From contig JANXUC010000179.1 in the NCBI GenBank assembly GCA_025352065.1, positions 1 through 64,000 of the forward strand: a stretch of 64,000 nucleotides of DNA, in the 5' to 3' direction. Below, in pieces: positions 1-64,000 of this stretch. The notes under the pieces are model-generated. The model saw only the letters and a program-made list of their open reading frames with translations. It ran no database searches and had not been told where the DNA came from. Made by a program: the position numbers and the translations under genes. Position 1 is the first letter of the stretch, and every line of letters begins with the position of its first letter. The DNA is from Acidobacteriaceae bacterium. Its GTDB lineage: Bacteria; Acidobacteriota; Terriglobia; Terriglobales; Acidobacteriaceae.

Positions 1-69
1 TCCCAGATTCCCACCGCCCCGGCTGCTACTATTTTTCGTCCACACCAAAACAACGGAATCGAGCTAAAG

Positions 70-114
70 TGTTACCCATGTCCCCGGTCTAATCTGTTAC
101 CTATCTCCCCGTCC
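70..114. repeat. Pair of 20-bp direct repeats, possible insertion-sequence end
   Basis: TGTTACCCATGTCCCCGGTC (70-89) and TGTTACCTATCTCCCCGTCC (95-114) are near-identical copies with a 25-bp period. Multiple short direct repeats at a terminus are typical of some IS families such as IS21. No transposase is present, so this would be a solo end or remnant. The IS link is an inference. Confidence 0.35.
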
Positions 115-144
115 GAACATGGGCGCACGCGGGGAAGAGCAAGA

Positions 145-176
145 GCAGATTCCTCACTGCGTTTCGGAATGACAAG
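145..176 (+). repeat. Dispersed repeat family A (GATTCCTC...CGGAATGACA)
   Basis: First of six copies in the window of a 30-38 bp element that starts GCRGATTCCTC and ends CGGAATGACAAG, with a variable GC-rich centre. Other copies are at 1348-1385, 3864-3895, 23476-23510 (inverted), 37738-37764 and 58494-58530 (inverted). Confidence 0.75.
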
Positions 177-421
177 TTTGAGGGGGGCTGCGAGGTTGGG
201 GCATGTCGTGCCCTCGGACGTCCGGCCGGGAATGCTTGCCCTGTACGAGCAATCGTCGCCCTGTACGAAGCTTGGTTTGCCCGTCAGGCCCCTGCTCAGC
301 TATACTCAAGGTTTGGATTTCGGCACTATTGCGAGCCGTTGATTGCTCCCTATTTGCTGGCCAATTGATATTCCAGTCGATATTTAGAAATGTCGATATC
401 TAGAAATACAGAGGATTTTCC

Positions 422-577
422 ATGCCTAAGCGCACATTCCAGCCCAACCGGCGCAGCCGGTCGAAGACGCACGGTTTCCGGATCCGCATGAAGACTAAGA
501 GCGGACAGGCGGTGCTATCGCGCCGTCGAGCGAAGGGTCGTAAACGTGTCTCGGTGGCTCCTGGCTACCGCGACTAA
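422..577 (+). CDS. rpmH: 50S ribosomal protein L34
   Basis: A 51-residue, very basic protein beginning [20 protein letters not shown] and continuing with a Met-Lys-Thr-Lys segment and an RRRAKGRKR stretch, which is the classic L34 pattern. It is a structural protein of the large ribosomal subunit. Standard L34 is 44-51 residues, so this copy is full length. It lies 27 bp upstream of rnpA, the nearly universal rpmH-rnpA arrangement, and is probably the first gene of the rpmH-rnpA-yidD-yidC-jag operon. An AGAGGA sequence precedes the ATG. Confidence 0.97.
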
Positions 578-604
578 CCTATCCGCCAGGCGATTTGATC
601 GGGC

Positions 605-1114
605 GTGAAATCCGTGAGTGTGGTGCCTACCAGAGAGAAATCGGGGCGGGGGTCTGCTGGCAATTCGGCTGCCCGGGTCTTGATTTCGAAGGGCAAAAGG
701 TTCCCGCGGGAGTCTCGGCTGCTGCGCCATGCGGACTTTGACCTGGTGTATCGCGAGGGAAAGCGGCATTTTTCGCCGCTGATGACGGTGTTTTACCGGA
801 CGCGGTCAGAAGTGGGAACGGGCAAAGCGGGCACCGGCCTGCGAATTGGACTGACGGTGAGCAAGGCGCTGGGTGGGGCGGTGGATCGTAACCGCCTGCG
901 TCGTCGAATGCGGGAAGCGATTCGCATGGTTCGTCCGCTGGATGCGCCTGCTTTGGATGTGGTGATGAATCCCAAGCGCGCCGTGTTGAAGGCGGAGTTT
1001 GCAGTGATCGCGCAGGAAGTGTTGCGGGCGTTTGAGACGGTGCTGCGGAAGTCAGGCCCGTCCAGTGGAGCAAGCTCTGCGGGCACACGAGAATCGAATA
1101 CGAACAATTCATGA
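605..1114 (+). CDS. rnpA: Ribonuclease P protein component
   Basis: Protein subunit of RNase P, which with the catalytic RNA removes the 5' leader of tRNA precursors. The family signature is [13 protein letters not shown] at residues 95-107, preceded by the [15 protein letters not shown] strand typical of RnpA. The frame opens with GTG at 605, giving 169 residues, longer than the usual 110-130; the first 25 or so residues are unlike RnpA, and a TTG at 680 is an alternative start closer to family length. The stop overlaps the yidD start (ATGA at 1111-1114), implying translational coupling. Confidence 0.93.
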
Positions 1115-1443
1115 CAGAAGCCGTACTTACACTTTTGCACTTTTATAAATGGCTGATCTCGCCGTGGCTGCCTCCGGCGTGTCGCTACGTTCCGACTTGT
1201 TCGGAGTATGCGGCGGAAGCGATTGAACGTTTTGGCGCACTGCGCGGCGGATACATGGCGGCGCGGCGGTTGTTGCGATGCCATCCGTTCGCCAAGGGTG
1301 GGCTTGATCCCGTGGTGAGGACTGCTGGCATTTCGCCTGAAGCACAAGCAGATTCCTCAGGGCTGAAGCCCTTCGGAATGACAAGTTCAGGGGTATTTCC
1401 GCACACCGCTTTTCCGCAGGCTTCTGAGGTAGAAACGTTTTGA
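1111..1443 (+). CDS. yidD: Membrane protein insertion efficiency factor YidD, with repeat-derived C-terminal tail
   Basis: Small membrane-associated protein that assists YidC. The YidD core is clear: [20 protein letters not shown], then [32 protein letters not shown], with the conserved cysteines. Family members normally end a few residues after the Gly-Gly-x-Asp-Pro-Val segment at 70-85 residues; this one runs to 110. The last 40 residues are encoded largely by a copy of repeat family A (1348-1385), so the tail is probably non-functional extra sequence acquired by repeat insertion across the old stop. The end overlaps the TTG start of yidC. Confidence 0.92.
1348..1385 (+). repeat. Dispersed repeat family A inside the yidD 3' end
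   Basis: GCAGATTCCTC followed by the palindrome AGGGCTGAAGCCCT and CGGAATGACAAG. This copy is translated as part of YidD (residues about 80-92) and accounts for most of the unusual tail. Confidence 0.8.
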
Positions 1444-3206
1444 GCGATTTTCAGAATCCGCAGCAAGAACCCGGTACCGAGCGGCGACTTCTTCTCGCTT
1501 TTGCCATTACATTCCTAATCATAGTTGTTTCGCAGTTTTTGATGAAGAAGTATGGGCCGAAAGTGCCGGACGCTGCGCCGGTTTCGCAAACGGCTGCACA
1601 GGCACCGGTTTCACAGAGCGCTACTCCGCAAGCGGGTGGTTCTCAGGCGGCAACTCCGGTCACTGGAGCGGCTACGACCTCTGCCGTTTCCACCAAGCAA
1701 GCCAGCACTGAATCGGAAACTGTGGTGGAGAACGATCTTTACAAGATTCGTTTTTCCAACCGCGGCGGACTGGTGAAATCGTGGGTGCTGAAGAAGTTTG
1801 ACGATGATAAAGGCCAGCCCCAGGAACTGGTCAACTTTACCGCCTCGGCGAAATACGGCTTTCCGCTTTCGCTCTTTACCTACGATGGCAATTTGCAGTC
1901 GCGGCTGAATCAGGCGCTTTATGTGACGTCTGTGTCTGGAACGTTGCAGGCTCCCGCCGACATCACTTTTGAATTCGCCGATCAGGATCTGGTTGTTCGG
2001 AAGGCGTTCCATTTCGATCACAGCTACCTGGTGAAGGTCGAGACGTCGGTTCGCTACAAAGATGTGGACACCCAAGCGTATCCGGCATGGCCTTCGGGAT
2101 TCGGCGACGAGAACAACTTGACGGCTTACGGCGCGAGTCAGATTGAATACCACACTGACGAGAAGATTGAGCGCTTGGCTGCGAAGAAGGTTACCGGCGC
2201 GAATACGATTAACGGACCATTTGCGTGGGTAGGTCCGACGGATCGTTATTTTGCGGCGATCTTCCTGCCTGACGATCCGCAGAACTCGGCGCTGGTAACT
2301 CTGCACAGCCCGCTCGACATTCCGAAAGACGCCGACAATCCGAGGGCGAACGAAACTGTGAAAGTGGGCGTGCTCGGCGCGGCCGTGGGCGACCGACGCG
2401 GCCCAACTTCGCAGCATCTTTACGTGGGTCCGAAGTCGTTGGAGATTCTGGAGAAGATTCCGGTTCCGGCCTTGCATGGCGTCACGCCAGATCTTACGGG
2501 ACTGGTAAACTTCGGTTTCTTCGAGATTATTGCGAAGCCGCTGTTCCAGTGGCTCAAGTGGACGTATCACCATGTCGTCGCAAACTGGGGCTGGGCCATT
2601 GCGCTGCAAACTCTGATCATTAATCTTGTGCTGCTGCCGCTTCGGATTACGCAGATGAAGTCGGCGTTGAAGATGCAGAAGATTCAACCGCAAGCCAAGG
2701 CGATTCAGGAGAAATACAAGAAGTACAGCTTGCGCGATCCTCGTAAGGCAGAAATGAATACGGAGATCGCCGCGCTCTACAAACGTGAGGGCGTGAATCC
2801 GGCGGGCGGATGCTTGCCGCTGCTGATCCAGATGCCGTTTCTATTCGCTTACTACAGCATGTTGGGAGCGGCTCTCGACCTGCGCCATGCGCCGTGGCTT
2901 TGGGTGCGCGATCTGTCGTCGCCCGATCCGTTGCATTTACTGCCAGTCTGCATTCTTATCTCCATGTTTCTGGTGCAAAGGATGACGCCGCAGGGAGCGA
3001 TTGATCCGCAGCAGCAGAAGATGATGAACATTTTCATGCCCATCATGCTGGCCTTTGTGAGTTGGAATCTGGCGGCCGGATTATGCTTATACTGGTCGAT
3101 TGGGAACGTGATTTCGATTGTCCAGCAGACAGTGATGAACAAGACCAGCCTGGGCCAAGAGATGCGCGCCATGGCTGACAAGCGTGCCCGCAAGGCCCAG
3201 AAGTAG
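1440..3206 (+). CDS. yidC: Membrane protein insertase YidC (YidC/Oxa1/Alb3)
   Basis: Inserts and folds inner-membrane proteins, alone or with SecYEG. The 588-residue protein has an N-terminal membrane anchor (about residues 15-35), a long periplasmic domain (about 95-350), and the conserved Oxa1-type core near the C-terminus, including [20 protein letters not shown] and the [14 protein letters not shown] helix, followed by a basic tail. Size and two-part build match Gram-negative YidC. The likely start is TTG at 1440, overlapping the yidD stop; no better in-frame start precedes the anchor. Third gene of the rnpA-yidD-yidC set. Confidence 0.96.
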
Positions 3207-3251
3207 CGCAACAGAGCCAGATGCCGACCGAAGAACGAGGAGCCCAATCCC

Positions 3252-3797
3252 ATGCCCATCACGGATAAAGTTGCTGCCGCCAAACAACTCAATGAATTCC
3301 TGCGTGGTGTGATTCAGCACGGCGGATTCAAGTTGAAGTACCGCATTACGGTGGATCCGCCACAGGAAGAAAATCGCGACTGGGAACAACCCGAAATTTT
3401 GGTGGAATTCGCAGGGCCGGATAGTCCTCTGTTGCTGGCTCGCGGCGCCGAACTGATGCGGTCGATGGAACTGCTGGCCATGAATGCTCTGCGGCTGCAG
3501 TCTGGCGAGCATGAAAAGCTTTGTTTTGATTGCGGACGGCATCGGGCTCTGCGTTTGGAGGAGTTGCGGACAGCCGCGGGTGTTGCAGCGGAAAAGGTTC
3601 GCGCAACGGGAGCGCCGTATGCGTTTGCGCCTATGTCCTCGCGCGAACGGCGTATGGTGCATCTTGCGCTGCGCGATGAAGGCGACCTGCACACCGAGAG
3701 CGAAGGCGAAGGCCGGGAGCGGCATTTGGTGGTTTATCCGAAAGATTACAAACCAAGAACAGCACCGAGCAGCCGACCGTCCAGCAACAGGCGCTAG
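3252..3797 (+). CDS. jag: RNA-binding protein Jag/KhpB (KH and R3H domains)
   Basis: Predicted single-stranded RNA-binding protein of 181 residues, positioned directly after yidC as in most bacteria. The N-terminal half has a KH-type fold with the ELMRSMELLAMNALRLQ helix; the C-terminal part is an R3H domain, MSSRERRMVHLALRDEGDLHTESEGEGRERHLVVYP, with the diagnostic Arg and His. No long N-terminal Jag-N domain is present, so it is a short form. In other bacteria the family affects cell elongation and small-RNA binding; the role here is inferred. Confidence 0.88.
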   Translation: MPITDKVAAAKQLNEFLRGVIQHGGFKLKYRITVDPPQEENRDWEQPEILVEFAGPDSPLLLARGAELMRSMELLAMNALRLQSGEHEKLCFDCGRHRALRLEELRTAAGVAAEKVRATGAPYAFAPMSSRERRMVHLALRDEGDLHTESEGEGRERHLVVYPKDYKPRTAPSSRPSSNRR

Positions 3798-3863
3798 TGC
3801 GGGTTTGGTAGCGCTAGTGTCTCGCTGGCAATCGCGGAGGGGTTTCGCCCTCGCAGCCTAGTA

Positions 3864-3895
3864 GCGGATTCCTCGCTACGCTTCGGAATGACAAG
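3864..3895 (+). repeat. Dispersed repeat family A
   Basis: GCGGATTCCTCGCTACGCTT followed by CGGAATGACAAG, in the gap between jag and the DUF1003 gene. Same element as at 145-176. Confidence 0.75.
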
Positions 3896-3964
3896 AGTTG
3901 TAGGAAGAGCGACTGCTTTCAAATCGTCCCCCGCCCTGTAAAATTCCAATGACACGGAGGCTTC

Positions 3965-4813
3965 ATGTCCACACAAGCCATTCTTGCGGAAGTACCGCTT
4001 TTTTCGCGGCTCGATGATGATGAACGAGCAGCTCTGGGAGGGATGCTGCGGCCGCGCATGTTTAAGAAAGGCGAGCGTATTTTCACCGCCGGAGATCGTG
4101 GCGACGCGCTTTACATCATCCGGAGCGGACAAGTGCACTTGGAGCTGACGACGAATGAAGGCGAGTGCCTTCTCTTGGACGAAATCGATGCCGGTGAAGT
4201 GATTGGAGAGATTTCGTTTCTGGATGGTGGTCCGCGTACGGCCACGGCGATAGCTTCAGAAGATTCCGAATTACTTGAGTTCGAACGTGGACAGTTGCTC
4301 GCGTTTGTTCAGCACCGACCACATGCGGCTCTCGACATTCTCGGCGTCATGGCCAACCGCGTTCGTGCCACCGACCAGCTACTTCGGACGCGCGTGTCGC
4401 GGAACGTTAACGAAGAAGAGGAAGGGAGTCTGACTTTTGGGCAACGGATCGCCGACCGAGTAGCAACGTTTGGCGGATCCTGGACGTTTATCATTTCCTT
4501 CGGAGTGGTGCTTGCGGTTTGGGTCGCTTTGAATACGACTCTGGTTTTTCGACATCCGTTCGACCCTTATCCATTCATTTTCCTGAATCTGATTCTTTCC
4601 ATGCTGGCGGCGATACAAGCGCCCGTCATCATGATGAGCCAGAATCGTCAAGGCCAGAAAGACCGCATGAAAACTGACATGGACTACCGAATTGATACAA
4701 AGTCAGAGTTGGAAATTGCGCACCTGCACACGAAGGTCGATCAGATTTACGAAATTCTGCAGGAACGTTTTCCGAGCATTGAATGCCAGTACGCACGTCC
4801 ACAGAAACACTAA
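3965..4813 (+). CDS. Cyclic-nucleotide-binding domain fused to DUF1003 membrane domain
   Basis: 282 residues. Residues about 5-125 form a Crp-type cyclic nucleotide-binding domain (GERIFTAGDRGDALYIIRSG, then GEVIGEISFLDGGPRTATAIA, the phosphate-binding cassette). Residues about 155-245 are DUF1003, with two membrane helices and the diagnostic FDPYPFIFLNLILSMLAAIQAP-to-MMSQNRQ-KDR segment. It may be an inner-membrane sensor of a cyclic nucleotide; there is no DNA-binding helix-turn-helix, so it is not a Crp transcription factor. It lies 6 bp before mnmE and is probably co-transcribed with it. Ligand and output are unknown. Confidence 0.88.
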   Translation: MSTQAILAEVPLFSRLDDDERAALGGMLRPRMFKKGERIFTAGDRGDALYIIRSGQVHLELTTNEGECLLLDEIDAGEVIGEISFLDGGPRTATAIASEDSELLEFERGQLLAFVQHRPHAALDILGVMANRVRATDQLLRTRVSRNVNEEEEGSLTFGQRIADRVATFGGSWTFIISFGVVLAVWVALNTTLVFRHPFDPYPFIFLNLILSMLAAIQAPVIMMSQNRQGQKDRMKTDMDYRIDTKSELEIAHLHTKVDQIYEILQERFPSIECQYARPQKH

Positions 4814-4819
4814 AAACCA

Positions 4820-6181
4820 TTGCAACAGGATGACACTATCGTCGCGATTGCTACACCGCTCGGGCGCGGCGGCATCGGCGTAGTCCGGCTTTCTGGGGCC
4901 GCTGCGTGTTCGGTTGCTGCGCCGATGCTTCGGCTGAAGCATCCGCTTGAACCTGGGCGAGCCGTTTTCGGGGAGTTGATTGAACCGGAACTTTCCACAC
5001 GAATAGACGAAGTCATTGTCACCTACTTTCAGAAGCCACACTCTTACACTGCCGACGACGTGATTGAGATTTCGGCGCACGGCTCTCCCGTCGTGCTGCA
5101 GCACATTGTGAAATTGGCGCTCGCGAGTGGTGCGCGTCTCGCCGAGCCAGGTGAGTTTACGATGCGAGCTTTTCTCAACGGCCGCATTGATTTGGCGCAG
5201 GCAGAAGCGGTTCGCGATTTGATTGAATCGCGGACTCTTTATCAGGCGCAGGTTGCGGCGCAGCAACTTGGCGGATCGCTTTCGCATACCATTCAGCCGA
5301 TAAAAAAGAAGCTTGTTGATCTTATTGCGCTGCTAGAAGCGGGGATCGACTTTGCCGACGATGATGTTCCCATTCTCCTGGAAGGCACGATTTACGGGCA
5401 TCTGGCGGAGGTGCGCGCACCGCTGGAAAAGCTTGCCAGCTCTTTTGCTTACGGCAAGATCGTGCAGCAAGGTCTGACGCTGGCGATTGTGGGTCGGCCC
5501 AATGTTGGAAAGTCGAGTTTGTTCAACCGGCTGATTGAACGCGATCGCGCGATCGTTACGTCGGAGCCGGGCACTACTCGCGATCTGGTCACGGAGAGCG
5601 TTGCCATCGGCGGAATTCCGTTGCGGCTCATCGATACTGCTGGCATCCGCAAAGCACTCGACGAAGCGGAAAGTATTGGCATTCGGAAATCTATGGAAGC
5701 GCTCGCGGATGCGGATATGGTTTTGGTTGTTCTGGATTCGTCGCAGCCGCTGGCGGAAGAGGATTTTGAGTTACTGGCCCAAACGGCGGAACGAAAGTCT
5801 ATCGTTGTGGAGAACAAGACGGATGTCTCTGGCCACGACCTGCATGGTAGGACAGAGCTAAAAGCCACGGCGATCCGGACATCGGCGCTGACGGGGGATG
5901 GGATTGTAGAGCTTCGAGCTGAGATTCTTCGGCAAGTCCAAGGCGGAGCAAACGCCCGGGGCGAACTAGGAATTGTGACGAATCTCCGTCACCAGCGGCT
6001 GGTTGAGCAGTGTCTGCAGGCTCTGGAGGCTGCCCACCACGCTGTAAATCAGCGTGTTCCGCACGAAATGCTGCTGCTTGATCTTTACGCTTCGCTGCGA
6101 TTTCTAGACGAAATTACCGGGTCAACTACGACCGATGATATTCTCAACCTCATTTTCGGGACGTTTTGCATCGGAAAATAG
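4820..6181 (+). CDS. mnmE: tRNA uridine-5-carboxymethylaminomethyl(34) synthesis GTPase MnmE
   Basis: With MnmG it modifies the wobble uridine of several tRNAs. The 453-residue protein shows the N-terminal tetrahydrofolate-binding region (DTIVAIATPLGRGGIGVVRLSG), a central helical part, an inserted G domain with GRPNVGKSSLFN (G1), DTAGIR (G3) and a NKTD-type G4, and the invariant C-terminal FCIGK with its catalytic Cys. It starts at TTG 4820; the next codons already match the family N-terminus. Its partner mnmG is about 42 kb away at 48004. Confidence 0.97.
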   Translation: MQQDDTIVAIATPLGRGGIGVVRLSGAAACSVAAPMLRLKHPLEPGRAVFGELIEPELSTRIDEVIVTYFQKPHSYTADDVIEISAHGSPVVLQHIVKLALASGARLAEPGEFTMRAFLNGRIDLAQAEAVRDLIESRTLYQAQVAAQQLGGSLSHTIQPIKKKLVDLIALLEAGIDFADDDVPILLEGTIYGHLAEVRAPLEKLASSFAYGKIVQQGLTLAIVGRPNVGKSSLFNRLIERDRAIVTSEPGTTRDLVTESVAIGGIPLRLIDTAGIRKALDEAESIGIRKSMEALADADMVLVVLDSSQPLAEEDFELLAQTAERKSIVVENKTDVSGHDLHGRTELKATAIRTSALTGDGIVELRAEILRQVQGGANARGELGIVTNLRHQRLVEQCLQALEAAHHAVNQRVPHEMLLLDLYASLRFLDEITGSTTTDDILNLIFGTFCIGK

Positions 6182-6437
6182 TAAGCAGCTTCTGCATGCA
6201 AATAATTGCGACCTCTGTTTAACCCCTGCCATGCTTACCCCGTCTCTACAGCTTCTTTTTCTCCGTGCTACAGACTGATCCCTAAATCCGATTGTTATTG
6301 GTGTCCGTAATATCGTTGTGAACGGCATACGCCTAACGGTTCGCTTTTGGAGCTCATGCAACCGCGTCTGGTTTTCTCTTCCCGGATTCAGGCTTGGCGG
6401 ATTCCGACCACAATCCCATCCTTCTCGAGGTAAGTTT

Positions 6438-7928
6438 ATGCAACGATTCAAATCCCTTGTGACTTTCGCCATGGCTCTGCTCCTGCTAGCTCCGGTTAGC
6501 ATGTTTGCGTCCAGCCATCGCGAGGCTCCTATCACCGCCCTCGACCGCACCGCGGATATTACCGACTGGTACGCGTTTGTGAGTTACGACCACCCAGACC
6601 GCGTGACAATGATCCTCAACGTGGATCCTTTTCTTGAGCCTTCCAATGGGCCCAACTATTTCCCGTTTGACCCGAACGTGCTTTACGAAATGAAGGTCGA
6701 CAACAACCGCGACGGCGTGGAAGACGTTACATTCCAATTCCGTTTCACGACGACGATCCGCCTGCCCGGAGTTTTTACGGGCTACGTGGGTGGGATTGCC
6801 GGCATTCCCCCAATTACCGCGCTTAGCGGCCCTGGCTCGGAAGGCTTGAGCTTGAGCCAGACTTATACCGTAACCATGGTGAAGAATGGCATATCGACCG
6901 ACCTGACGGGCGGTCGCACGCTGTATGCGCTTCCTTCCAACGTTGGGCCGCGCACCATGCCGAACTATCAAGCACTTTACAATCAAGCCGTGTACCGCCT
7001 CGGCAGCAACGTGAGCGCGTTTGCCGGCACAGTCGATGACCCATTCTTCATCGACTTAGGCGCGGCTTTCGATTCGCTGAACTTCCGCATGGGAGTTGGT
7101 GGGGTCCTGAAACCGAAAGTAGACGGAGACGACAAGCACAACTACGCCCCGGATGCGGTTGCGGGCTTCAATGTTAACTCCATCGTGCTGGAAGTGCCCA
7201 TCACAATGTTGACCGTGGATGGCAAGCTGCATCCCGCCAGCGACAAGGATGCCGTGCTTGGAACTTACGGAACCACATCGCGCCGGAAATTTACGGTTCG
7301 CCGTTCGCCCAATCCTTTGGTCACCTCTGGAGCGTTTCAGCAGGTTCAGCGTGAAGGCAATCCGCTCATCAACGAGTTGATTATCGGAACAGGTTCCAAG
7401 GACAAGTTCAGCATGAGCGATCCTTCGAACGACAGTCAGTTCGCCAGCTTCTTCCTGGATCCGCTTCTCGCGAAGATCTTTGCCTCTTTCGGGATTCCGG
7501 TTCCTCCGGCTCCCCGAACGGACCTACTTCCATTGGTCGTATACCAAGCGCCTATCTGCCCGGGATGCGGTCCGAAAGACTCAGGCCCGATAGCGGACCT
7601 GATGCGCTTGAACACCGGCATTCCGCCCACGCCTGTAGCCAGCCAGAAACGCTTAGGCTTCCTGGTTGGAGACAACGCGGGCTTCCCGAATGGCCGCCGT
7701 CCCATCGACGATGTGGTGGATATTGCATCGCGCGTTGTCGGCGGAATCCTTGCTGATCCGGTGAAGTACGGCACGCCGATCGGCGATGGCGTCAACTTGA
7801 ATGAATTGGGATATCGCAACACGTTCCCGTTCGTTCAGCCAGCCCACAATGGCCGCAACAGCCACCACATTGGGCCCGGACAGCCTGGTTGCACCGGACA
7901 GCCCGGTGGAATCTGCCCGGTTAAGTAA
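6438..7928 (+). CDS. Exported DUF4331 family protein
   Basis: 496 residues from the ATG at 6438, which has GAGG 7 bases upstream; the frame extends further upstream (to 6318) but without a signal peptide or ribosome-binding site. Residues 1-25 are a Sec signal peptide ending near MFA, and the mature protein begins with the family hallmark SSHREAP followed by a TADITDWYAF strand. A Cys-Pro-Gly-Cys pair lies near residue 378. DUF4331 proteins are exported and of unknown function. It leads a probable operon with the TPR gene (8016) and TonB receptor (9333). Confidence 0.88.
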   Translation: MQRFKSLVTFAMALLLLAPVSMFASSHREAPITALDRTADITDWYAFVSYDHPDRVTMILNVDPFLEPSNGPNYFPFDPNVLYEMKVDNNRDGVEDVTFQFRFTTTIRLPGVFTGYVGGIAGIPPITALSGPGSEGLSLSQTYTVTMVKNGISTDLTGGRTLYALPSNVGPRTMPNYQALYNQAVYRLGSNVSAFAGTVDDPFFIDLGAAFDSLNFRMGVGGVLKPKVDGDDKHNYAPDAVAGFNVNSIVLEVPITMLTVDGKLHPASDKDAVLGTYGTTSRRKFTVRRSPNPLVTSGAFQQVQREGNPLINELIIGTGSKDKFSMSDPSNDSQFASFFLDPLLAKIFASFGIPVPPAPRTDLLPLVVYQAPICPGCGPKDSGPIADLMRLNTGIPPTPVASQKRLGFLVGDNAGFPNGRRPIDDVVDIASRVVGGILADPVKYGTPIGDGVNLNELGYRNTFPFVQPAHNGRNSHHIGPGQPGCTGQPGGICPVK

Positions 7929-8015
7929 CTGTGGTTCGTTGCCGTCGTCGAGAGGCGGCGGCCGCGAAGTTCTTCCAGCTTAATCAATAACTTAGCTCCA
8001 ATTGAGGAACACGTC

Positions 8016-9326
8016 ATGAATCGGATCACTTCGCTCTTGAGTTTGCTACTGATGACCGCCGGGGCCTTTGCCCAAAACAACGGCGCTCCCGCCAACGCTC
8101 CCCAAACCAGCGTGGTCAGCGCTGAAACAAAACTCTCTCCCGCTGAACGCGGCATCGCTTTGGCGGAGAGCCTGATCGAGAAGAATCCCAAGAATTTCGA
8201 AGCGTACAACGCTCTGGCGTTGGCATTATCCCGCCGTGCCCGCGAAACCTCGGATGTGAAGTTTTACAACCTGGCGGAAGAAGCGTTGCAGAAGTCGTCC
8301 GCCATTTCCGCGAATAACTTCGACGGCGCAAGAATTCACGTGTGGCTGCTTCTCGGCAAGCATGAGTTCGCCGCGGCGCGGGAAGAAGCGCTGAAGCTTA
8401 ACAAGAAAATGCCCGACGACGTCATGATCTACGGCTTCCTGACTGACTCGAACGTCGAGTTGGGCGATTACGCCGACGCCGAAAAAGCAGCCCAGTGGAT
8501 GTTGAACTTGCGTCCCGGCAACCTTCCGGCGCTGACCCGCGCTGCCTACCTGCGCGAACTCTACGGAGACATCGACGGCTCTCTCGAGCTCATGAACATG
8601 GCATTCCAATCGACGCCGCCCGGCGAAGTGGAGGATGGCGCATGGATTTTGACGCAGATGGCTCATTTGCAATTGATGGCAGGTAAGCCAGAAGAAGCGG
8701 AAAAGCTGCTGGCGCAGGCTTTGCTGCAATTTCCCGGCTATCACTATGCACTGCAAAATATGGCCAAAGTACGCATCTCGCAAAAGAGATACGAAGACGC
8801 GGTTACGCTGCTCCGCCAGCGTTACGACGCCGCGCAGCATGCTGAAAACGAGTATGACCTGGCGGAAGCGCTGGAACTCGCGGGCCGCAAAGAGGAAGCC
8901 GCAAAAGCGTTTGCGGAATTTGAAACAAAGTCATTGGCGGAATCCGGGCGAGGAGACAACTCCAATCGCGAACTGATTTTCTACTATGCAGATCACGCCC
9001 ATCAGCCTGCGAAGGCATTAGAAATTGCGGAACTCGAGCGCTCGCGACGGCATGATGTCTATACGCTCGATGCGCGTGCATGGGCTTTACACGTAAACGG
9101 CCGCGACGCCGAAGCGCGAAAGGACATCGAAGCCGCTTTGACCGTGGGAATCCGTGACGCGAAGTTCTTCCATCACGCGGGAGAAATCGCGCTGAGTGTC
9201 GGGGACAAGAAAGCGGCTACGGAGTATTTGCAAAAGGCTGCGAGCCTAAATACTCCGGTCGCCGAACAGGCAAGAATCGCTTTGGCCAGTTTGAGCACCG
9301 GCGCCGACGTTGCGAAGGGGCAGTAA
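8016..9326 (+). CDS. Exported tetratricopeptide-repeat protein
   Basis: 436 residues with a clear Sec signal peptide (residues 1-19, cleavage after AFA). The rest is all-helical with repeated TPR-like 34-residue units across about residues 45-425 (for example NFEAYNALALALSRRARETS and GDYADAEKAAQWMLNLRPGN). No enzymatic motif is seen, so it is a periplasmic scaffold. It sits 88 bp after the DUF4331 gene and 6 bp before the TonB receptor, so the three are likely one transcription unit acting together at the cell envelope. Confidence 0.85.
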   Translation: MNRITSLLSLLLMTAGAFAQNNGAPANAPQTSVVSAETKLSPAERGIALAESLIEKNPKNFEAYNALALALSRRARETSDVKFYNLAEEALQKSSAISANNFDGARIHVWLLLGKHEFAAAREEALKLNKKMPDDVMIYGFLTDSNVELGDYADAEKAAQWMLNLRPGNLPALTRAAYLRELYGDIDGSLELMNMAFQSTPPGEVEDGAWILTQMAHLQLMAGKPEEAEKLLAQALLQFPGYHYALQNMAKVRISQKRYEDAVTLLRQRYDAAQHAENEYDLAEALELAGRKEEAAKAFAEFETKSLAESGRGDNSNRELIFYYADHAHQPAKALEIAELERSRRHDVYTLDARAWALHVNGRDAEARKDIEAALTVGIRDAKFFHHAGEIALSVGDKKAATEYLQKAASLNTPVAEQARIALASLSTGADVAKGQ

Positions 9327-9332
9327 GCTAAA

Positions 9333-11678
9333 ATGCCATTCCTAATGAAGCAAGCACGATACATTCTCTTGATTCTAGTTTTGCTGCTTCTGGGCGTGGG
9401 AACTTTTCACGCCCAGGCAGCAGACTCTAAGACGGCTACTCCCGGTGCGGAGACGCGCACAGTATCGGGGGTTGTTCTCACGGAGAAGAATGAAGTTGTA
9501 CCTGGAGCAACAGTAACTGTAGAGACCTTGTCGGGCAATCGACAAGTAACTACCGATGGACAAGGGGGCTTCTCATTGGCCGTTCCCGCGGGCACGATTG
9601 TAGTAAGAGTCTCCGGGAAGTACATTGCGTCCAACGAGCTTGCTCTGGCCGCAAACAGAGCTACGAACAATCTACAGCTTTACATTCACTACGCCATCGC
9701 GCCACTGCATGAAAGCATGGTCATCACGGCGTCCGCGCTGGATCCCACCATTGACCGTCGCAACGACTCTGTCTACAAAAACACGCTTTTCAATCGTGAC
9801 GATCAAATCTTCGACACGCTGGCTTCCGGCATCAGCACAGGCCAACACGAAGGTGGAGGCAAGTCGCTGGAGATTCGTCGTTTCGGCTTCAATCTTGATC
9901 ACGGCGGCGTCAACGGCGGGTTGAAAGTTCTTGTTGACGACGTGCAGCAAAATCAAGCGACGCAAGGCCACGGACAAGGCTATCTCGGCGCGTTGAAGAC
10001 GCTTACTCCGGAACTGGTCGATGGCGTGGACATCCTGAATGGCCCGTTTAGCGCGGAGTACGGAGACTTTTCGGGACTCGGCGTCGTGCATATTCGGCTG
10101 AAGGAAACACTTCCCGATGCCCTTACTGTGCGGCTGCAAGGCGGCTCCTTCGGCGCCTATCGCGGCTTCGTGGGCTACAGCCCTTCGCTCGAAAAGGCTG
10201 ACGCGTTCGTCGCTTATGAAGGCACTCATACCGATGGCCCCTTCATCAATCCGGGGCGCTATGGCCGCAATAACATCACGGGGAATTACACCCGTCATTT
10301 GAACGACAAGGAATCGCTGGGATTCAAACTGAACTTTGGGACCAACGACTTTTATTCCTCCGGACAAATCCCGCTCGGCCTCGTCGCTGCGGGAAAGCTC
10401 AACCGGTTTGGATATATCGATCCTTTCGATGGCGGGCGCGTTCGCCTCGGAACCATAGGCGCCTATTACAAGCACGATCTCGCGAACGGCGACATCCTGA
10501 AAGTCGACGGCTTTCTTGGCCGTTCGCTTTTCGACCTCTATTCCAATTTCACATTCTTTTTAACCGACGAGAAGAATGGAGACGAAATTCAACAACACGA
10601 TTCGCGCCTCCAGGAAGGCGTCAACGCGCAGTATCTGCACCCTTACAAGATTTTCGGACGCAGCGCCTTGCTCACGGTAGGGTCAAATTTCCACGATAAC
10701 CAGATCAACGTAGATCTGTTACACGATAAGGCTCGGCAGGTGTTGGATCTGACAACTAGCGCGCACGCGCATGTCACCAATACCGCTGGCTACTTTCAGC
10801 AAGGCATCGATCTTCTTGGGCAACGCTTGCACCTTGATGCAGGGTTACGCTGGGATTACTTCCGCTTCAACGTGAACGACCGTCTTGTCCCGGCCAACAG
10901 CGGCGTACAAGATAGCGCGCGCTTTCAGCCGAAAGCCAACGTATCGTATACACCCTCGGCCCGGTTGCCGCTCACGCTTTATGCCAGCTATGGCCGCGGC
11001 ATCTCCAGCCAGGACGCGCGCGGGATCATTCGGCGGCCCAGCGCTCCCAAGCTCGCTACCACGGATTTCTATCAGCTCGGCACATCGCATCACCTGAGAA
11101 AGTTCTCTCTCAGTACCGATGTGTTCTTGATTGATCGCTCCAACGAGCAGGTTTACATTCCCGATGACGGGACATTTGAACTCAAAGGCCCCAGCCGTTC
11201 TTACGGATGGGAAGCGAAGACTTCCTTTCAGATCAACCGCCGGCTGGCCTTCAACGGCGGCTTTACCCAGGTCTCGAACGCTTTCTATCGGCATCCGGGG
11301 ACACGCGAATACGTCGATAGCGCGCCGCACTCGGTGGCGAATTCCGGGCTCACGCTGAGCGCGTGGCACGGCTACAACGGCTCCCTGCGTTATCGCCACA
11401 TCAGCGCCTACCGGCTTGACCCTTTCATTTTCGATACCTCCAGCCGAGCCTCCGGACTCGACGTGGTGGACCTGAGCATGTCGAAGCGAATCCGCCACGG
11501 GATGGACTTCAATTTCGCTGTCGACAATCTCAACAACAAGCGCTACTACGAGACTCAGAATTACCTTACATCTCGTTTGCCGAACGAGCCGAAGGAGGGG
11601 TTCCCGCGCATTCACGGCACTCCGGGATCTCCCATTGGCTTCACCTTGGGCCTAACCTTCCGCTGGAGAGAAAAGTAG
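9333..11678 (+). CDS. TonB-dependent outer-membrane receptor with carboxypeptidase-regulatory domain
   Basis: 781 residues. A signal peptide (about 1-30) is followed by a carboxypeptidase-regulatory-like beta-sandwich (about 43-110, TVSGVVLTEKNEVVPGATVTVE), a plug domain (about 130-255, including VDGVDILNGPFSAEYGDFSGLGVVHI) and a 22-strand barrel ending in an aromatic-rich strand (FTLGLTFRWREK). It imports an unknown substrate using TonB energy. ATG at 9345 is an alternative start for a shorter signal peptide. Tight linkage to the DUF4331 and TPR genes suggests these help bind or process the cargo. Confidence 0.9.
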   Translation: MPFLMKQARYILLILVLLLLGVGTFHAQAADSKTATPGAETRTVSGVVLTEKNEVVPGATVTVETLSGNRQVTTDGQGGFSLAVPAGTIVVRVSGKYIASNELALAANRATNNLQLYIHYAIAPLHESMVITASALDPTIDRRNDSVYKNTLFNRDDQIFDTLASGISTGQHEGGGKSLEIRRFGFNLDHGGVNGGLKVLVDDVQQNQATQGHGQGYLGALKTLTPELVDGVDILNGPFSAEYGDFSGLGVVHIRLKETLPDALTVRLQGGSFGAYRGFVGYSPSLEKADAFVAYEGTHTDGPFINPGRYGRNNITGNYTRHLNDKESLGFKLNFGTNDFYSSGQIPLGLVAAGKLNRFGYIDPFDGGRVRLGTIGAYYKHDLANGDILKVDGFLGRSLFDLYSNFTFFLTDEKNGDEIQQHDSRLQEGVNAQYLHPYKIFGRSALLTVGSNFHDNQINVDLLHDKARQVLDLTTSAHAHVTNTAGYFQQGIDLLGQRLHLDAGLRWDYFRFNVNDRLVPANSGVQDSARFQPKANVSYTPSARLPLTLYASYGRGISSQDARGIIRRPSAPKLATTDFYQLGTSHHLRKFSLSTDVFLIDRSNEQVYIPDDGTFELKGPSRSYGWEAKTSFQINRRLAFNGGFTQVSNAFYRHPGTREYVDSAPHSVANSGLTLSAWHGYNGSLRYRHISAYRLDPFIFDTSSRASGLDVVDLSMSKRIRHGMDFNFAVDNLNNKRYYETQNYLTSRLPNEPKEGFPRIHGTPGSPIGFTLGLTFRWREK

Positions 11679-11755
11679 GCAACTAGGTGATTCCTGGCGA
11701 TCCCAGTCTGGACCCGGCTGCAGTTTCCTGTCATCATTAGCTGACAATTCCAGCT

Positions 11756-13498
11756 ATGCCTCCTTCGCAGATTACAAATTTTCGCCTCGGTTCCAGTGGC
11801 AACTCCAGTCAGGGGTCCAGCTCCGGAGTTTTCCCCAGCATTTTGGTGGTTGAAGAGGGGGCGCAGCGCAATCTTGTCCTCAACCACAGCCCCTTCACGG
11901 TGGGGCGCAAGGCGGACCGCGACCTGGTCATTGCGGATCCCCGCGTGTCGCGCGAACATGCGGAAATTGTTTGCGAGAGCGGCGAATTCTTCATGGTCGA
12001 CACGGCCAGCCGCCACGGATCTTTTGTCAACGGACAGCGTGTGCAACGTCAACAACTCCGTGGCGGCGACCGACTGGAGTTTGGGGTCCGCGACAGCGTT
12101 TACGTTATTTTTCATCCCGAAAACCGTGGATCAAATTCGGCCCGAGAATTCTTAGACCAGCTTTCCGTGATGCACGTATCCACCGACGTCAACGACATCG
12201 AAAAACTGAGCCTGTTTCTGGATGCAGCACGCAAACTCAACACGGCTGGAGTGCTCGACGAAATTCTAGTTACACTGCTCGACACCACCCTGAAGCTCGC
12301 ACAAGCGGACCGCGCTTACGTTTTTCTCTATGAACCGGACGGAACACTTCGATTGGCCGGCGGACGGAATGAAAAGGGCGTAACTCTTCTCGATGACGCC
12401 ACCATCTCGCACTCGATTCTGGAAGACGCGTTGCGTTCCAATTCCGAATTCCTTCTTACCGACAACAGCCAGGCGATTGAATTCGAGGAACGTCAAAGTA
12501 TCGTCGCATATGACCTGCGCACGATCATTTGTATTCCGCTTCGCAAGCGGCCCGTGCAGGCAGCTCGTAGCGCGGCCACGCCGGCAGAACCTAATAAGGG
12601 AGAGGTTTTAGGCGCTCTCTATCTAGACTCGCGATCCACACGGAAAGTTTCCGCCGTCAGCCACGAGATTCTATCCGCTATCGCGACCGAAGCGGCTTCT
12701 GTAGTGGAAAGCGCCCGCCTTGTGCAGGCCGAGGAAGCGGCCCGTGGCTATCAAAAAGAACTGAGCATTGCGGCGTCGATCCAGCAAGGATTGATGGCGG
12801 TGAGCATTCCGCATGTTCCATTCGCGAGAGTCAACGCCCGCAACTTATCTTGCCGTGAGACCGGCGGCGATTTTTACGACGCCGTGAGCACCGAAGATAA
12901 ACTTGCCGTGGTTATCGCGGACGTCTGCGGTAAAGGCGTTTCGGCGGCGCTTATGGCTACCACGCTGCAAGGCATGATCTACACCCATCTTGCGGCCAGC
13001 ATGCCTCTGGCTGACACAGTCACTGCGGTGAATAATTTTCTGACGCAGAAGCGCGTGAACGAAAAGTATGCGACGTTGTTTATCGCAAGAGTGAACTCGC
13101 AGGGAGATGTGGAATACGTAAATTGCGGTCATGTTCTGCCGTTGATCGTTTCCGGTGCGGGCACGGCGCAGGCGCAAGTATCGCGTCCCGATGTGAGCAA
13201 CCTGCCGGTGGGACTCATACCTGGAGCCGTCTACGAGAGCGGGAATTTTCGCCTGAATCCCGGCGACCGCATGCTGCTTGTAACCGACGGCGTTACGGAA
13301 GCAGAGAACTGCACTGGGGAATTCTTCGACAATCACCGCTTGGATGCGATCGCGGCACAGAGCACGAGCATGGAAGATATTTTTGGAGCCATTGCGGACT
13401 TTTGCGGTGCCACTGCGTTGAGCGACGACTGTACAGTGGTCGACCTGCTTTACACCGGTCCTGATGGCAATCCCACAAAAGGTAATCCCACCCGATAA
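11756..13498 (+). CDS. FHA-GAF-PP2C (SpoIIE/RsbU-type) serine phosphatase
   Basis: 580 residues in three parts: an FHA phosphothreonine-binding domain (about 28-120; GRKADRDLVIADPRVSREHA and SRHGSFVNGQ), a GAF sensor domain (about 155-325), and a PP2C-type SpoIIE phosphatase domain (about 335-570) with the metal-binding motifs ETGGDFYDA, IADVCGKG and LVTDGVTEAEN. Such proteins dephosphorylate anti-sigma-factor antagonists or similar partners under control of the sensor domain. No signal peptide or membrane segment, so cytosolic. No partner-switching kinase or antagonist lies nearby; the target is unknown. Confidence 0.9.
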   Translation: MPPSQITNFRLGSSGNSSQGSSSGVFPSILVVEEGAQRNLVLNHSPFTVGRKADRDLVIADPRVSREHAEIVCESGEFFMVDTASRHGSFVNGQRVQRQQLRGGDRLEFGVRDSVYVIFHPENRGSNSAREFLDQLSVMHVSTDVNDIEKLSLFLDAARKLNTAGVLDEILVTLLDTTLKLAQADRAYVFLYEPDGTLRLAGGRNEKGVTLLDDATISHSILEDALRSNSEFLLTDNSQAIEFEERQSIVAYDLRTIICIPLRKRPVQAARSAATPAEPNKGEVLGALYLDSRSTRKVSAVSHEILSAIATEAASVVESARLVQAEEAARGYQKELSIAASIQQGLMAVSIPHVPFARVNARNLSCRETGGDFYDAVSTEDKLAVVIADVCGKGVSAALMATTLQGMIYTHLAASMPLADTVTAVNNFLTQKRVNEKYATLFIARVNSQGDVEYVNCGHVLPLIVSGAGTAQAQVSRPDVSNLPVGLIPGAVYESGNFRLNPGDRMLLVTDGVTEAENCTGEFFDNHRLDAIAAQSTSMEDIFGAIADFCGATALSDDCTVVDLLYTGPDGNPTKGNPTR

Positions 13499-13638
13499 CT
13501 TTCGTGCGGGTTCCCGCTTGGAAAACACTCGGGCCGTTGATACATTGCTGAGAGCCGGTTGAATTGCTCTTCGGTTACGCTGGAGTTTGCCCATTGTGTT
13601 TCGGCGCACTTTGTTCTTGCTCCCAGGAGAATTGAAAC

Positions 13639-13932
13639 ATGTCTTTGGTAGTTAAGTTGGAAGATCAGCAGGGCGAACGCGGCGAGTGGGCTATGCTGCA
13701 CGGTGTGGTCCCCGCTCACAGTGAAAAGGATTACCCTGTGCTGCGCGGCATTGATCCCTACGGCACTACCGTGTTTAATCACCTGCAGATTGCTTCGTTT
13801 CTTGAAGAGTGGGAACGCGTGCATAGCCGCGCTACCGATGAAAATCAGAAAGAAGCCTGGAAGAAAGTGAAAGAAATGGCAGAAGCCTGCCTCGGAGACC
13901 GCGACTTGTCGCTCAAGTTTGTGGGAAACTAG
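13639..13932 (+). CDS. Small conserved-looking protein of unknown function
   Basis: 97 residues, soluble, acidic, with no signal peptide. An AGGAG box 9 bases before the ATG and coding-like composition support a real gene. It contains a GIDPYGTTVFNHLQIASFLEEW segment and a basic helix, and no motif I recognise. It stands alone between the FHA phosphatase gene and the convergent ruvA, with an 18-bp gap to ruvA. Confidence 0.7.
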   Translation: MSLVVKLEDQQGERGEWAMLHGVVPAHSEKDYPVLRGIDPYGTTVFNHLQIASFLEEWERVHSRATDENQKEAWKKVKEMAEACLGDRDLSLKFVGN

Positions 13933-13950
13933 CATCGAAGGCGGGTGGGC

Positions 13951-14541
13951 TTACTTCGACAGCGAGCTCAACACATCTCTAAAAAGCGTATCGAACGTTT
14001 CCGGCTTGCCGTTGTTGACGATTCCCGCAAGCGTTTTCTCCACCTCAGCCTGCTTGTAACCCAAGTTCATCAACGCAGAAATCACGTCCTCGCGCACAGG
14101 TGTTGAAGAAATACGAGGTGGCTCTTCGGTACCAATGGGGGCAAGTTTGTCGCGCAGTTCCAGCACCATGCGCTCTGCCGTCTTCTTGCCAATGCCCGGA
14201 ATCCGTGTGAGCCGGGCTAAATCCCCGCCGCGAATTGCTCCTACCAATTGGGTGGTTTCCGGCATGCCACTCAGAATTGTGATCGCCAGCTTGGGGCCAA
14301 TTCCACTCACGGCCAGCAGCTTTTCAAACAACACCTTATCTGCTGTCTGAAGAAATCCGTAAAGCGCCAACATGTCTTCGCGGACATGGGTGTGAATGAA
14401 CAGCGCAACTTCACTTCCCAAAGCTGGCAGCGCTGAAAACGTGGGGATGCTAATGGTAACGTCGTAGCCCACGCCAGCGGCTTCCACAATCGCTTGATTG
14501 GGATGCTTCGCCAGCAACTTGCCTCTTAGGTGCGCAATCAT
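13951..14541 (-). CDS. ruvA: Holliday junction branch migration protein RuvA
   Basis: 196 residues from the ATG at 14541, where the family N-terminus MIAHLRGKL begins; a longer frame to 14580 adds unrelated residues. Domain I (OB fold) is followed by the two helix-hairpin-helix motifs (GIGPKLAITILSGM and IPGIGKKTAERMVLELRDKL) and a C-terminal domain III that contacts RuvB. It binds four-way junctions as a tetramer and loads RuvB. It lies downstream of ruvB, which reverses the common ruvA-ruvB order. Confidence 0.96.
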   Translation of the reverse strand: MIAHLRGKLLAKHPNQAIVEAAGVGYDVTISIPTFSALPALGSEVALFIHTHVREDMLALYGFLQTADKVLFEKLLAVSGIGPKLAITILSGMPETTQLVGAIRGGDLARLTRIPGIGKKTAERMVLELRDKLAPIGTEEPPRISSTPVREDVISALMNLGYKQAEVEKTLAGIVNNGKPETFDTLFRDVLSSLSK

Positions 14542-14611
14542 GTCTGAATCACATAGACCCAGGCGCCCTCGCCGGGGCATCGAGCGAAGCTCGAAGTTAT
14601 ATAGAAAATCT

Positions 14612-15655
14612 TCAAAACAAACTGCTCTGCCGCCGATTGGGCGTTATTCCGAGGTGGTCATACGCCAGTTGTGTAGCCACACGTCCACGCGGCGTACGGT
14701 TCAGGAATCCGATCTGTATCAGGAACGGTTCATAAATATCTTCAATGGCGTCCGTATCCTCAGCCAGAGCGGCGGCTAGGGTTTCCAGTCCCACCGGACC
14801 GCCTTGATGCCGCTCAATAATCGCCAGCAGCAGCTTGCGATCCATATCATCCAAGCCGTAGCTGTCCACTTCCAACATATTCAGCGCAGCCTGTGCCGTA
14901 GGCTTGTCGATTTTGCCATTGCCCCGAACCTGGGCGTAGTCCCGCACGCGGCGCAGCAAACGGTTCGCAATTCGCGGCGTGCCCCTTGAGCGGCCGGCCA
15001 CTTCGACGGCTCCGGCGGTATCAATCGCCACATTCATGATCTCCGCCGAGCGCTCAACTATCACGCGCAGGTCTTCGGGAGTATAAAACTCCAAGCGCAG
15101 CACAATTCCGAACCGAGAACGAAGCGGCGCGGAAAGCAACCCCGCACGCGTAGTCGCGCCAATAAAGGTAAAGGGCTGAACCTCCAGCGTGTGTGTCCGC
15201 GCCGAAGGCCCCTGCCCAATAATGATGTCGAGTTTGTAGTCCTCCAGCGCGGAATAGAGTATTTCCTCCAGCACTGGCTGCATGCGGTGAATCTCATCAA
15301 TGAACAAGACTTGCCGGTTCTGGAGATTCGTCAAGATCGCCGTGAGGTCGCCCTTAATTTGCAATGCGGGGGCGGCGGTCGACTGAAATGCCGCTGCCAT
15401 TTCGTTAGCGATGATGTTGGCCAACGTCGTCTTGCCGAGGCCCGGTGGCCCGTACAGCAAGACGTGGTCCAGTGCCTCGCCTCGCGAGCGCGCCGCCTCA
15501 ATGGCAATCGACAGATTTTCTTTTACTTTGTTTTGCCCAATGAACTCCGCCAACCGCTGCGGGCGCAGCTTGAGTTCAAACGAGGAGTCGTCCTCAACCG
15601 CAACGGCGGAAACCAGCCGTTCCTTCATCTCTGAGCTTTTTATTTCGAGAGGCAC
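14612..15655 (-). CDS. ruvB: Holliday junction branch migration ATPase RuvB
   Basis: 347-residue AAA+ motor that drives branch migration with RuvA. Visible are the RuvB N-terminal [12 protein letters not shown], Walker [15 protein letters not shown], Walker [10 protein letters not shown], sensor 1 [10 protein letters not shown], and the C-terminal winged helix with [12 protein letters not shown]. The start is GTG at 15655; ATG at 15628 is an alternative. It is transcribed before ruvA with a 70-bp gap. ruvC is not seen next to the pair. Confidence 0.97.
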
Positions 15656-15722
15656 GCTAGGGCGATACTAAAGCGAAAACCTGCTTCGCGCAATCAGACC
15701 ATTGAGCGGGGAACCGAACTAC

Positions 15723-16643
15723 CTACGGCGCTTCGATCACGCCTACTCGCGCTCCCTGCATTTTCTCCGCGTCAAACCAGGCCACTCGGAGCCCAAACCA
15801 CTGCGTGGGAGCCCGCTTCGCCTTCGCCGACGCTTTCTCGAAATCCGATCCTCCCAATAAAAAAGCGACGGGGCTTTTCCCTAGATCGTTGACCTGCTTC
15901 GCCAACCAGGAATCCGCACTCAGCGGTGCCGCCAAAATAACCGGGGTGCCCCTGAAATAAGCCATCTTCGCCCCAAACTCCGCGTGCTCTTCCCGCACAG
16001 GAGCGGGCCAGATGTACGCTTTTTGGAACGTCTGAATCGCTGCATCCAGATCGGGGACACCCAACACTACAATCCGTATCCCACTCAGCCCCATCTGCTT
16101 CGCGCTCGCTGAAGGCTGCACCCGCCACTCTCTTGACGTACCGTCCTGGATCATAAAAGGGAGAAGCGCTCCAGCTTGCTCGCTCCCTAGTGCAGCCGTT
16201 TGCCATTCCAGCACTTTGCCATCGGGCTTCTTACGTCCGCCCGGAAATGGCCCATCTACTGAAAAGCCAGCTTTCTTGAGCGCATCCACATCTTTCTGGA
16301 TATCGCTGCTCCCTAGGGCCCACGCGCACGCGCCGGCATTCGCTAGCATTAATTTCGACCATCCGGAATCGGTTGCCGCTCCTGCCTTCACCGGAGCGAC
16401 CAGCTCAACATAGGACCCATCTTCCATCCCGAGAACAGCCATATGCGTCCCGCCGCTGGCGTGCGGTCCGCCGTAGTCCGCCATAAGCCCGAGACCTGCG
16501 AATGCCTCTTGCAGCTTCGCGAGGTCAGACCCGCAGATCGTAACGTGGTCCACCTTGAGCGCACACCCGCTGTCGGCCGCCGCAAATATTCCAAAACCAA
16601 GAGCCGTCATGCCAGCCGTCGCGACTTGTATCCAGTTAAACAT
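15723..16643 (-). CDS. VOC-family (glyoxalase-like) protein with signal peptide
   Basis: 306 residues. A hydrophobic N-terminus (about 1-25) looks like a signal peptide or anchor. The rest shows the glyoxalase-like vicinal-oxygen-chelate pattern: VDHVTICGSDLAKLQEAFAG opening the first beta-alpha-beta-beta-beta unit and GIRIVVLGVPDLDAAIQTFQ opening the second. The presumed metal ligands are the His of VDHVTI and the Glu of SYVELV. The substrate is unknown. It starts 7 bp after the EF-G-like gene with a GAGGAG box, so the two are co-transcribed. Confidence 0.8.
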   Translation of the reverse strand: MFNWIQVATAGMTALGFGIFAAADSGCALKVDHVTICGSDLAKLQEAFAGLGLMADYGGPHASGGTHMAVLGMEDGSYVELVAPVKAGAATDSGWSKLMLANAGACAWALGSSDIQKDVDALKKAGFSVDGPFPGGRKKPDGKVLEWQTAALGSEQAGALLPFMIQDGTSREWRVQPSASAKQMGLSGIRIVVLGVPDLDAAIQTFQKAYIWPAPVREEHAEFGAKMAYFRGTPVILAAPLSADSWLAKQVNDLGKSPVAFLLGGSDFEKASAKAKRAPTQWFGLRVAWFDAEKMQGARVGVIEAP

Positions 16644-16650
16644 CGGGTAT

Positions 16651-18756
16651 CTACTCCTCTTCTTCCTTCACATCCCCTCGTGCCGCACGTGCCTTCTCGA
16701 CAATTTTCTCCTGCAACTGCGCTGGCACCACGTCGTAGTGATTCATCTCCATCGTGAAGCTGCCGCGACCCTGCGTCATAGAAGTCAGTTCCACACCATA
16801 GGTCAGCATTTCAGCCATTGGCACTTCGGCGCGAATGATTGTGCTGCCGCCCTTGTTGTCCATGCCCTGAATACGGCCACGGCGGCTATTGAGGTCACCC
16901 ATGATTGTCCCTGCAAACTCGTCAGGCACCGTAATTGCTGCCGCCATAATGGGTTCCAGCAGAGTCGGCTTGGCCACTTCCATGGCTTTGCGGAAGGCAA
17001 TTCGTCCGGCCACCTGGAACGACAAATCGTTCGAATCGACATCGTGATACGACCCGTCGTAAAGCGTGACACGGAAATCCACGACCGGGAATCCCGCCAG
17101 ATATCCTCGTGCCGCCGTATCGCGAATCCCCTTCTCTACCGCAGGAATGTAGTTCCTTGGAATAGCGCCGCCAAAAATTGCATTTACAAATTCAAACTGC
17201 CCGCCGCGCGGCAGCGGCTCCATCTTGATCTTGCAATCGCCATATTGTCCGTGCCCGCCAGACTGCTTCTTGTGCCGGCCTTGCACATCCGCTTTGCCGC
17301 GAATTGTTTCTCGATACGGAACCTTGGGCGCTTTCAAGATCACTTCAGCGTGATAACGTTTCTTGAGTCGCGCCACCGCGACTTCGATATGCTGTTGCCC
17401 AGTCCCCGCAATCAGAAATTCATTGGTCTGGGGATCGCGGAAGAAGCGCAGCATGGCATCTTCTTCCATCAACTTATGCAACCCGCTGCTGAGCTTGTCT
17501 TCATCCGCACGGCTCTTGGGCTCAACTGCGAAGGTAATCGCCGGCTCCGGCAATTGAATATGCGGATAGTTAAATGGCGCAGATTTATCGCCCAAACTAT
17601 CGCCAGTCAAAGTCTCGCGTAACTTAGCAACCGCGCCGATGTCCCCCGCATGCAACTCCGTCACGGGCACTGCCGTCTTCCCTTGCATCACGGAAAGATG
17701 CGTGAACTTTTCCGATGAACTCCGCGCAAAATTTTGTACTGTAGCATCGTTCTTCAACACACCCGAAAATACTCGGAAGTATGAAACTCTCCCCGAAAAT
17801 GCATCGGATACAGTCTTGAACACATACAACGACGCGGGGTCGGAATCCGTAACTCCATGCACGGGAGGCTGCACATCATCGCCAGAAGCCTCTCCTTTCA
17901 CGACCTCGCGCTCCACCGGGCAAGGAACGTAGTCCACAATAAAATCCATCACTTCATCCGCGCCTGCATTTCCAAGCCCCGACGCAAACAGCACGGGGAA
18001 GAGGCGGTCTTCGCGAATCGCCACATGGAGCGCGGGAATCAGATCCTCTTCCGGAATGGTGCCCTTTTCAAAGAATTCTTCCATCAACTCGTCTTTGCCT
18101 TCGGCCACCAGTTCTACAATTCGCTCGTGCGCCGCCTGCGCCACGTCCTTCAAATCATCGGGAATTTCGACCTCTTTCCCCTTTCCATTGCCACCCAGTT
18201 CATACAAAAACGCCTTCATGCGTACTAGATCGACGACGCCCTTAAAATTCCTTTCTTTCCCAATCGTCAGCTGCAGCGGAGTTACTGCACGGCCGAAAGC
18301 CTTTATCAAAGTTTCCACTACATGATCGGGATCGGCGCGTTCACGATCCATGCGACTCGCCACGATCACACGAGGCAAATTGATTTCGTCGCAGTAACCC
18401 CAAACCCGCTCCGTCACAACCTCCACGCCAGCCACGCCATCCACCACAACTAGCGCCGCCTCCACAACCGGCAACACCATCTTCGCTTCGTGTACGAACA
18501 TGCTGAAGCCGGGCGTATCCAGCAAATTAATCTTCGTCTTACCCCACTCTGCGAACGCGACACCGCACGAGAGCGACATCTTGCGCGCAATCTCTTCTTC
18601 ATCGTGGTCGGTCGTCGCCGTGCCATCATCCACCCGCCCGAATCGCGGTGTGGCTCCCGCCGTGTGCAACATGGCGGATACAAGAGAAGTTTTTCCAGCG
18701 TGTCCATGTCCGACCACGGCCAAGTTCCTAAGATTGGCGCTTTCGTAGACTCTCAA
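16651..18756 (-). CDS. Elongation factor G paralogue (EF-G-like translational GTPase)
   Basis: 701 residues with the whole EF-G layout: G domain, domain II, domain III (about 395-470), domain IV (FEFVNAIFGGAIPRNYIPAVEKG) and domain V (RRGRIQGMDNKGG). It starts at TTG 18756 with a strong AAGGAGAG box. The G motifs differ from canonical EF-G: G1 is GHGHAGKT at residues 16-23 and the guanine-specificity motif NKxD reads SRMD at 134-137. It is therefore probably a secondary EF-G (EF-G2 type) rather than the main translocase, perhaps used in stress or ribosome recycling; that role is inferred. No ribosomal-protein operon is nearby. Confidence 0.88.
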   Translation of the reverse strand: MRVYESANLRNLAVVGHGHAGKTSLVSAMLHTAGATPRFGRVDDGTATTDHDEEEIARKMSLSCGVAFAEWGKTKINLLDTPGFSMFVHEAKMVLPVVEAALVVVDGVAGVEVVTERVWGYCDEINLPRVIVASRMDRERADPDHVVETLIKAFGRAVTPLQLTIGKERNFKGVVDLVRMKAFLYELGGNGKGKEVEIPDDLKDVAQAAHERIVELVAEGKDELMEEFFEKGTIPEEDLIPALHVAIREDRLFPVLFASGLGNAGADEVMDFIVDYVPCPVEREVVKGEASGDDVQPPVHGVTDSDPASLYVFKTVSDAFSGRVSYFRVFSGVLKNDATVQNFARSSSEKFTHLSVMQGKTAVPVTELHAGDIGAVAKLRETLTGDSLGDKSAPFNYPHIQLPEPAITFAVEPKSRADEDKLSSGLHKLMEEDAMLRFFRDPQTNEFLIAGTGQQHIEVAVARLKKRYHAEVILKAPKVPYRETIRGKADVQGRHKKQSGGHGQYGDCKIKMEPLPRGGQFEFVNAIFGGAIPRNYIPAVEKGIRDTAARGYLAGFPVVDFRVTLYDGSYHDVDSNDLSFQVAGRIAFRKAMEVAKPTLLEPIMAAAITVPDEFAGTIMGDLNSRRGRIQGMDNKGGSTIIRAEVPMAEMLTYGVELTSMTQGRGSFTMEMNHYDVVPAQLQEKIVEKARAARGDVKEEEE

Positions 18757-18975
18757 GAGGGCTCTCCTTCAAACGTTCAACCGTCGTTCAGAGCGATGGG
18801 CCCCGAAGACGGGCACAGGACCACAATTAACATTAGACCCTGCAAAGCCCAAGATGCTAGCACATGGATCGAGAACGCTCAACGGCATCATCCCATCGCG
18901 TACGTCAGTCGTCTGGCATTAGGCCGCCGAATCGTGCTTCAATAGAACGATCGGCGATCTGCTGGCTATCGATCC

Positions 18976-19389
18976 ATGACCCGTTTTACCTCCAAAACGT
19001 TGCTGCTTGTGCTGACTTGGGGATTCTTCGCCCCGCTGGCAACCGCTCTTGCGCCCGCTACGCAGCACGCGTGCTGTCTGCGTAATTCTGTCCACTGCCG
19101 CGATCATGCCGAGATACAAATGGGTCCGATGGACATGGCGCACATGGACATGGGTGCCTCCTCTGGCGCGTCAGCGGATGCACCCGCCACCAGTTTCCGC
19201 GCTGCCGATTGCTGCGGCCAGGACTGCTGTTGCTGCCGCGGACTCTCGTCTTCGATCTTTGCGCCAACCCCAGCCATGCCATCCGGGCGCGCCGCCGTGT
19301 TTTCTATTCGCATTGCACCGAGGCAAGATTCTCCTCGCAACCAATCTTCTGCATCCTCCCAGGAAGTTCGCGGCCCGCCCGCTCTGTAG
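18976..19389 (+). CDS. Small secreted Cys/Met/His-rich protein, putative metal binder
   Basis: 137 residues. A Sec signal peptide (about 1-26) is followed by three metal-ligand-rich stretches: Cys33, Cys34 and Cys41 with nearby His; a Met/His run (Met49, 52, 54, 57, 59 in a pattern like MxxMxMxHMxM); and a Cys cluster Cys79, 80, 84-87. The remainder is low-complexity. Such compositions bind Cu(I) or similar soft metals. It lies 99 bp upstream of a TonB receptor gene on the same strand, and may bind metal at the envelope for it. I do not recognise a named family, so the metal and role are inferred. Confidence 0.65.
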   Translation: MTRFTSKTLLLVLTWGFFAPLATALAPATQHACCLRNSVHCRDHAEIQMGPMDMAHMDMGASSGASADAPATSFRAADCCGQDCCCCRGLSSSIFAPTPAMPSGRAAVFSIRIAPRQDSPRNQSSASSQEVRGPPAL

Positions 19390-19487
19390 CCCTCCGCTCC
19401 CAAATTTGATCCGCATCTATGAAACCTGGAGGCACGGATGTCCCCGCCCGTGCGCAATGCCGGACTACAGAAGCCTGGAGAATTCGC

Positions 19488-21701
19488 ATGTTTTCATCTT
19501 TTACACGCCCGTTTTCCGCATTTTTGCTGGCCCTCACGCTGCTTTCGAGCGCCGCCTACGCTACCACTTTCGGCGCAGTACAAGGCATTATTCACGACCC
19601 TCAACATCGCCCCGTGCAGGGAGCCGGAGTTCTTCTTCGCGCCAAGAACTCCGATTGGAACAAGAGTGCCACCTCCGACGACTCCGGGGTCTTTCGCTTT
19701 GACGCGGTTCCCGCTGGCGAATACATGGTGACCGTCGGCAAGCCGGGCTTTAACGATTCCATGCTGCATGTAGAAGTAACATCGGACGCCAAACCTGTTC
19801 TGCACTTCCAACTTGCCATCGCGGACACGCATGAGACCGTTGCTGTCAGCGACCAATCTGAAAATGTCCCTACTGATTCCTCCACCACCACCACTCTCAT
19901 CAGTCGCATCGACGTCGCTCAAACCCCGGGCGCAGACCGCACGAACAGCCTCGCCATCATCACGGACTACGTTCCCGGCTCCTACGTGACTCACGACCAG
20001 CTGCACACCAGCGGTGGTCACCAGGTAAGTTGGCTCGTCGACGGCGTCCCTGTTCCAAATACCAGTATCGGCAGCAATGTCGGGCCGCAATTTGATCCCA
20101 AAGATATCGACTACCTGGAAGCCCAGCGCGGCAGCTACGACGCGGGTTACGGCGACCGCACGTACGGTGTCTTCAATGTAGTTCCCCGCACCGGCTTCGA
20201 GCGCGACCGGCAAGGCGAACTTACTTCGAGCTACGGCAATTTTTATCAAACCAACGATCAGGTCAATTTCGGCGGACACAGTCAGAGCTTTGCCTATTAC
20301 GCCAGCCTGAATGGGAATCGCAGCAACCTCGGACTGCAAACTCCCGGATCCCGAATTATTCATGACGCCGAAAACGGCTACGGCGGATTCGGATCGTTCA
20401 TTTTCAACGTAAACCCTTCGAACCAGCTGCGTTTAGTGACTTCGCTTCGCCGGGATTACTACCAAATCCCCGAGTCCGCGGACGGCCAGCATGAAGCCGA
20501 CATGCTCCTCAATTTTTCCTGGGTCCGCACCTTTCATCACGGGGCGCTGCTCACGGTCTCTCCGTTCTACCATCACAACACGGCAAATTATGACGGCGCA
20601 ACCACCAAGGACAATCGCAGCTCCGACTACCGCGGTGGACAAGCCACTCTCGATGCATCGCTCCTGAAGAACGAGGTGCAGATCGGCTACACAGGCTTTG
20701 GCCAGCACGACACGGAACTCTTCGCCGTCGTCCCGGCGCTCTCTCCTCACCGCGAGCAACCCGACGGCAGCGTGCAGGCCGTCTTCCTGCAAGATAAAGT
20801 CAAGATCACTTCCTGGCTTATGCTGAGCGGTGGTGTGCGCCAAACTCACTATTCCGGCGCCGCCGGATTCACCACGAATACCGGCGTCGTGAATCCCCGC
20901 GTAGTGGAGAATGTTACCAGTCCGCGCGTAGGTGCATCTGTCCGCATTCCGCGTCTAAATTGGGTGTTCCGGGCTTTCTACGGCCAGTTCTATCAGCCAC
21001 CGCCACTGGTCACTGCCTCCGGACCTTTGCTGCAATTCGTGAACGACAATAATCTAGGCTTTCTGGCTCTCCGCGGCGAGCGCGACGAAGAACACCAGTT
21101 CGGCCTTGCCATTCCGTTCCATGGGTGGATCATAGACGCCGATACGTTTCGGAACAAGGTCCGCAATTTCTTCGACCACAGCAGCGTGAGTAACTCCAAT
21201 ATCTTTTTTCCGCTGACCATTGATGGCGCTCGCATTCGTGGCTGGGAGCTGACTTTGCGCTCTCCCAAATTGTGGAACTGCGGCCACATTCACCTCGCCT
21301 ACTCCAACCAGATCGCGGAAGGAGAAGGTGCCATCACTGGCGGCCTGACCAACTTCTCGCCCCCGTCGGGCTTCTTCATCCTTGATCATGACCAACGCAA
21401 TACTCTGAACGTAGGTGGCACCGTGGCGCTGCCAAAACGCGCATTTGCGGCCACCAACATCTACTACGGCTCCGGTTTTGCGAATGGCGACGATACCATT
21501 CCGCACCCGTACTTGCCCGGCCACACCACCTTCGATCTCACTCTGGGAAAAGAAATCCGCGAGAACGTCTCACTCTCGATATCCGCGCTCAACGTGGCCA
21601 ACCGCCACTTACTGCTCGACAACAGCACCACTTTCGGCGGCACGCACTTCAACAACCCGAGAGAGGTCTACGTCCAGCTGAAATACAGATTCCATTTGTG
21701 A
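19488..21701 (+). CDS. TonB-dependent outer-membrane receptor with carboxypeptidase-regulatory domain
   Basis: 737 residues from ATG 19488, chosen because GGAG lies 7 bases upstream and a signal peptide (MFSSF... to AYA) begins there; the frame extends upstream to 19419. After the signal comes a carboxypeptidase-regulatory fold (about 25-105), a plug (about 120-250; HQVSWLVDGVPVPNTSIGSN) and a beta barrel ending in YVQLKYRFHL. The substrate is unknown; the preceding Cys/Met-rich gene hints at metal or metallophore uptake. Its barrel and plug differ clearly from the receptor at 9333, so it is not a recent duplicate. Confidence 0.9.
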   Translation: MFSSFTRPFSAFLLALTLLSSAAYATTFGAVQGIIHDPQHRPVQGAGVLLRAKNSDWNKSATSDDSGVFRFDAVPAGEYMVTVGKPGFNDSMLHVEVTSDAKPVLHFQLAIADTHETVAVSDQSENVPTDSSTTTTLISRIDVAQTPGADRTNSLAIITDYVPGSYVTHDQLHTSGGHQVSWLVDGVPVPNTSIGSNVGPQFDPKDIDYLEAQRGSYDAGYGDRTYGVFNVVPRTGFERDRQGELTSSYGNFYQTNDQVNFGGHSQSFAYYASLNGNRSNLGLQTPGSRIIHDAENGYGGFGSFIFNVNPSNQLRLVTSLRRDYYQIPESADGQHEADMLLNFSWVRTFHHGALLTVSPFYHHNTANYDGATTKDNRSSDYRGGQATLDASLLKNEVQIGYTGFGQHDTELFAVVPALSPHREQPDGSVQAVFLQDKVKITSWLMLSGGVRQTHYSGAAGFTTNTGVVNPRVVENVTSPRVGASVRIPRLNWVFRAFYGQFYQPPPLVTASGPLLQFVNDNNLGFLALRGERDEEHQFGLAIPFHGWIIDADTFRNKVRNFFDHSSVSNSNIFFPLTIDGARIRGWELTLRSPKLWNCGHIHLAYSNQIAEGEGAITGGLTNFSPPSGFFILDHDQRNTLNVGGTVALPKRAFAATNIYYGSGFANGDDTIPHPYLPGHTTFDLTLGKEIRENVSLSISALNVANRHLLLDNSTTFGGTHFNNPREVYVQLKYRFHL

Positions 21702-21717
21702 GACTCGACGCTCGGAC

Positions 21718-21755
21718 GTTCGTGTGGAGGCGGAACTTGCTCCGCTTCCACGAAC
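21718..21755. repeat. Dispersed repeat family D, hairpin after TonB receptor gene
   Basis: GTTCGTGTGGAGGCGGA and TCCGCTTCCACGAAC form the two arms of an imperfect hairpin around ACTTGC, 17 bp after the receptor stop. Related copies are at 51176-51206 and 54015-54044. It could serve as a terminator, but it lacks a U-run. Confidence 0.6.
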
Positions 21756-21884
21756 CAGTAACCACCTATCCGTAACCTTCCGTAACCGCTAAAATCAAAC
21801 GCAAGACGGCGCGCCTGTCCCGTTCATTCCACAGAGCGGGAGCACGAACCCCCACCGCCGACCACCAAGGGGACTCACAAACTT

Positions 21885-23399
21885 ATGCTGACACTTCACA
21901 AACAGCTTTATTGGCTACCCATCTGCGCTCTACTGTTCTTTAACGCCGCCTTTGCTCAATCGCAAGAACAGAAAATAAGCGTCCAAAGCTCCGAGCCCGC
22001 ACTGACCATCTACAACCAGAATTTCTTTGTTGCGCGCGAAAAGCTCTCGCTCGATCTGCATTCCGGCGTGAACTACGTTGAATTCGCGGGCATGACCTCG
22101 CACCTTGAGCCGGACTCCGTCATCCTCCGCGACCTCACCGGACGCCCATTGCAGATTCTGGAACAGAGTTATCGCAACGACCCGATTTCGCAAGAGCTCC
22201 TGCTCTCTTTCTACGAAGGCAAGACGATCAATTTCCTGATCCAGCGGCAAGACCGGTCGGAGACGGTTCACGGCAAGGTCATTCGCAGCGGATATATCCC
22301 CGGCGCGGGTGCCGGCCAGCCGCTTATTGAAGTCGATGGTGTGCTGCGCTTCGGCCTGCCCGGACAACCGCTCTTCCCCGCCCTCACCGGCGACTCGATC
22401 CTGAAACCAACGCTGAGCTGGCAACTAGAAACAAATTCTGCCGGCAAATCCGATGCTGAAATTTCCTACGTCAGCGGCGGCATGAGCTGGCAAGCCGACT
22501 ACAACCTTGTCGTCTCCGGCGGCCCCAAGGATGGACCCAAGAAGGGTCAGGTCGATTCGCTCGACATGGTCGGCTGGATCACTATGCACAACCAAAGCGG
22601 CAAGACCTTCGAAAACGCCCGCATCAAGCTGCTCGCTGGCGACGTGAACAAGATTGAACAAAGCAGGGCCGACGGTCGCATGTATGCTGCTGCAGCAATG
22701 GCGAGGGAAAGAGACGAAATGGCGCCCGTAGTCCGCGAGAAATCTTTCGACGAATTTCACCTCTACACCCTGGAACGTCCGGCCACGCTGCGCGATCAGG
22801 AAACGAAACAGGTCGAGTTCGTCCGCTCCACCAGCGTCCAGTCGCAACGCCTCTACGTCTACGACGGCGCTCAAACGGCCCAGTATGGCTATTACTCCAT
22901 GGAGCAGGCTCGCGAAGACCAGAACTACGGTACACAGTCCAATCCAAAGATCTGGGTCATGCAGGAATTCAAGAATTCCGCTGCCAACCATCTCGGCATC
23001 GCGCTTCCCAAAGGCCGCCTGCGCTTCTACCGCCGCGACACCGATGGCCACCTGGAATTCGTCGGCGAAAACAGCATCGACCACACGCCGAAAGATGAAA
23101 CCATCCGCGTCTTCACCGGAAATTCTTTCGACCTGCGCGGCGAACGCAAACGCACCAACATTCGCGTCGACTCCGCCCACCACTGGATCGACGAATCTTT
23201 TGAGATCAAAATTCGCAATCACAAGAAAGAACCGGTAGATGTCCGCGTCGTCGAACATCTCTACCGCTGGAGCAACTGGAAGCTCACCGAACAATCGCAC
23301 GAATCAAAGAAGAAAGATGCGCAGACTGTCGAGTTCCCGGTCACAGTAGCGCCAGACGGCGAACAGGTCATTACTTACACGGTGCACTATTCGTGGTGA
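21885..23399 (+). CDS. Exported DUF4139 family protein
   Basis: 504 residues with a Sec signal peptide (about 1-24, cleavage after AFA). The chain is beta-rich and matches the DUF4139 pattern: an N-terminal YNQNFFVAREKLSLDLHSGVN region, a central WQADYNLVV segment, and a C-terminal domain ending with EFPVTVAPDGEQVITYTVHY. It is probably periplasmic or outer-membrane associated; no catalytic motif is visible. It may be transcribed alone, since 180 bp with a hairpin separates it from the TonB receptor. Function is unknown. Confidence 0.82.
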   Translation: MLTLHKQLYWLPICALLFFNAAFAQSQEQKISVQSSEPALTIYNQNFFVAREKLSLDLHSGVNYVEFAGMTSHLEPDSVILRDLTGRPLQILEQSYRNDPISQELLLSFYEGKTINFLIQRQDRSETVHGKVIRSGYIPGAGAGQPLIEVDGVLRFGLPGQPLFPALTGDSILKPTLSWQLETNSAGKSDAEISYVSGGMSWQADYNLVVSGGPKDGPKKGQVDSLDMVGWITMHNQSGKTFENARIKLLAGDVNKIEQSRADGRMYAAAAMARERDEMAPVVREKSFDEFHLYTLERPATLRDQETKQVEFVRSTSVQSQRLYVYDGAQTAQYGYYSMEQAREDQNYGTQSNPKIWVMQEFKNSAANHLGIALPKGRLRFYRRDTDGHLEFVGENSIDHTPKDETIRVFTGNSFDLRGERKRTNIRVDSAHHWIDESFEIKIRNHKKEPVDVRVVEHLYRWSNWKLTEQSHESKKKDAQTVEFPVTVAPDGEQVITYTVHYSW

Positions 23400-23415
23400 G
23401 CGTCGCTCGCAGATA

Positions 23416-23456
23416 AAAAGGCAAGGGGCGGACACTCTTGTCCGCCTCTTGCCTTT
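23416..23456. terminator. Bidirectional terminator hairpin containing a family C palindrome
   Basis: AAAGGCAAG/CTTGCCTTT flanks the core GGCGGACA-CTCT-TGTCCGCC between two convergent genes (DUF4139 protein on plus, CPBP protease on minus). The outer arms give A and T runs on either side, as in an intrinsic terminator working both ways. The core is a copy of the dispersed palindrome family C. Confidence 0.7.
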
Positions 23457-23475
23457 AGATAAGCCCTCGGGAGTT

Positions 23476-23510
23476 TGTCATTCCGAACGGCTCTATCGTG
23501 AGGAATCTGC
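23476..23510 (-). repeat. Dispersed repeat family A overlapping the CPBP gene stop
   Basis: Inverted copy (TGTCATTCCGAACGG ... GAGGAATCTGC). Its inner end supplies the last five residues (ADSSR) and the stop codon of the CPBP protease gene. Confidence 0.75.
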
Positions 23511-24473
23511 GGTTAGCTGGGCCGAGGTGCTCACCGGGTACAGCAAATGAAACGCAACGAACAGAGCCGCAATCACAACAAACACCAGCAGACTACCCTC
23601 CGGCCCCACGCTACCACCCGTCAGCCACACAGGTCCATGAAACGAGGGATTCAATAAATGCCCGTGCACCATCTCGCCGCTGTCGGGCACGCCGTAAAAG
23701 TAGCTCTCAGCCCAATCCCAAGAAGCATGCAGCCCTACCGCGAACCACAATGTCCCCGTGCGCCGCACCGTCAAACAGAAAAATAGACCGATAGCTCCAG
23801 CCGCCGCCGCGCCGATCCAACTTTCTCCCTGATTGCCTAAATGCACGCCTCCAAACAGCAGCGACAATGCCACCGCTGCTGGCCAGAAGCCTATCCCGCG
23901 GCTCAACGTAAACAAGGTGTATCCGCGAAACAGAAATTCCTCGAAGAACCCAACCAGCAGAAACGACACGCCCCAGAAGGCGGCGAACTTCAGCACCCGC
24001 AGGCCGTGTAATCCGACCGCGCCGAAATAGAAAACGTGAGCACCTCGCATCGCCAACAACAGTGCGCTCAGCGCGACAAATCCCCAAATCACCCCATACC
24101 AAAACTTCTTTCCGAACGCTCCGCGCGCCGGTAGTCCATACGCTCCGAACGTCCGCTTCTCCAGCTTGGCCATTACCACTGCAGGCAACATCGCACACAG
24201 CATCACGACAACCCGCGAGATCATACCCGACCACAAAGTTCCCTTAAGCCCGTGCAGCAAGGGCGACAAACCTTTCTGCGCAAAAACGACCAGCGCAATC
24301 GCTAACGCCAGGTACAAGAAAAAGCCCCAGCCCGAACGCAGCCCTTCAGGTCCGAAAAGAAAAGTCGATGGCACGTTGGAAGGAGGTTTGGATTCCGCTG
24401 GCCGTAAGTCAGCGATGGAAGAACCGATTTCAGAAGTTGAAGGATCGAGCGGAGATTGCGAGTCTGTCATCAT
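23493..24473 (-). CDS. CPBP-family intramembrane glutamic protease
   Basis: 326 residues with about eight hydrophobic helices after a polar N-terminus of about 45 residues. The CPBP (Abi/Rce1-like) motifs are present: FFEEFLFRGYTLFTL (catalytic Glu pair and Arg), FGGVHLGN (first His) and LHASWDWAES (second His with Asn replaced by Asp). It likely cleaves substrates within the inner membrane; substrates are unknown. The final residues and stop come from a repeat-family-A element, so the original C-terminus may have been altered. Confidence 0.88.
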   Translation of the reverse strand: MMTDSQSPLDPSTSEIGSSIADLRPAESKPPSNVPSTFLFGPEGLRSGWGFFLYLALAIALVVFAQKGLSPLLHGLKGTLWSGMISRVVVMLCAMLPAVVMAKLEKRTFGAYGLPARGAFGKKFWYGVIWGFVALSALLLAMRGAHVFYFGAVGLHGLRVLKFAAFWGVSFLLVGFFEEFLFRGYTLFTLSRGIGFWPAAVALSLLFGGVHLGNQGESWIGAAAAGAIGLFFCLTVRRTGTLWFAVGLHASWDWAESYFYGVPDSGEMVHGHLLNPSFHGPVWLTGGSVGPEGSLLVFVVIAALFVAFHLLYPVSTSAQLTADSSR

Positions 24474-24507
24474 TGGCCCAGAAAAGTATAAGCCCGAACG
24501 GAAGAAT

Positions 24508-24540
24508 TCCTCTGTGAAACTCTGTGTTCTCAGTGGTTCA
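24508..24540. repeat. Dispersed repeat family B (CTCTGTG...CTCTGTG)
   Basis: CCTCTGTGAAACTCTGTGTT followed by CTCAGTGGTTC. This CTCTGTG-rich element recurs at 31383-31416, 31549-31590, 32532-32575, 33703-33735, 36712-36745 (inverted) and 37683-37711 (inverted), always between genes. Confidence 0.7.
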
Positions 24541-24565
24541 ACGCCCTGTCTTACCAGTGTGGGCG

Positions 24566-24598
24566 CACAAAAAGAAAAGAGCGGCTCGAAAGCCGCTC
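24566..24598 (-). terminator. Intrinsic terminator of the cold-shock gene
   Basis: On the minus strand GAGCGGCT-TTCG-AGCCGCTC (24598-24579) is followed by TTTTCTTTTTG, a strong stem with a U-rich tail 26 bp after the csp stop. Confidence 0.9.
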
Positions 24599-24623
24599 CT
24601 TCTTCTTGAATGTCTTGGTCTGC

Positions 24624-24824
24624 CTACAGAACCTTGACGTTCTCTGCCTGCCAGCCCTTCGGACCCTTCACCACGTCAAACTGCACGGCTTGACCCTCTT
24701 GCAAGCTGCGGAATCCGTTGGACTGGATTGCCGAAAAATGCACGAAAACATCTTCCCCGTTTTGACGGCTGATGAAGCCGTATCCTTTTGCGTCGTTAAA
24801 CCACTTTACTGTTCCTTGTTCCAT
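24624..24824 (-). CDS. csp: Cold-shock protein (CspA family)
   Basis: 66-residue single OB-fold protein with both RNA-binding motifs, KGYGFI (RNP1) and DVFVHF (RNP2), starting [20 protein letters not shown]. It binds single-stranded nucleic acid and acts as an RNA chaperone. Length and sequence are standard for the family. The upstream 279-bp gap to the divergent trmJ-like gene can hold a long 5' leader, common for csp genes. It has its own strong terminator. Confidence 0.97.
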
Positions 24825-25103
24825 GTTGGTGCTTGTAAACCTCGGTGTTTCTTCAGATTATGCGCTGGATTGGTCTTACTGGATTGTGCAGGCAGGGCCA
24901 CTCTGTAGTGCAGGGTGTACACGAAACTGCAACGAACCACTAAAATCTAACGCAGCTTAAGTCTACCCCAAGCTGTGGAAAAAAAGCTATATGATAATTT
25001 GCAGCCTTGTCCAGCAGAATCCCGCCCCGGCGGGGCAGCGCTGTCGGTTTGCGCCGAACTCGACCTATCTCATTTAGAATGAACACTCTTTAGCTTTCTA
25101 GGT

Positions 25104-25841
25104 ATGACCACCCCCCTAAAACTCGACCGCCTCCGCGTCGTCCTGGTGACGCCCCACAACCCCCTCAACCTGGGCGCGGCAGCCCGTGCCATGAGCAATT
25201 TCGGCTTCTCCCACCTGCGGGTCGTCAATCCCTACGATGTCGCATTTCGTACTGCACGCTCCGCCGTGGGTGCCGCCAAAGTGCTAACCGACGCACAAGA
25301 ATTCCCCTCCGTCGCCGAAGCTGTCGCCGATTGCACCCTCGTCGTCGGCACCACCGCCGTCCGCCATCGCGAGTTGCATCACCCGCTGCAGCGTCTGGAA
25401 TATGGCGCCCGCCAGATTCGGAAGCAGCTCACATCGAGCCCCGTCGCCCTATTGTTCGGATCGGAAAAAGTTGGCCTCTCCAACGAAGACCTCAGCCACT
25501 GCCATTGGCTCATGCGTGTTCCCGCATATGGCGACCAGATTTCCATGAATCTGGGGCAAGCCGTCGCAGTCTGCCTGTATGAACTCATTCGGAAGGGACG
25601 AACACCTAGCACGCGTGCCAAAGAGAAGTTGGCCACCTCGGGAAAGACCGAGCTCATCACAAGGAATCTGTTGGATGCCCTGCAGACCAGCGGGTACGTG
25701 AAGCCGGGCGCCTCCTCCGCCGCCGAAGAAAAGCTCCGCCGCCTCATCCGCCGTCACAACATGGCAGCACCCGACGCCGAACTCTGGCTCGGCATGCTGA
25801 GACAGATCTTGTGGAAAGTGAAATCGAGCCCAACCGGCTGA
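25104..25841 (+). CDS. trmJ: SPOUT-family tRNA (cytidine/uridine-2'-O-)-methyltransferase, TrmJ-like
   Basis: 245 residues. The knotted SPOUT methyltransferase motifs are clear: VVLVTPHNPLNLGAAARAMSNFG (motif 1), VALLFGSEKVGLSNEDL (motif 2) and SMNLGQAVAVCLYEL (motif 3). The C-terminal 80 residues form the helical extension seen in TrmJ, which methylates the 2'-O of nucleotide 32 in tRNA. The general class is secure; the exact RNA target is inferred from overall length and motif 2. It is a single gene divergent from csp. Confidence 0.85.
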   Translation: MTTPLKLDRLRVVLVTPHNPLNLGAAARAMSNFGFSHLRVVNPYDVAFRTARSAVGAAKVLTDAQEFPSVAEAVADCTLVVGTTAVRHRELHHPLQRLEYGARQIRKQLTSSPVALLFGSEKVGLSNEDLSHCHWLMRVPAYGDQISMNLGQAVAVCLYELIRKGRTPSTRAKEKLATSGKTELITRNLLDALQTSGYVKPGASSAAEEKLRRLIRRHNMAAPDAELWLGMLRQILWKVKSSPTG

Positions 25842-25925
25842 TCGCCTGTGCCCAAAGGTGATGAATCTCGTCTTAATGAGCCTTCAGAATCGCTGATATA
25901 ATTCCTCGCACGGAGACCCCTGACA

Positions 25926-28900
25926 ATGAGACGATCAATCCCCCTAGGATGCACATCCTATTGCATTTTTATCGCTACTCTCTTTTTCACATTCATGTTG
26001 TTGCTGTCTTCAACCCTCGCACGCGCGCAGTCTGCGGCAGCTAGCGGAAGATTGGAAGGAACCGTAACCGATCCCTCGGGCGCAGCAGTTCCAGATGCCG
26101 AGATCGCGGTCCGCAATCAAGATACAGGCATCGCAACAACCATACGCTCCACTGCGGCGGGCGAGTTCTTCGTTCTCTATCTCGATCCCGGCACCTATGA
26201 GGTTTCCATCGAGAAGAGTGGCTTTCGAAAGCTTGTGCTGAAAGACATCACCGTCACTGTGGGTACGCGGGCCGTCCTTCATCCCCAGCTTTCCATCGGC
26301 AAGAGCGATATCGTCGTGAACGTCAGCGCCGAAACTCCCTTAGTTGACACGGCCGCTTCTTCGCTGGGCACCGTTGTGAATCAGCAAAGCATCGAGTCTC
26401 TTCCGCTTAACGGACGTAACTTCACGGATTTTGCTCTGTTAACGGCTGGCGCTACTACGGACGGCGATGCCGGAATGATCAGCTTCAACGGCGTGGCGGG
26501 AAATTACAACAACTACACCGTCGACGGCGGCAACAATAACAACGCCTTCTTCGCCCAGCAGATTGGTCGAACCAGCATTCCCTATCAGTTCAGCGAAGAC
26601 GTAATCCGCGAATTCCAGGTCACCAGCACCGGCTTCGAAGCTGAGTTCGGCCAGTCTGGCGGCGGACTCGTCAACACTGTAACCAAGGGTGGGACCAATC
26701 AGGTTCACGGAGACGGTTATTACTACATCCTCGACTCCGCCACCAGTGCGAACAATAAGGTCAACGAGCAACAGGGAATTCCGAAGCCCCATGATCGCAG
26801 GCAGCAGGTTGGCGGCACGATTGGCGGACCTCTTGTCCATGATCGATTCTTTTATCTTGGAAACTTCGAGAGTCAGATCCGAAATGAACCGTTGACGGTC
26901 AACGATGGCCCCGCCGTAAATGGTCTCCCGCCGAATTTCTTCACCAACAATCCTGCTTTGGCAGCTCAGGTACAGGCGGCTGCCGGTTCATTCGCGCGAA
27001 GCTTTAACCAGAACGCCGCATTCGGCAAGCTCAATGGCACGCTGAACGACAAGAACACGCTCGGAATCACGTACAACTATCAGCGCTTTCGCAGTCCGCA
27101 CGGTTACTTCAACACGCCGACTTCGACTGGCGACGGTCTTTCACTTACCGATGGCGCCACCAGCCAGTTCCTCCAGGTCTCCTTACAGACTGCTTTCACC
27201 CCTACTTCAATCAACGAATTTCGCTTTCACTATGGCAGCGATTATCACTTTGACCTGCCCAGCGCTCCCCCTACCTCACCGGCCGTCACCATCCAAAATC
27301 CCGACACAGGCTTCGTGTTCGGTGGAAACCGCTTCCAACTGGCTAACACCGACCGCCGCTTTGAATTCACCGACACTTTCACAAGGATTCTCGGGAAACA
27401 CACCCTGAAGGCTGGCGTCGACATCAACATCAGTCACAATTCCGACTACTTCACTTATGGCCCAAAAGGCGAGTATCGCTTCGGCAGTCTCGCCGATGTC
27501 CCCACGGGCAATTTCGAGCTTTACCTGCAGTCGTTCGGGCAATCGACCATCGCACAAACATCTCCGACGTATTCCCTGTTCGCTCAGGATCAGTTCCGAG
27601 CAACGCCACGCTTGACCGTGAACTACGGCCTTCGCTACGACCTGCAAGTGTTGCCGCAACCTAAACCTTGCAACCCGACGTTTGCCCTCACCTGTCACAT
27701 TCCATACAGCAAGAACAACTTCGCGCCTCGTGTCGGATTTGCATACTCCTTCGGCAGTAAAAGCTCAACTGTGGTTCGCGGCTCCTTCGGATTGTTCTAC
27801 GTTCAGGAAGATTTGTTGGACGTCTCCGAAGCCTTCGCCTCCAACGGGATAACGCGTCCTTTCCTGGTTGTGGTCGGACCGGCCTTCGGGAACTCCAACC
27901 CGCTCGTCACCTACCCCAACACTCTTACTTCCTTTCCCACCGGAGCCGGCGCGACTCCCTCAATCGTTGTGTTCTCACCGAATTTCCGAAGCCCCTATGT
28001 CGAGCAGGCCAACGCTGCGGTGGAGCACCAATTCGGTTCGCAGACCGCGCTGAGCGTTGGCTATGTTTATAGCCACGGCCTCCGCTTGCTGGGAAATTCC
28101 AACGGCGTCACGCGGCAAGCGAACGGGAATTTCGGTTTTGATCTAAACCTTGTCCCATCCGCCCAGCAGGCCGCCTTCGCGGGTGTTGGCAATGCCTTCA
28201 ATACAGCCACCGTTACTTTGCCAAACGGCAAGACCTACACCACACCCGACTTTGGCGCAATCGACGGATTCCTCAATCCGAATTTTGGAACTATCAATGC
28301 CGTGGATAACTCAGGCCTCTCCATCTACAGCGGCCTTCTCCTTTCGCTGCGGCATCACTCGCGCCAGTTCGTCACTTCCGTCGCCTACACGCTGTCTCAT
28401 ACGGTCGACCAGGGCGCTGGCTACTTCAACCAGTTCGATCAGGCCTCGCAGCGCGGACCTTCCCAACTCGACCAGACTCACCGCTTTGTTGCAACCGGAG
28501 TTTGGATGCCGCAATTCCGAGGACTCAAAAATTTCGAATTCAGCAGCATCCTGAACCTGGCAAGTGGCCGCCCCTACACAGGGGTTTTTGACACCCCTGA
28601 AATAAATTACTCGATTGTCCCCGGAGAAAAATTCAATTCTTTCCGCGGCCCAACCTTTAAGGATGTTGATCTCAGCATTTCCCGCGAATTCCACTTCGGA
28701 GAACGCTATCGGCTAGGCTTCCGGGCCGAAGCTTTTGACCTCTTCAACCATCCAAATTTCCAGCAGAACGTGATCGACAACATACAGTATCAAGTCGATC
28801 CAAATGCGCCCAATCCGTCGCCGAATCCACTGAACCCTACCGACCAACTTTGGACCGTGATCCCGAATCTAGACTTCGGGGTGCCCAGCGCCATTGTCCC

Positions 28901-28949
28901 CAAATTTGGCTCTCGCAGCTTCCAGTTCTCCACGAAGTTCAGTTTTTAA
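25926..28949 (+). CDS. Oar-like TonB-dependent receptor
   Basis: 1007 residues, the large acidobacterial Oar type. An N-terminal hydrophobic signal (about 1-35) leads into a carboxypeptidase-regulatory domain (about 42-125; GRLEGTVTDPSGAAVPDAEI), then the plug with ESLPLNGRNFTDFALLTAG (about 158-176) and a TonB-receptor barrel ending with SRSFQFSTKFSF. The family has many copies in Acidobacteriota and is thought to take up or display large polymers; the substrate here is unknown. It is convergent with the c-di-GMP gene, sharing a GC-rich hairpin between them. Confidence 0.9.
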   Translation: MRRSIPLGCTSYCIFIATLFFTFMLLLSSTLARAQSAAASGRLEGTVTDPSGAAVPDAEIAVRNQDTGIATTIRSTAAGEFFVLYLDPGTYEVSIEKSGFRKLVLKDITVTVGTRAVLHPQLSIGKSDIVVNVSAETPLVDTAASSLGTVVNQQSIESLPLNGRNFTDFALLTAGATTDGDAGMISFNGVAGNYNNYTVDGGNNNNAFFAQQIGRTSIPYQFSEDVIREFQVTSTGFEAEFGQSGGGLVNTVTKGGTNQVHGDGYYYILDSATSANNKVNEQQGIPKPHDRRQQVGGTIGGPLVHDRFFYLGNFESQIRNEPLTVNDGPAVNGLPPNFFTNNPALAAQVQAAAGSFARSFNQNAAFGKLNGTLNDKNTLGITYNYQRFRSPHGYFNTPTSTGDGLSLTDGATSQFLQVSLQTAFTPTSINEFRFHYGSDYHFDLPSAPPTSPAVTIQNPDTGFVFGGNRFQLANTDRRFEFTDTFTRILGKHTLKAGVDINISHNSDYFTYGPKGEYRFGSLADVPTGNFELYLQSFGQSTIAQTSPTYSLFAQDQFRATPRLTVNYGLRYDLQVLPQPKPCNPTFALTCHIPYSKNNFAPRVGFAYSFGSKSSTVVRGSFGLFYVQEDLLDVSEAFASNGITRPFLVVVGPAFGNSNPLVTYPNTLTSFPTGAGATPSIVVFSPNFRSPYVEQANAAVEHQFGSQTALSVGYVYSHGLRLLGNSNGVTRQANGNFGFDLNLVPSAQQAAFAGVGNAFNTATVTLPNGKTYTTPDFGAIDGFLNPNFGTINAVDNSGLSIYSGLLLSLRHHSRQFVTSVAYTLSHTVDQGAGYFNQFDQASQRGPSQLDQTHRFVATGVWMPQFRGLKNFEFSSILNLASGRPYTGVFDTPEINYSIVPGEKFNSFRGPTFKDVDLSISREFHFGERYRLGFRAEAFDLFNHPNFQQNVIDNIQYQVDPNAPNPSPNPLNPTDQLWTVIPNLDFGVPSAIVPKFGSRSFQFSTKFSF

Positions 28950-28982
28950 GGGATTTCTTCGCGACAGAATACGGAAAGAAGA

Positions 28983-29008
28983 AAGGCGCCGGAATAATCC
29001 GGCGCCTT
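28983..29008. terminator. Hairpin between convergent genes
   Basis: AAGGCGCCGGA-ATAA-TCCGGCGCCTT is an 11-bp perfect stem 33 bp after the Oar-like stop and 20 bp after the convergent gene's stop. It could end transcription from both sides; the flanking T/A runs are weak. Confidence 0.75.
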
Positions 29009-29028
29009 CCAATTTCCACGGCAGCCTC

Positions 29029-31263
29029 CTATAGTGCAGCCGCCTTCGCCGCCGCCAGATACTGCTGCTCCGCCCCGTACTCCACGTTGCGTGCTTGCAC
29101 GGTCATCACCAGCTGCCGAATCTGTTCGCGGCTTTCGCGTGTCATATCGGCAAACTCAATTCCCAGGCCCGCACCCGGACGGGACCGCACAACCTTCCCC
29201 ATCACGGTAAGATTGCCGCCTTCCCATACGGTGATGCTGACCTGCGAGCCCATACCGACAAATGCTCCTGATTCGAAGAAGCATCCGCCCGTGCTTACGT
29301 TGACCACGGTTCCAATGACTGGCACATCGCTGCCGTTGGCGTGCAACTCCGCAGGCAGGCAGCTCTTCGCTCTCTGCGATCGTCGCAAGTCCTTTTCCCC
29401 GGGCTCTTTTTCCTGTTCTGCGTACATCCTTCGGTCAGCGTTTTCCAGCAGGCTCTCCGCATCGGCAGCATCGTCCGGATAGTTCGCGTAGCCCAGATTG
29501 ACTCCCACCACATCTTCGCCGCATACATCGACTCCAACTTGCTTCGCCATATCGCGAAGTTGGCCTGCGCGGGTTCTCACAACCTCTTCCGGCATCTCCG
29601 GTGCGACAACAACAAACTCATCTCCGCTCATGCGCGCCACGTGATCGTATTTCCGGCTCGTAGCCTGCAGGCGTTCCGCAAAAGCCTTCAGCACGCGGTT
29701 CCCTTGTTCCAATCCAAACCGCTCATTCACCTGCTTGAAGCCGCGCAAGTTGCACACCATCACCGTCAGGCGGCTATTGTCTCTTTCGCAACGCGCCAGC
29801 TCTCGATCCAATTGCAGGAATAGCGACCGCGCATTGGGCAACCCTGTCAGATAGTCCGTCGTCGAAGAGCCTTCCGCCTGCTGGTACTTCAGCGCATTCT
29901 CCACTGCCAACCCGGTCTTCGAACTGACCGCCTGCAGCACTCTTAAATTATCCGAGGTAAACGTCGCCGCTTCCAAACGGTACAGTGCAAGCACGCCCAC
30001 CACGCCCTTTAACCCCAACAACGGCACGGCCATGGCGGATTTCAGTTTGATCGCCTTGGCCGGATCACTCGTCGCTCCGGGCTCGACTGTGGGATTTCCG
30101 TTCACAATGACTTTTTGATTTTGGGCCACCCACCCGCACAGTCCTTCGCCCAGTGGAATCCGCAGCGAAGCCAGCGCCCGGAAATCTTCCCCATTCACAT
30201 ATTCTGGAATCAACTTATCCCCGCGCAAAATATACACCGCAATCGCGTCGTGCGGAATCAGATTGTTGAGTCTCACGGATAGAACAGAAAGCGTCTCGCT
30301 CAGGCTGAGCGACGCTCCCATATCACGGCTTAGCTCAAACAGCCCCTGCGCTTCCTGCCGCGCTGAAGATATCAAATCCAGAACGTCGCTCTCTTGCCGC
30401 TTCCGTGCCGGCACATCCCAGACTGCCAGGCCGGCCGCTGGCTCCTGGCCGGTCGTCATCGTCTCAACCGGTGCTTCTTTCGCAGGATGCCCCAACGCTT
30501 GGCGCCGGACCATGCCTTCCAGTTCGTCGAATCTCCGCCGCACAACCCCTACAACCGTCGGATCGAACGAGCTTCCCGACTGTTCCTGCAATTTTTCTAG
30601 AACCTCATTCCCGGCCAACCCGCGCCGGTACTGCCGGTCTGAAGCTAGCGCATCCACGTAGTCCACCGCAGCTAGAATGCGTGCGCCAATTGGAATTTGA
30701 TCCCCACGCAGGCCTTTCGGATATCCCGCTCCATTCCATTTCTCATGATGCGCGCGCACAATCGGTGCAACCGGATACGGAAATCCCACACGTTCCAAAA
30801 TCTCCGCACCGACGGTGGGATGTATCTTAACTTTCTCAAACTCTTCTACTGAAAGCTTGCCCGGCTTCGAGATGATGTATTCGGGCACAGCCAGTTTCCC
30901 AATATCATGCAGCAGCGATGCTACCGAGAGAGCCTGCATCTCGTCCCCGCTCAGCTTGAGTTCTTTCCCGACTTCCACACAGAAAATCCGCACCCGTTGC
31001 AAATGGTCGTGCGTTGTTTGATCCTTCGCTTCAATCGTCAACGCCAGCGCTTCCACCATGCGCATGTGGACGTCGCCCATATCTTGCGTGTGTTTCCGTT
31101 CCGCCTGGAGCTGCTTAGTGCGCAGGCGATAGGAATACAGAACAAGAAAAAATGCGGGCAACAATAGTAATGTTGTCTGCCAAGTCATGGCCCAGAGGTC
31201 CCTTAAGTCTTTACTCGATTTGCGGACCCCTCCATACTCTCCTGAACCGGCAGGCCGGGCCAA
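29029..31263 (-). CDS. HD-GYP / GAF / GGDEF / PilZ c-di-GMP protein
   Basis: 744 residues with four signalling domains in one chain. A membrane helix (about 28-46) anchors it. Residues 65-225 are an HD-GYP c-di-GMP phosphodiesterase (HD at 119-120 in LLHDIGKLAVP, HHEKWNGAGYP at 172-182). Residues about 300-460 are a GAF sensor. Residues 465-615 are GGDEF, with SGDEF at 546-550 and an intact inhibitory site RKYD at 537-540, but the metal-site segment reads NLRGFKQVNE instead of D-x-D-x-F-K-x-x-N-D, so cyclase activity is doubtful. Residues 627-725 are a PilZ receptor (RRSQR and NVSTGG). M26 (31188) is an alternative start just before the helix. Confidence 0.93.
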   Translation of the reverse strand: MARPAGSGEYGGVRKSSKDLRDLWAMTWQTTLLLLPAFFLVLYSYRLRTKQLQAERKHTQDMGDVHMRMVEALALTIEAKDQTTHDHLQRVRIFCVEVGKELKLSGDEMQALSVASLLHDIGKLAVPEYIISKPGKLSVEEFEKVKIHPTVGAEILERVGFPYPVAPIVRAHHEKWNGAGYPKGLRGDQIPIGARILAAVDYVDALASDRQYRRGLAGNEVLEKLQEQSGSSFDPTVVGVVRRRFDELEGMVRRQALGHPAKEAPVETMTTGQEPAAGLAVWDVPARKRQESDVLDLISSARQEAQGLFELSRDMGASLSLSETLSVLSVRLNNLIPHDAIAVYILRGDKLIPEYVNGEDFRALASLRIPLGEGLCGWVAQNQKVIVNGNPTVEPGATSDPAKAIKLKSAMAVPLLGLKGVVGVLALYRLEAATFTSDNLRVLQAVSSKTGLAVENALKYQQAEGSSTTDYLTGLPNARSLFLQLDRELARCERDNSRLTVMVCNLRGFKQVNERFGLEQGNRVLKAFAERLQATSRKYDHVARMSGDEFVVVAPEMPEEVVRTRAGQLRDMAKQVGVDVCGEDVVGVNLGYANYPDDAADAESLLENADRRMYAEQEKEPGEKDLRRSQRAKSCLPAELHANGSDVPVIGTVVNVSTGGCFFESGAFVGMGSQVSITVWEGGNLTVMGKVVRSRPGAGLGIEFADMTRESREQIRQLVMTVQARNVEYGAEQQYLAAAKAAAL

Positions 31264-31893
31264 GACCTATCGGACACATTGCGATTACGGAAGTTTCCTC
31301 TCAATCTCGAAAATCGCTCAAGCGGGTAGCAGCTCTTTTGGCTCTTTCCCTTGGGCTCCTAGCCCTTTGCTCCTAGCCCTGGCTCCCTCCGTGTATCTCT
31401 GCACCGCTGTGGTTCCAAGTTCTCCCCGCCTGGACACATAGTCCTTCGCCTCGGGCAGACTAGAAAGCCAAGCCCCACGATCCTGCGAAAAAACGGGAGT
31501 TACAAAGTTGCAACGAGAAGCAGGGTGGGAAACGATTTCATGTTTAGAATCCTCCGTAAAACTCTGTGCCCTCTGTGGTTGAAGGTTTCGACTTCCCCGA
31601 AATCCGAGGCCCTCCATACTTCTTGTCCTCAACACTCACTCCCCATCAAATATGATCCGCCTGCGCCGGGCGAGCGCATTTTTCAACTGACTGTAAACCT
31701 ATGAATAAATGGACGTTGGGCGAATAATTCGCTAAGGAACGGATTTCGTAAGAGAAACTCCTAATAGTTATTGAAATATTTCCACCACGCAAGATGGACA
31801 AAAGCTCGGGTGTCCGTCCTTTACGCCTGGGATCTCTTTCAAATTTAGGATAAACAGTGCTCCATCCTTCTCGGACACGGCTTTCACCGCAAG
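31264..31893. other. 630-bp gene-free stretch
   Basis: No coding frame here looks real. It contains two family B repeats (31383-31416 and 31549-31590) and an AT-richer part (31680-31860) with no motif I recognise. It ends at the parB-like remnant. Confidence 0.6.
31549..31590. repeat. Dispersed repeat family B
   Basis: Copy of the CTCTGTG element: CCTCCGTAAAACTCTGTGCC then CTCTGTGGTTGAAGG. A more diverged copy lies at 31383-31416. Confidence 0.65.
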
Positions 31894-32006
31894 CTACTTC
31901 CCCTTCAACATCTCCAACACCCGGTCAAAATCCTCCAAGGACTTGTGCTCGATCAAAATACCTCCCCGCCGCTCTTGTCTTCGATCTTCACTCGCACTCC
32001 CGGCGG
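31894..32006 (-). pseudogene. Remnant of a parB 3' end (C-terminal fragment, frameshifted)
   Basis: This stretch aligns base for base with the 3' end of the intact parB (32595-32710). In the first part it reads GVRVKIEDKSGG, matching ParB residues 303-313; one missing base in the GGGCGGGG run then shifts the frame, after which ILIEHKSLEDFDRVLEMLKGK and a TAG stop match the ParB C-terminus. It has no start or upstream portion. It lies directly downstream of the acetyltransferase gene, suggesting that gene arrived together with a replacement parB 3' end. Confidence 0.85.
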
Positions 32007-32007
32007 T

Positions 32008-32529
32008 CTAGACTGCGGCTTCGCGATCTCCCCCACCCACCGCCTTCACCATCAAACTAACCAGCTTCCCCTCGTCCGCCACCAACTGCCCCACTTCGGC
32101 GAACCCTAACTTCTTGTGAAACGCCGCCGACCCAGGATTCGGCGGCTCAAGATTCACTTCACACGTCAGAATCGGCGCCACGCCAGCCTCACCAGAAAGA
32201 AGCGCCGCTTGTTCCACATCCGCATAAAGCGCCCGACCAATCCCTAAGCCGTTAAATTGCGGAGCCACCACAATCCGGTCAATGTACACAAAGTTCTCAT
32301 ACCGCTCGCAGAACCAGCGGTAGTTCAGGCTCTGGTAATTTTCCCCCGGACGCAGCGCCATCAGAAACCCGGCCACCGCTCCATCCACACAGGCCACGCC
32401 AAAATAGAAACACTGCCCCGCGAGCACAGAAAATTCTGACTCGGTCAGGCTGCTCACATGCGGCAGCGCACCCTCATTCATCGCCAATACAGCCGCATAA
32501 TCCGCTCTCTCGGCGGCCCGAATCTGCAT
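32008..32529 (-). CDS. GNAT-family N-acetyltransferase
   Basis: 173 residues with the GNAT fold: an N-terminal MQIRAAERADYAAVLAMNEGALP, a central FVYIDRIVVAPQFNGLGIGRALY segment holding the acetyl-CoA pyrophosphate-binding Q/RxxGxG/A pattern (QFNGLGIG), and a C-terminal NPGSAAFHKKLGFAEVG. It acetylates an amine of unknown identity. It sits between intact parB and a parB remnant, so it is probably a recent arrival at this locus. Confidence 0.85.
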   Translation of the reverse strand: MQIRAAERADYAAVLAMNEGALPHVSSLTESEFSVLAGQCFYFGVACVDGAVAGFLMALRPGENYQSLNYRWFCERYENFVYIDRIVVAPQFNGLGIGRALYADVEQAALLSGEAGVAPILTCEVNLEPPNPGSAAFHKKLGFAEVGQLVADEGKLVSLMVKAVGGGDREAAV

Positions 32530-32531
32530 CC

Positions 32532-32575
32532 CTCTGTGAACCTCTGTGCTCTCTGTGATGAAAAGGTTTTGACTT
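32532..32575. repeat. Dispersed repeat family B
   Basis: CCCTCTGTGAACCTCTGTGC then CTCTGTGATGAAAAGG, between parB and the acetyltransferase gene. Confidence 0.65.
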
Positions 32576-32594
32576 GGATCTCACTGGCAACTGA

Positions 32595-33614
32595 CTACTG
32601 GTGGCTGCCCTTCAGCATCTCTACCACGCGATCAAAATCTTCCAGGGTCTTGTACTCGATCAAAATACTTCCCCGCCCGCTCTTGTCTTTAATCTTCACC
32701 CGCACGCCCAGCGCCTCCTCCAGCGTCCGTTCCGCCAGTCGCACGTTGGGATCGACGTACCGCACTTCCCCTGGCTTGCGCCCACCCTCATCTGGGACGT
32801 TGATGTTGTAAACAATCTGTTCCAAGGAACGAACGGAAGTTCCGTCCTCGGCCGCTTTCGCCGCCACCCGCTCCGCGATTTGCGGATCGCGCAGGCCGAG
32901 CAGGATTTTCGCGTGGCCAAACTCCAGCTTCCCTGCCTGCAGCAACGCCTGCACCGCAGCGGGCAGCTTCAGCATGCGCATGTAGTTCGCCACCGTCGAG
33001 CGCTCCACGCCTGTTCGTAGCGAAATTTCATTCTGCGTCAGTTGGAATTCTTCACTCAACCTTCCAAACGCCCGCGCCTGATCGAAGCAGTTCAAATCCT
33101 GCCGCATCAGGTTCTCGATGATGGTCAGCTCCATCGCCTGCATGTTCGAAACGGTGCGAATCACCGCCGGGATCGTCGGCTTCCCCGCCCGCTTCGATGC
33201 CTTCCAGCGGCACTCGCCCGCAATCAGGATGAATCTGCCGCCATCCTCGGTGGGCCGCACCGATATCGGCTGCAAAACGCCGCTTGCGCGAATCGATGCC
33301 GTCAACTCCGCCATGTACTCCTCGCTCACCTGCGAGCGCGTCTGGTACGGGTTTGGATCGATGTCTTCAAGTTTCAATTGCAGAACTTGATGCCAACGCT
33401 CGCCCTTTTCGGAGAGCTCCGACTCCGGCCCCATCGCGTTGCGGAAAGCTTCTGCGGCGCCTGCGGGGCTAGGCGCGACGGCCCTCGGCCCAGGCAACAG
33501 AGACTCCAACCCCCGCCCCAACGCCTTCCGCTTCTCCAGAGTTTTTTCCATCGGCTTATCTCCAATTTTCTCCACTGCCTTCTCCACCGTATTCTCAGCC
33601 GCCAATGCTATCAA
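32595..33614 (-). CDS. parB: Chromosome-partitioning protein ParB
   Basis: 339 residues. An N-terminal KALGRGLESLLPG (about 30-42) interacts with ParA; residues 75-170 are the ParB/Srx CTP-binding domain with ENLMRQDLN at 167-175; residues about 180-245 hold the helix-turn-helix that reads parS (SLRTGVERSTVANYMRMLKLP); the C-terminus dimerises. The usual GERRWRA box reads GECRWKA at 133-139, a departure from consensus. M22 (33551) is an alternative start. It is transcribed just after parA, and six parS sites lie upstream of the pair. Confidence 0.96.
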   Translation of the reverse strand: MIALAAENTVEKAVEKIGDKPMEKTLEKRKALGRGLESLLPGPRAVAPSPAGAAEAFRNAMGPESELSEKGERWHQVLQLKLEDIDPNPYQTRSQVSEEYMAELTASIRASGVLQPISVRPTEDGGRFILIAGECRWKASKRAGKPTIPAVIRTVSNMQAMELTIIENLMRQDLNCFDQARAFGRLSEEFQLTQNEISLRTGVERSTVANYMRMLKLPAAVQALLQAGKLEFGHAKILLGLRDPQIAERVAAKAAEDGTSVRSLEQIVYNINVPDEGGRKPGEVRYVDPNVRLAERTLEEALGVRVKIKDKSGRGSILIEYKTLEDFDRVVEMLKGSHQ

Positions 33615-33633
33615 AGTTCCCTCTCAGATTGTG

Positions 33634-33655
33634 GCGCGGACACTCTTGTCCGCGC
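33634..33655. repeat. Dispersed palindrome family C
   Basis: GCGCGGACA-CTCT-TGTCCGCGC, a 9-bp perfect stem between parA and parB. Other copies are at 23427-23446, 36785-36804, 40964-40983 (diverged) and 43244-43264. Confidence 0.8.
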
Positions 33656-33702
33656 GGTCTTGCACTTGCCTTGCAGTTGCCTTTGGTGTTCGCTAAAGGA
33701 TT

Positions 33703-33735
33703 CCCCTGTGGGACTCAGTGTCCTCAGTGGTTGAT
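33703..33735. repeat. Dispersed repeat family B
   Basis: CCCCTGTGGGACTCAGTGTC then CTCAGTGGTTG, in the 151-bp parA-parB gap together with a family C palindrome. Confidence 0.6.
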
Positions 33736-33765
33736 GCCTTTGGCTGTTACGTTCCACAAGCAGAA

Positions 33766-34569
33766 CTAGCCCGCCTGCTCCAGCTCCGGCGCCGGACTCG
33801 TTAACGACACGTGCCGCGACAGAATCTCTTTCGCCAGCCGTATGTAGCTCTCCGCCCCGCGCGACCGCACGTCGTACAGCAGCGCTGGCTTGCCATGACT
33901 GGGAGCCTCCGCCAGCCGTATGTTCCGAGGCACAGTCGTCTCGCACAGTAGGTCGCCAAAAAACTTCTTCAGCTCCCCCGACACCTGCTGCGCAAGATTT
34001 GTTCGATCATCCAGCATGGTCAGCACCACACCCTCGATCAACAGCCCAGGATTGAGCGATACGCGAATCCTCTCCACCGTATCCATCAATTCGCTGATCC
34101 CTTCCAGGGCAAAGTACTCCGCCTGCATCGGAATCAGCACAGAATCCGCAGCCACCAATGCATTCAGCGTGAGCAAATCGAGCGCGGGAGGACAATCCAT
34201 CACAATGTACTCAAACTTATCGCGCAAAGGCGCCAGCGCATCCTTCAAACGAAACTCGCGCCGCTCCACCGACACCAGCTCAATGTTGGCCCCAATCAAG
34301 TCCTTGCGCGACGGAATCAGCCACAACTGCTCCAGTTCCGTGTGCTGGAGCGCCTCCTGGGCTGTAGCGTCGCCCATCAGGACGTCGTAGATGCTGATCC
34401 GCTCCGGATCCTTGGCAAAACCTAAGCCGCTTGTAGCGTTCGATTGCGGGTCGCAATCGATCAGCAGGCTGTTCACTTCCGCAGCCGCAAACGACGCGGC
34501 CAAGTTGATGGCAGTCGTGGTTTTACCCACGCCACCCTTCTGGTTAGCGACAGCTATGACACATCCCAT
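33766..34569 (-). CDS. parA: Chromosome-partitioning ATPase ParA (Soj)
   Basis: 267-residue deviant-Walker ATPase: MGCVIAVANQKGGVGKTTTA carries the KGGVGKT Walker A' with its signature Lys at residues 11-17, followed by LIDCDPQSNATSG and VMDCPPALDLLTLNAL. It binds DNA non-specifically in the ATP state and moves ParB-parS complexes. Full length, with the family N-terminus at the chosen ATG (34569). parA and parB read away from the parS cluster. Confidence 0.97.
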   Translation of the reverse strand: MGCVIAVANQKGGVGKTTTAINLAASFAAAEVNSLLIDCDPQSNATSGLGFAKDPERISIYDVLMGDATAQEALQHTELEQLWLIPSRKDLIGANIELVSVERREFRLKDALAPLRDKFEYIVMDCPPALDLLTLNALVAADSVLIPMQAEYFALEGISELMDTVERIRVSLNPGLLIEGVVLTMLDDRTNLAQQVSGELKKFFGDLLCETTVPRNIRLAEAPSHGKPALLYDVRSRGAESYIRLAKEILSRHVSLTSPAPELEQAG

Positions 34570-34669
34570 GATTTTTGGACCGGGAGAAACCTGAGCAAGG
34601 TAACCTATAGCGAGAATAAAGGCTGACCAGCGCTATGGCAATCACAATTTCGAGTCAGTTTGAACAGAA

Positions 34670-35342
34670 TGTTCCACGTGGAACAATTGGGGACGAAAAG
34701 ACTAAGTGATTGATAAATAGACTAGTTATTTGAAAATGTTCCACGTGGAACATTTTGCGAGGCCGAGAAATCCTCAGGGTAGGTGTGATTTCTGTGTGGG
34801 AAACTCGGCAGCGGGGATCGCATTCCCTCCTGCAGAAGACAGCAGGCGGAGCCAAGCCAGACCCAGCAAAATGTTCCACGTGGAACATTTTCAAAGCAAA
34901 GCGGAGGTAAACCCATCCGCGCAGTCGAGGGTGCCCCAGGTTAGGGTGCGCCCTTTTGCCCCTAACCTAGGAGAGCATTCTGCACACTTTCAGCGGATGT
35001 GTTTGGAAAGTGGGTTGTCTTACCGAAGAAAATGTTCCACGTGGAACATTTTGCCGAGTTGGGCTGTTTCTTGCAAATCTTCGTTCCCGCGATCAAAGGT
35101 TGCCTCGGTCAGCCCTTCCCAGGTACGGGTGCAAAGAACGCACCCGGACCTGGGGCACCTACGGCGTGATCGTATTTGGAAGTTGGATTGGCTCACTAAC
35201 AAAATGTTCCACGTGGAACATTTCCGTCGAGCCAGCATGTTTCCGGGTAAAGGATGGGCTTTAACTCCGCGAGAGCAGCTTTTCGCCCACCTCGATCCTT
35301 CGGGGATTGAGTCCCCGCTAGCAAATTGTTCCACGTGGAACA
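34670..35342. promoter_or_regulatory. parS: Cluster of six perfect parS centromere sites
   Basis: The 16-bp palindrome TGTTCCACGTGGAACA occurs exactly six times: 34670-34685, 34737-34752, 34872-34887, 35033-35048, 35205-35220 and 35327-35342. This is a known ParB-binding parS sequence. Most copies extend to a longer palindrome (AAAA before, TTTT after). Open frames crossing this stretch are artefacts of the repeated palindrome. Two of the spacers carry stable inverted repeats: 34935-34971 (CCAGGTTAGGG arm) and 35118-35154 (a 15-bp arm CCCAGGTACGGGTGC with one mismatch). Confidence 0.97.
35118..35154. repeat. Long inverted repeat between parS sites 4 and 5
   Basis: CCCAGGTACGGGTGC, a 7-base loop, and GCACCCGGACCTGGG form a 15-bp stem with one mismatch. 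A related stem sits between sites 3 and 4 at 34935-34971. Neither is followed by a U-run. Confidence 0.8.
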
Positions 35343-35419
35343 TTTTGTGGGCATAGGAGCTGTCGGAGATGCGAGACAGGTTAGCCAAGAACGTCCGAAA
35401 CTGAGGCTTGGAACAAGAT

Positions 35420-35550
35420 TGCAAGAGATGTATCCCACTTTTAATTTAAATTGAAGGCTTTACTTTAGAATAAGTCGAGACTTTGACAGTTTTATCCCAC
35501 TTGTTAACTAACTAGATTCTTGGCGAGGTGAGACCTTATCCACGAGAGTT
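35420..35550. other. Candidate replication-origin (oriC-like) AT-rich segment
   Basis: Directly beyond the last parS site the sequence turns AT-rich (TTTTAATTTAAATTGAAGG at 35439-35457), carries two copies of TATCCCACTT (35431 and 35493) and one near-consensus DnaA box TTATCCACG (35536-35544). A position between parAB/parS and rsmG is a classic origin site. Only one good DnaA box is visible and dnaA is absent, so this stays a hypothesis. Confidence 0.35.
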
Positions 35551-35944
35551 CCTACTGCGAGCGGAGTAGAGCGCCACTCCTAGACCCAAAGTCGTCCGTC
35601 ATACTCCACTCGCAAACCTGGGACGGAGTGTTCTGGTCACTGGCGGACCACTCGATAACTATGCTGGTTCTCCTCCCTGCTTGACCTGCAAGTTTTGGGT
35701 TCGTGCAGTTTCTCTTGATTCTCATAATGGAACATACCGGGCATCGGAAATGCCGGTCTCACAATTTCTCGCATCATCGCCCCACCTGTTGACTTGGACG
35801 AGTCTTGTCGATGAAGGCTCGTAGCAAGAACGATCCTCGTCGAGTCCCCCCTGCCGCAACGACATGAGTACTCCCAATTGCTTCCGGCGGTCCACTTCCC
35901 TCTCAAAGAGAACGCTTCGATGAAAGCGCGGGACCACTTGTTGT
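35551..35944. other. Gap between origin-like segment and rsmG, no gene supported
   Basis: Short minus-strand frames exist (35637-35906 and 35722-35937) but have neither a convincing start region nor recognisable protein content. I see no repeat of the dispersed families here. Confidence 0.5.
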
Positions 35945-36658
35945 CTAACTTGATTCCCTACTGGGCTGGCCGATCAGCAACACGCGATTGCGAGAGTTGG
36001 GGATTACGCGAGGGTTCTCCCACTGGAAGGTGGGAAGGACGCTAGAAGCAGGTTGGACTTGCTCTTCTCCAATGAGGAGGGCAAGGCGGCCCGCTGGTTG
36101 GAGGAGGCTGGCGGCCACGGGAAGGATTAGTTCAAACTGCTCCACGGCACGCAGGGTGACAACGTCGAAGCATCCGCTGGGGGCGGGCTTTGGTTCGCTG
36201 TTCCCTTCCCGGCTGGCGGGCTCAGGGTTTTCTTGAAAACGAGCGGCGAGATCTTCGGCGCGTCCGGCAAAGACATCGACGTCGGCTAGAGCGAGCGCGC
36301 GGACAACCTCGCGCAGGAAGGTCGATTTTTTTCCGTGAGACTCGATGAGCGTGACGAAAAGCTTGGGCGCCCAAAGCTTTATGGGGAGGCCGGGGAAGCC
36401 AGCGCCGGAACCGACGTCGGCGAGAGTGGCCGTCGCGGCGGGATCAGGAAAGAGATGACGGGCGGCGAAAAGCGATTCGCCGAAATGACGCGCAACGATT
36501 TCAACTGGGCTACGCACGGAAGTAAGGTTGGTACGTTCGTTCCATTTTAACAACAGATCGAGATACGTGGCGATGCGGGGAAGCAGGCTGTCGGAGATCG
36601 GCTGTTGGTCGTCGGCTAAGAACGGGGCCAGGAGCGCTGCGATTTGGGTCTGATCCAT
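35945..36658 (-). CDS. rsmG: 16S rRNA (guanine527-N7)-methyltransferase RsmG (GidB)
   Basis: 237 residues from ATG 36658; upstream residues in the frame do not match the family. It methylates N7 of G527 in 16S rRNA. Motifs: LLLKWNERTNLTSVR, the SAM site LADVGSGAGFPGLPIKLW, and FDVVTLRAVEQF. An insertion of about 20 polar residues rich in Glu, Pro and Ser (NPEPASREGNSEPKPAPSG) precedes FDVV and is absent from typical family members. It neighbours the parS/origin region rather than mnmG. Confidence 0.94.
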   Translation of the reverse strand: MDQTQIAALLAPFLADDQQPISDSLLPRIATYLDLLLKWNERTNLTSVRSPVEIVARHFGESLFAARHLFPDPAATATLADVGSGAGFPGLPIKLWAPKLFVTLIESHGKKSTFLREVVRALALADVDVFAGRAEDLAARFQENPEPASREGNSEPKPAPSGCFDVVTLRAVEQFELILPVAASLLQPAGRLALLIGEEQVQPASSVLPTFQWENPRVIPNSRNRVLLIGQPSRESS

Positions 36659-36711
36659 TGGTGAAGAAGGTACCAGTTGGCGGTGGCCCTTGCCAGTAAG
36701 ATCAAAAGCTT

Positions 36712-36804
36712 TGACCACAGAGGGGCACGGAGTATCACGGAGGAATGCCTTGGATCGCTAGGAGCAGATGCAAGTGCAAGGCATCGCGGACAAGAGTGTC
36801 CGCG
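36712..36804. repeat. Family B and family C repeats side by side
   Basis: An inverted family B copy (ACCACAGAGGGGCACGGAGT, 36712-36745) is followed by a family C palindrome (CGCGGACA-AGAG-TGTCCGCG, 36785-36804) in the gap between rsmG and the next minus-strand gene. Confidence 0.7.
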
Positions 36805-36813
36805 CCACATGGA

Positions 36814-37650
36814 CTACGTTAGGGGGATGGCTTTGAGTTTGCCTTCTTCGGTTTTTTCTACGTAGGCCATTGGGGTTTTGTGGTCGTGGGTGAAGATCAG
36901 GAGCCAGTTTTTGGGGATGGCTTCGGCATAGAGGCGTTTGCGGCTTTCGATGGTGTCGAGGGGGTAGAGGTCGAAAGCCATGGCCCAGGTGGGATCCAGG
37001 TGAGCGGTGGTGGGGACGAGGTCTCCGGTGAAGCAGGCGGTTTTGCCCTGACTTTCGATAATGACAGCTTGCATGTTGGCGGTGTGGCCTGGGTAAATGC
37101 GCGTTTTGATGCCGGGGAGGATTTCGGAATCGCCGTGGAGGAGCGTCATTTGGCCGCTGCGGATTAGAGGACCGTAGTTTTCGTCGAGATAGCTGACGCG
37201 GTCTCGTTCCAGTTGGAGAAGTCCATGCTCGTACTCTCCAGCTTGGGCAAAGTACTTGGCGTTGGGAAATGTAGGGACGATTTTGTCGCCCTGGCGCATG
37301 GTGTTCCAGCCGCAGTGATCGAAGTGGAGATGGGAATTGATGACGATGTCGATCTCAGCTGGGTCGATTTTTCCGGCGGCGAAGTTGTCTAGAAGTTTGG
37401 CTTGGTTGCCATGAATCTTTTGCTGTTTTTCGTTGAGCTTGTTGCCGATGCCGGTTTCGATTAAGACGTTTTTACTCCCGGTGCGGATGAGCAGGGAATT
37501 GAGGCCCGTCGTAATGCGATTCTTTTCGTCGGCCTGAACGCGGCGCTCCCAAAGGACTTTGGGGACTACGCCGAAGAAAGCGCCTCCGTCGAGGTAGTAG
37601 GTACCGTCGGAGATTATGGAGAGTTCGAAGTCGCCTAGAGTGTGGGGCAT
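36814..37650 (-). CDS. Metallo-beta-lactamase-fold hydrolase (AHL-lactonase-like)
   Basis: 278 residues with the MBL signature NSHLHFDHCGWNT (HxHxDH) at about 107-118, a later His in YPGHTANMQAV, an Asp in CFTGDLVP, and a final His in FTHDHKTP, together sufficient for a two-zinc site. Spacing and the GIGNKLNEKQ region resemble the AttM/AiiA-like lactonase branch, but the substrate cannot be told. No signal peptide, so cytosolic. It appears to be a single-gene unit. Confidence 0.85.
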   Translation of the reverse strand: MPHTLGDFELSIISDGTYYLDGGAFFGVVPKVLWERRVQADEKNRITTGLNSLLIRTGSKNVLIETGIGNKLNEKQQKIHGNQAKLLDNFAAGKIDPAEIDIVINSHLHFDHCGWNTMRQGDKIVPTFPNAKYFAQAGEYEHGLLQLERDRVSYLDENYGPLIRSGQMTLLHGDSEILPGIKTRIYPGHTANMQAVIIESQGKTACFTGDLVPTTAHLDPTWAMAFDLYPLDTIESRKRLYAEAIPKNWLLIFTHDHKTPMAYVEKTEEGKLKAIPLT

Positions 37651-37682
37651 AGGTCCATTTTAGCTTCTGGCGAAAACCTTTT

Positions 37683-37764
37683 ACCACGGAGAGCACAGAG
37701 TTTCACAGAGGAAGCTGGGAGCTAAGAGCAACAAGCCGATTCCCCGCTTCGCTCGGAATGACAT
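37683..37764. repeat. Family B and family A repeats side by side
   Basis: ACCACGGAGAGCACAGAGTT and TCACAGAGGAA (family B, inverted, 37683-37711), then GATTCCCCGCTTCGCTCGGA and ATGACAT (family A, 37738-37764), between the MBL gene start and the peptidase gene end. Confidence 0.65.
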
Positions 37765-37847
37765 ACGGTTCGGGATGCGGGTTATTACGCATACTGTTTC
37801 CCGGCTTCGATATCTTTGTGGAAGTATCCGCGCTACATTTGGGTTCC

Positions 37848-40112
37848 CTATTCTGGCATCAACTCGCGCACGAAGTGAGCTTCCAGCATGTGGAATAAGT
37901 GGGCTCTGGCGGCGGGACCGGAGATGCCATGGGTTTTATTGGGATAGACCATCAAGTCGAATGGCTTGCCCGCTTTGATTAAGGCATCGATCATTTGGAT
38001 GCTGTTCTGGAAATGGACATTGTCGTCGCTGGTACCGTGGACCAGAAGTAGGGAACCGTGAAGATTGGCGGCTACTTTGGGAGTGGAGGAAGCTTCGTAG
38101 CCTTTGGCGTTTTCGCTCAGCAGGCCCATGTAGCGTTCGGTGTAGATGGAGTCGTAGTTGCGGGAATCCGTCACAGGGGCTACGGAAACGCCGGCGCGGA
38201 AGCGGTCGGAATGGGTTAGAGCGTAGAGAGTCATGGAGCCGCCGTTGCTCCATCCCCAGATGCCGATGTGATCTTTGTCGAGTTGCGGATAGTCTTTGAG
38301 GAGTTGATCGAGAGCGCCGAGTTGGTCGCGAAGTTCGACGGCGCCGAATTGTCCTTTGATGGCAGCGCTGAATTTTTTGTCGCGGTTGGGAGTGCCGCGA
38401 TTGTCCACGGTGAAGACTGCAAAGCCGCGCTGGACAAGGAGTTGGTGGAAGAAAGCGAAGCTAAAGCCATCTTCGCCGGAGTCGGTGACGGTTTGCGCGG
38501 CCGGACCTCCGTAGACGTAAATGACGAGAGGAACTTTACCGGATGGACTGGATGGAAGCGTGAGCTGGCCGTGGAGGACGGTACCGTCTTCAGCGTGGAA
38601 GTCGACGAACTTGGGCGCGGTGAAACCGTAGTCGGCGATGTTGCGGGCTTCCCAGAGCTTTGTGCATGTTCCGTTTACGATACAGAAGGAAAGTGCGGGC
38701 GGATGCAACGTGGATGAAGCGCTGGAAGTAAAGTATTTACCGTTATCAGAGACTTCGCCGTGTTCGGTGCCCGGGGCTTCCGTGAGGCGGTGGAAGTGGG
38801 AGCCGTCGAGTTGGACGGAGTAGAGGTGCTGCTGGCGGACGTCGCTTTCATTGGCAGAGAGAAAGACAGTATTGGCTTCTGGCGTTGCAGCTTCGGTGAC
38901 GCCTTCGACGGATAGCACTTCGAAGTCTCCGTGTGTGAGCTGGCGTTCGAGTTTGGCGTCTTCGGTGAGGGGGGCGCTGGAGTTGAAGCTGTAAAGATAA
39001 AGATGGGTGTGGCCGTCGCGCCAGCTGGGCCATAGGAAATTGGCTCTGCCGTCGGCGCCGGATTTCAGGATTCTGAAGTCATCTCGCACGTAGATCCAGG
39101 CGTCGCTGGTTTCGCTGAGGACTTTGCGGGAGCGACCGGAATTGACGTCGATGAAATAAAGATCCAGTCGATCTTGCTTGCGATTGAGAACTTGCGCCCA
39201 AACGATACCTGGGCGAACCCACCCGAAGCGGGGAAGGTAGTTGTCTTGCGCTTCGGGCGAATCTTCTTTGAAAGGCGTGATCCACTTCACTTTGCCATTT
39301 TTGGCGTCCACAACACCCAGACGAACGATGGGATTCGGGTCGCCGACTTTGGGATACTTTTCGTTGTCCAGGTGTGGATGGGTGGGCATCCAATCGGTAA
39401 TGGGGTAGGTGGGAACACGAGTCTGATCCATTTGGAGAAATGCAATATGGCGGCTGTCGGGGGACCAGAACTGGTTGCTGCGCACACCGAGTTCTTCCGT
39501 GTAAACCCAGTCGGGTTCACCGTTGAGGATGTTGCCTTTTTCGGCGTCTTTCCTGGGAGAATCTTTCTCACTGGTGAGCTGCTTCTCTCTCGCACCATCG
39601 ACGGAGCGGACGACGAGGTTGTGCTGGCGAATGAAGGAAACGGACTTGCCGTCGGGGGAGAATTTGGGGTCATCGGCCGATTCGGGGCTCGAAGTGAACT
39701 GGATAGCTGTTCCATTTTCCAAGCTATAGAGCCAGAGCTGGCCGTGAGAATCGAACAAAATGTGTTTGGAATCGGGAGCCCAGTGGTAGGCGGCGACCGA
39801 ATACCGGGTGAGGCGCTCTTTTTCGCGCTCGTCGGTAACTTTGCTAAGCGGCGGGGCGAGGGAAGCCAGCTTGGCTTCGCTGACGAGAACGGATTTTTGC
39901 CCTGTCGCTGTATCGATGTACCAGAGCTCGCCATGTTCGCCGGAATCGTCGCGTTGGACGAAGGAAAATTTGGTGCCGTCGGGACTCCACTTGAAGCCTT
40001 CGGGAGCGCGACCCAAAAGGCCGCCATCCGCGAATATGGCTTCAATGGTGAGTGGCTTGGTTTGAGCGGCTACGGCGGTGGCAAGGGCGAGGACGATCAG
40101 CAGACGTTTCAT
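37848..40112 (-). CDS. S9 family peptidase, dipeptidyl-peptidase-IV-like
   Basis: 754 residues with a signal peptide (about 1-16, cleavage after AVAA). The N-terminal part is a DPP-IV beta-propeller domain (about 45-480); the C-terminal part is the alpha/beta-hydrolase with the serine nucleophile in GWSNGG at Ser622, Asp696 in HGTSDDNVHF and His728 in NKTHGISG. The Glu-Glu motif of the propeller that binds the substrate N-terminus may correspond to TEELGVRSNQ. It removes dipeptides, often Xaa-Pro, from peptides in the periplasm. GGAG precedes the ATG at good spacing. Confidence 0.93.
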   Translation of the reverse strand: MKRLLIVLALATAVAAQTKPLTIEAIFADGGLLGRAPEGFKWSPDGTKFSFVQRDDSGEHGELWYIDTATGQKSVLVSEAKLASLAPPLSKVTDEREKERLTRYSVAAYHWAPDSKHILFDSHGQLWLYSLENGTAIQFTSSPESADDPKFSPDGKSVSFIRQHNLVVRSVDGAREKQLTSEKDSPRKDAEKGNILNGEPDWVYTEELGVRSNQFWSPDSRHIAFLQMDQTRVPTYPITDWMPTHPHLDNEKYPKVGDPNPIVRLGVVDAKNGKVKWITPFKEDSPEAQDNYLPRFGWVRPGIVWAQVLNRKQDRLDLYFIDVNSGRSRKVLSETSDAWIYVRDDFRILKSGADGRANFLWPSWRDGHTHLYLYSFNSSAPLTEDAKLERQLTHGDFEVLSVEGVTEAATPEANTVFLSANESDVRQQHLYSVQLDGSHFHRLTEAPGTEHGEVSDNGKYFTSSASSTLHPPALSFCIVNGTCTKLWEARNIADYGFTAPKFVDFHAEDGTVLHGQLTLPSSPSGKVPLVIYVYGGPAAQTVTDSGEDGFSFAFFHQLLVQRGFAVFTVDNRGTPNRDKKFSAAIKGQFGAVELRDQLGALDQLLKDYPQLDKDHIGIWGWSNGGSMTLYALTHSDRFRAGVSVAPVTDSRNYDSIYTERYMGLLSENAKGYEASSTPKVAANLHGSLLLVHGTSDDNVHFQNSIQMIDALIKAGKPFDLMVYPNKTHGISGPAARAHLFHMLEAHFVRELMPE

Positions 40113-40216
40113 CTGGGCTCCGGGTGGACCTGCTAGTTTAAGTCATTTTGACGAGAGAGGACACGTTCGACCGCAGAAGAAAGTGGGAAGGCCCGGGGGC
40201 GGTACTGGATAAATTC

Positions 40217-40867
40217 CTATTTAAGGGAAACTAGAATCGACCGCACAACTCCTGCTAAGGCATTGCCCAGGAGTAAGTGCTGTTCTGGATCAAGATGTAC
40301 GCCGTCAATTTTGCTGGTGCTGGTGGCAGTTTCGGCGTCGAAGAAATGGCAGCCGAGATTCGTGGCAACTTGCCTGTAGGCATCGGCGAGGCCAGCGCTT
40401 TTCTGCTCAGCGTCACGAAATTTTGGGGCCAGAACCCCTTTTGGAGAGCGGATTTGGGGCGGGCATACGATCAGAATTGGCGGTACCGGCATGCCGGGCT
40501 CGATGGGGGCTTTGCGAATTTCACTGACCAAGACTGCGATGCCTTGCGCGGCGGACCATGCCTCGTGGTAGGGATGGGAGAACTGAAAATCGTTGGTTCC
40601 CAGCATGAGGATGACGAGGGCAAGCGGGGAATTGATTTCGATGCGTTGCGCCAGGCCCAGTAGGCCATTGCGGCCCGGCTTAAAAGGATCTTCCCAGACT
40701 GTGCGGCGTCCGTTGAGGGAGTCTTCGATTACTCGCACCTTGCAGCTGGATTCGTTGAGTTTGTTTTCGAGGACGCCGGGCCAACGCTGGTCAAAGGGCA
40801 GGCGGGAGCGGGTGTTGGGGATGATGCCCCAGGTCAAGGAGTCGGAGTAGACGAGTATTTGCTGCAT
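40217..40867 (-). CDS. SGNH/GDSL-type hydrolase (arylesterase-like)
   Basis: 216 residues. Block I is VYSDSLTWG with the nucleophile Ser10, block III contains MLGTNDF (Asn of the oxyanion hole), and block V is KIDGVHLDPEQH with the catalytic Asp and His. These fit the SGNH superfamily; the overall length and the short N-terminus without signal resemble cytosolic arylesterases/acyl-esterases. The natural substrate is unknown. It lies downstream of the M13 peptidase gene but behind a terminator, so it is probably transcribed separately. Confidence 0.87.
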   Translation of the reverse strand: MQQILVYSDSLTWGIIPNTRSRLPFDQRWPGVLENKLNESSCKVRVIEDSLNGRRTVWEDPFKPGRNGLLGLAQRIEINSPLALVILMLGTNDFQFSHPYHEAWSAAQGIAVLVSEIRKAPIEPGMPVPPILIVCPPQIRSPKGVLAPKFRDAEQKSAGLADAYRQVATNLGCHFFDAETATSTSKIDGVHLDPEQHLLLGNALAGVVRSILVSLK

Positions 40868-40917
40868 GTGGCGTTTAGTTTAGCGCGTTTTTTGGGATCG
40901 CGTAAGACAAGGAAAGA

Positions 40918-40935
40918 GGCTGCTTTTCAGCAGCC
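40918..40935 (-). terminator. Intrinsic terminator after the M13 peptidase gene
   Basis: On the minus strand GGCTGC-TGAAAA-GCAGCC is followed by TCTTTCCTTG, about 60 bp beyond the M13 stop and before the SGNH gene start. Confidence 0.7.
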
Positions 40936-40963
40936 CCATGTTTCGTTTATGGCACATACACTT

Positions 40964-40983
40964 CGCGGGCGAGAGTGCCCGCG
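40964..40983. repeat. Diverged palindrome of family C
   Basis: CGCGGGC-GAGAGT-GCCCGCG, similar in build to the GCGGACA-AGAG-TGTCCGC elements but with G/C changes in both arms, consistent with compensatory pairing. Confidence 0.6.
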
Positions 40984-40995
40984 CCCTATGGTCTG

Positions 40996-43080
40996 CTACC
41001 AGACGCGGCAGGCGTTTTCGTGAACCATCGGACTGCCTTTCTTGCAGCCGAATGCCTGCTGGAATTCCGGCATGTTGGACACTGTGTTGTTGACGCGATA
41101 CTTCGGGACAGAGTGAGGGTTGGTGAGCACCTGTGTGCGGAGGACCTCGGGGCGCATTTGCGTACACCAGCTGTTCGCGTAAGAGAGGAAAAAGCGTTGT
41201 CGCGGGGTCCAGCCATCTTCACCTTTCTCGTCTACTGATTTACCTACCTTCTTCAACGCCGCTTCCAGCGCCATGAAGGCGAGGCGCGTGCCACCGTTGT
41301 CGGCGGTGTCTTCGCCTTGGGTCAGGCGTCCGTCCTGTTTCACTCCTGGGCCAGCCTCGGGGATCTCCTGTGTGTATTGCTTGGCGATGCAGTTTCCACG
41401 CTCGTCGTAAGCTTTGCCGTCTTCGGGGGTCCACCAGTCACGAAGGTTTCCGGTGGCGTCGAACTGCCGGCCCTGGTCGTCGAAGCCGTGAGTAATTTCG
41501 TGGCCAATGACGGCGCCGATTCCTCCGTAATTCACAGCGGCGTCTAGATCTTTCTCAAAGAACGGAGGCTGCAGAATGCCGGCAGGGAAGTTAATGGTGT
41601 TGAGTTGCGGATCGTAATAGGCATTGATGGTCGGAGGCGTCATGTTCCACTCGCCGCGATCAACGGGCTTCCCAACCTTGTTGAGCTGGCGCTTAAACTC
41701 AAATGCGGTCGCCTCGTAAACGTTGTTCAGGTAGCTGTTGTTGGAAATCTTGACGGAAGAATAGTCGCGCCACTTATTCGGATAACCGATCTTGTCTTCG
41801 ATACTCTTCAGCTTTTTGGCAGCCTCTTCTTTAGTTTTGGCGCTCATCCAATCGAGCGATTTGATGTCCTGGTCGAGGGCGGCTTCGACGTCATGTACGA
41901 GGTTGATGACGCGCTGCTTGCTTTCCGGGGGGAAGGCACGGGCGACATAGGCCTGGCCCAGGACTTCGCCGAGATCCCGATCGGCGGCACCGACGCAACG
42001 GCGCCAGCGTGGCTGCATTTTTTCGGCGCCAGCGAGAGTATGGCCGTAAAAGCCCCAGTTCTCTTCAGCAATTGCGGAGGAAAGGTAAGGCGCAGTACCG
42101 TGCAGAAGATACCAACGCAGGTAAGTCTTCCAGTGGTCGAGCGGATGCTGCTGGACCAGCTGCTCAAGACCTTTAAAGTAATCCGGCGAAGTCACCAGGT
42201 AGTGGTGGGGAGCGGGTGCGCCGACAATCTCAATGTAACGCTTCCAGCTCAAGGATGGCGTGAGCGCCTGGAGCTGCTCCAGCGACATTTTGTTGTTGAG
42301 CTTTTTGGGATCGCGGCGGGTCACGTTATCCATTTGGACTTTTGCCATCCCGGTTTCTATTGCGAGAACGGCTTCGGCGGATTTTGCGGCAACTTCTTTG
42401 CTCTCTCCTGAAAGCTCGAATATGCGGCGCACGTGAGCTTGATACTTGTTTCGGATTTCGACGGACTTGGCGTCATCCTTTTGGTAGAAATCGCGACTGG
42501 GGAGCGCCACACCGCCCTGATCCACTGCAATGACTACAAGTGAGGCATCATCCAGGTCCTGGCCAGAGCCGAAACCGAACATGGGTGCGTTGGTTTGGTT
42601 ATCATCGCCTTGCCATGCGCCGGGAAGGGATTTGTGCAGGTGGGCGACTTCGTCAATGAGTTCGAATTTCTCCTTGATGGCCTGGATACGTTTGAGCTCG
42701 GCGGCGAGATCGCGCATTCCGGCGGCATCGATGCCCTTTTCGTCCATGCAAGCGGACCAATAATCTCCGACCTGTTGTTCGATCTGGGAGCGGCCATCTT
42801 TCTTGGCGGCCGCCTGCTCCATCGTTTCGCGAGAGACGTTGAGGTTCCAAAGGTTGAGTCCGCTCGCGGTTCCCCAAGATACTTGATCGGCAGGGATGGG
42901 GTTGGAGGCAAACCACTTTCCGCAAGAGTAGCTGTAGAAATCCTGGCAGGGGTCGAGCGAACGGTTGGCCTGGTCGGGGTTAAAGTGCTGCAGCTTGCCT
43001 TGTTCGGAGTCGGATTGAGCGGAAACGGCGGTGGCAATACTTAGAATAGAACAGATCACGAGGAGCTTGGTCATTCGCAT
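40996..43080 (-). CDS. M13 family metallopeptidase (neprilysin-like)
   Basis: 694 residues from ATG 43080, where AAGGAA lies 7 bases upstream and a signal peptide (MRMTKLLVICSILSIATAVSAQ) starts. Visible are the N-terminal PCQDFYSYSCGKW typical of M13, the NAYYDPQLNTINFPAGIL segment, the zinc site GHEITHGFDDQG with HExxH, and the C-terminal disulfide and CRVW tail. It is an exported zinc endopeptidase that cuts short peptides. Together with the nearby S9 peptidase it suggests peptide scavenging. Confidence 0.94.
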   Translation of the reverse strand: MRMTKLLVICSILSIATAVSAQSDSEQGKLQHFNPDQANRSLDPCQDFYSYSCGKWFASNPIPADQVSWGTASGLNLWNLNVSRETMEQAAAKKDGRSQIEQQVGDYWSACMDEKGIDAAGMRDLAAELKRIQAIKEKFELIDEVAHLHKSLPGAWQGDDNQTNAPMFGFGSGQDLDDASLVVIAVDQGGVALPSRDFYQKDDAKSVEIRNKYQAHVRRIFELSGESKEVAAKSAEAVLAIETGMAKVQMDNVTRRDPKKLNNKMSLEQLQALTPSLSWKRYIEIVGAPAPHHYLVTSPDYFKGLEQLVQQHPLDHWKTYLRWYLLHGTAPYLSSAIAEENWGFYGHTLAGAEKMQPRWRRCVGAADRDLGEVLGQAYVARAFPPESKQRVINLVHDVEAALDQDIKSLDWMSAKTKEEAAKKLKSIEDKIGYPNKWRDYSSVKISNNSYLNNVYEATAFEFKRQLNKVGKPVDRGEWNMTPPTINAYYDPQLNTINFPAGILQPPFFEKDLDAAVNYGGIGAVIGHEITHGFDDQGRQFDATGNLRDWWTPEDGKAYDERGNCIAKQYTQEIPEAGPGVKQDGRLTQGEDTADNGGTRLAFMALEAALKKVGKSVDEKGEDGWTPRQRFFLSYANSWCTQMRPEVLRTQVLTNPHSVPKYRVNNTVSNMPEFQQAFGCKKGSPMVHENACRVW

Positions 43081-43243
43081 GGAGAATTCCTTGGTTGCGC
43101 AACTGCAAAGATACGCGCGGTTTGAGTTCGAGTTCAGGGGCCGGATGATTGTAGCGGGTTCAGGGTTGTGCTGGGAATCAGGCTTAGGCGGAGTGTTATG
43201 TCTCGGCTTCTCGGCCGAAAACCGCCACAACAAAGTCAAAGGT

Positions 43244-43264
43244 GGCGGACAAGAGTGTCCGGGC
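43244..43264. repeat. Dispersed palindrome family C
   Basis: GGCGGACA-AGAG-TGTCCGGG between the rRNA methyltransferase stop and the M13 gene start. Confidence 0.7.
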
Positions 43265-43276
43265 TACAATTGCAGG

Positions 43277-44479
43277 TCAAACCACGCTCAGGAGCAGAGC
43301 CTTCAAATAGGCGGTTTCTGGAATGGTCGGAACAACCGGGTGATCTTTCGCTTGGCCGCGTTTCTCCAGAATGCGGACTGTGCGGCGCGCATCGAGGGAA
43401 GCGGCGACCACGATGCTTTGCAGTTCCTGTTCACTAACATGATAGGAGCAGGAACAGGTGACCAGGACGCCACCGGGGCGCAGCATCTTGAGGGCCCGCA
43501 AATTGAGTTCTTTGTAGCCGCGCGCCGCCGCATCAAGATCACGTTTCGATTTTGCAAACGCTGGCGGATCAAGCACGATGGTGTCGTATTGCCGCCCGGC
43601 AGTTGCGTAATCTTTGAGAAGATCGAAAGCGTTGGCTTCCATCCATTCAACTTCGCGGACATTTAATACAGCATTTTCTTCGGCAACTTCGAGGGCGGGG
43701 CACGAACTATCCACGCCGGTAACCTTTTCGCAGCAGCGGGCGAGATGGAGGGCGAAGCCTCCCTGGTAGCAGAACATGTCCAGCGCTTCGCCGTGAGCGT
43801 ACTGCTCGGCGGCGGCGTAGTTTTCGCGTTGATCGAGGAAAGCGCCGGTCTTTTGGCCATGCAAACCGTCATAGTGGAACTTGACGCCGTTCATGGTAAA
43901 AATGGTGCTTGTCTTTTCGCCGTGCAGTAGCTGGGAGTCGCGCGACGGAAGATTTTCTAATTCACGAACGCGGGGTTCGACGCGCTCGACGATGCCATCC
44001 GGTTTGAGTTCTTCAAGCAGACTAGCCAGCACGGTTTCGCGGACGGCAGTCGTGTCCATCGCCTGGGTTTGCGCTTGCAGGGAGAGGACATCGTTATAAC
44101 GATCCACGATCAGGCCGGGCAGAAAATCGGCTTCGCTGAAGATGACGCGATAGGCATCGGTGTTTTGCACGACCTGCTTGCGGTAGGCGACGGCATCATG
44201 GATTCGCTGGCGGAGCAGGCTAGGCAGTTCGTTCGGAGTCAGCGCTCCGGACGTCAACATACGAACCGCGATCTGCGAAGCGCTGCTGTAGAAGGCGGTG
44301 CCTAGAGGCTTTTTGCGATGGTCGACGACTCGCACAAGTGCGCCTGCGGCAATCTCCGGTTCCACGGGGACAACATCGGAGCGATAGACCCAGACATGGC
44401 CGCTCTGGAGGCGCTCGGCTCCGCGTTTGGAAATTTGCAGTTCGGGCAGGATGCTGCCTTGGGGAGCCTTCATGGTCAT
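43277..44479 (-). CDS. Class I SAM-dependent rRNA methyltransferase, RlmI-like
   Basis: 400 residues in the RlmI/RlmK layout: an N-terminal PUA-like RNA-binding domain (about 12-90; RGAERLQSGHVWVYRSDV), an EEHEHEE-like linker, and a C-terminal Rossmann domain with ALDMFCYQGGFALHLA (SAM motif I), VTGVDSSCPALEVAEENA and the catalytic LDPPAFAKSK motif. RlmI makes m5C1962 in 23S rRNA, but this position relies on Cys in the active motif, and LDPPAFAK has none, so a different base or atom may be modified. ATG at 44473 is an alternative start. Confidence 0.87.
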   Translation of the reverse strand: MTMKAPQGSILPELQISKRGAERLQSGHVWVYRSDVVPVEPEIAAGALVRVVDHRKKPLGTAFYSSASQIAVRMLTSGALTPNELPSLLRQRIHDAVAYRKQVVQNTDAYRVIFSEADFLPGLIVDRYNDVLSLQAQTQAMDTTAVRETVLASLLEELKPDGIVERVEPRVRELENLPSRDSQLLHGEKTSTIFTMNGVKFHYDGLHGQKTGAFLDQRENYAAAEQYAHGEALDMFCYQGGFALHLARCCEKVTGVDSSCPALEVAEENAVLNVREVEWMEANAFDLLKDYATAGRQYDTIVLDPPAFAKSKRDLDAAARGYKELNLRALKMLRPGGVLVTCSCSYHVSEQELQSIVVAASLDARRTVRILEKRGQAKDHPVVPTIPETAYLKALLLSVV

Positions 44480-44538
44480 CTTTCAATCTTAAACTGGGTA
44501 ATATTGACTTAGTTTACGACTTAGTCTATGTTGAAAAG

Positions 44539-44817
44539 ATGGAAGTGAACATCCATCAAGCTAAGACACACCTGTCGCGTCTGCTGCAGCGGGTCGCCGG
44601 AGGCGAGGAAATCACGATTGCGCGCGCGGGCAAGCCTGTCGCCCGCCTGATTTCGGTGACAGCCAGCCCGGCCGTCCGTCCACTTGGGATGGATAAGGGC
44701 CGATTTCGCGTCCCCGAAGACTTCAATGCGCCGCTGCCGCCGGATTTGCTAGCCGCTTTTGAGGGTCAAGCCATTCCGGTGGCAAAAGCGAAACCCCGTT
44801 CTCGTCGCAAAGCATGA
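44539..44817 (+). CDS. Type II antitoxin, Phd/YefM family
   Basis: 92 residues. The N-terminus MEVNIHQAKTHLSRLLQRV is the Phd/YefM DNA-binding fold; EEITIARAGKPVARLI completes it; the rest is a disordered, basic C-terminal part that would wrap the toxin. ATG 44539 is chosen because the family N-terminus begins there; the frame extends further upstream without signal. Its TGA overlaps the toxin ATG (44814-44817). As usual for such pairs it probably represses its own promoter. Confidence 0.9.
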   Translation: MEVNIHQAKTHLSRLLQRVAGGEEITIARAGKPVARLISVTASPAVRPLGMDKGRFRVPEDFNAPLPPDLLAAFEGQAIPVAKAKPRSRRKA

Positions 44818-45209
44818 AGTATCTTCTGGATACAGAAGTCTGGCTGTGGAGCTTGTCGGAGCCGGACCGTCTCAATTCCAGAGCCAAAAAGCTGCTGGCC
44901 GACGGCACCCAGGAAATCTATCTTTCGGCCGCCAGTTCTTGGGAAATCGCAATCAAGTACGCGCTCGGGAAGTTGGCTCTTCCCGAACCTCCCGACCACT
45001 ACGTGACGCAACGAATGACAGCGCAGGGTCTCCACGCTCTAACCATTTCGCACGATCACGCTCTGCGCGTGTACGCGCTTCCTCGCCATCACAAAGACCC
45101 GTTCGACCGCCTGCTCATAGCGCAAGCCGAAGCGGAAGGGCTAACGCTGCTTACGGCGGATGCTGCGTTCAAGGACTACGGAGTGAAGCTGGTGTGGTGT
45201 GGGCGGTAA
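44814..45209 (+). CDS. vapC: Type II toxin, PIN-domain ribonuclease (VapC-type)
   Basis: 131 residues. PIN-domain acidic residues are in place: Asp6 (LLDTEVWLW), Glu44 (SSWEIAIKYALGKL), Asp95/Asp98 (HHKDPFDRLLIAQA) and Asp116 (LLTADAAF). SWEIxIKxxxGKL plus DPFDRxLxAQA marks the common VapC subfamily, which cuts tRNA or rRNA. It overlaps the Phd-type antitoxin by 4 bases. The pairing Phd antitoxin with PIN toxin is common. Confidence 0.93.
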   Translation: MKYLLDTEVWLWSLSEPDRLNSRAKKLLADGTQEIYLSAASSWEIAIKYALGKLALPEPPDHYVTQRMTAQGLHALTISHDHALRVYALPRHHKDPFDRLLIAQAEAEGLTLLTADAAFKDYGVKLVWCGR

Positions 45210-45212
45210 TGT

Positions 45213-45857
45213 ATGGCTAAGCTATCAGGAGAAAATAAGAAACAATATCTTCGTGAACGATTCGAGGAACAACGTCTCTTCCTAAGCAAGTCAATCAAGG
45301 AGTTTGTGTCAGGCGACCTCGCCGAGGCTGTTCGCATAGCGATTACGATACGGGTATTGGTGCATGAGACGGGGAGCAGTAAGTCTCTCCTCGGCCAGTT
45401 AACCCCCAACTATCTTGACTTGAAAATCCTCGACCGCGCTCCCGTGAGGGAAGAAACGCACGAATTGCCGCACGGAACCCAAAGCGTTGTTGTGATGTCT
45501 GTGCCTATAAGTGTGAAAATGAAGGCAGAAGGAGTTTTCTTGAATCCGGATCTCGATGTTGAGGCCTACCAAGCAAGCATTCTCGGCAAGTGGTGGGGAA
45601 GACACTCCCTTATTCTCCCCGGGCTTGGTGGCTTTAGTCGGAAGGAAATCGTTCGCGGACTTGCAGACAAGGAAGGCGGCGCACACGTTGACACCGATAT
45701 CAACCCAAAATACCAGCAACTGCTCGACTCCAAATCATTACAGTTGGGGTGGAACCAAGAAGCTGTCAGTCCTCTCAACCTATCACGGTTTATGGCAGGA
45801 CAAGCAGGCGTTGAGCTACTGGACTGCCTCGACAAGAACTTCCCTAGAAACGCTTAG
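45213..45857 (+). CDS. Hypothetical protein linked to the toxin-antitoxin pair
   Basis: 214 residues, soluble, starting 3 bp after the VapC stop and so likely co-transcribed. The N-terminal 50 residues are helical and charged; a KEGGAHVDTDI segment near residue 155 is the most motif-like part. I do not recognise a family. It is less GC-rich than neighbours, as expected for horizontally moved DNA. It ends 4 bp into the convergent gene's stop region (45854-45857). Confidence 0.7.
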   Translation: MAKLSGENKKQYLRERFEEQRLFLSKSIKEFVSGDLAEAVRIAITIRVLVHETGSSKSLLGQLTPNYLDLKILDRAPVREETHELPHGTQSVVVMSVPISVKMKAEGVFLNPDLDVEAYQASILGKWWGRHSLILPGLGGFSRKEIVRGLADKEGGAHVDTDINPKYQQLLDSKSLQLGWNQEAVSPLNLSRFMAGQAGVELLDCLDKNFPRNA

Positions 45858-47002
45858 GAGGAAACTTCTTCATGCTCTTTTTCCGGAGTGGCTTCCGCAG
45901 CCACCGCAGCATGCGCGTGGGCGAGAACATCTCTCTGCGCTAACGCTAGATCGCGCTGCAGGGGGTCGAGGACGATGGCGGGGAGTTCACTGCCGTATTC
46001 GTCAAGTTCTTGCTCTTTCCAGAAGCCGTTGATGCGAAGAGATCCGACTAGATCTTCGACGAAGGCGTGCTTGTAGAGGCCACGGCGGGATTCTTTGGAG
46101 GCGACTGCGCGACCGGTGTGGATATCGTAAACCCGGCGGGTGCTGGTATCCGCGAAGTTTCCAGCTCCGTTCATGAAGACTAGAAAAACATCCTGGTGGT
46201 CGCCGAATTCAGAGCGGAAATACCAGGCTTGCGCGGCTTCTGTTTTAGGTTTGGAGCGTTTCTTGGGGCCGAGGTTCGCGATTTCTTCGGCGGTCTTCTC
46301 GACCACGTGGTAATAGAGGATTCTGGAACACGATTCGCAGGTGATGAGCTTAAGCCCCGACCGAACCTCCGCAAAGACTTGCGGGCGCAGCGTCACATGG
46401 CAGGTAAGGCACTTGCTATCGCGCGCTTCGGAAAGACCCGTCTTCCTGGCTTTGGCGATGCGCTCGTAGTGGTCTAGCCACTCACCCTCGACGCGCTGGC
46501 GCAGGGCATTACGCTTGGCATGCCACTCCGCCAGAAGCTTTTCGTCTTCACCGGTCTTATCGTGAGCAATCTTTTTTTGTTTTTCTATTTCCGCGGTCTC
46601 AGCCTTGAGCTCGCTTTCGGCGGCTTTCACCTGGCTTGCTTTGGCGTCGGAATCCAGCATGACTTCCAGAATCTTGTCTTCGTTGGCTTGGATTTCCTGC
46701 TGGGCGAACTCGATTTCGTGATGGAAAGCTTTGTATTGCTCGTTGGTCTTTACGGCCAGCATTTGGTCGCGATATTTAGATATTTTCTGCTGCAGATCCT
46801 GGTTGGCAGCGTCGTACTTCTTGCGGGCAACCTCGTCGGCTTTGACGGCGGCCTGGGCCTGCTCCAACCGGGATTTAGTGCCAGCGAGCTTAGCCTCGAT
46901 GGCGGCAACTCGTTTGGGCAGCGCTGCCACTTCGTCATTCAAACGCAAAATTTCTTTGTCTACATCTTGGAGAGCGAGCAGCGTTTCAAGGTCAGCATGC
47001 AT
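45854..47002 (-). CDS. Coiled-coil zinc-ribbon protein (DUF164/CdsZ-like) with extra C-terminal region
   Basis: 382 residues. Residues 1-190 form a long helical hairpin coiled coil (LETLLALQDVDKEILRLNDEV...). A C4 zinc ribbon follows, with Cys198, Cys201, Cys222 and Cys225 (CLTCHVTLRPQVF...CESCSRILYY). Standard family members stop near residue 245; this one has another 137 residues, including WYFRSEFGDHQDVFLVFMNG and AVASKESRRG, which I do not recognise. The family may assist ribosome or secretion functions, but its role is unclear. Whether the extra region is a separate domain is open. Confidence 0.88.
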   Translation of the reverse strand: MHADLETLLALQDVDKEILRLNDEVAALPKRVAAIEAKLAGTKSRLEQAQAAVKADEVARKKYDAANQDLQQKISKYRDQMLAVKTNEQYKAFHHEIEFAQQEIQANEDKILEVMLDSDAKASQVKAAESELKAETAEIEKQKKIAHDKTGEDEKLLAEWHAKRNALRQRVEGEWLDHYERIAKARKTGLSEARDSKCLTCHVTLRPQVFAEVRSGLKLITCESCSRILYYHVVEKTAEEIANLGPKKRSKPKTEAAQAWYFRSEFGDHQDVFLVFMNGAGNFADTSTRRVYDIHTGRAVASKESRRGLYKHAFVEDLVGSLRINGFWKEQELDEYGSELPAIVLDPLQRDLALAQRDVLAHAHAAVAAEATPEKEHEEVSS

Positions 47003-47067
47003 GGCGGGAAGGAACTCTTAAATTCTACCACGCGGCTGGAGCCGCAAATAGGGCGGTCTTAGGACAC

Positions 47068-47099
47068 AAAAAGGCCACGGGCCAAGAACAGCCCGTGGC
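47068..47099 (-). terminator. Intrinsic terminator of the CADD-like gene
   Basis: On the minus strand GCCACGGGC-TGTTCTTG-GCCCGTGGC is followed by CTTTTTGTG, 28 bp after the CADD-like stop. Confidence 0.9.
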
Positions 47100-47126
47100 T
47101 AATCAACAGGAGATGCTTGTCAGGGC

Positions 47127-47822
47127 CTAAGCAGCAACGGCACTCTGGCGGCGGGCTTCCATGCCATCCAACACAGTCCACAGGGCCTTAGCTGCATTTT
47201 CCGCCGCGTCTAGAGCCTTGTCGGTGGCCTCGGGATTCTTGGCGAGATTCTTTTCCAACAGCTTGCGCCAGACTTGCGAGTGGTAGACGTCCGCTGTCTG
47301 GTGGAGCGTGAAGTAGCGGCAGGTGCGGTCATCAGCGCCGTACCAGGCACGCAGGCCGCGTTCCTTCTCTGCGGCAATGCGGGGAACCTGGGACTCATAC
47401 GCGTAGAAAGCCGCCAGGGCTTCTTCGGTCGAACCTTGGCTGGCGACGTCGTTGAAGTGCGAGACCAGTTCCTTAATTTCCTTCATAGGCTGGTGGCAGT
47501 TTTCGTGTCCTCCCATGCCTTCGGCGAAGTCCATCCACAACTCAGCGTGAGCGGGTCCCGCATCAGCGCCCTTTCCGCGGCCTAGCTCGTCAGTCATGTT
47601 CGCCAGCACTGCGCGACGTGTTTCGCATTCATCGAGGCGCATGGCCAATTCTGCCAAGTAGCTGGGGAAGGCTTTGACATGCTCGTGATAGTCGAGAGCG
47701 TAGTCGCGGAGGTCTTCGCGCGTCAGTTTTCCCTCGGACCAAGCCTGGTAAAACGGGTGGCAGAGGAGATCGTACTTAGCAATTCTTGCGTCCAGTTCGG
47801 CGGCGAATTCTGCGGTTGTCAT
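47127..47822 (-). CDS. CADD-family protein, predicted self-sacrificing p-aminobenzoate synthase
   Basis: 231 residues from ATG 47822, which has AAGGAG at proper distance; the frame continues to 47840 without a better signal. This TENA/PqqC-like helical protein matches chlamydial CADD: metal ligands Glu79, His92, Glu143, His174, Asp178 and His181 (HQTADVYH), plus Lys153 ten residues after the metal-binding Glu and Tyr25 in HPFYQ. In Chlamydia, CADD builds p-aminobenzoate for folate from its own tyrosine using a di-metal site. The residue match suggests the same chemistry here; that is inference. Confidence 0.85.
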   Translation of the reverse strand: MTTAEFAAELDARIAKYDLLCHPFYQAWSEGKLTREDLRDYALDYHEHVKAFPSYLAELAMRLDECETRRAVLANMTDELGRGKGADAGPAHAELWMDFAEGMGGHENCHQPMKEIKELVSHFNDVASQGSTEEALAAFYAYESQVPRIAAEKERGLRAWYGADDRTCRYFTLHQTADVYHSQVWRKLLEKNLAKNPEATDKALDAAENAAKALWTVLDGMEARRQSAVAA

Positions 47823-48003
47823 GATTGCGCTCCTTAGCAATGTATCCAGAACCTTCCTGGCTCCGAAGCTCCACTATACAAAGAGGAGGGCGGGTCGGCA
47901 AGTGATTGGGATCACACGGGGAGGGCCGTCCGAAGGCCAGAAACGGCCTACTTGCTAAAATAGAGAGGAGTTAAGTTCAGGTTCCCATTTTTCCGAGATT
48001 GCG

Positions 48004-50175
48004 ATGTCCCAGTTTTCTGAACAATTCGATGTAGTCGTCGTTGGCGCGGGCCATGCTGGCTGCGAGGCGGCGATGGCATCCGCCCGCCTTGGGCTGAAGA
48101 CGGCGATTTACACGCTCAGCATTGATCTGATCGCGCAAATGTCCTGTAATCCGGCGATTGGCGGGATTGCCAAAGGGCATCTCGTGAGGGAAGTCGACGC
48201 CCTGGGCGGGGTTATGGGCGAGGTTACAGATGCGGTTGGCATTCAGTTTCGGCTGCTGAATACTTCGCGAGGACCGGCCGTCTGGTCGCCGCGGGCGCAG
48301 TGTGACAAGCAGGCTTACCGGGTGAAAATGCGGGAGGTGCTCGAGTCGCAGGAGAATCTCGCGATTCGGGAAGCCGAAGTGGCAGATTTGATTCTGGAAG
48401 ATTCGACACACCACGTAGCGGCAGGCGCCCTCGCCTGCCCCGGCGTTGAAGAAGCTGCCTCCGGAGCTGAAGCCCAATATTTGTCCGAGCTGAGTGGCAC
48501 GACTAAAGTCGTGCCCTTCCCGCAGAGCAAGGATCCGCTTGAAACTGGAAACTCGAAGCTTCAAACTTCTCGCTCCATTCGTGGCATCGTTCTGCGCGAC
48601 GGGCGACGCATTGGTGCGCGCGCTGTCGTCATCACGACTGGGACGTTTCTGAATGGGCTGATTCATTGCGGCGAACAGCAGACTCCGGCAGGACGTTCGG
48701 GAGAGCCTGCGGCGGTTTTGCTTGGAGAGTCCCTGAAGCGGCTGGGGCTGCGCGGGTGCCGTTTGAAAACTGGAACACCTCCCCGGCTGGATGGGCGCAG
48801 CATTGACTGGTCGAAATTTGAGGCGCAGCCGGGCGACGTCGATCCCACGCCGTTCAGCTTTCGTACACAACGCGTGGCGCACCACGATTCGCAGGTACCT
48901 TGCTACATTGCGTTTACAACCGAAGAGACGCACCGCATCATTCGCGAGAATGTTCATCGTTCGCCGATGTACAGCGGGCAGATTCAGTCGATTGGACCGC
49001 GCTATTGCCCCTCGATCGAAGACAAGATTGTGAAGTTTCCGGATAAGCTGCAGCACCAGATTTTTCTGGAGCCGGAAGGATTGCACACGGACGAAATTTA
49101 TGTCAACGGAATGAGTACGTCGCTGCCAAAGGAAGTTCAACTGGCGGCGGTGCATTCTATTCCAGGCCTGGAAGACGCGGTGATGCTGCGCCCGGGCTAC
49201 GCCATCGAATACGACTCCATCGACCCGACGGAGCTGGAGCGGACCCTCGAAACCAAGAAGATTGCGGGCCTTTTTCTTGCTGGCCAAATCAACGGCACCA
49301 GTGGGTATGAAGAGGCGGCGTGCCAGGGCCTGATGGCGGGCATCAACTCAGCTTTGCAGGTGAAGGGCGAAGCGGCATTTACTCTGGATCGGACGGACGG
49401 CTACACGGCCATCCTGATTGACGACTTGATATCGAAGGGCACCGACGAGCCTTATCGAATGTTCACGTCGCGCGCGGAATTCCGACTGCACCTGCGGATC
49501 GACAACGCCGATCAGCGGTTGACGCCGCATGGCCGCCGCATTGGACTGATTAACGATGCCGCTTGGTCCGACTATCTTGCCAAGCAGGAACGGCTGCAAG
49601 CCGTGAAGCTGCTTTTAGAGAAGACGCGTGTGACATCCAGGACAATTGAGGAGATCACGGCACAAGCGCCTGCAGGCGCGCTCTGTGCTGCTGATGGCAC
49701 GGCTGCGAATCTATTGCCAACTGTGGGACAAACGCTGGCTCAGCTTTTGAAGCGTCCCGAGATCAAGATTGAATTTCTTGCGCCGACTCTGCGTGAGTTG
49801 ATTCCTTCGTTCTTTCAACAGAACGCATTAGATATCAGCACCGCGGGGCAGAGCGCTACTTTACCTACGCGCCTCCGCAACGAGCTGAAATCCGTGGAAA
49901 CGCAGATCAAGTATGCCGGGTATCTCGACCAGCAACACAAGGCCATCGAACGCCTGAAGAAGGCTGAGCAGCGCACCATTCCAAGATGGTTCAATTATGG
50001 AACGATTAGCGGCCTTTCGCGCGAAATACAGGAAAAGTTGAATCGCGTCCGTCCGCGCACCATCGCACAGGCTGGGAGTATTCCGGGAGTTACGCCGGCG
50101 GCGGTTGCATTGGTGAATGTTTACATTGAAATTCAGGCGCGAGGACGGGGAAGCGAGTCTCCGGTCGCCGTCTAA
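48004..50175 (+). CDS. mnmG: tRNA uridine-5-carboxymethylaminomethyl(34) synthesis enzyme MnmG (GidA)
   Basis: FAD enzyme that works with MnmE on wobble uridine. Motifs: [16 protein letters not shown] (FAD), the [22 protein letters not shown] signature, and [18 protein letters not shown]. The protein is 723 residues, against the usual 620-650. The excess is mainly at residues 134-190, where a stretch with three DNA palindromes replaces the short loop between LILED and IRGIVLRDG. Both sides align well, so the frame is intact and the enzyme is probably functional. It starts a new plus-strand unit far from mnmE and rsmG. Confidence 0.96.
48403..48570. repeat. Palindrome-rich insertion inside mnmG
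   Basis: In-frame extra segment with GGCAGGCG-CCCT-CGCCTGCC (48420-48439), GGCACGACT-AA-AGTCGTGCC (48496-48515) and the imperfect palindrome around AAGCTTC near 48557. It encodes MnmG residues about 134-189, absent from typical family members. The palindromes look like intergenic repeat elements that landed in a coding region in frame. Confidence 0.7.
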
Positions 50176-50179
50176 GAGC

Positions 50180-50199
50180 GGCGAGCAGGAATGCTCGCC
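50180..50199. repeat. Short palindrome after mnmG
   Basis: GGCGAGCA-GGAA-TGCTCGCC, an 8-bp perfect stem 5 bp after the mnmG stop. It could end or stabilise the mnmG transcript, but there is no U-run. Confidence 0.65.
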
Positions 50200-50247
50200 C
50201 TACATGAGCAACGCTTGCGCGTAACTATTTTTGGTTTCATTCGTCTT

Positions 50248-51174
50248 ATGAAAATGTACCGTTCGCTCTTCTTCTTATTTCCCTTCGCGGCTGCGTTTCT
50301 CGTCGCCGCCCATGCCGATATTGTGGAGGACGTTCGAATCTCCATGGGATCTGGCGCATTCACGGTCGCGGAATCACAACTGAATTCTTATCGCGCCCAA
50401 AAAGGCGTCACCGCTGAGTATATCGAGGCTTCATCGTGGATGGCTCGCGGCTACCTGATCTTTAATAAGCTTGATCAAGCGGATTCATTTGCTCGCAGTA
50501 CGGAACAGCAGGCACTCCCGCTGCTGAAGAAACGCAAGATGGACGCCGAGCCGCACTTGCCGCTCGCCTTAGGCGCTGCGATTGAGGTGCAGGCGCAGGT
50601 GCTGACTGCGCGCGGTAAACCAACGCAGGCTGTGGCATTGCTGCAGCGGTATATTCGACTTTATCGGGACACGAGTATTCGAAACCGCTTGCAGAAGAAT
50701 CTGAACTTGCTCGCCCTGGTAGGAAAGCCAGCGCCCGCTCTGCAGGTGGCGGAATATCTTGGGCCAAAACCCGTGCCCTTGGCGCAGTTGAAGGGATCGC
50801 CGGTACTTTTATTCTTCTGGGCGCACTGGTGTGGAGACTGCAAAGGGGAAGCGCCAGTTATCGCGCGTCTGCGCAATGAGTTCGCTGGGAAGGGTCTGGT
50901 AGTTCAAGCGCCGACCCAGCGCTACGGCTACGCGGCTGGAGGGCAGGAGGTTGGGCCCGCGGCTGAGCTTGCCTACATAAAAGACATCCGCGCGCAATAT
51001 TTCGCTGCTTTGGCCGATGTACCCGCTCCGATCAGCCAGGAGAATCTTAGCCTCTATGGCGTGAGCACCACTCCGACGCTGGTGGTCCTGGACCGGGCAG
51101 GGAAGGTGTCGTTCTATCACCCAGGAGCCCTTTCCTATCAGGAGCTTAGGGCTGCCATTGAGCGGGTTCTTTAA
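50248..51174 (+). CDS. Exported thioredoxin-like (TlpA-type) protein with helical N-terminal domain
   Basis: 308 residues from ATG 50248, the first start that gives a signal peptide (about 1-23, AHA cleavage). Residues about 30-155 are helical and TPR-like. Residues about 160-308 are a thioredoxin fold of the TlpA/AhpC-TSA kind with a redox-active WCGDC at 194-198 and the cis-Pro in STTPTLVVLD. It probably reduces or exchanges disulfides in the periplasm. The next gene is another exported thioredoxin-fold protein on the same strand, 144 bp further. Confidence 0.88.
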   Translation: MKMYRSLFFLFPFAAAFLVAAHADIVEDVRISMGSGAFTVAESQLNSYRAQKGVTAEYIEASSWMARGYLIFNKLDQADSFARSTEQQALPLLKKRKMDAEPHLPLALGAAIEVQAQVLTARGKPTQAVALLQRYIRLYRDTSIRNRLQKNLNLLALVGKPAPALQVAEYLGPKPVPLAQLKGSPVLLFFWAHWCGDCKGEAPVIARLRNEFAGKGLVVQAPTQRYGYAAGGQEVGPAAELAYIKDIRAQYFAALADVPAPISQENLSLYGVSTTPTLVVLDRAGKVSFYHPGALSYQELRAAIERVL

Positions 51175-51175
51175 C

Positions 51176-51206
51176 TCGTGTGGCGACGGAGCTTGCTCCG
51201 TCCAAG
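51176..51206. repeat. Dispersed repeat family D
   Basis: CTCGTGTGGCGACGGAGCTT then GCTCCGTCCAAG; the core ACGGAG-CTTG-CTCCGT forms a hairpin. Related to 21718-21755 and 54015-54044. Confidence 0.6.
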
Positions 51207-51318
51207 CGCGCCTTCGGTTACCATAGAGATAAGTATGCGGGAGGCTTTCGAAGGTTTTTCCGCATCCAAGTCTTAGTATCTTAAGAGTTGTTCACAATAT
51301 TTTGGGGACTGTTCGCAC

Positions 51319-51897
51319 ATGAAAACATTCTTGCTCACGCTTTGCGGCGCGCTGCTTCTGAGTTCCGCCGCTTTCGCTTCGGATCCCTCCTCCCTGAAAG
51401 CGCCCAAGGGCGCCAAGGCTGCAATTATCGTGTTTGAAGACCTGCAGTGTCCGCAGTGCCGCCGCGCCGCGCCGCAGGTGAAGCAGGCTGGCGTCACTTA
51501 CAAGATTCCGGTGGTGCGTTACGACTTTCCGCTGCCCAACCATGACTGGTCGTACACCGCCGCGCTGATCGCCCGCTATTTTGACCAGACCTCGAAAGAT
51601 CTGGGCAATGCCTTTCGAGATTACGCGTTTGAGCACCAGCTGGAGATAAATCCGACCAACCTGCGCAGCTACGCGGATAAGTTTGCCGCCGAGCACAAAG
51701 CCTCGCTGCCGTTTGTCATTGATCCCCAGGGCAAACTGGCTGCGGAAATTGCCGAAGACAAGGGCCTGGGCCAGCGCATTGGGCTCGATCACACACCGAC
51801 CATCTTCATCGTCAGCGCCAAACCGAACGTGAAACCGGTGGAAGTACCCACCGACATGCAGCAGTTCTATTTAATGATTGATGCGGCTTTGAAATAG
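51319..51897 (+). CDS. Exported DsbA-like thioredoxin-fold protein
   Basis: 192 residues with a Sec signal peptide (about 1-20, AFA cleavage). The active site is CPQC at Cys44-Cys47 in FEDLQCPQCRRAAP, followed by a helical insertion and a cis-Pro in DHTPTIFIVS, as in DsbA/DsbG-like thiol oxidoreductases. It may act in the periplasm to oxidise or isomerise disulfides; the natural partner (DsbB/VKOR) is not nearby. It follows the TlpA-type gene and may share its transcript. Confidence 0.88.
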   Translation: MKTFLLTLCGALLLSSAAFASDPSSLKAPKGAKAAIIVFEDLQCPQCRRAAPQVKQAGVTYKIPVVRYDFPLPNHDWSYTAALIARYFDQTSKDLGNAFRDYAFEHQLEINPTNLRSYADKFAAEHKASLPFVIDPQGKLAAEIAEDKGLGQRIGLDHTPTIFIVSAKPNVKPVEVPTDMQQFYLMIDAALK

Positions 51898-52080
51898 CAG
51901 GTGCAGAAGCCAGGTGGGCTGCTGCTTTCCGTGGCCGCTCACATCTCCTTCTCTGTAGAACTACTCTCCAAACCGGCATTTTGCTGCACTTACCTCATAA
52001 CTTCCATACACCTACTCCGGTAACTTGAGGTGCACACCACCCGCCAGCTACCCTCATGGGGTCGAGGTGCGCTCCGGATT

Positions 52081-53244
52081 ATGAGACGTGCATGTACTTT
52101 GTGGATTCTTGCACTCCTTCTGCTGACAGTTACGGTCGCGTGCCAAAATTCTCCGTCGCTAGGCGAAGTCGCTCGGCAGCTACGCGCAGAACAAAGTAAG
52201 CCTGTCGAGTCCGCCCCGGTTACTCCAAACGCAGAACAAAAACTGGCTGCAGCGCCAATAATTAAGGGTGACCTAAACGCCAACGAAGCTACCGATGTGG
52301 AGGCCTTTCTCAAGTATGAGGCCGCTATTGGGGACTTGCTGCGCCAGGAGAAATTCGACGAACTCGACCAGATTGCCGATTCTCTGCTCTCTACAAAAGC
52401 GAGATTCTCGGGAGGCGTCTGGAAAATCCACAGCTTTCACGCAGCGCTCTTCAGCCCGTGGTCCGACTACGACAAGGACGCCGCAAGGATTGCGCACCTC
52501 GAGAGATTGAAGCGGTGGACGCGGCTAAAGCCAGACTCCATTTCCGCGCGAGTTGCATTGGCTTGGGGTTACATCAGCTATGGCCTAATGGCTCGGGGTA
52601 GTGGCTACGCCAACGCCGTCACCGAAGAAGGATGGAAGCTATACGGAGAGCGACGGGAAATGGCGCGAGCTACTTTGCAGCAGGCATCAACTCTGAAAGC
52701 TAAATCCCCCGAGTGGTTTCTCGCCATGCTGGCTGTCTCCAAAGGCGAAGACCAGCCAAAAGAATTGCAAAATCTGCTGGAGAAATCAATCTCATTCGAG
52801 CCGCTCTACTATTCTTTTTACCGAGACTATGCCACCAACCTCCTTCCCAAATGGAGCGGTAATGAAGGTGATGCAGAAAAATTTGCGGAGGGCATTTCCA
52901 ATCGTATCGGCGGGACGGAAGGCGACATCATCTATTTCGAAATTGCTTGGGAACTCAACCACCAAAGCTGCTTGTGCGACGACAACCCCGGCAACCCTCT
53001 CGCCCGCATGTACTGGCCGAAAGTTGTAAAAGGGCATCGTGCCATGGAACAAAAATACGGTCTCTCTCTCACCAAGCTCAACCAGTTCACCTTCATGGCC
53101 GCGCGGTCTGGCCATGCAGATGTCGCACAAGAAGCTTTCGCCCGCATCGGCGACAACTGGGACAAGGGCATTTGGGGAGAAAAGGGATGCGGCTACCGAG
53201 GAAGCCGAGGCCAACCTGCAATCAGCCGAAGGCAATCAATTTGA
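52081..53244 (+). CDS. DUF4034-like lipoprotein, first part of a frameshifted gene
   Basis: Starting at ATG 52081, a signal with lipobox-like LTVTVAC (Cys at about residue 21) leads into a helical DUF4034-like region (about 75-340; LLRQEKFDELDQIADSLLST, FSGGVWKIHSFHAAL). The frame ends at 53244 with a meaningless tail after GDNWDKGIWGEK. Another frame picks up exactly there (DAATEEAEANLQSAEGN...) and continues to 53497 with protein-like content, so one extra base near 53180-53192 (AAAAGGG run) splits a gene of about 471 residues. It may be a real mutation or a sequencing error. Confidence 0.65.
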   Translation: MRRACTLWILALLLLTVTVACQNSPSLGEVARQLRAEQSKPVESAPVTPNAEQKLAAAPIIKGDLNANEATDVEAFLKYEAAIGDLLRQEKFDELDQIADSLLSTKARFSGGVWKIHSFHAALFSPWSDYDKDAARIAHLERLKRWTRLKPDSISARVALAWGYISYGLMARGSGYANAVTEEGWKLYGERREMARATLQQASTLKAKSPEWFLAMLAVSKGEDQPKELQNLLEKSISFEPLYYSFYRDYATNLLPKWSGNEGDAEKFAEGISNRIGGTEGDIIYFEIAWELNHQSCLCDDNPGNPLARMYWPKVVKGHRAMEQKYGLSLTKLNQFTFMAARSGHADVAQEAFARIGDNWDKGIWGEKGCGYRGSRGQPAISRRQSI

Positions 53245-53497
53245 GGCAAAGATTGCAAAGGAACTAACCCAACAGTTCGCCACCGAGAAGAAGGAGTGCC
53301 TGGAAAGCTCCAGCAATGACCTTCGCAAGTTTGATCTTTTGCTTCAGCTCGGTGCGGACGGACAAGTTCGCGACGGAATGTTGTTACCACTTACATTGTT
53401 CGGGCAGTGCCTGAGTGTAAAACTTCGCACTGCAAGCTTTTCGGCTCCGCCCAAGCCTCTCTATTGGGTAAAAATCGAAATGTATCCTCAGCCTTAG
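53190..53497 (+). CDS. Second part of the frameshifted DUF4034-like gene
   Basis: In the shifted frame the stretch encodes EEAEANLQSAEGNQFEAKIA, then KFDLLLQLGADGQVRDGMLLPLT, CLSVKLRTASFSAPPKP and a WVKIEMYPQP end. Conserved-looking hydrophobic/charged alternation and the absence of a start codon with a ribosome-binding site mark it as the continuation of the gene from 52081. I do not know its function. Confidence 0.6.
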
Positions 53498-53986
53498 CTA
53501 CCCGGGGAGTTTCCGCAGCTCCGCCAGCAGCTCCTCCTTATCCGGCAACGAGTCCAGCGGATAGATCTTTACAAACGCGATCTTCCCATCCGTATCCACA
53601 ATGAATGCGGCGCGTTCACTGATTCCAGGAACCGGCGGCGCGACCCGCAAAATGCCATACTCCGAGGTCGCCCCCGCGTGGGGATAAAAATCCGCGCACA
53701 GCGGAAACTCCATCATTCCAATTTCTTTTTTTTGCCACGCAATGTGGCTGCTGACCGAATCCACGCTAATGTCCAGGACCTGGGCATTCAAGCCGGCGAA
53801 CGTTGCAAGATCCGCGTTCAACGCCGGCAACTGCAGCGCTCAAGTTGGAGTCCAGTCCAGCGGGTGGAACACGATCACGACATTCCTCTTGCCGCGAAAA
53901 TCGCTGAGTCTGACACGATGCTCATGATCGCCAGTACACGCCGCAAGATCGAAATCGGGAGCTTCGTCGCCAACCTGCAAAGACAT
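53498..53986 (-). CDS. Peroxiredoxin with selenocysteine (TGA) at the catalytic position, predicted selenoprotein
   Basis: 162 residues when the TGA at 53842-53840 is read as selenocysteine. The start ATG 53986 has GAGGAA 5 bases upstream. MSLQVGDEAPDFDLAACTGD, then VVIVFHPLDWTPT, is a standard thioredoxin-fold peroxiredoxin N-terminus; the in-frame TGA is residue 49, precisely the Cys of the PxxxTxxC motif. The frame continues intact (ALQLPALNADLATF, VDSVSSHIAWQKKEIGMMEF, the conserved Arg in ERAAFIVD) to the normal end. A nested hairpin with a G-containing apical loop lies 9-38 bases after the TGA, within bacterial SECIS range. A nonsense mutation of TGC/TGT is the alternative. It would reduce peroxides. 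Confidence 0.82.
53812..53842 (-). promoter_or_regulatory. Possible bacterial SECIS element after the in-frame TGA
   Basis: Counting from the base after TGA: CC (13-14), bulged G15, GCGU (16-19), loop UGA (20-22), ACGC (23-26), GG (27-28), with an outer GUUGC/GCAAC pairing (9-13 with 34-38) as alternative. A short stem with G in the apical loop at this distance fits the loose bacterial SECIS pattern. Structure is by eye only. Confidence 0.4.
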
Positions 53987-54014
53987 ACGGATTCCTCAGG
54001 ACCAGAATACTAGA

Positions 54015-54044
54015 ACGTTCGTGTGGAAGCGGAGCTAGCCCCGT
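54015..54044. repeat. Dispersed repeat family D
   Basis: ACGTTCGTGTGGAAGCGGAG followed by CTAGCCCCG, in the 62-bp gap between the cupin and peroxiredoxin genes. Confidence 0.6.
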
Positions 54045-54048
54045 TTTG

Positions 54049-54444
54049 CTAAATTCGATCCAAAACGTCAACCGTACGATCGCCGCGAACGTTGCCGGTG
54101 TTCAATGTCGTCTTCGGCTCCAGCAGCATGATATGCGTTTCTTCGTCGGCGCGGGGTTTATGCTCAACGCCTTTTGGAATAATGATGAACTCTCCCTGAT
54201 GAATGACTACCTCGCGCTGTGCGCCTCCATCGCCCTGCAATCCCATGAACAGGCAGCCCTTCACCACCAGAAACAGTTCATCTTCGTGGTCGTGGTGGTG
54301 CCAGACGAACTCCCCCTGCAGCTTGACCAGCTTCACGTAGGAATCGTTCAGCTCGCCAACGATCTTTGGAGAATAGTGTTCCTGGAAAAGAGAAAACTTG
54401 TCGGCCAGCGAGACTTTCGCCACATCTGTCGTGCTCGTGCTCAT
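54049..54444 (-). CDS. Cupin-domain protein
   Basis: 131 residues from ATG 54444 (MSTSTTDVAKVSLADKFSLF), where a GGAG box sits upstream; the frame continues to 54501 but those codons belong to the divergent promoter region. A single cupin barrel is visible: FVWHHHDHEDELFLVVKGCL holds the motif-1 His residues and Glu, and GEFIIIPKGVEHKPRADEE motif 2 with the final His. A metal-dependent or sugar-binding role is possible. It lies upstream of the predicted selenoperoxiredoxin on the same strand. Confidence 0.85.
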   Translation of the reverse strand: MSTSTTDVAKVSLADKFSLFQEHYSPKIVGELNDSYVKLVKLQGEFVWHHHDHEDELFLVVKGCLFMGLQGDGGAQREVVIHQGEFIIIPKGVEHKPRADEETHIMLLEPKTTLNTGNVRGDRTVDVLDRI

Positions 54445-54494
54445 TGAACTCTCCGAGGGTATGGGTTGTACACTCCCTATGTTATATTTTGGCC

Positions 54495-55070
54495 ATGCCA
54501 AACCTCAATCGCCGCAATCTTCTCTATGCTTTTGGCCTCGCCTCCGTTGCTCCGTTGCTGCCCGCGCAGACTGCCGCGACGGGAAAAGTCTCCGTAGCCA
54601 TGCCCGGAGAGACCCGCTTCTCGTTCTCCACCGCGTCGCAAGCCAAGCTCAGCCCCTGCAAGCTGACCGGCGACGACACGGGCGGCGCGCTCACCGCTTT
54701 TGAGCTCAGCGCACTGCCGCAAACGGGCCCCTACCTCCATGTGCATCACCGCCAGGATGAGTGGTATTACGTTTTATCTGGAGAATTCCTTTTCAAGGCT
54801 GGCGGCGTGGAGCACACGCTACCGACAGGTGCGAGCATCTGGCTGCCGCGCGGCATCCCCCATGTCTGGGCCAACATGGCGACAACGGAGAGCAAATTGA
54901 TCTTAGTGTGCCAGCCTGGCGGGTTTGAGAAATTCTTTGAAGAAATGGGGGCAGCGATGTCGAAAGCGGACGCAGCCAACGCAGAAAAGATCATGTCGGC
55001 TATGTTCACCAAGTATGGAATGGAAATGTTAGGCCCGCCGCTGTTCAAGCCGTTGCGGTCCATGCACTAG
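54495..55070 (+). CDS. Exported cupin-domain protein with twin-arginine-like signal
   Basis: 191 residues from ATG 54495. The N-terminus NRRNLLYAFGLASVAPLLPA resembles a Tat signal (Arg-Arg then a hydrophobic stretch). A cupin barrel follows, with GPYLHVHHRQDEWYYVLSGEFLF (motif 1, His, His, Glu) and ASIWLPRGIPHVWANM (motif 2 His). The C-terminal 50 residues are helical. Similar exported cupins are common in soil bacteria, with unknown substrate. It is divergent from the other cupin gene, with only 50 bp between starts. Confidence 0.85.
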   Translation: MPNLNRRNLLYAFGLASVAPLLPAQTAATGKVSVAMPGETRFSFSTASQAKLSPCKLTGDDTGGALTAFELSALPQTGPYLHVHHRQDEWYYVLSGEFLFKAGGVEHTLPTGASIWLPRGIPHVWANMATTESKLILVCQPGGFEKFFEEMGAAMSKADAANAEKIMSAMFTKYGMEMLGPPLFKPLRSMH

Positions 55071-55085
55071 AGAGCGACCTAGCCG

Positions 55086-55739
55086 CTACTCGCAAAGCGC
55101 CATCGCGCGAACCGGGAACGAAGTTCCCCCACGAATGGCGGGCGGTACCGCAAAAAAACGAAAGCCGCGGTCACCAATCTGCTCCAGTCCACGCAGGTGC
55201 TCCACAACCGGAATGCCAGCGGCAAGCAGAATTGTATGCGCCGGTCGAGAGCGATCCTGCATATTATCGATGTTCGCGCAGTCGATGCCAACGAGTGCGG
55301 TGCCCTCTTTCACCAGAAACTCGCAGGCATCCGCCGTTAGATATGGACCCGATTGGAAGTAACTATCCGAACCCCAACGTGCGACCCATTTCGTAAAAAC
55401 TAATACAGCTTTGCCGCGCAGATCGTTCTTTTGAAACAAGCCCGCACCAATCGGGCCATCTACAGGTGCGGTGATCACCAGGCCTGGCAGGTTCGCGAGT
55501 CGATTCAGCGAGAGGTCAGCTAAATCAACGCCATTCTCGTGGCGATGAAACGGAGCATCCACGTAGGTTCCGGTGTTGCCCCCAAGTTCGTAACTCGCGA
55601 TTTCGAAAGTGGTGCCCGGCGCGTAATGCGCCTGCCGCACGGCATCCGCGCGCGGCAGGAACGTATGAAACTTGGGCACCGGCAAGCCCGGATACGACGG
55701 CATGCCCGGCTCAAGACGATGGCTAAGGTCGAAGATCAT
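55086..55739 (-). CDS. Cyclase-family metal-dependent hydrolase (kynurenine-formamidase-like)
   Basis: 217 residues. The cyclase (PF04199-type) pattern is clear: MIFDLSHRLEPGMPSYPG at the N-terminus, GGNTGTYVDAPFHRHENG with the metal-binding Asp and His residues, and VVEHLRGLEQIGDRGFRFFAVPPAIRGGTSFPVRA at the C-terminus. Members hydrolyse amides or cyclic compounds, including N-formylkynurenine; no kynurenine-pathway genes are nearby, so the substrate is open. It starts 9 bp after the gyrA stop and is probably transcribed with gyrA. Confidence 0.88.
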   Translation of the reverse strand: MIFDLSHRLEPGMPSYPGLPVPKFHTFLPRADAVRQAHYAPGTTFEIASYELGGNTGTYVDAPFHRHENGVDLADLSLNRLANLPGLVITAPVDGPIGAGLFQKNDLRGKAVLVFTKWVARWGSDSYFQSGPYLTADACEFLVKEGTALVGIDCANIDNMQDRSRPAHTILLAAGIPVVEHLRGLEQIGDRGFRFFAVPPAIRGGTSFPVRAMALCE

Positions 55740-55748
55740 AGACTTAGC

Positions 55749-58400
55749 CTACTGCAGCAGCAACCCTTCCCCGTTCCCGCTCGGCTCTTCCGGAGCGATC
55801 AGCGAGGTTGCCGCTACCTTATCTCCGGCTTCCAGATGCAGCAGGCGCACGCCTTGCGTCGAGCGGCCAGCCTCGCGAATCTGTTTCGTTTCCGTGCGAA
55901 TGATCTTTCCATATTGGCTGATGATCATCACGTCGGAATCTTCCGAGACTTGCGAAATGCTGACAACCTTACCGTTGCGCTCCGTCGTCTTCACGTTTCG
56001 GACGCCTTTGCCGCCGCGTGATTGCAAGCGATACTCATCTGCGGGAGTGCGCTTGCCGTAGCCATTTTCAGTCACGGAAAGGATCAGCGTGCCCTTGGGC
56101 GCGATGATCACGCCGTTTGCATCTTCTTTCTTCTTGTCTTTTTCTTTGCCCATCTGCGCCGCGCCCGGTTTCGGCGTGATGGCCATGCCGACAATGTAAT
56201 CGCCCTTTTCGAGGTCCATACCGCGTACGCCATAGGCTTGTCGGCCCATGGAGCGAACGTCATCCTCGCTAAAGCGAATCGCCTGCCCTTCGTGCGACGC
56301 CAGGAAAATGATCTGCTTGCCGTCGGTCAGCGACGCCGCTACCAGTTCGTCGTCCGTATCGATACCGATAGCCATAATGCCGCGCTGCATTACGTGGGAG
56401 AAGTCTTTCAGTTCGGTCTTCTTCACGGTAGCCTTGCGCGTGGCGAAGAAGACGTGTTTACCTTCTTCTTCCAAATTGCGAACAGGCAGGAATGCGCGAA
56501 CGCTTTCCCCGGCCTGCAATCCAACCAGGTTGCCAATGTGCTTGCCCTTGCCAGCGGCGCCTACATCGGGGACTTCATATACCTTGAGCCAGTAAACGCG
56601 CCCGATGTTGGTGAAGATCAAAATGTAAGCATGCGTCGAAGCGATGAAGAGATGCTCGACAAAGTCCTCGTCGCGCGTCTTCATGCCTGTTCGCCCTGTG
56701 CCGCCGCGGCGTTGCTGACGGTAGGTCGTGATCGGTGTCCGCTTTAGATAGCCGGAGTGGCTGACCGTGACCGCAACCTGCTCGTCGGCGATCAAGTCTT
56801 CCAACATGATTTCCGCCGCTTCATCTTCGATCACCGTGCGGCGCGCATCGCCGTAGAGCTTCTTCACCTCTTCCAGCTCTTTTACAATCACGCTGCGTAG
56901 CTTCTTTTCCGATCCCAGAATAGATTGGTACTCGGCAATCCGCTCCCTGGTTTCCGCCAACTCTTTCGAAATTTCGTCGATCGAGAGCCTGGTCAAGCGG
57001 TGCAGTTGCAGTTCCAGAATCGCATCAGCCTGCCTGATCGAGAATGGCTTCTCCGGGTCGACCTTAGGAGCGCGGCCAGAAGTATTGATGTCAATCTTTT
57101 TCCCCGCAAAGTACGTAACCAAATTTTCGCGCGCATCCAAACGGTTGGCGCTGCCACGAATAATCGCGATCACATTGTCGAGGTGATCGAGCGCCGTGAG
57201 GTAGCCTTCCAGGATGTGCTCGCGATCCTGCGCTTTGGCCAGCAAGTATGCGGTGCGCCGACGAATGACATCCGCGCGGTGATGCAGGAAGTGGTTGATG
57301 GCCTCGATCAAGCCCATTTCCTTGGGCTGCTTGTTCACTACCGCCAGGAAAATCATGCTGTAGCTTTCTTGCATCGAGGTGTGCTTAAAGAGCTGGTTTA
57401 GCACAATTTGCGGCTCTGCGCCTCGCTTCAATTCGATTACGATACGCATGCCGTCGCGATCGCTTTCATCGCGAATGTCGGAAATATCGTCGACCACTTT
57501 GTCGTTCACCAGCGCGGCAATGCGTTCAATCAGGCGAGCCTTATTCACCTGATACGGAATCTCCGTAACGATGATTGCCTGTTTCTCTTTCGTAACATAT
57601 TCAATGGCAGCCTTGGCGCGCATCATAAAGCGCCCGCGGCCCGTGCGATAAGCTTCGGCAATGCCACTGCGTCCGTGAATAATCCCAGCCGTCGGGAAGT
57701 CCGGCCCCTTCACAATCTGCAAAATTTCCATCAACGTCGTCGCCGGATTGTTCACCAGCGTGATGGCTGCATTCACAATTTCGGTCAAATTATGCGGCGG
57801 AATTTTCGTCGCCATACCCACCGCGATGCCGTCCGAACCATTCACCAGCAAATTCGGAATGCGTGTCGGCAAAACGTCCGGCTCAACTTCGTTGCCGTCA
57901 TAGTTCGGACTAAAGTCGACCGTCTCTTTATCCAGATCTTCCAGCAGCGCGGACGCCACACGCGTCAGGCGAGCTTCCGTGTAACGATCTGCCGCCGGAG
58001 GATCGCCATCCACAGAACCAAAATTCCCTTGCCCATCCACCAACGGATAGCGCATGGCAAACGGCTGCGCCAACCGCACCAGCGCGTCATACACGGCCAA
58101 ATTGCCGTGCGGATGGTACTTACCCATCACGTCTCCGACGATCCTGGCGCACTTACGCGTAGATTTATTCGGAGCCAGCCCCATCTGCTGCATCGTGTAC
58201 AGAATGCGGCGATGCACCGGCTTCAACCCGTCGCGCACATCAGGCAGCGCGCGCCCAATAATCACCGACATCGAGTAGTCGAGATATGACCGCCGCATCT
58301 CGTCTTCAATGTTGATCGGAACAATATTCGCAGCGCCGGGAACACCCGAGTCGCCGGGGGGAGGAGTCAAAGGAAGTTCAGGATTCTTGTCGTCAGCCAT
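55749..58400 (-). CDS. gyrA: DNA gyrase subunit A
   Basis: 883 residues of the ATP-dependent type II topoisomerase that introduces negative supercoils. The N-terminus ([37 protein letters not shown]), the catalytic Tyr140 in [10 protein letters not shown], and the GyrA-box QQRRGGTG with six-bladed C-terminal pinwheel are present. In the quinolone-determining helix [16 protein letters not shown]. coli positions Asp82 and Ser83 correspond to Asn100 and Leu101 here; Asp87 is conserved as Asp105. gyrB is not in the window. The cyclase-family gene follows closely. Confidence 0.97.
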
Positions 58401-58777
58401 GGTTGGTCAGTAAGCCTTTGTGGTGAGTTCTTCGGGAGTTGCCAAGCAACTCTACCGTTCGCCATTCGCTTGTTGTCAGCTCTCTAGATCCGCTTGTCAT
58501 TCCGAACGGTTTTATCGTGAGGAATCTGCTATTTCTCCGCCAGTTTCGCAGCCCCGCCAAATTCGATAAATAGCTGCATTTACAGGTGGTTAGTCGCTGT
58601 TCAGACTGGTTAAATTATACCACGTTAAAGGGGTACCGAACTGCGGATGAAGCTCCAGTAGCAGGTTATGCCTACCCACATCCGGGCAGAGAGGCGAGGT
58701 AAGCCCCAATTCGCTTTTTGTTCCATAGCACAGAAGTGGCTTATCAAAAGTTGAATGAGGTGCTAGGTTTGGGTGCC
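58401..58777. other. Gap between gyrA start and secreted coiled-coil gene
   Basis: Holds the gyrA leader, an inverted family A repeat (58494-58530) and an AT-richer stretch (58560-58630) that may include promoters for both divergent genes. No reading frame here looks real. Confidence 0.55.
58494..58530 (-). repeat. Dispersed repeat family A
   Basis: Inverted copy TTGTCATTCCGAACGG then TTTTATCGTGAGGAATCTGC upstream of gyrA, nearly the same as 23476-23510. Confidence 0.75.
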
Positions 58778-59341
58778 ATGAAATTTCTTCTAATTCTGCT
58801 CCTCGCTGCAGTGGGCTTTGCCCAAACCGCAACGGCCAAAACGAAAGTTCCTGTCCAGTCAACTGTGAAAACACAACTCGTCGCCGAGAAGAAGCGCGCT
58901 GACGACGCAACGCGGTCTCTTGCCGAAGCGCTGTCCGCATGGCGTCAAACTCTCGATGCAAAAATTAAGCTCATCGATGAAAATGTTGCTTTGGAGAAGA
59001 AGAACGAAGAGTTAGATAAGAAGAGTTCTGAGATTCGCGCATCGGCGCTGGAGGTCGTAAATTTTACAACAAAGCTCAATGAGGAATACACGAAGCTGCT
59101 GACAGATCACACCGCACTGGTGGATCGGTATAATTCGGTCCTTGAGGCTGGGAATCGTCAAGCACAACTGGCTAATGAACGGCTCGCGCGACAACAACGG
59201 TTTAATAATGCGCTCGCCCTCTACAGTTTGATGCCTAAGTATCAGGCTCCCCCTTTGCAGATATATGCACCGCCGCCCGCACTCGTGATGAATTGCACGT
59301 CGAATACGCTCGGCCAAACCGTCTACACGAACTGCCACTGA
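58778..59341 (+). CDS. Secreted coiled-coil protein of unknown function
   Basis: 187 residues from ATG 58778, the start of a good signal peptide (MKFLLILLLAAVGFAQ). The mature protein is mostly one charged helical coiled coil (about 40-150), then a Pro-rich end with two Cys residues (about 179 and 186) that could form a disulfide. No family is recognised. An earlier in-frame ATG at 58718 adds residues before the signal and is less likely. Confidence 0.7.
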   Translation: MKFLLILLLAAVGFAQTATAKTKVPVQSTVKTQLVAEKKRADDATRSLAEALSAWRQTLDAKIKLIDENVALEKKNEELDKKSSEIRASALEVVNFTTKLNEEYTKLLTDHTALVDRYNSVLEAGNRQAQLANERLARQQRFNNALALYSLMPKYQAPPLQIYAPPPALVMNCTSNTLGQTVYTNCH

Positions 59342-59399
59342 GTTCATCGCTTGGCTATCATTAGCAGAGCGCGATTTACTCATGCTGGACGATAATCCG

Positions 59400-59490
59400 C
59401 CCAATCCCGACGGCCTTCCCACCATATCCTCGAAGATTTTCTCCAGCCCCAGTCCGGCGCTGCCAAAGGTCAGCGGCGGCGGCGATTGAG
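59400..59490 (-). pseudogene. Remnant of an amidase 3' end
   Basis: The minus strand encodes FGSAGLGLEKIFEDMVGRPSGL, matching the last 25 residues of the intact amidase downstream (LGSAGLALEKIFAVVGERPAGF). Nothing upstream of this in the frame resembles the amidase. Together with the regulator remnant at 59717 it marks a decayed second copy of the regulator-amidase pair. Confidence 0.65.
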
Positions 59491-59716
59491 CTTCCCGTGC
59501 CAGCGAAGTTTCGGTATGGAACAGCGTTGCACCGAGGATTTTCCGGCAACTTCTAGGGGTGAGGGGCACGGGGTGTTCGTCAACAATGATCTCTCGCGGT
59601 CAGGCGGGTATTCCGTGCGAAAGGCTATGGGTTCTACTGGATTGGCATTCGTCCGCCGCCAGTGCCCCCGAAATCCAGGCGATAGCGGCGAGTCCCAGCT
59701 GACTCCGTGATAGTGC
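59491..59716. other. Degenerate spacer between the two pseudogene fragments
   Basis: No intact gene. On the minus strand a signal-peptide-like segment (SQLGLAAIAWISGALAADE, near 59640-59700) is followed soon by a stop; it may be the wreck of an exported amidase N-terminus or another secreted protein. Confidence 0.4.
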
Positions 59717-59947
59717 TACAGCAATCCCAGATGGTCCGGATACTTGACCTGCAAAGAGCTCACCAAGACTTCAAATTCGGGGAGGCCTCGCAGATTCTGG
59801 AGGCACGGGTCTTTCATGAAAAGCGGCCAGCACGCGAGTCCGGTGCTCACGCTGCGCTCCAGCCATTCAAAGGCTGGGGCTGGTTGTTGCAGCACGGCGA
59901 GGATACATGCGATTTGATAGTAGGTATGGTGCGCATGTCCAAAAGAT
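59717..59947 (-). pseudogene. Remnant of the CadC-like regulator 3' end
   Basis: This piece translates to about 76 residues closely matching the C-terminus of the intact regulator (61884-63692): AHHTYYQIACILAVL, AFEWLERSVSTG-ACWPLF, DPCLQNLR-LPEFE-LVSSLQ-KYPDHLGLL and a TAG stop. It has no internal stop in that frame but lacks the rest of the gene. It is a truncated duplicate, 23 bp from the intact amidase. Confidence 0.85.
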
Positions 59948-59969
59948 TTGTGTTTCCCGAGCTACCTTC

Positions 59970-61847
59970 CTAGAACCCCGCCGGCCTCTCCCCCACCACC
60001 GCAAAGATTTTCTCCAGCGCCAGCCCCGCGCTGCCGAGGGTTCCTTCGTCGAACAGCCGTCCGATCAGCGTGACGCCGTGCGGCACGCGGCGTGGCGGCG
60101 AGAACCTGGGTAAAGGATGCTGCGGGTCGGGCGCCCAATCGCTGCGGGCTTGCGCGACTTCTACGAAGCCAGCGCGCAGCGTGAGTGACGGGTGTCCGGT
60201 GAAGTTGCTGATGACGAGCATTTCGTCACGCAGGGACGGCACCAGCAGCAGATCGACTTCGGAGAAGAGGCGCGCCATCTCCTCGGCAACCTTGCGGCGG
60301 AGGCGGTCGGCTTGCACGAAATCGACGGCTGACAAGAAGCGCGCCTGGCGAAAGATGTTGGGCCACGCATCGGAGACCTGCGCCTTGAGTTGGTCGACGC
60401 CTCCGCTGAGCGTCAAATCTTCGAAGGCCGCAGCGCCTTCCGCGAAAAGGATAATGTTGAGCGAATCGTAAGGCCAATCCGGGAGCGAGACTTCGACTGG
60501 GTGCATCCCTACTGTTTCCAATGACTTAAGTGCGGCGCGGTCGACTTCCGTGGCGGGAGCTTTCTGCATCCATTTGGGAAAGTAACCAACTCGGAGGCCC
60601 TTTACACTGGAATTTGCATTGAAGTCTACATATGTAGAGTTAGCCCGATTTTGCGCGGTATTTTCGCTAAATCCATCACCCTCAAAATGACTCTGCATGC
60701 TCGCCAAGTCGCCAACTTCAGGCCCTGCAATGACTTGCAGCACTAATAGCGTATCTTCCACAGAACGTGCCATAGGCCCAAGTTTGTCGAGCGACCAGCA
60801 AAGCGTCATGGCGCCACTTCGAGGCACGCGACCGAAGGTTGGTCGCAAACCTGTCACTCCGCAGCGCATCGAGGGGCTAATAATACTGCCCCCGGTTTCG
60901 CTGCCGATGGAGAACCCTACGAGGCCTGCCGCAGTGGCAGAGCCGGGGCCAGCGCTGGAGCCTGAAGAGCCTTCTTCCAGCAGCCAGGGATTCATGGTCT
61001 GGCCGCCAAACCAGATGTCGTTGAGTGCCAGCGCACCCAGGCTAAGTTTCGCGATGAGAACGGCTCCCGCCTCGTTGAGTCTCTTGACCACCGCCGAATC
61101 TTCTTTTGGAACGCGATTGCGAAACGGCTCCGCACCGTAGGTTGTGGGAATGCCGGCGGTATCAAGTAGATCTTTGACGCCGAAAGGAATCCCATGCAGT
61201 GGGCCGCGATATTTCCCCGCCGCAATTTCCGCGTCGGCTTTCCTGGCCTGCTCCAGTGCGTGATCGGAGGTCAGCGTGATGACGCAGCGCAGCTTGGAAT
61301 CGAATTGCTGGATGCGCTGGAGGTAAATCTGCGTGAGCCGGGTGGAAGTGAGCTTGCGCTGCTCGATCCACCGCGAGAGTTTGGTTACAGGCGCGAAAGC
61401 GATGTCGGTGTCACTGGTTGGCAGCGGGCCGGGATCGGCCTTGCTGCGGACGAAGCGGTGGAGCCCATCCTTCGGCTTGGGATGCGCCCGTTTCACATTC
61501 GGCAGCACGGGATTCCACTGCGTCGCGGGAGCCAGCGTCGATTCGAGTTCCACTTTGCGCGGCCCGGTGCGCCGTTCGTACAGCGCAGCCATATTCGGAC
61601 GCCAGCTGTTTGCCGCGACCGCGACATCGCTGTCGGACATTTTGATCTGCACCAGCTTTTCCGCCTCTTCAATGGTTGAAGGGAAGATTTCTGGGCCAAC
61701 TAGCGGCCCGGTGCCGAATGCCGTTGGCGCGCCCGCAACCTCGAGCTGTTGAGGTTGCGGATCTTGCGCGAAAACCTTAGTCGCGACAGCGGCTCCGACT
61801 AAGCTGGCGGTTGTGACACATAGAAAATCCCTGCGCGAATTCTTCAT
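59970..61847 (-). CDS. Exported amidase-signature family protein
   Basis: 625 residues. A twin-arginine signal (KNSRRDFLCVTTASLVGAAVA, about 1-27) marks export by the Tat system. About 150 residues of unknown region precede the amidase-signature domain (about 155-620), whose Ser-Ser-Lys triad is visible: Lys225 in PFGVKDLLDTAG, Ser298 in GSSGSSAGPGSATAAG and Ser321 in GSETGGSI. It probably hydrolyses an amide such as a peptide or cyclic amide in the periplasm. It sits 36 bp after the CadC-like regulator gene on the same strand. Confidence 0.9.
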   Translation of the reverse strand: MKNSRRDFLCVTTASLVGAAVATKVFAQDPQPQQLEVAGAPTAFGTGPLVGPEIFPSTIEEAEKLVQIKMSDSDVAVAANSWRPNMAALYERRTGPRKVELESTLAPATQWNPVLPNVKRAHPKPKDGLHRFVRSKADPGPLPTSDTDIAFAPVTKLSRWIEQRKLTSTRLTQIYLQRIQQFDSKLRCVITLTSDHALEQARKADAEIAAGKYRGPLHGIPFGVKDLLDTAGIPTTYGAEPFRNRVPKEDSAVVKRLNEAGAVLIAKLSLGALALNDIWFGGQTMNPWLLEEGSSGSSAGPGSATAAGLVGFSIGSETGGSIISPSMRCGVTGLRPTFGRVPRSGAMTLCWSLDKLGPMARSVEDTLLVLQVIAGPEVGDLASMQSHFEGDGFSENTAQNRANSTYVDFNANSSVKGLRVGYFPKWMQKAPATEVDRAALKSLETVGMHPVEVSLPDWPYDSLNIILFAEGAAAFEDLTLSGGVDQLKAQVSDAWPNIFRQARFLSAVDFVQADRLRRKVAEEMARLFSEVDLLLVPSLRDEMLVISNFTGHPSLTLRAGFVEVAQARSDWAPDPQHPLPRFSPPRRVPHGVTLIGRLFDEGTLGSAGLALEKIFAVVGERPAGF

Positions 61848-61883
61848 AGCTCGTCAATCCCTCTTGAAAGCATTGTAGCCAAC

Positions 61884-63692
61884 TTACAACAATCCCAGAT
61901 GGTCTGGATACTTGGCCTGCAGAGAACTCACCAAAATTTCGAACTCCGGAAGGGCGCGTAAATTTTGGAGGCACGGATCATTGGCGAAGAGCGGCCAGCA
62001 AGCGAACCCGGTGCTGACGCTGCGCTCCAGCCATTCGAAGGCTGCGGCTGGCTGCTTGAGCACCGCGAGGATGCACGCGATTTGATAGTAGGTATGGTGC
62101 GCGTGTCCAAAAGATTTTGGACTCGCACAGGCTTTTGCCACGTGCTCCATGGCTCGGTCGGCTTGGCCGGTCATCGCGTGGAAAAGACCCTGCAGGCTCA
62201 CGATCATCGGTTCGTCGGGCAACATCTGTACTGCTTCTTGCAGAAGAGTTTCAGCTTCCTTCCAATCGCCTGTCCTCATCGCCAGCTGCGGCGCAAAATA
62301 AACGGGGTATTTGTTTCCCGGCGCCTCAGCCAGCCACGCTGCAATTTCGTCGCGAGCCAGGTCGTACTCCTGTTTCCAGACATAGGCTTGGACAATGCTG
62401 TGGCTTACTGCCTTCTTGGGATGGAACGGGCGGCCTCTCTCATACATTGCACAGGCATGGTCAAGCAGGCCGATGTGCGCCAGAATTGTTCCGAGCCGGT
62501 TGTAGGCATGCGGCAGATTGGACTGCAAGGCGAGGGCTCGCCGCAGTTCTGCAATGGCTTCCAGGTGCTGAAAGTTTTTCGACGGCCCCCATAGTAGAAA
62601 GGCATTTGCGACGTGCCCCTCGGGCAAATTTGGATCCAATTCCAAGGCACGGCGGCAGTGAAACTCCGCCCTCTCCAGCCAAATTCGAGCGGGATCGAGC
62701 TCGAAGTGGCGGGAGGCATAGACCAGCGAAAGAGTGGCATGGGCTAACGAGAAGCCTGGGTCGCGCGCGACCGCCGCGCTCAGACGTTGTGCGGCTTCGT
62801 GGAGCAGCGCAGGATCGCCGGACGAGCTGAGCCGGTAGCCGCGCATAAACTCCGCATAGGCGAAGGGGTCTTTGCTGTGCCGTGGACGCTGCTGGTTTGC
62901 TGGCGGACGTAGCGGCCGATTCAGCGCCTTCGCAATCTGTCGGGCAAGATCGTTCTCCAGCTCGAACAGCTTATCCAGATCGAGCCTACACTTAAGCGAG
63001 AGGCATGCATTTTGCGAGTGCAGGTCCAGCACTTCCATCGAAAGGCGCCATTGCCCTTTGGTTTCGCGTATCGCGCCGTGTGCGACGAAGCGCACACCGA
63101 GACGCGAACCCGCATCTGAAGCTGCCATTTCCGCGGGAAGGCTTAGCGTTGCCGAAGTTGGCAACACATCCACACCCTGAAGATTTCCAAGTCGCGACAC
63201 CAATGCATCCGCCAAGCCGACACACACTCCCCGGTCGTCGGTAGCATCGCCGACAAGAACCAGCGGTAGAACGGCGAGCGACGACCGCTCGCTCAAGGCT
63301 GAAGCGGATCGGTGACTGGTTTCTCCTGCTGCGTTTCGTTCTAAATTCGATAGCTCAGCATGAGCTTCAACTACACGAACCGGTCCAATGAATCGATAGC
63401 CCTTGCCGACAACTGTTTCCAGGAAGCGCGGCTTCGCGGAGTCATCGCCTAACGCAGCACGGATTTTTCGCACAATGTTGTTGACGTTTGGCTCGGCGTC
63501 GATGAAGAGGTCCGAGCGCCAAAGCTTCTTAACAATTTCTTTGCGCGGAACCAACTGATCCCTGCGGCTAACCAGGAAGATCAGCAGTTCCATGGGCTTC
63601 TTTTCGAGCTTCACACGCCGCCCGTGGCGGCGAAGTTCGTAGCGCCCAAGGTCGAGCTCGATTCCTTCTGGTGCTGCTTTTGTGCTCCGCAT
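61884..63692 (-). CDS. CadC-like winged-helix regulator with TPR domain
   Basis: 602 residues from ATG 63692 (GAGG 6 bases upstream); a frame to 63746 exists. Residues about 8-105 are an OmpR/PhoB-type winged-helix DNA-binding domain (ELRRHGRRVKLEKKPMELLIFLV, VNNIVRKIRAALGD, VGKGYRFIGPVRV). Then comes a region like the adenylate-cyclase/SARP-type sensor (SLAVLPLVLVGDATDDR), and TPR-like helices from about residue 270 to the end. There is no clear membrane segment, unlike classical CadC. It probably controls the adjacent amidase gene, 36 bp downstream. A truncated duplicate lies at 59717-59947. Confidence 0.9.
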   Translation of the reverse strand: MRSTKAAPEGIELDLGRYELRRHGRRVKLEKKPMELLIFLVSRRDQLVPRKEIVKKLWRSDLFIDAEPNVNNIVRKIRAALGDDSAKPRFLETVVGKGYRFIGPVRVVEAHAELSNLERNAAGETSHRSASALSERSSLAVLPLVLVGDATDDRGVCVGLADALVSRLGNLQGVDVLPTSATLSLPAEMAASDAGSRLGVRFVAHGAIRETKGQWRLSMEVLDLHSQNACLSLKCRLDLDKLFELENDLARQIAKALNRPLRPPANQQRPRHSKDPFAYAEFMRGYRLSSSGDPALLHEAAQRLSAAVARDPGFSLAHATLSLVYASRHFELDPARIWLERAEFHCRRALELDPNLPEGHVANAFLLWGPSKNFQHLEAIAELRRALALQSNLPHAYNRLGTILAHIGLLDHACAMYERGRPFHPKKAVSHSIVQAYVWKQEYDLARDEIAAWLAEAPGNKYPVYFAPQLAMRTGDWKEAETLLQEAVQMLPDEPMIVSLQGLFHAMTGQADRAMEHVAKACASPKSFGHAHHTYYQIACILAVLKQPAAAFEWLERSVSTGFACWPLFANDPCLQNLRALPEFEILVSSLQAKYPDHLGLL

Positions 63693-63883
63693 GGCGGCCT
63701 CTTCAGAATTATCCCCTGAGATCGAATAGTTTACGCCGATATACAAAAGATATGAAAAAGTTAGCCGGTTTCAATTGAAACTGGCTAAGCATTTGTGGGA
63801 ACATCCGGGTAGTTCGATATACCAATGATCGGCAATCTGAAGATCAACTCAAAGATCAACCTCGAACAACGGAGACAGATACT

Positions 63884-64000
63884 ATGCAACGGAATTTCTA
63901 CCTCGCAGTCGCGGCGCTCGGACTCGTTGGCCTGACGGGCCTGGTCCTTACCCTTGGAGCCCAAACGGCTTCCTCTGAAAAGCATGCGTTCACGCCCGAT
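63884..64000 (+). CDS. Exported protein, 5' end only (runs off the window)
   Basis: 39 codons from ATG 63884, which has GGAGA 9-13 bases before it. MQRNFYLAVAALGLVGLTGL continues to a cleavage-like GAQTAS, so a Sec signal peptide is likely. The rest lies outside the window, so no function can be given. It is divergent from the regulator gene, 191 bp apart. Confidence 0.75.
   Translation, partial: MQRNFYLAVAALGLVGLTGLVLTLGAQTASSEKHAFTPD

Follow-up and report, generated by a model that had tools for sequence, protein, structure and literature searches.

The TGA that interrupts the peroxiredoxin frame at positions 53498 to 53986 of the window (the whole stretch of DNA analysed, 64,000 nucleotides) almost certainly encodes an active-site selenocysteine (Sec). 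From its sequence and relatives, the gene is predicted to be a genuine selenoprotein gene in which UGA is read as Sec, with a probability of about 96%. The features are listed in Table 1.

The frame lies on the minus strand, opens with an ATG at 53986 and closes with a TAG ending at 53498. The residues FHPLDWTPT precede the TGA and ALQLPALNADL follow it, with no other interruption. The initial annotation of this DNA had described a minus-strand frame preceded by GAGGAA, with a TGA at residue 49 in place of the catalytic Cys, and all of this was recovered when the sequence was read again. The joined protein matched the Pfam family AhpC-TSA over residues 5-138 with an E value of 2.6e-29, and the match spans the TGA. 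The list of open reading frames obtained by standard rules contained just a 110-residue fragment of the gene (53498..53830), in keeping with the earlier statement that an ordinary gene caller breaks it.

Table 1. Positions of the peroxiredoxin gene, its elements, the neighbouring gene and selD
Feature	Position	Strand	Basis
Predicted selenoprotein gene, 162-residue AhpC/TSA peroxiredoxin, Sec at residue 49	53498..53986	minus	sequence, Pfam, homologues
Shine-Dalgarno GAGGAA, 5 bases 5' of ATG	53992..53997	minus	sequence
In-frame TGA, predicted Sec codon 49, peroxidatic Cys position (PLDWTPTU)	53840..53842	minus	frame and homologue column
Putative bacterial SECIS hairpin, outer stem GCCGGCG/CGCCGGC (7 bp)	53792..53828	minus	comparison of Sec and Cys genes
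Cupin protein gene, same-strand upstream neighbour, 62 bases from peroxiredoxin gene	54049..54501	minus	ORF, Pfam
SelD, itself a selenoprotein gene	L018, G000:C80:71799-72731	minus	in-frame TGA in KAAGU

As a check on chance, all 64 kb were scanned for frames that read through a TGA and that long ordinary ORFs do not cover. Three candidates were obtained, and the peroxiredoxin frame was the only one without overlap with long ORFs. The other two (32257-32811 and 63671-64000, both on the plus strand) gave no Pfam match and are probably open through one TGA by chance. The upstream cupin gene is possibly co-transcribed with the peroxiredoxin gene. When a conserved neighbourhood was sought at the homologue loci, a cupin relative was found near just one other locus (L136), and no operon is therefore claimed.

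The initial annotation had proposed a search for selA, selB, selD and tRNA-Sec, and all four were found in the same genome (4.25 Mb in 183 contigs, 98% complete). The tRNA-Sec scored 75.4 bits, and its anticodon was given as TCA by ARAGORN, i.e. tRNA-Sec(UCA). SelA (545.1 bits), SelB (383.6 bits) and SelD (368.6 bits) all scored above their curated cut-offs. The gene for SelD contains one in-frame TGA, which is codon 18 if the ATG at MSDTKK is codon 1 and lies within the N-terminal KAAGU motif, in the region of the known active site of SelD. With SelA, SelB, SelD and tRNA-Sec all present, decoding of UGA as Sec is available in the host cell.

A search at the protein level in 100 related genomes gave close homologues, and most of the best matches carried one in-frame TGA. 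At codon 49 the best 30 loci, from 30 genera of one family, had TGA in 26 cases and a Cys codon in the other 4; all the frames were complete, with lengths of 159-169 residues up to the stop. Searching a collection of named genomes as well gave 80 loci, partly the same genes as the first 30. These carried TGA (55), TGC (21) or TGT (4) and no other codon in this column, with the frame open on both sides. They came mostly from Terriglobia, the remainder from Nitrospirota, Myxococcota (Anaeromyxobacter), Armatimonadota, Chloroflexi and other Acidobacteriota. The comparison of relatives at this column, also suggested earlier, thus yielded TGA or Cys with intact downstream sequence. A tree of 96 peroxiredoxin proteins needs at least 7 changes between Sec and Cys, their direction being left free in a tree without a root.

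Many of the related genomes also have peroxiredoxin-like genes of a second group, which is more distant (about 33-44% identity), again with one in-frame TGA and with open frames mostly of 185-290 residues. Examples are G004:C17:12914-13327, G023:C303:1440-1853, G049:C13:34639-35052 and G098:C60:10431-11414; in genomes G098 and G084 two such genes adjoin each other.

Among 60 genomes searched in the family of the source organism, 28 had the TGA peroxiredoxin, the source genome included. A strong tRNA-Sec match (over 60 bits) was present in 24 of these 28 genomes and in 12 of the 32 without the TGA form (Fisher p 1.4e-4, uncorrected for kinship). Four genomes (G001, G006, G056 and G059) contained the TGA peroxiredoxin and gave no strong tRNA-Sec match. 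As all four have SelA, at over 500 bits, their tRNA-Sec was likely missed or is missing from the assembly; alternatively it may be divergent. SelA was also present in the four genomes with the Cys form of the peroxiredoxin.

The initial annotation had placed a candidate SECIS hairpin 9-13 bases past the TGA. When the Sec genes were aligned from the TGA, a common outer stem, GCCGGCG/CGCCGGC, was seen starting about 12 bases on, the distance also found in the source gene. It encloses a second, smaller helix, and the loop is usually GAxCx. In the source gene the apical region lies around GGATCTT, about 27-30 bases past the TGA, and all 7 outer pairs are present. The 26 Sec genes formed 152 of 182 outer pairs with a mean MFE of -17.1 kcal/mol, compared with 122.9 ± 4.5 pairs and -10.4 kcal/mol in synonymous-codon shuffles, a null that handles related genes as independent and therefore inflates the z-scores. 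The 4 Cys homologues formed 14 of 28 outer pairs against 14.7 in synonymous shuffles and thus had no excess. Changes on both sides were found for 9 of 13 hairpin pairs, a value as high in none of 500 shuffles; sliding the pairing by 1-3 columns abolished this covariation, and the signal was absent when it was sought in the 4 Cys genes. The contrast was seen again with further genes: 44 Sec genes had an MFE of -17.2 against -9.6 in shuffles, and 22 Cys genes -9.6 against -9.2. Since covariation and an excess over the synonymous null occur in Sec genes and not in Cys genes, the hairpin downstream of the TGA is most likely a SECIS element, and the earlier candidate is one conserved in Sec genes with no excess in the Cys homologues.

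The support for the hairpin comes from comparison, as the source gene folded alone showed no extra stability over dinucleotide shuffles (z 0.04). A published bSECIS model (PMC13188914) calls for a loop 16-37 nt after the UGA, an upper stem of 4-16 bp, an MFE of at most -7.5 and a G within the first two loop positions. Spacing, stem and energy of the source hairpin fit this model. The MFE fold of the source gene differs from the family model in its apical pairing, so that the G is present in the family pairing (loop GATCT; -15.7 kcal/mol) and absent from the MFE loop (AUCUUG; -17.1 kcal/mol). Across the family the loop usually begins with GA, compared with the typical GG or GU. An Rfam scan of the gene region did not find any SECIS family and gave a chance match only.

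Readings other than Sec were weighed against these results. The UGA might be read as Trp, or a recoded tRNA might insert Cys. In favour of this, no amino acid other than Cys takes the place of the TGA in homologues, and some bacteria are known to have unusual tRNA-Sec and variants that insert Cys. Nevertheless, this reading is very unlikely: the tRNA-Sec in the genome is canonical and is accompanied by SelA, SelB and SelD, and the SECIS-like hairpin goes with the TGA forms only. In several relatives the same peroxiredoxin gene also terminates with TGA, and TGA is therefore not simply read as an amino acid there.

A pseudogene, in which a recent nonsense mutation halts translation and the remainder decays, is less probable still. 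In most genes a TGA ends translation, and the source gene, on a fairly long branch, differs by 35-40% from the closest of its relatives. However, 26 of 30 and 55 of 80 homologues have the same TGA followed by a complete frame, and it occurs in Acidobacteriota, Nitrospirota, Myxococcota, Armatimonadota and Chloroflexi. An error of sequencing or assembly concealing a TGC or TGT, conceivable for a codon read from the assembly alone in a draft of 183 contigs and with Cys in 4 of 30 homologues, is just as improbable, given the TGA at the same codon in independent genomes, the Sec-type hairpin with all its outer pairs in this gene and the whole Sec machinery in the genome. Neither a nonsense mutation nor a sequencing error can give the pattern observed across the homologues. 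The reading as a selenocysteine peroxiredoxin, which the initial annotation had put forward, is thus supported by the machinery, by the TGA/Cys column and by the conserved hairpin.

According to the proposed mechanism, SelA would make Sec-tRNA-Sec from selenophosphate provided by SelD, and SelB would recognise the hairpin just past the UGA and bring Sec-tRNA-Sec to codon 49. In peroxiredoxins the attacking residue sits in a conserved motif, and because of this motif Sec49 would be the residue that attacks the peroxide. The selenenic acid formed would then be reduced by a thiol. Its resolution could fall to Cys97, which is kept in 22 of 30 homologues, or to an external thiol. That selenium is incorporated, that the enzyme is active and that a thiol is its reductant are predictions made from the sequence.

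The result corrects the annotation of a gene that standard gene callers would break in two, and the distribution given above indicates that soil Acidobacteriota commonly have Sec peroxiredoxins (28/60 genomes of the source's family). The paired Sec and Cys orthologues, in which the hairpin is present or absent to match, form a good natural set for studying when Sec is kept and when it is traded for Cys.

The family name PrxU, used in the initial annotation, does not fit. PrxU of Eubacterium acidaminophilum (Sohling 2001, as cited in PMC9312934; NCBIfam NF040737) is likewise a selenocysteine peroxiredoxin with Sec at the same active-site position. The source protein, however, has 162 residues compared with 233 positions in the profile, and it scored 76.2 bits against NF040737, so far under the curated cut-off of 270 that it belongs to a different subfamily. 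The best single-sequence match in solved structures was AhpE (Rv2238c) of Mycobacterium tuberculosis (PDB 1xxu, 1xvw, 4x0x), which is of similar length and has the same motif and a similar FPLxxDFxPH region. The matches to Pfam and PDB make the fold clear. AhpE differs in having Cys, not Sec, and in having Leu where the relatives of the source gene mostly have Cys97. AhpE-type peroxiredoxins are marked by one peroxidatic residue and lack the usual resolving Cys. Since a profile search put a plant 2-Cys Prx first (122.6 bits versus about 105), membership in the AhpE group is a lead only. Tentatively, and with some doubt, the genes might be regarded as small Sec peroxiredoxins that form a distinct, broadly spread subfamily, apart from PrxU and with its centre in soil Terriglobia. 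Within it Sec and Cys would have replaced each other repeatedly, with at least 7 changes on the tree, in genomes that retain the Sec machinery, and Cys97 might serve as an unusual resolving residue. A description of a Terriglobia clade of Sec peroxiredoxins was not found in the open-access literature, which is weak evidence.

The source gene is a further member of the long-known TxxU peroxiredoxin selenoprotein family (COG1225/PF00578; Zhang 2006, PMC1794560; reviewed in 2022 and 2026, PMC9312934 and PMC13188914), and the finding is real but expected. The 2006 survey listed 12 TxxU peroxiredoxins, and its counts also include three in Anaeromyxobacter dehalogenans and, for Acidobacteria, four selenoproteins of three families (PMC1794560); a survey in 2016 counted 91 Prx selenoproteins (PMC5029168). 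The UGA at the peroxidatic Cys of PF00578, Sec and Cys homologues and the machinery were all found for the source gene. Like the known members it has the PxxxTxxU motif, exchange of Sec and Cys among its homologues and a SECIS-like hairpin downstream; it differs from them in nothing essential and represents the family in Terriglobia.
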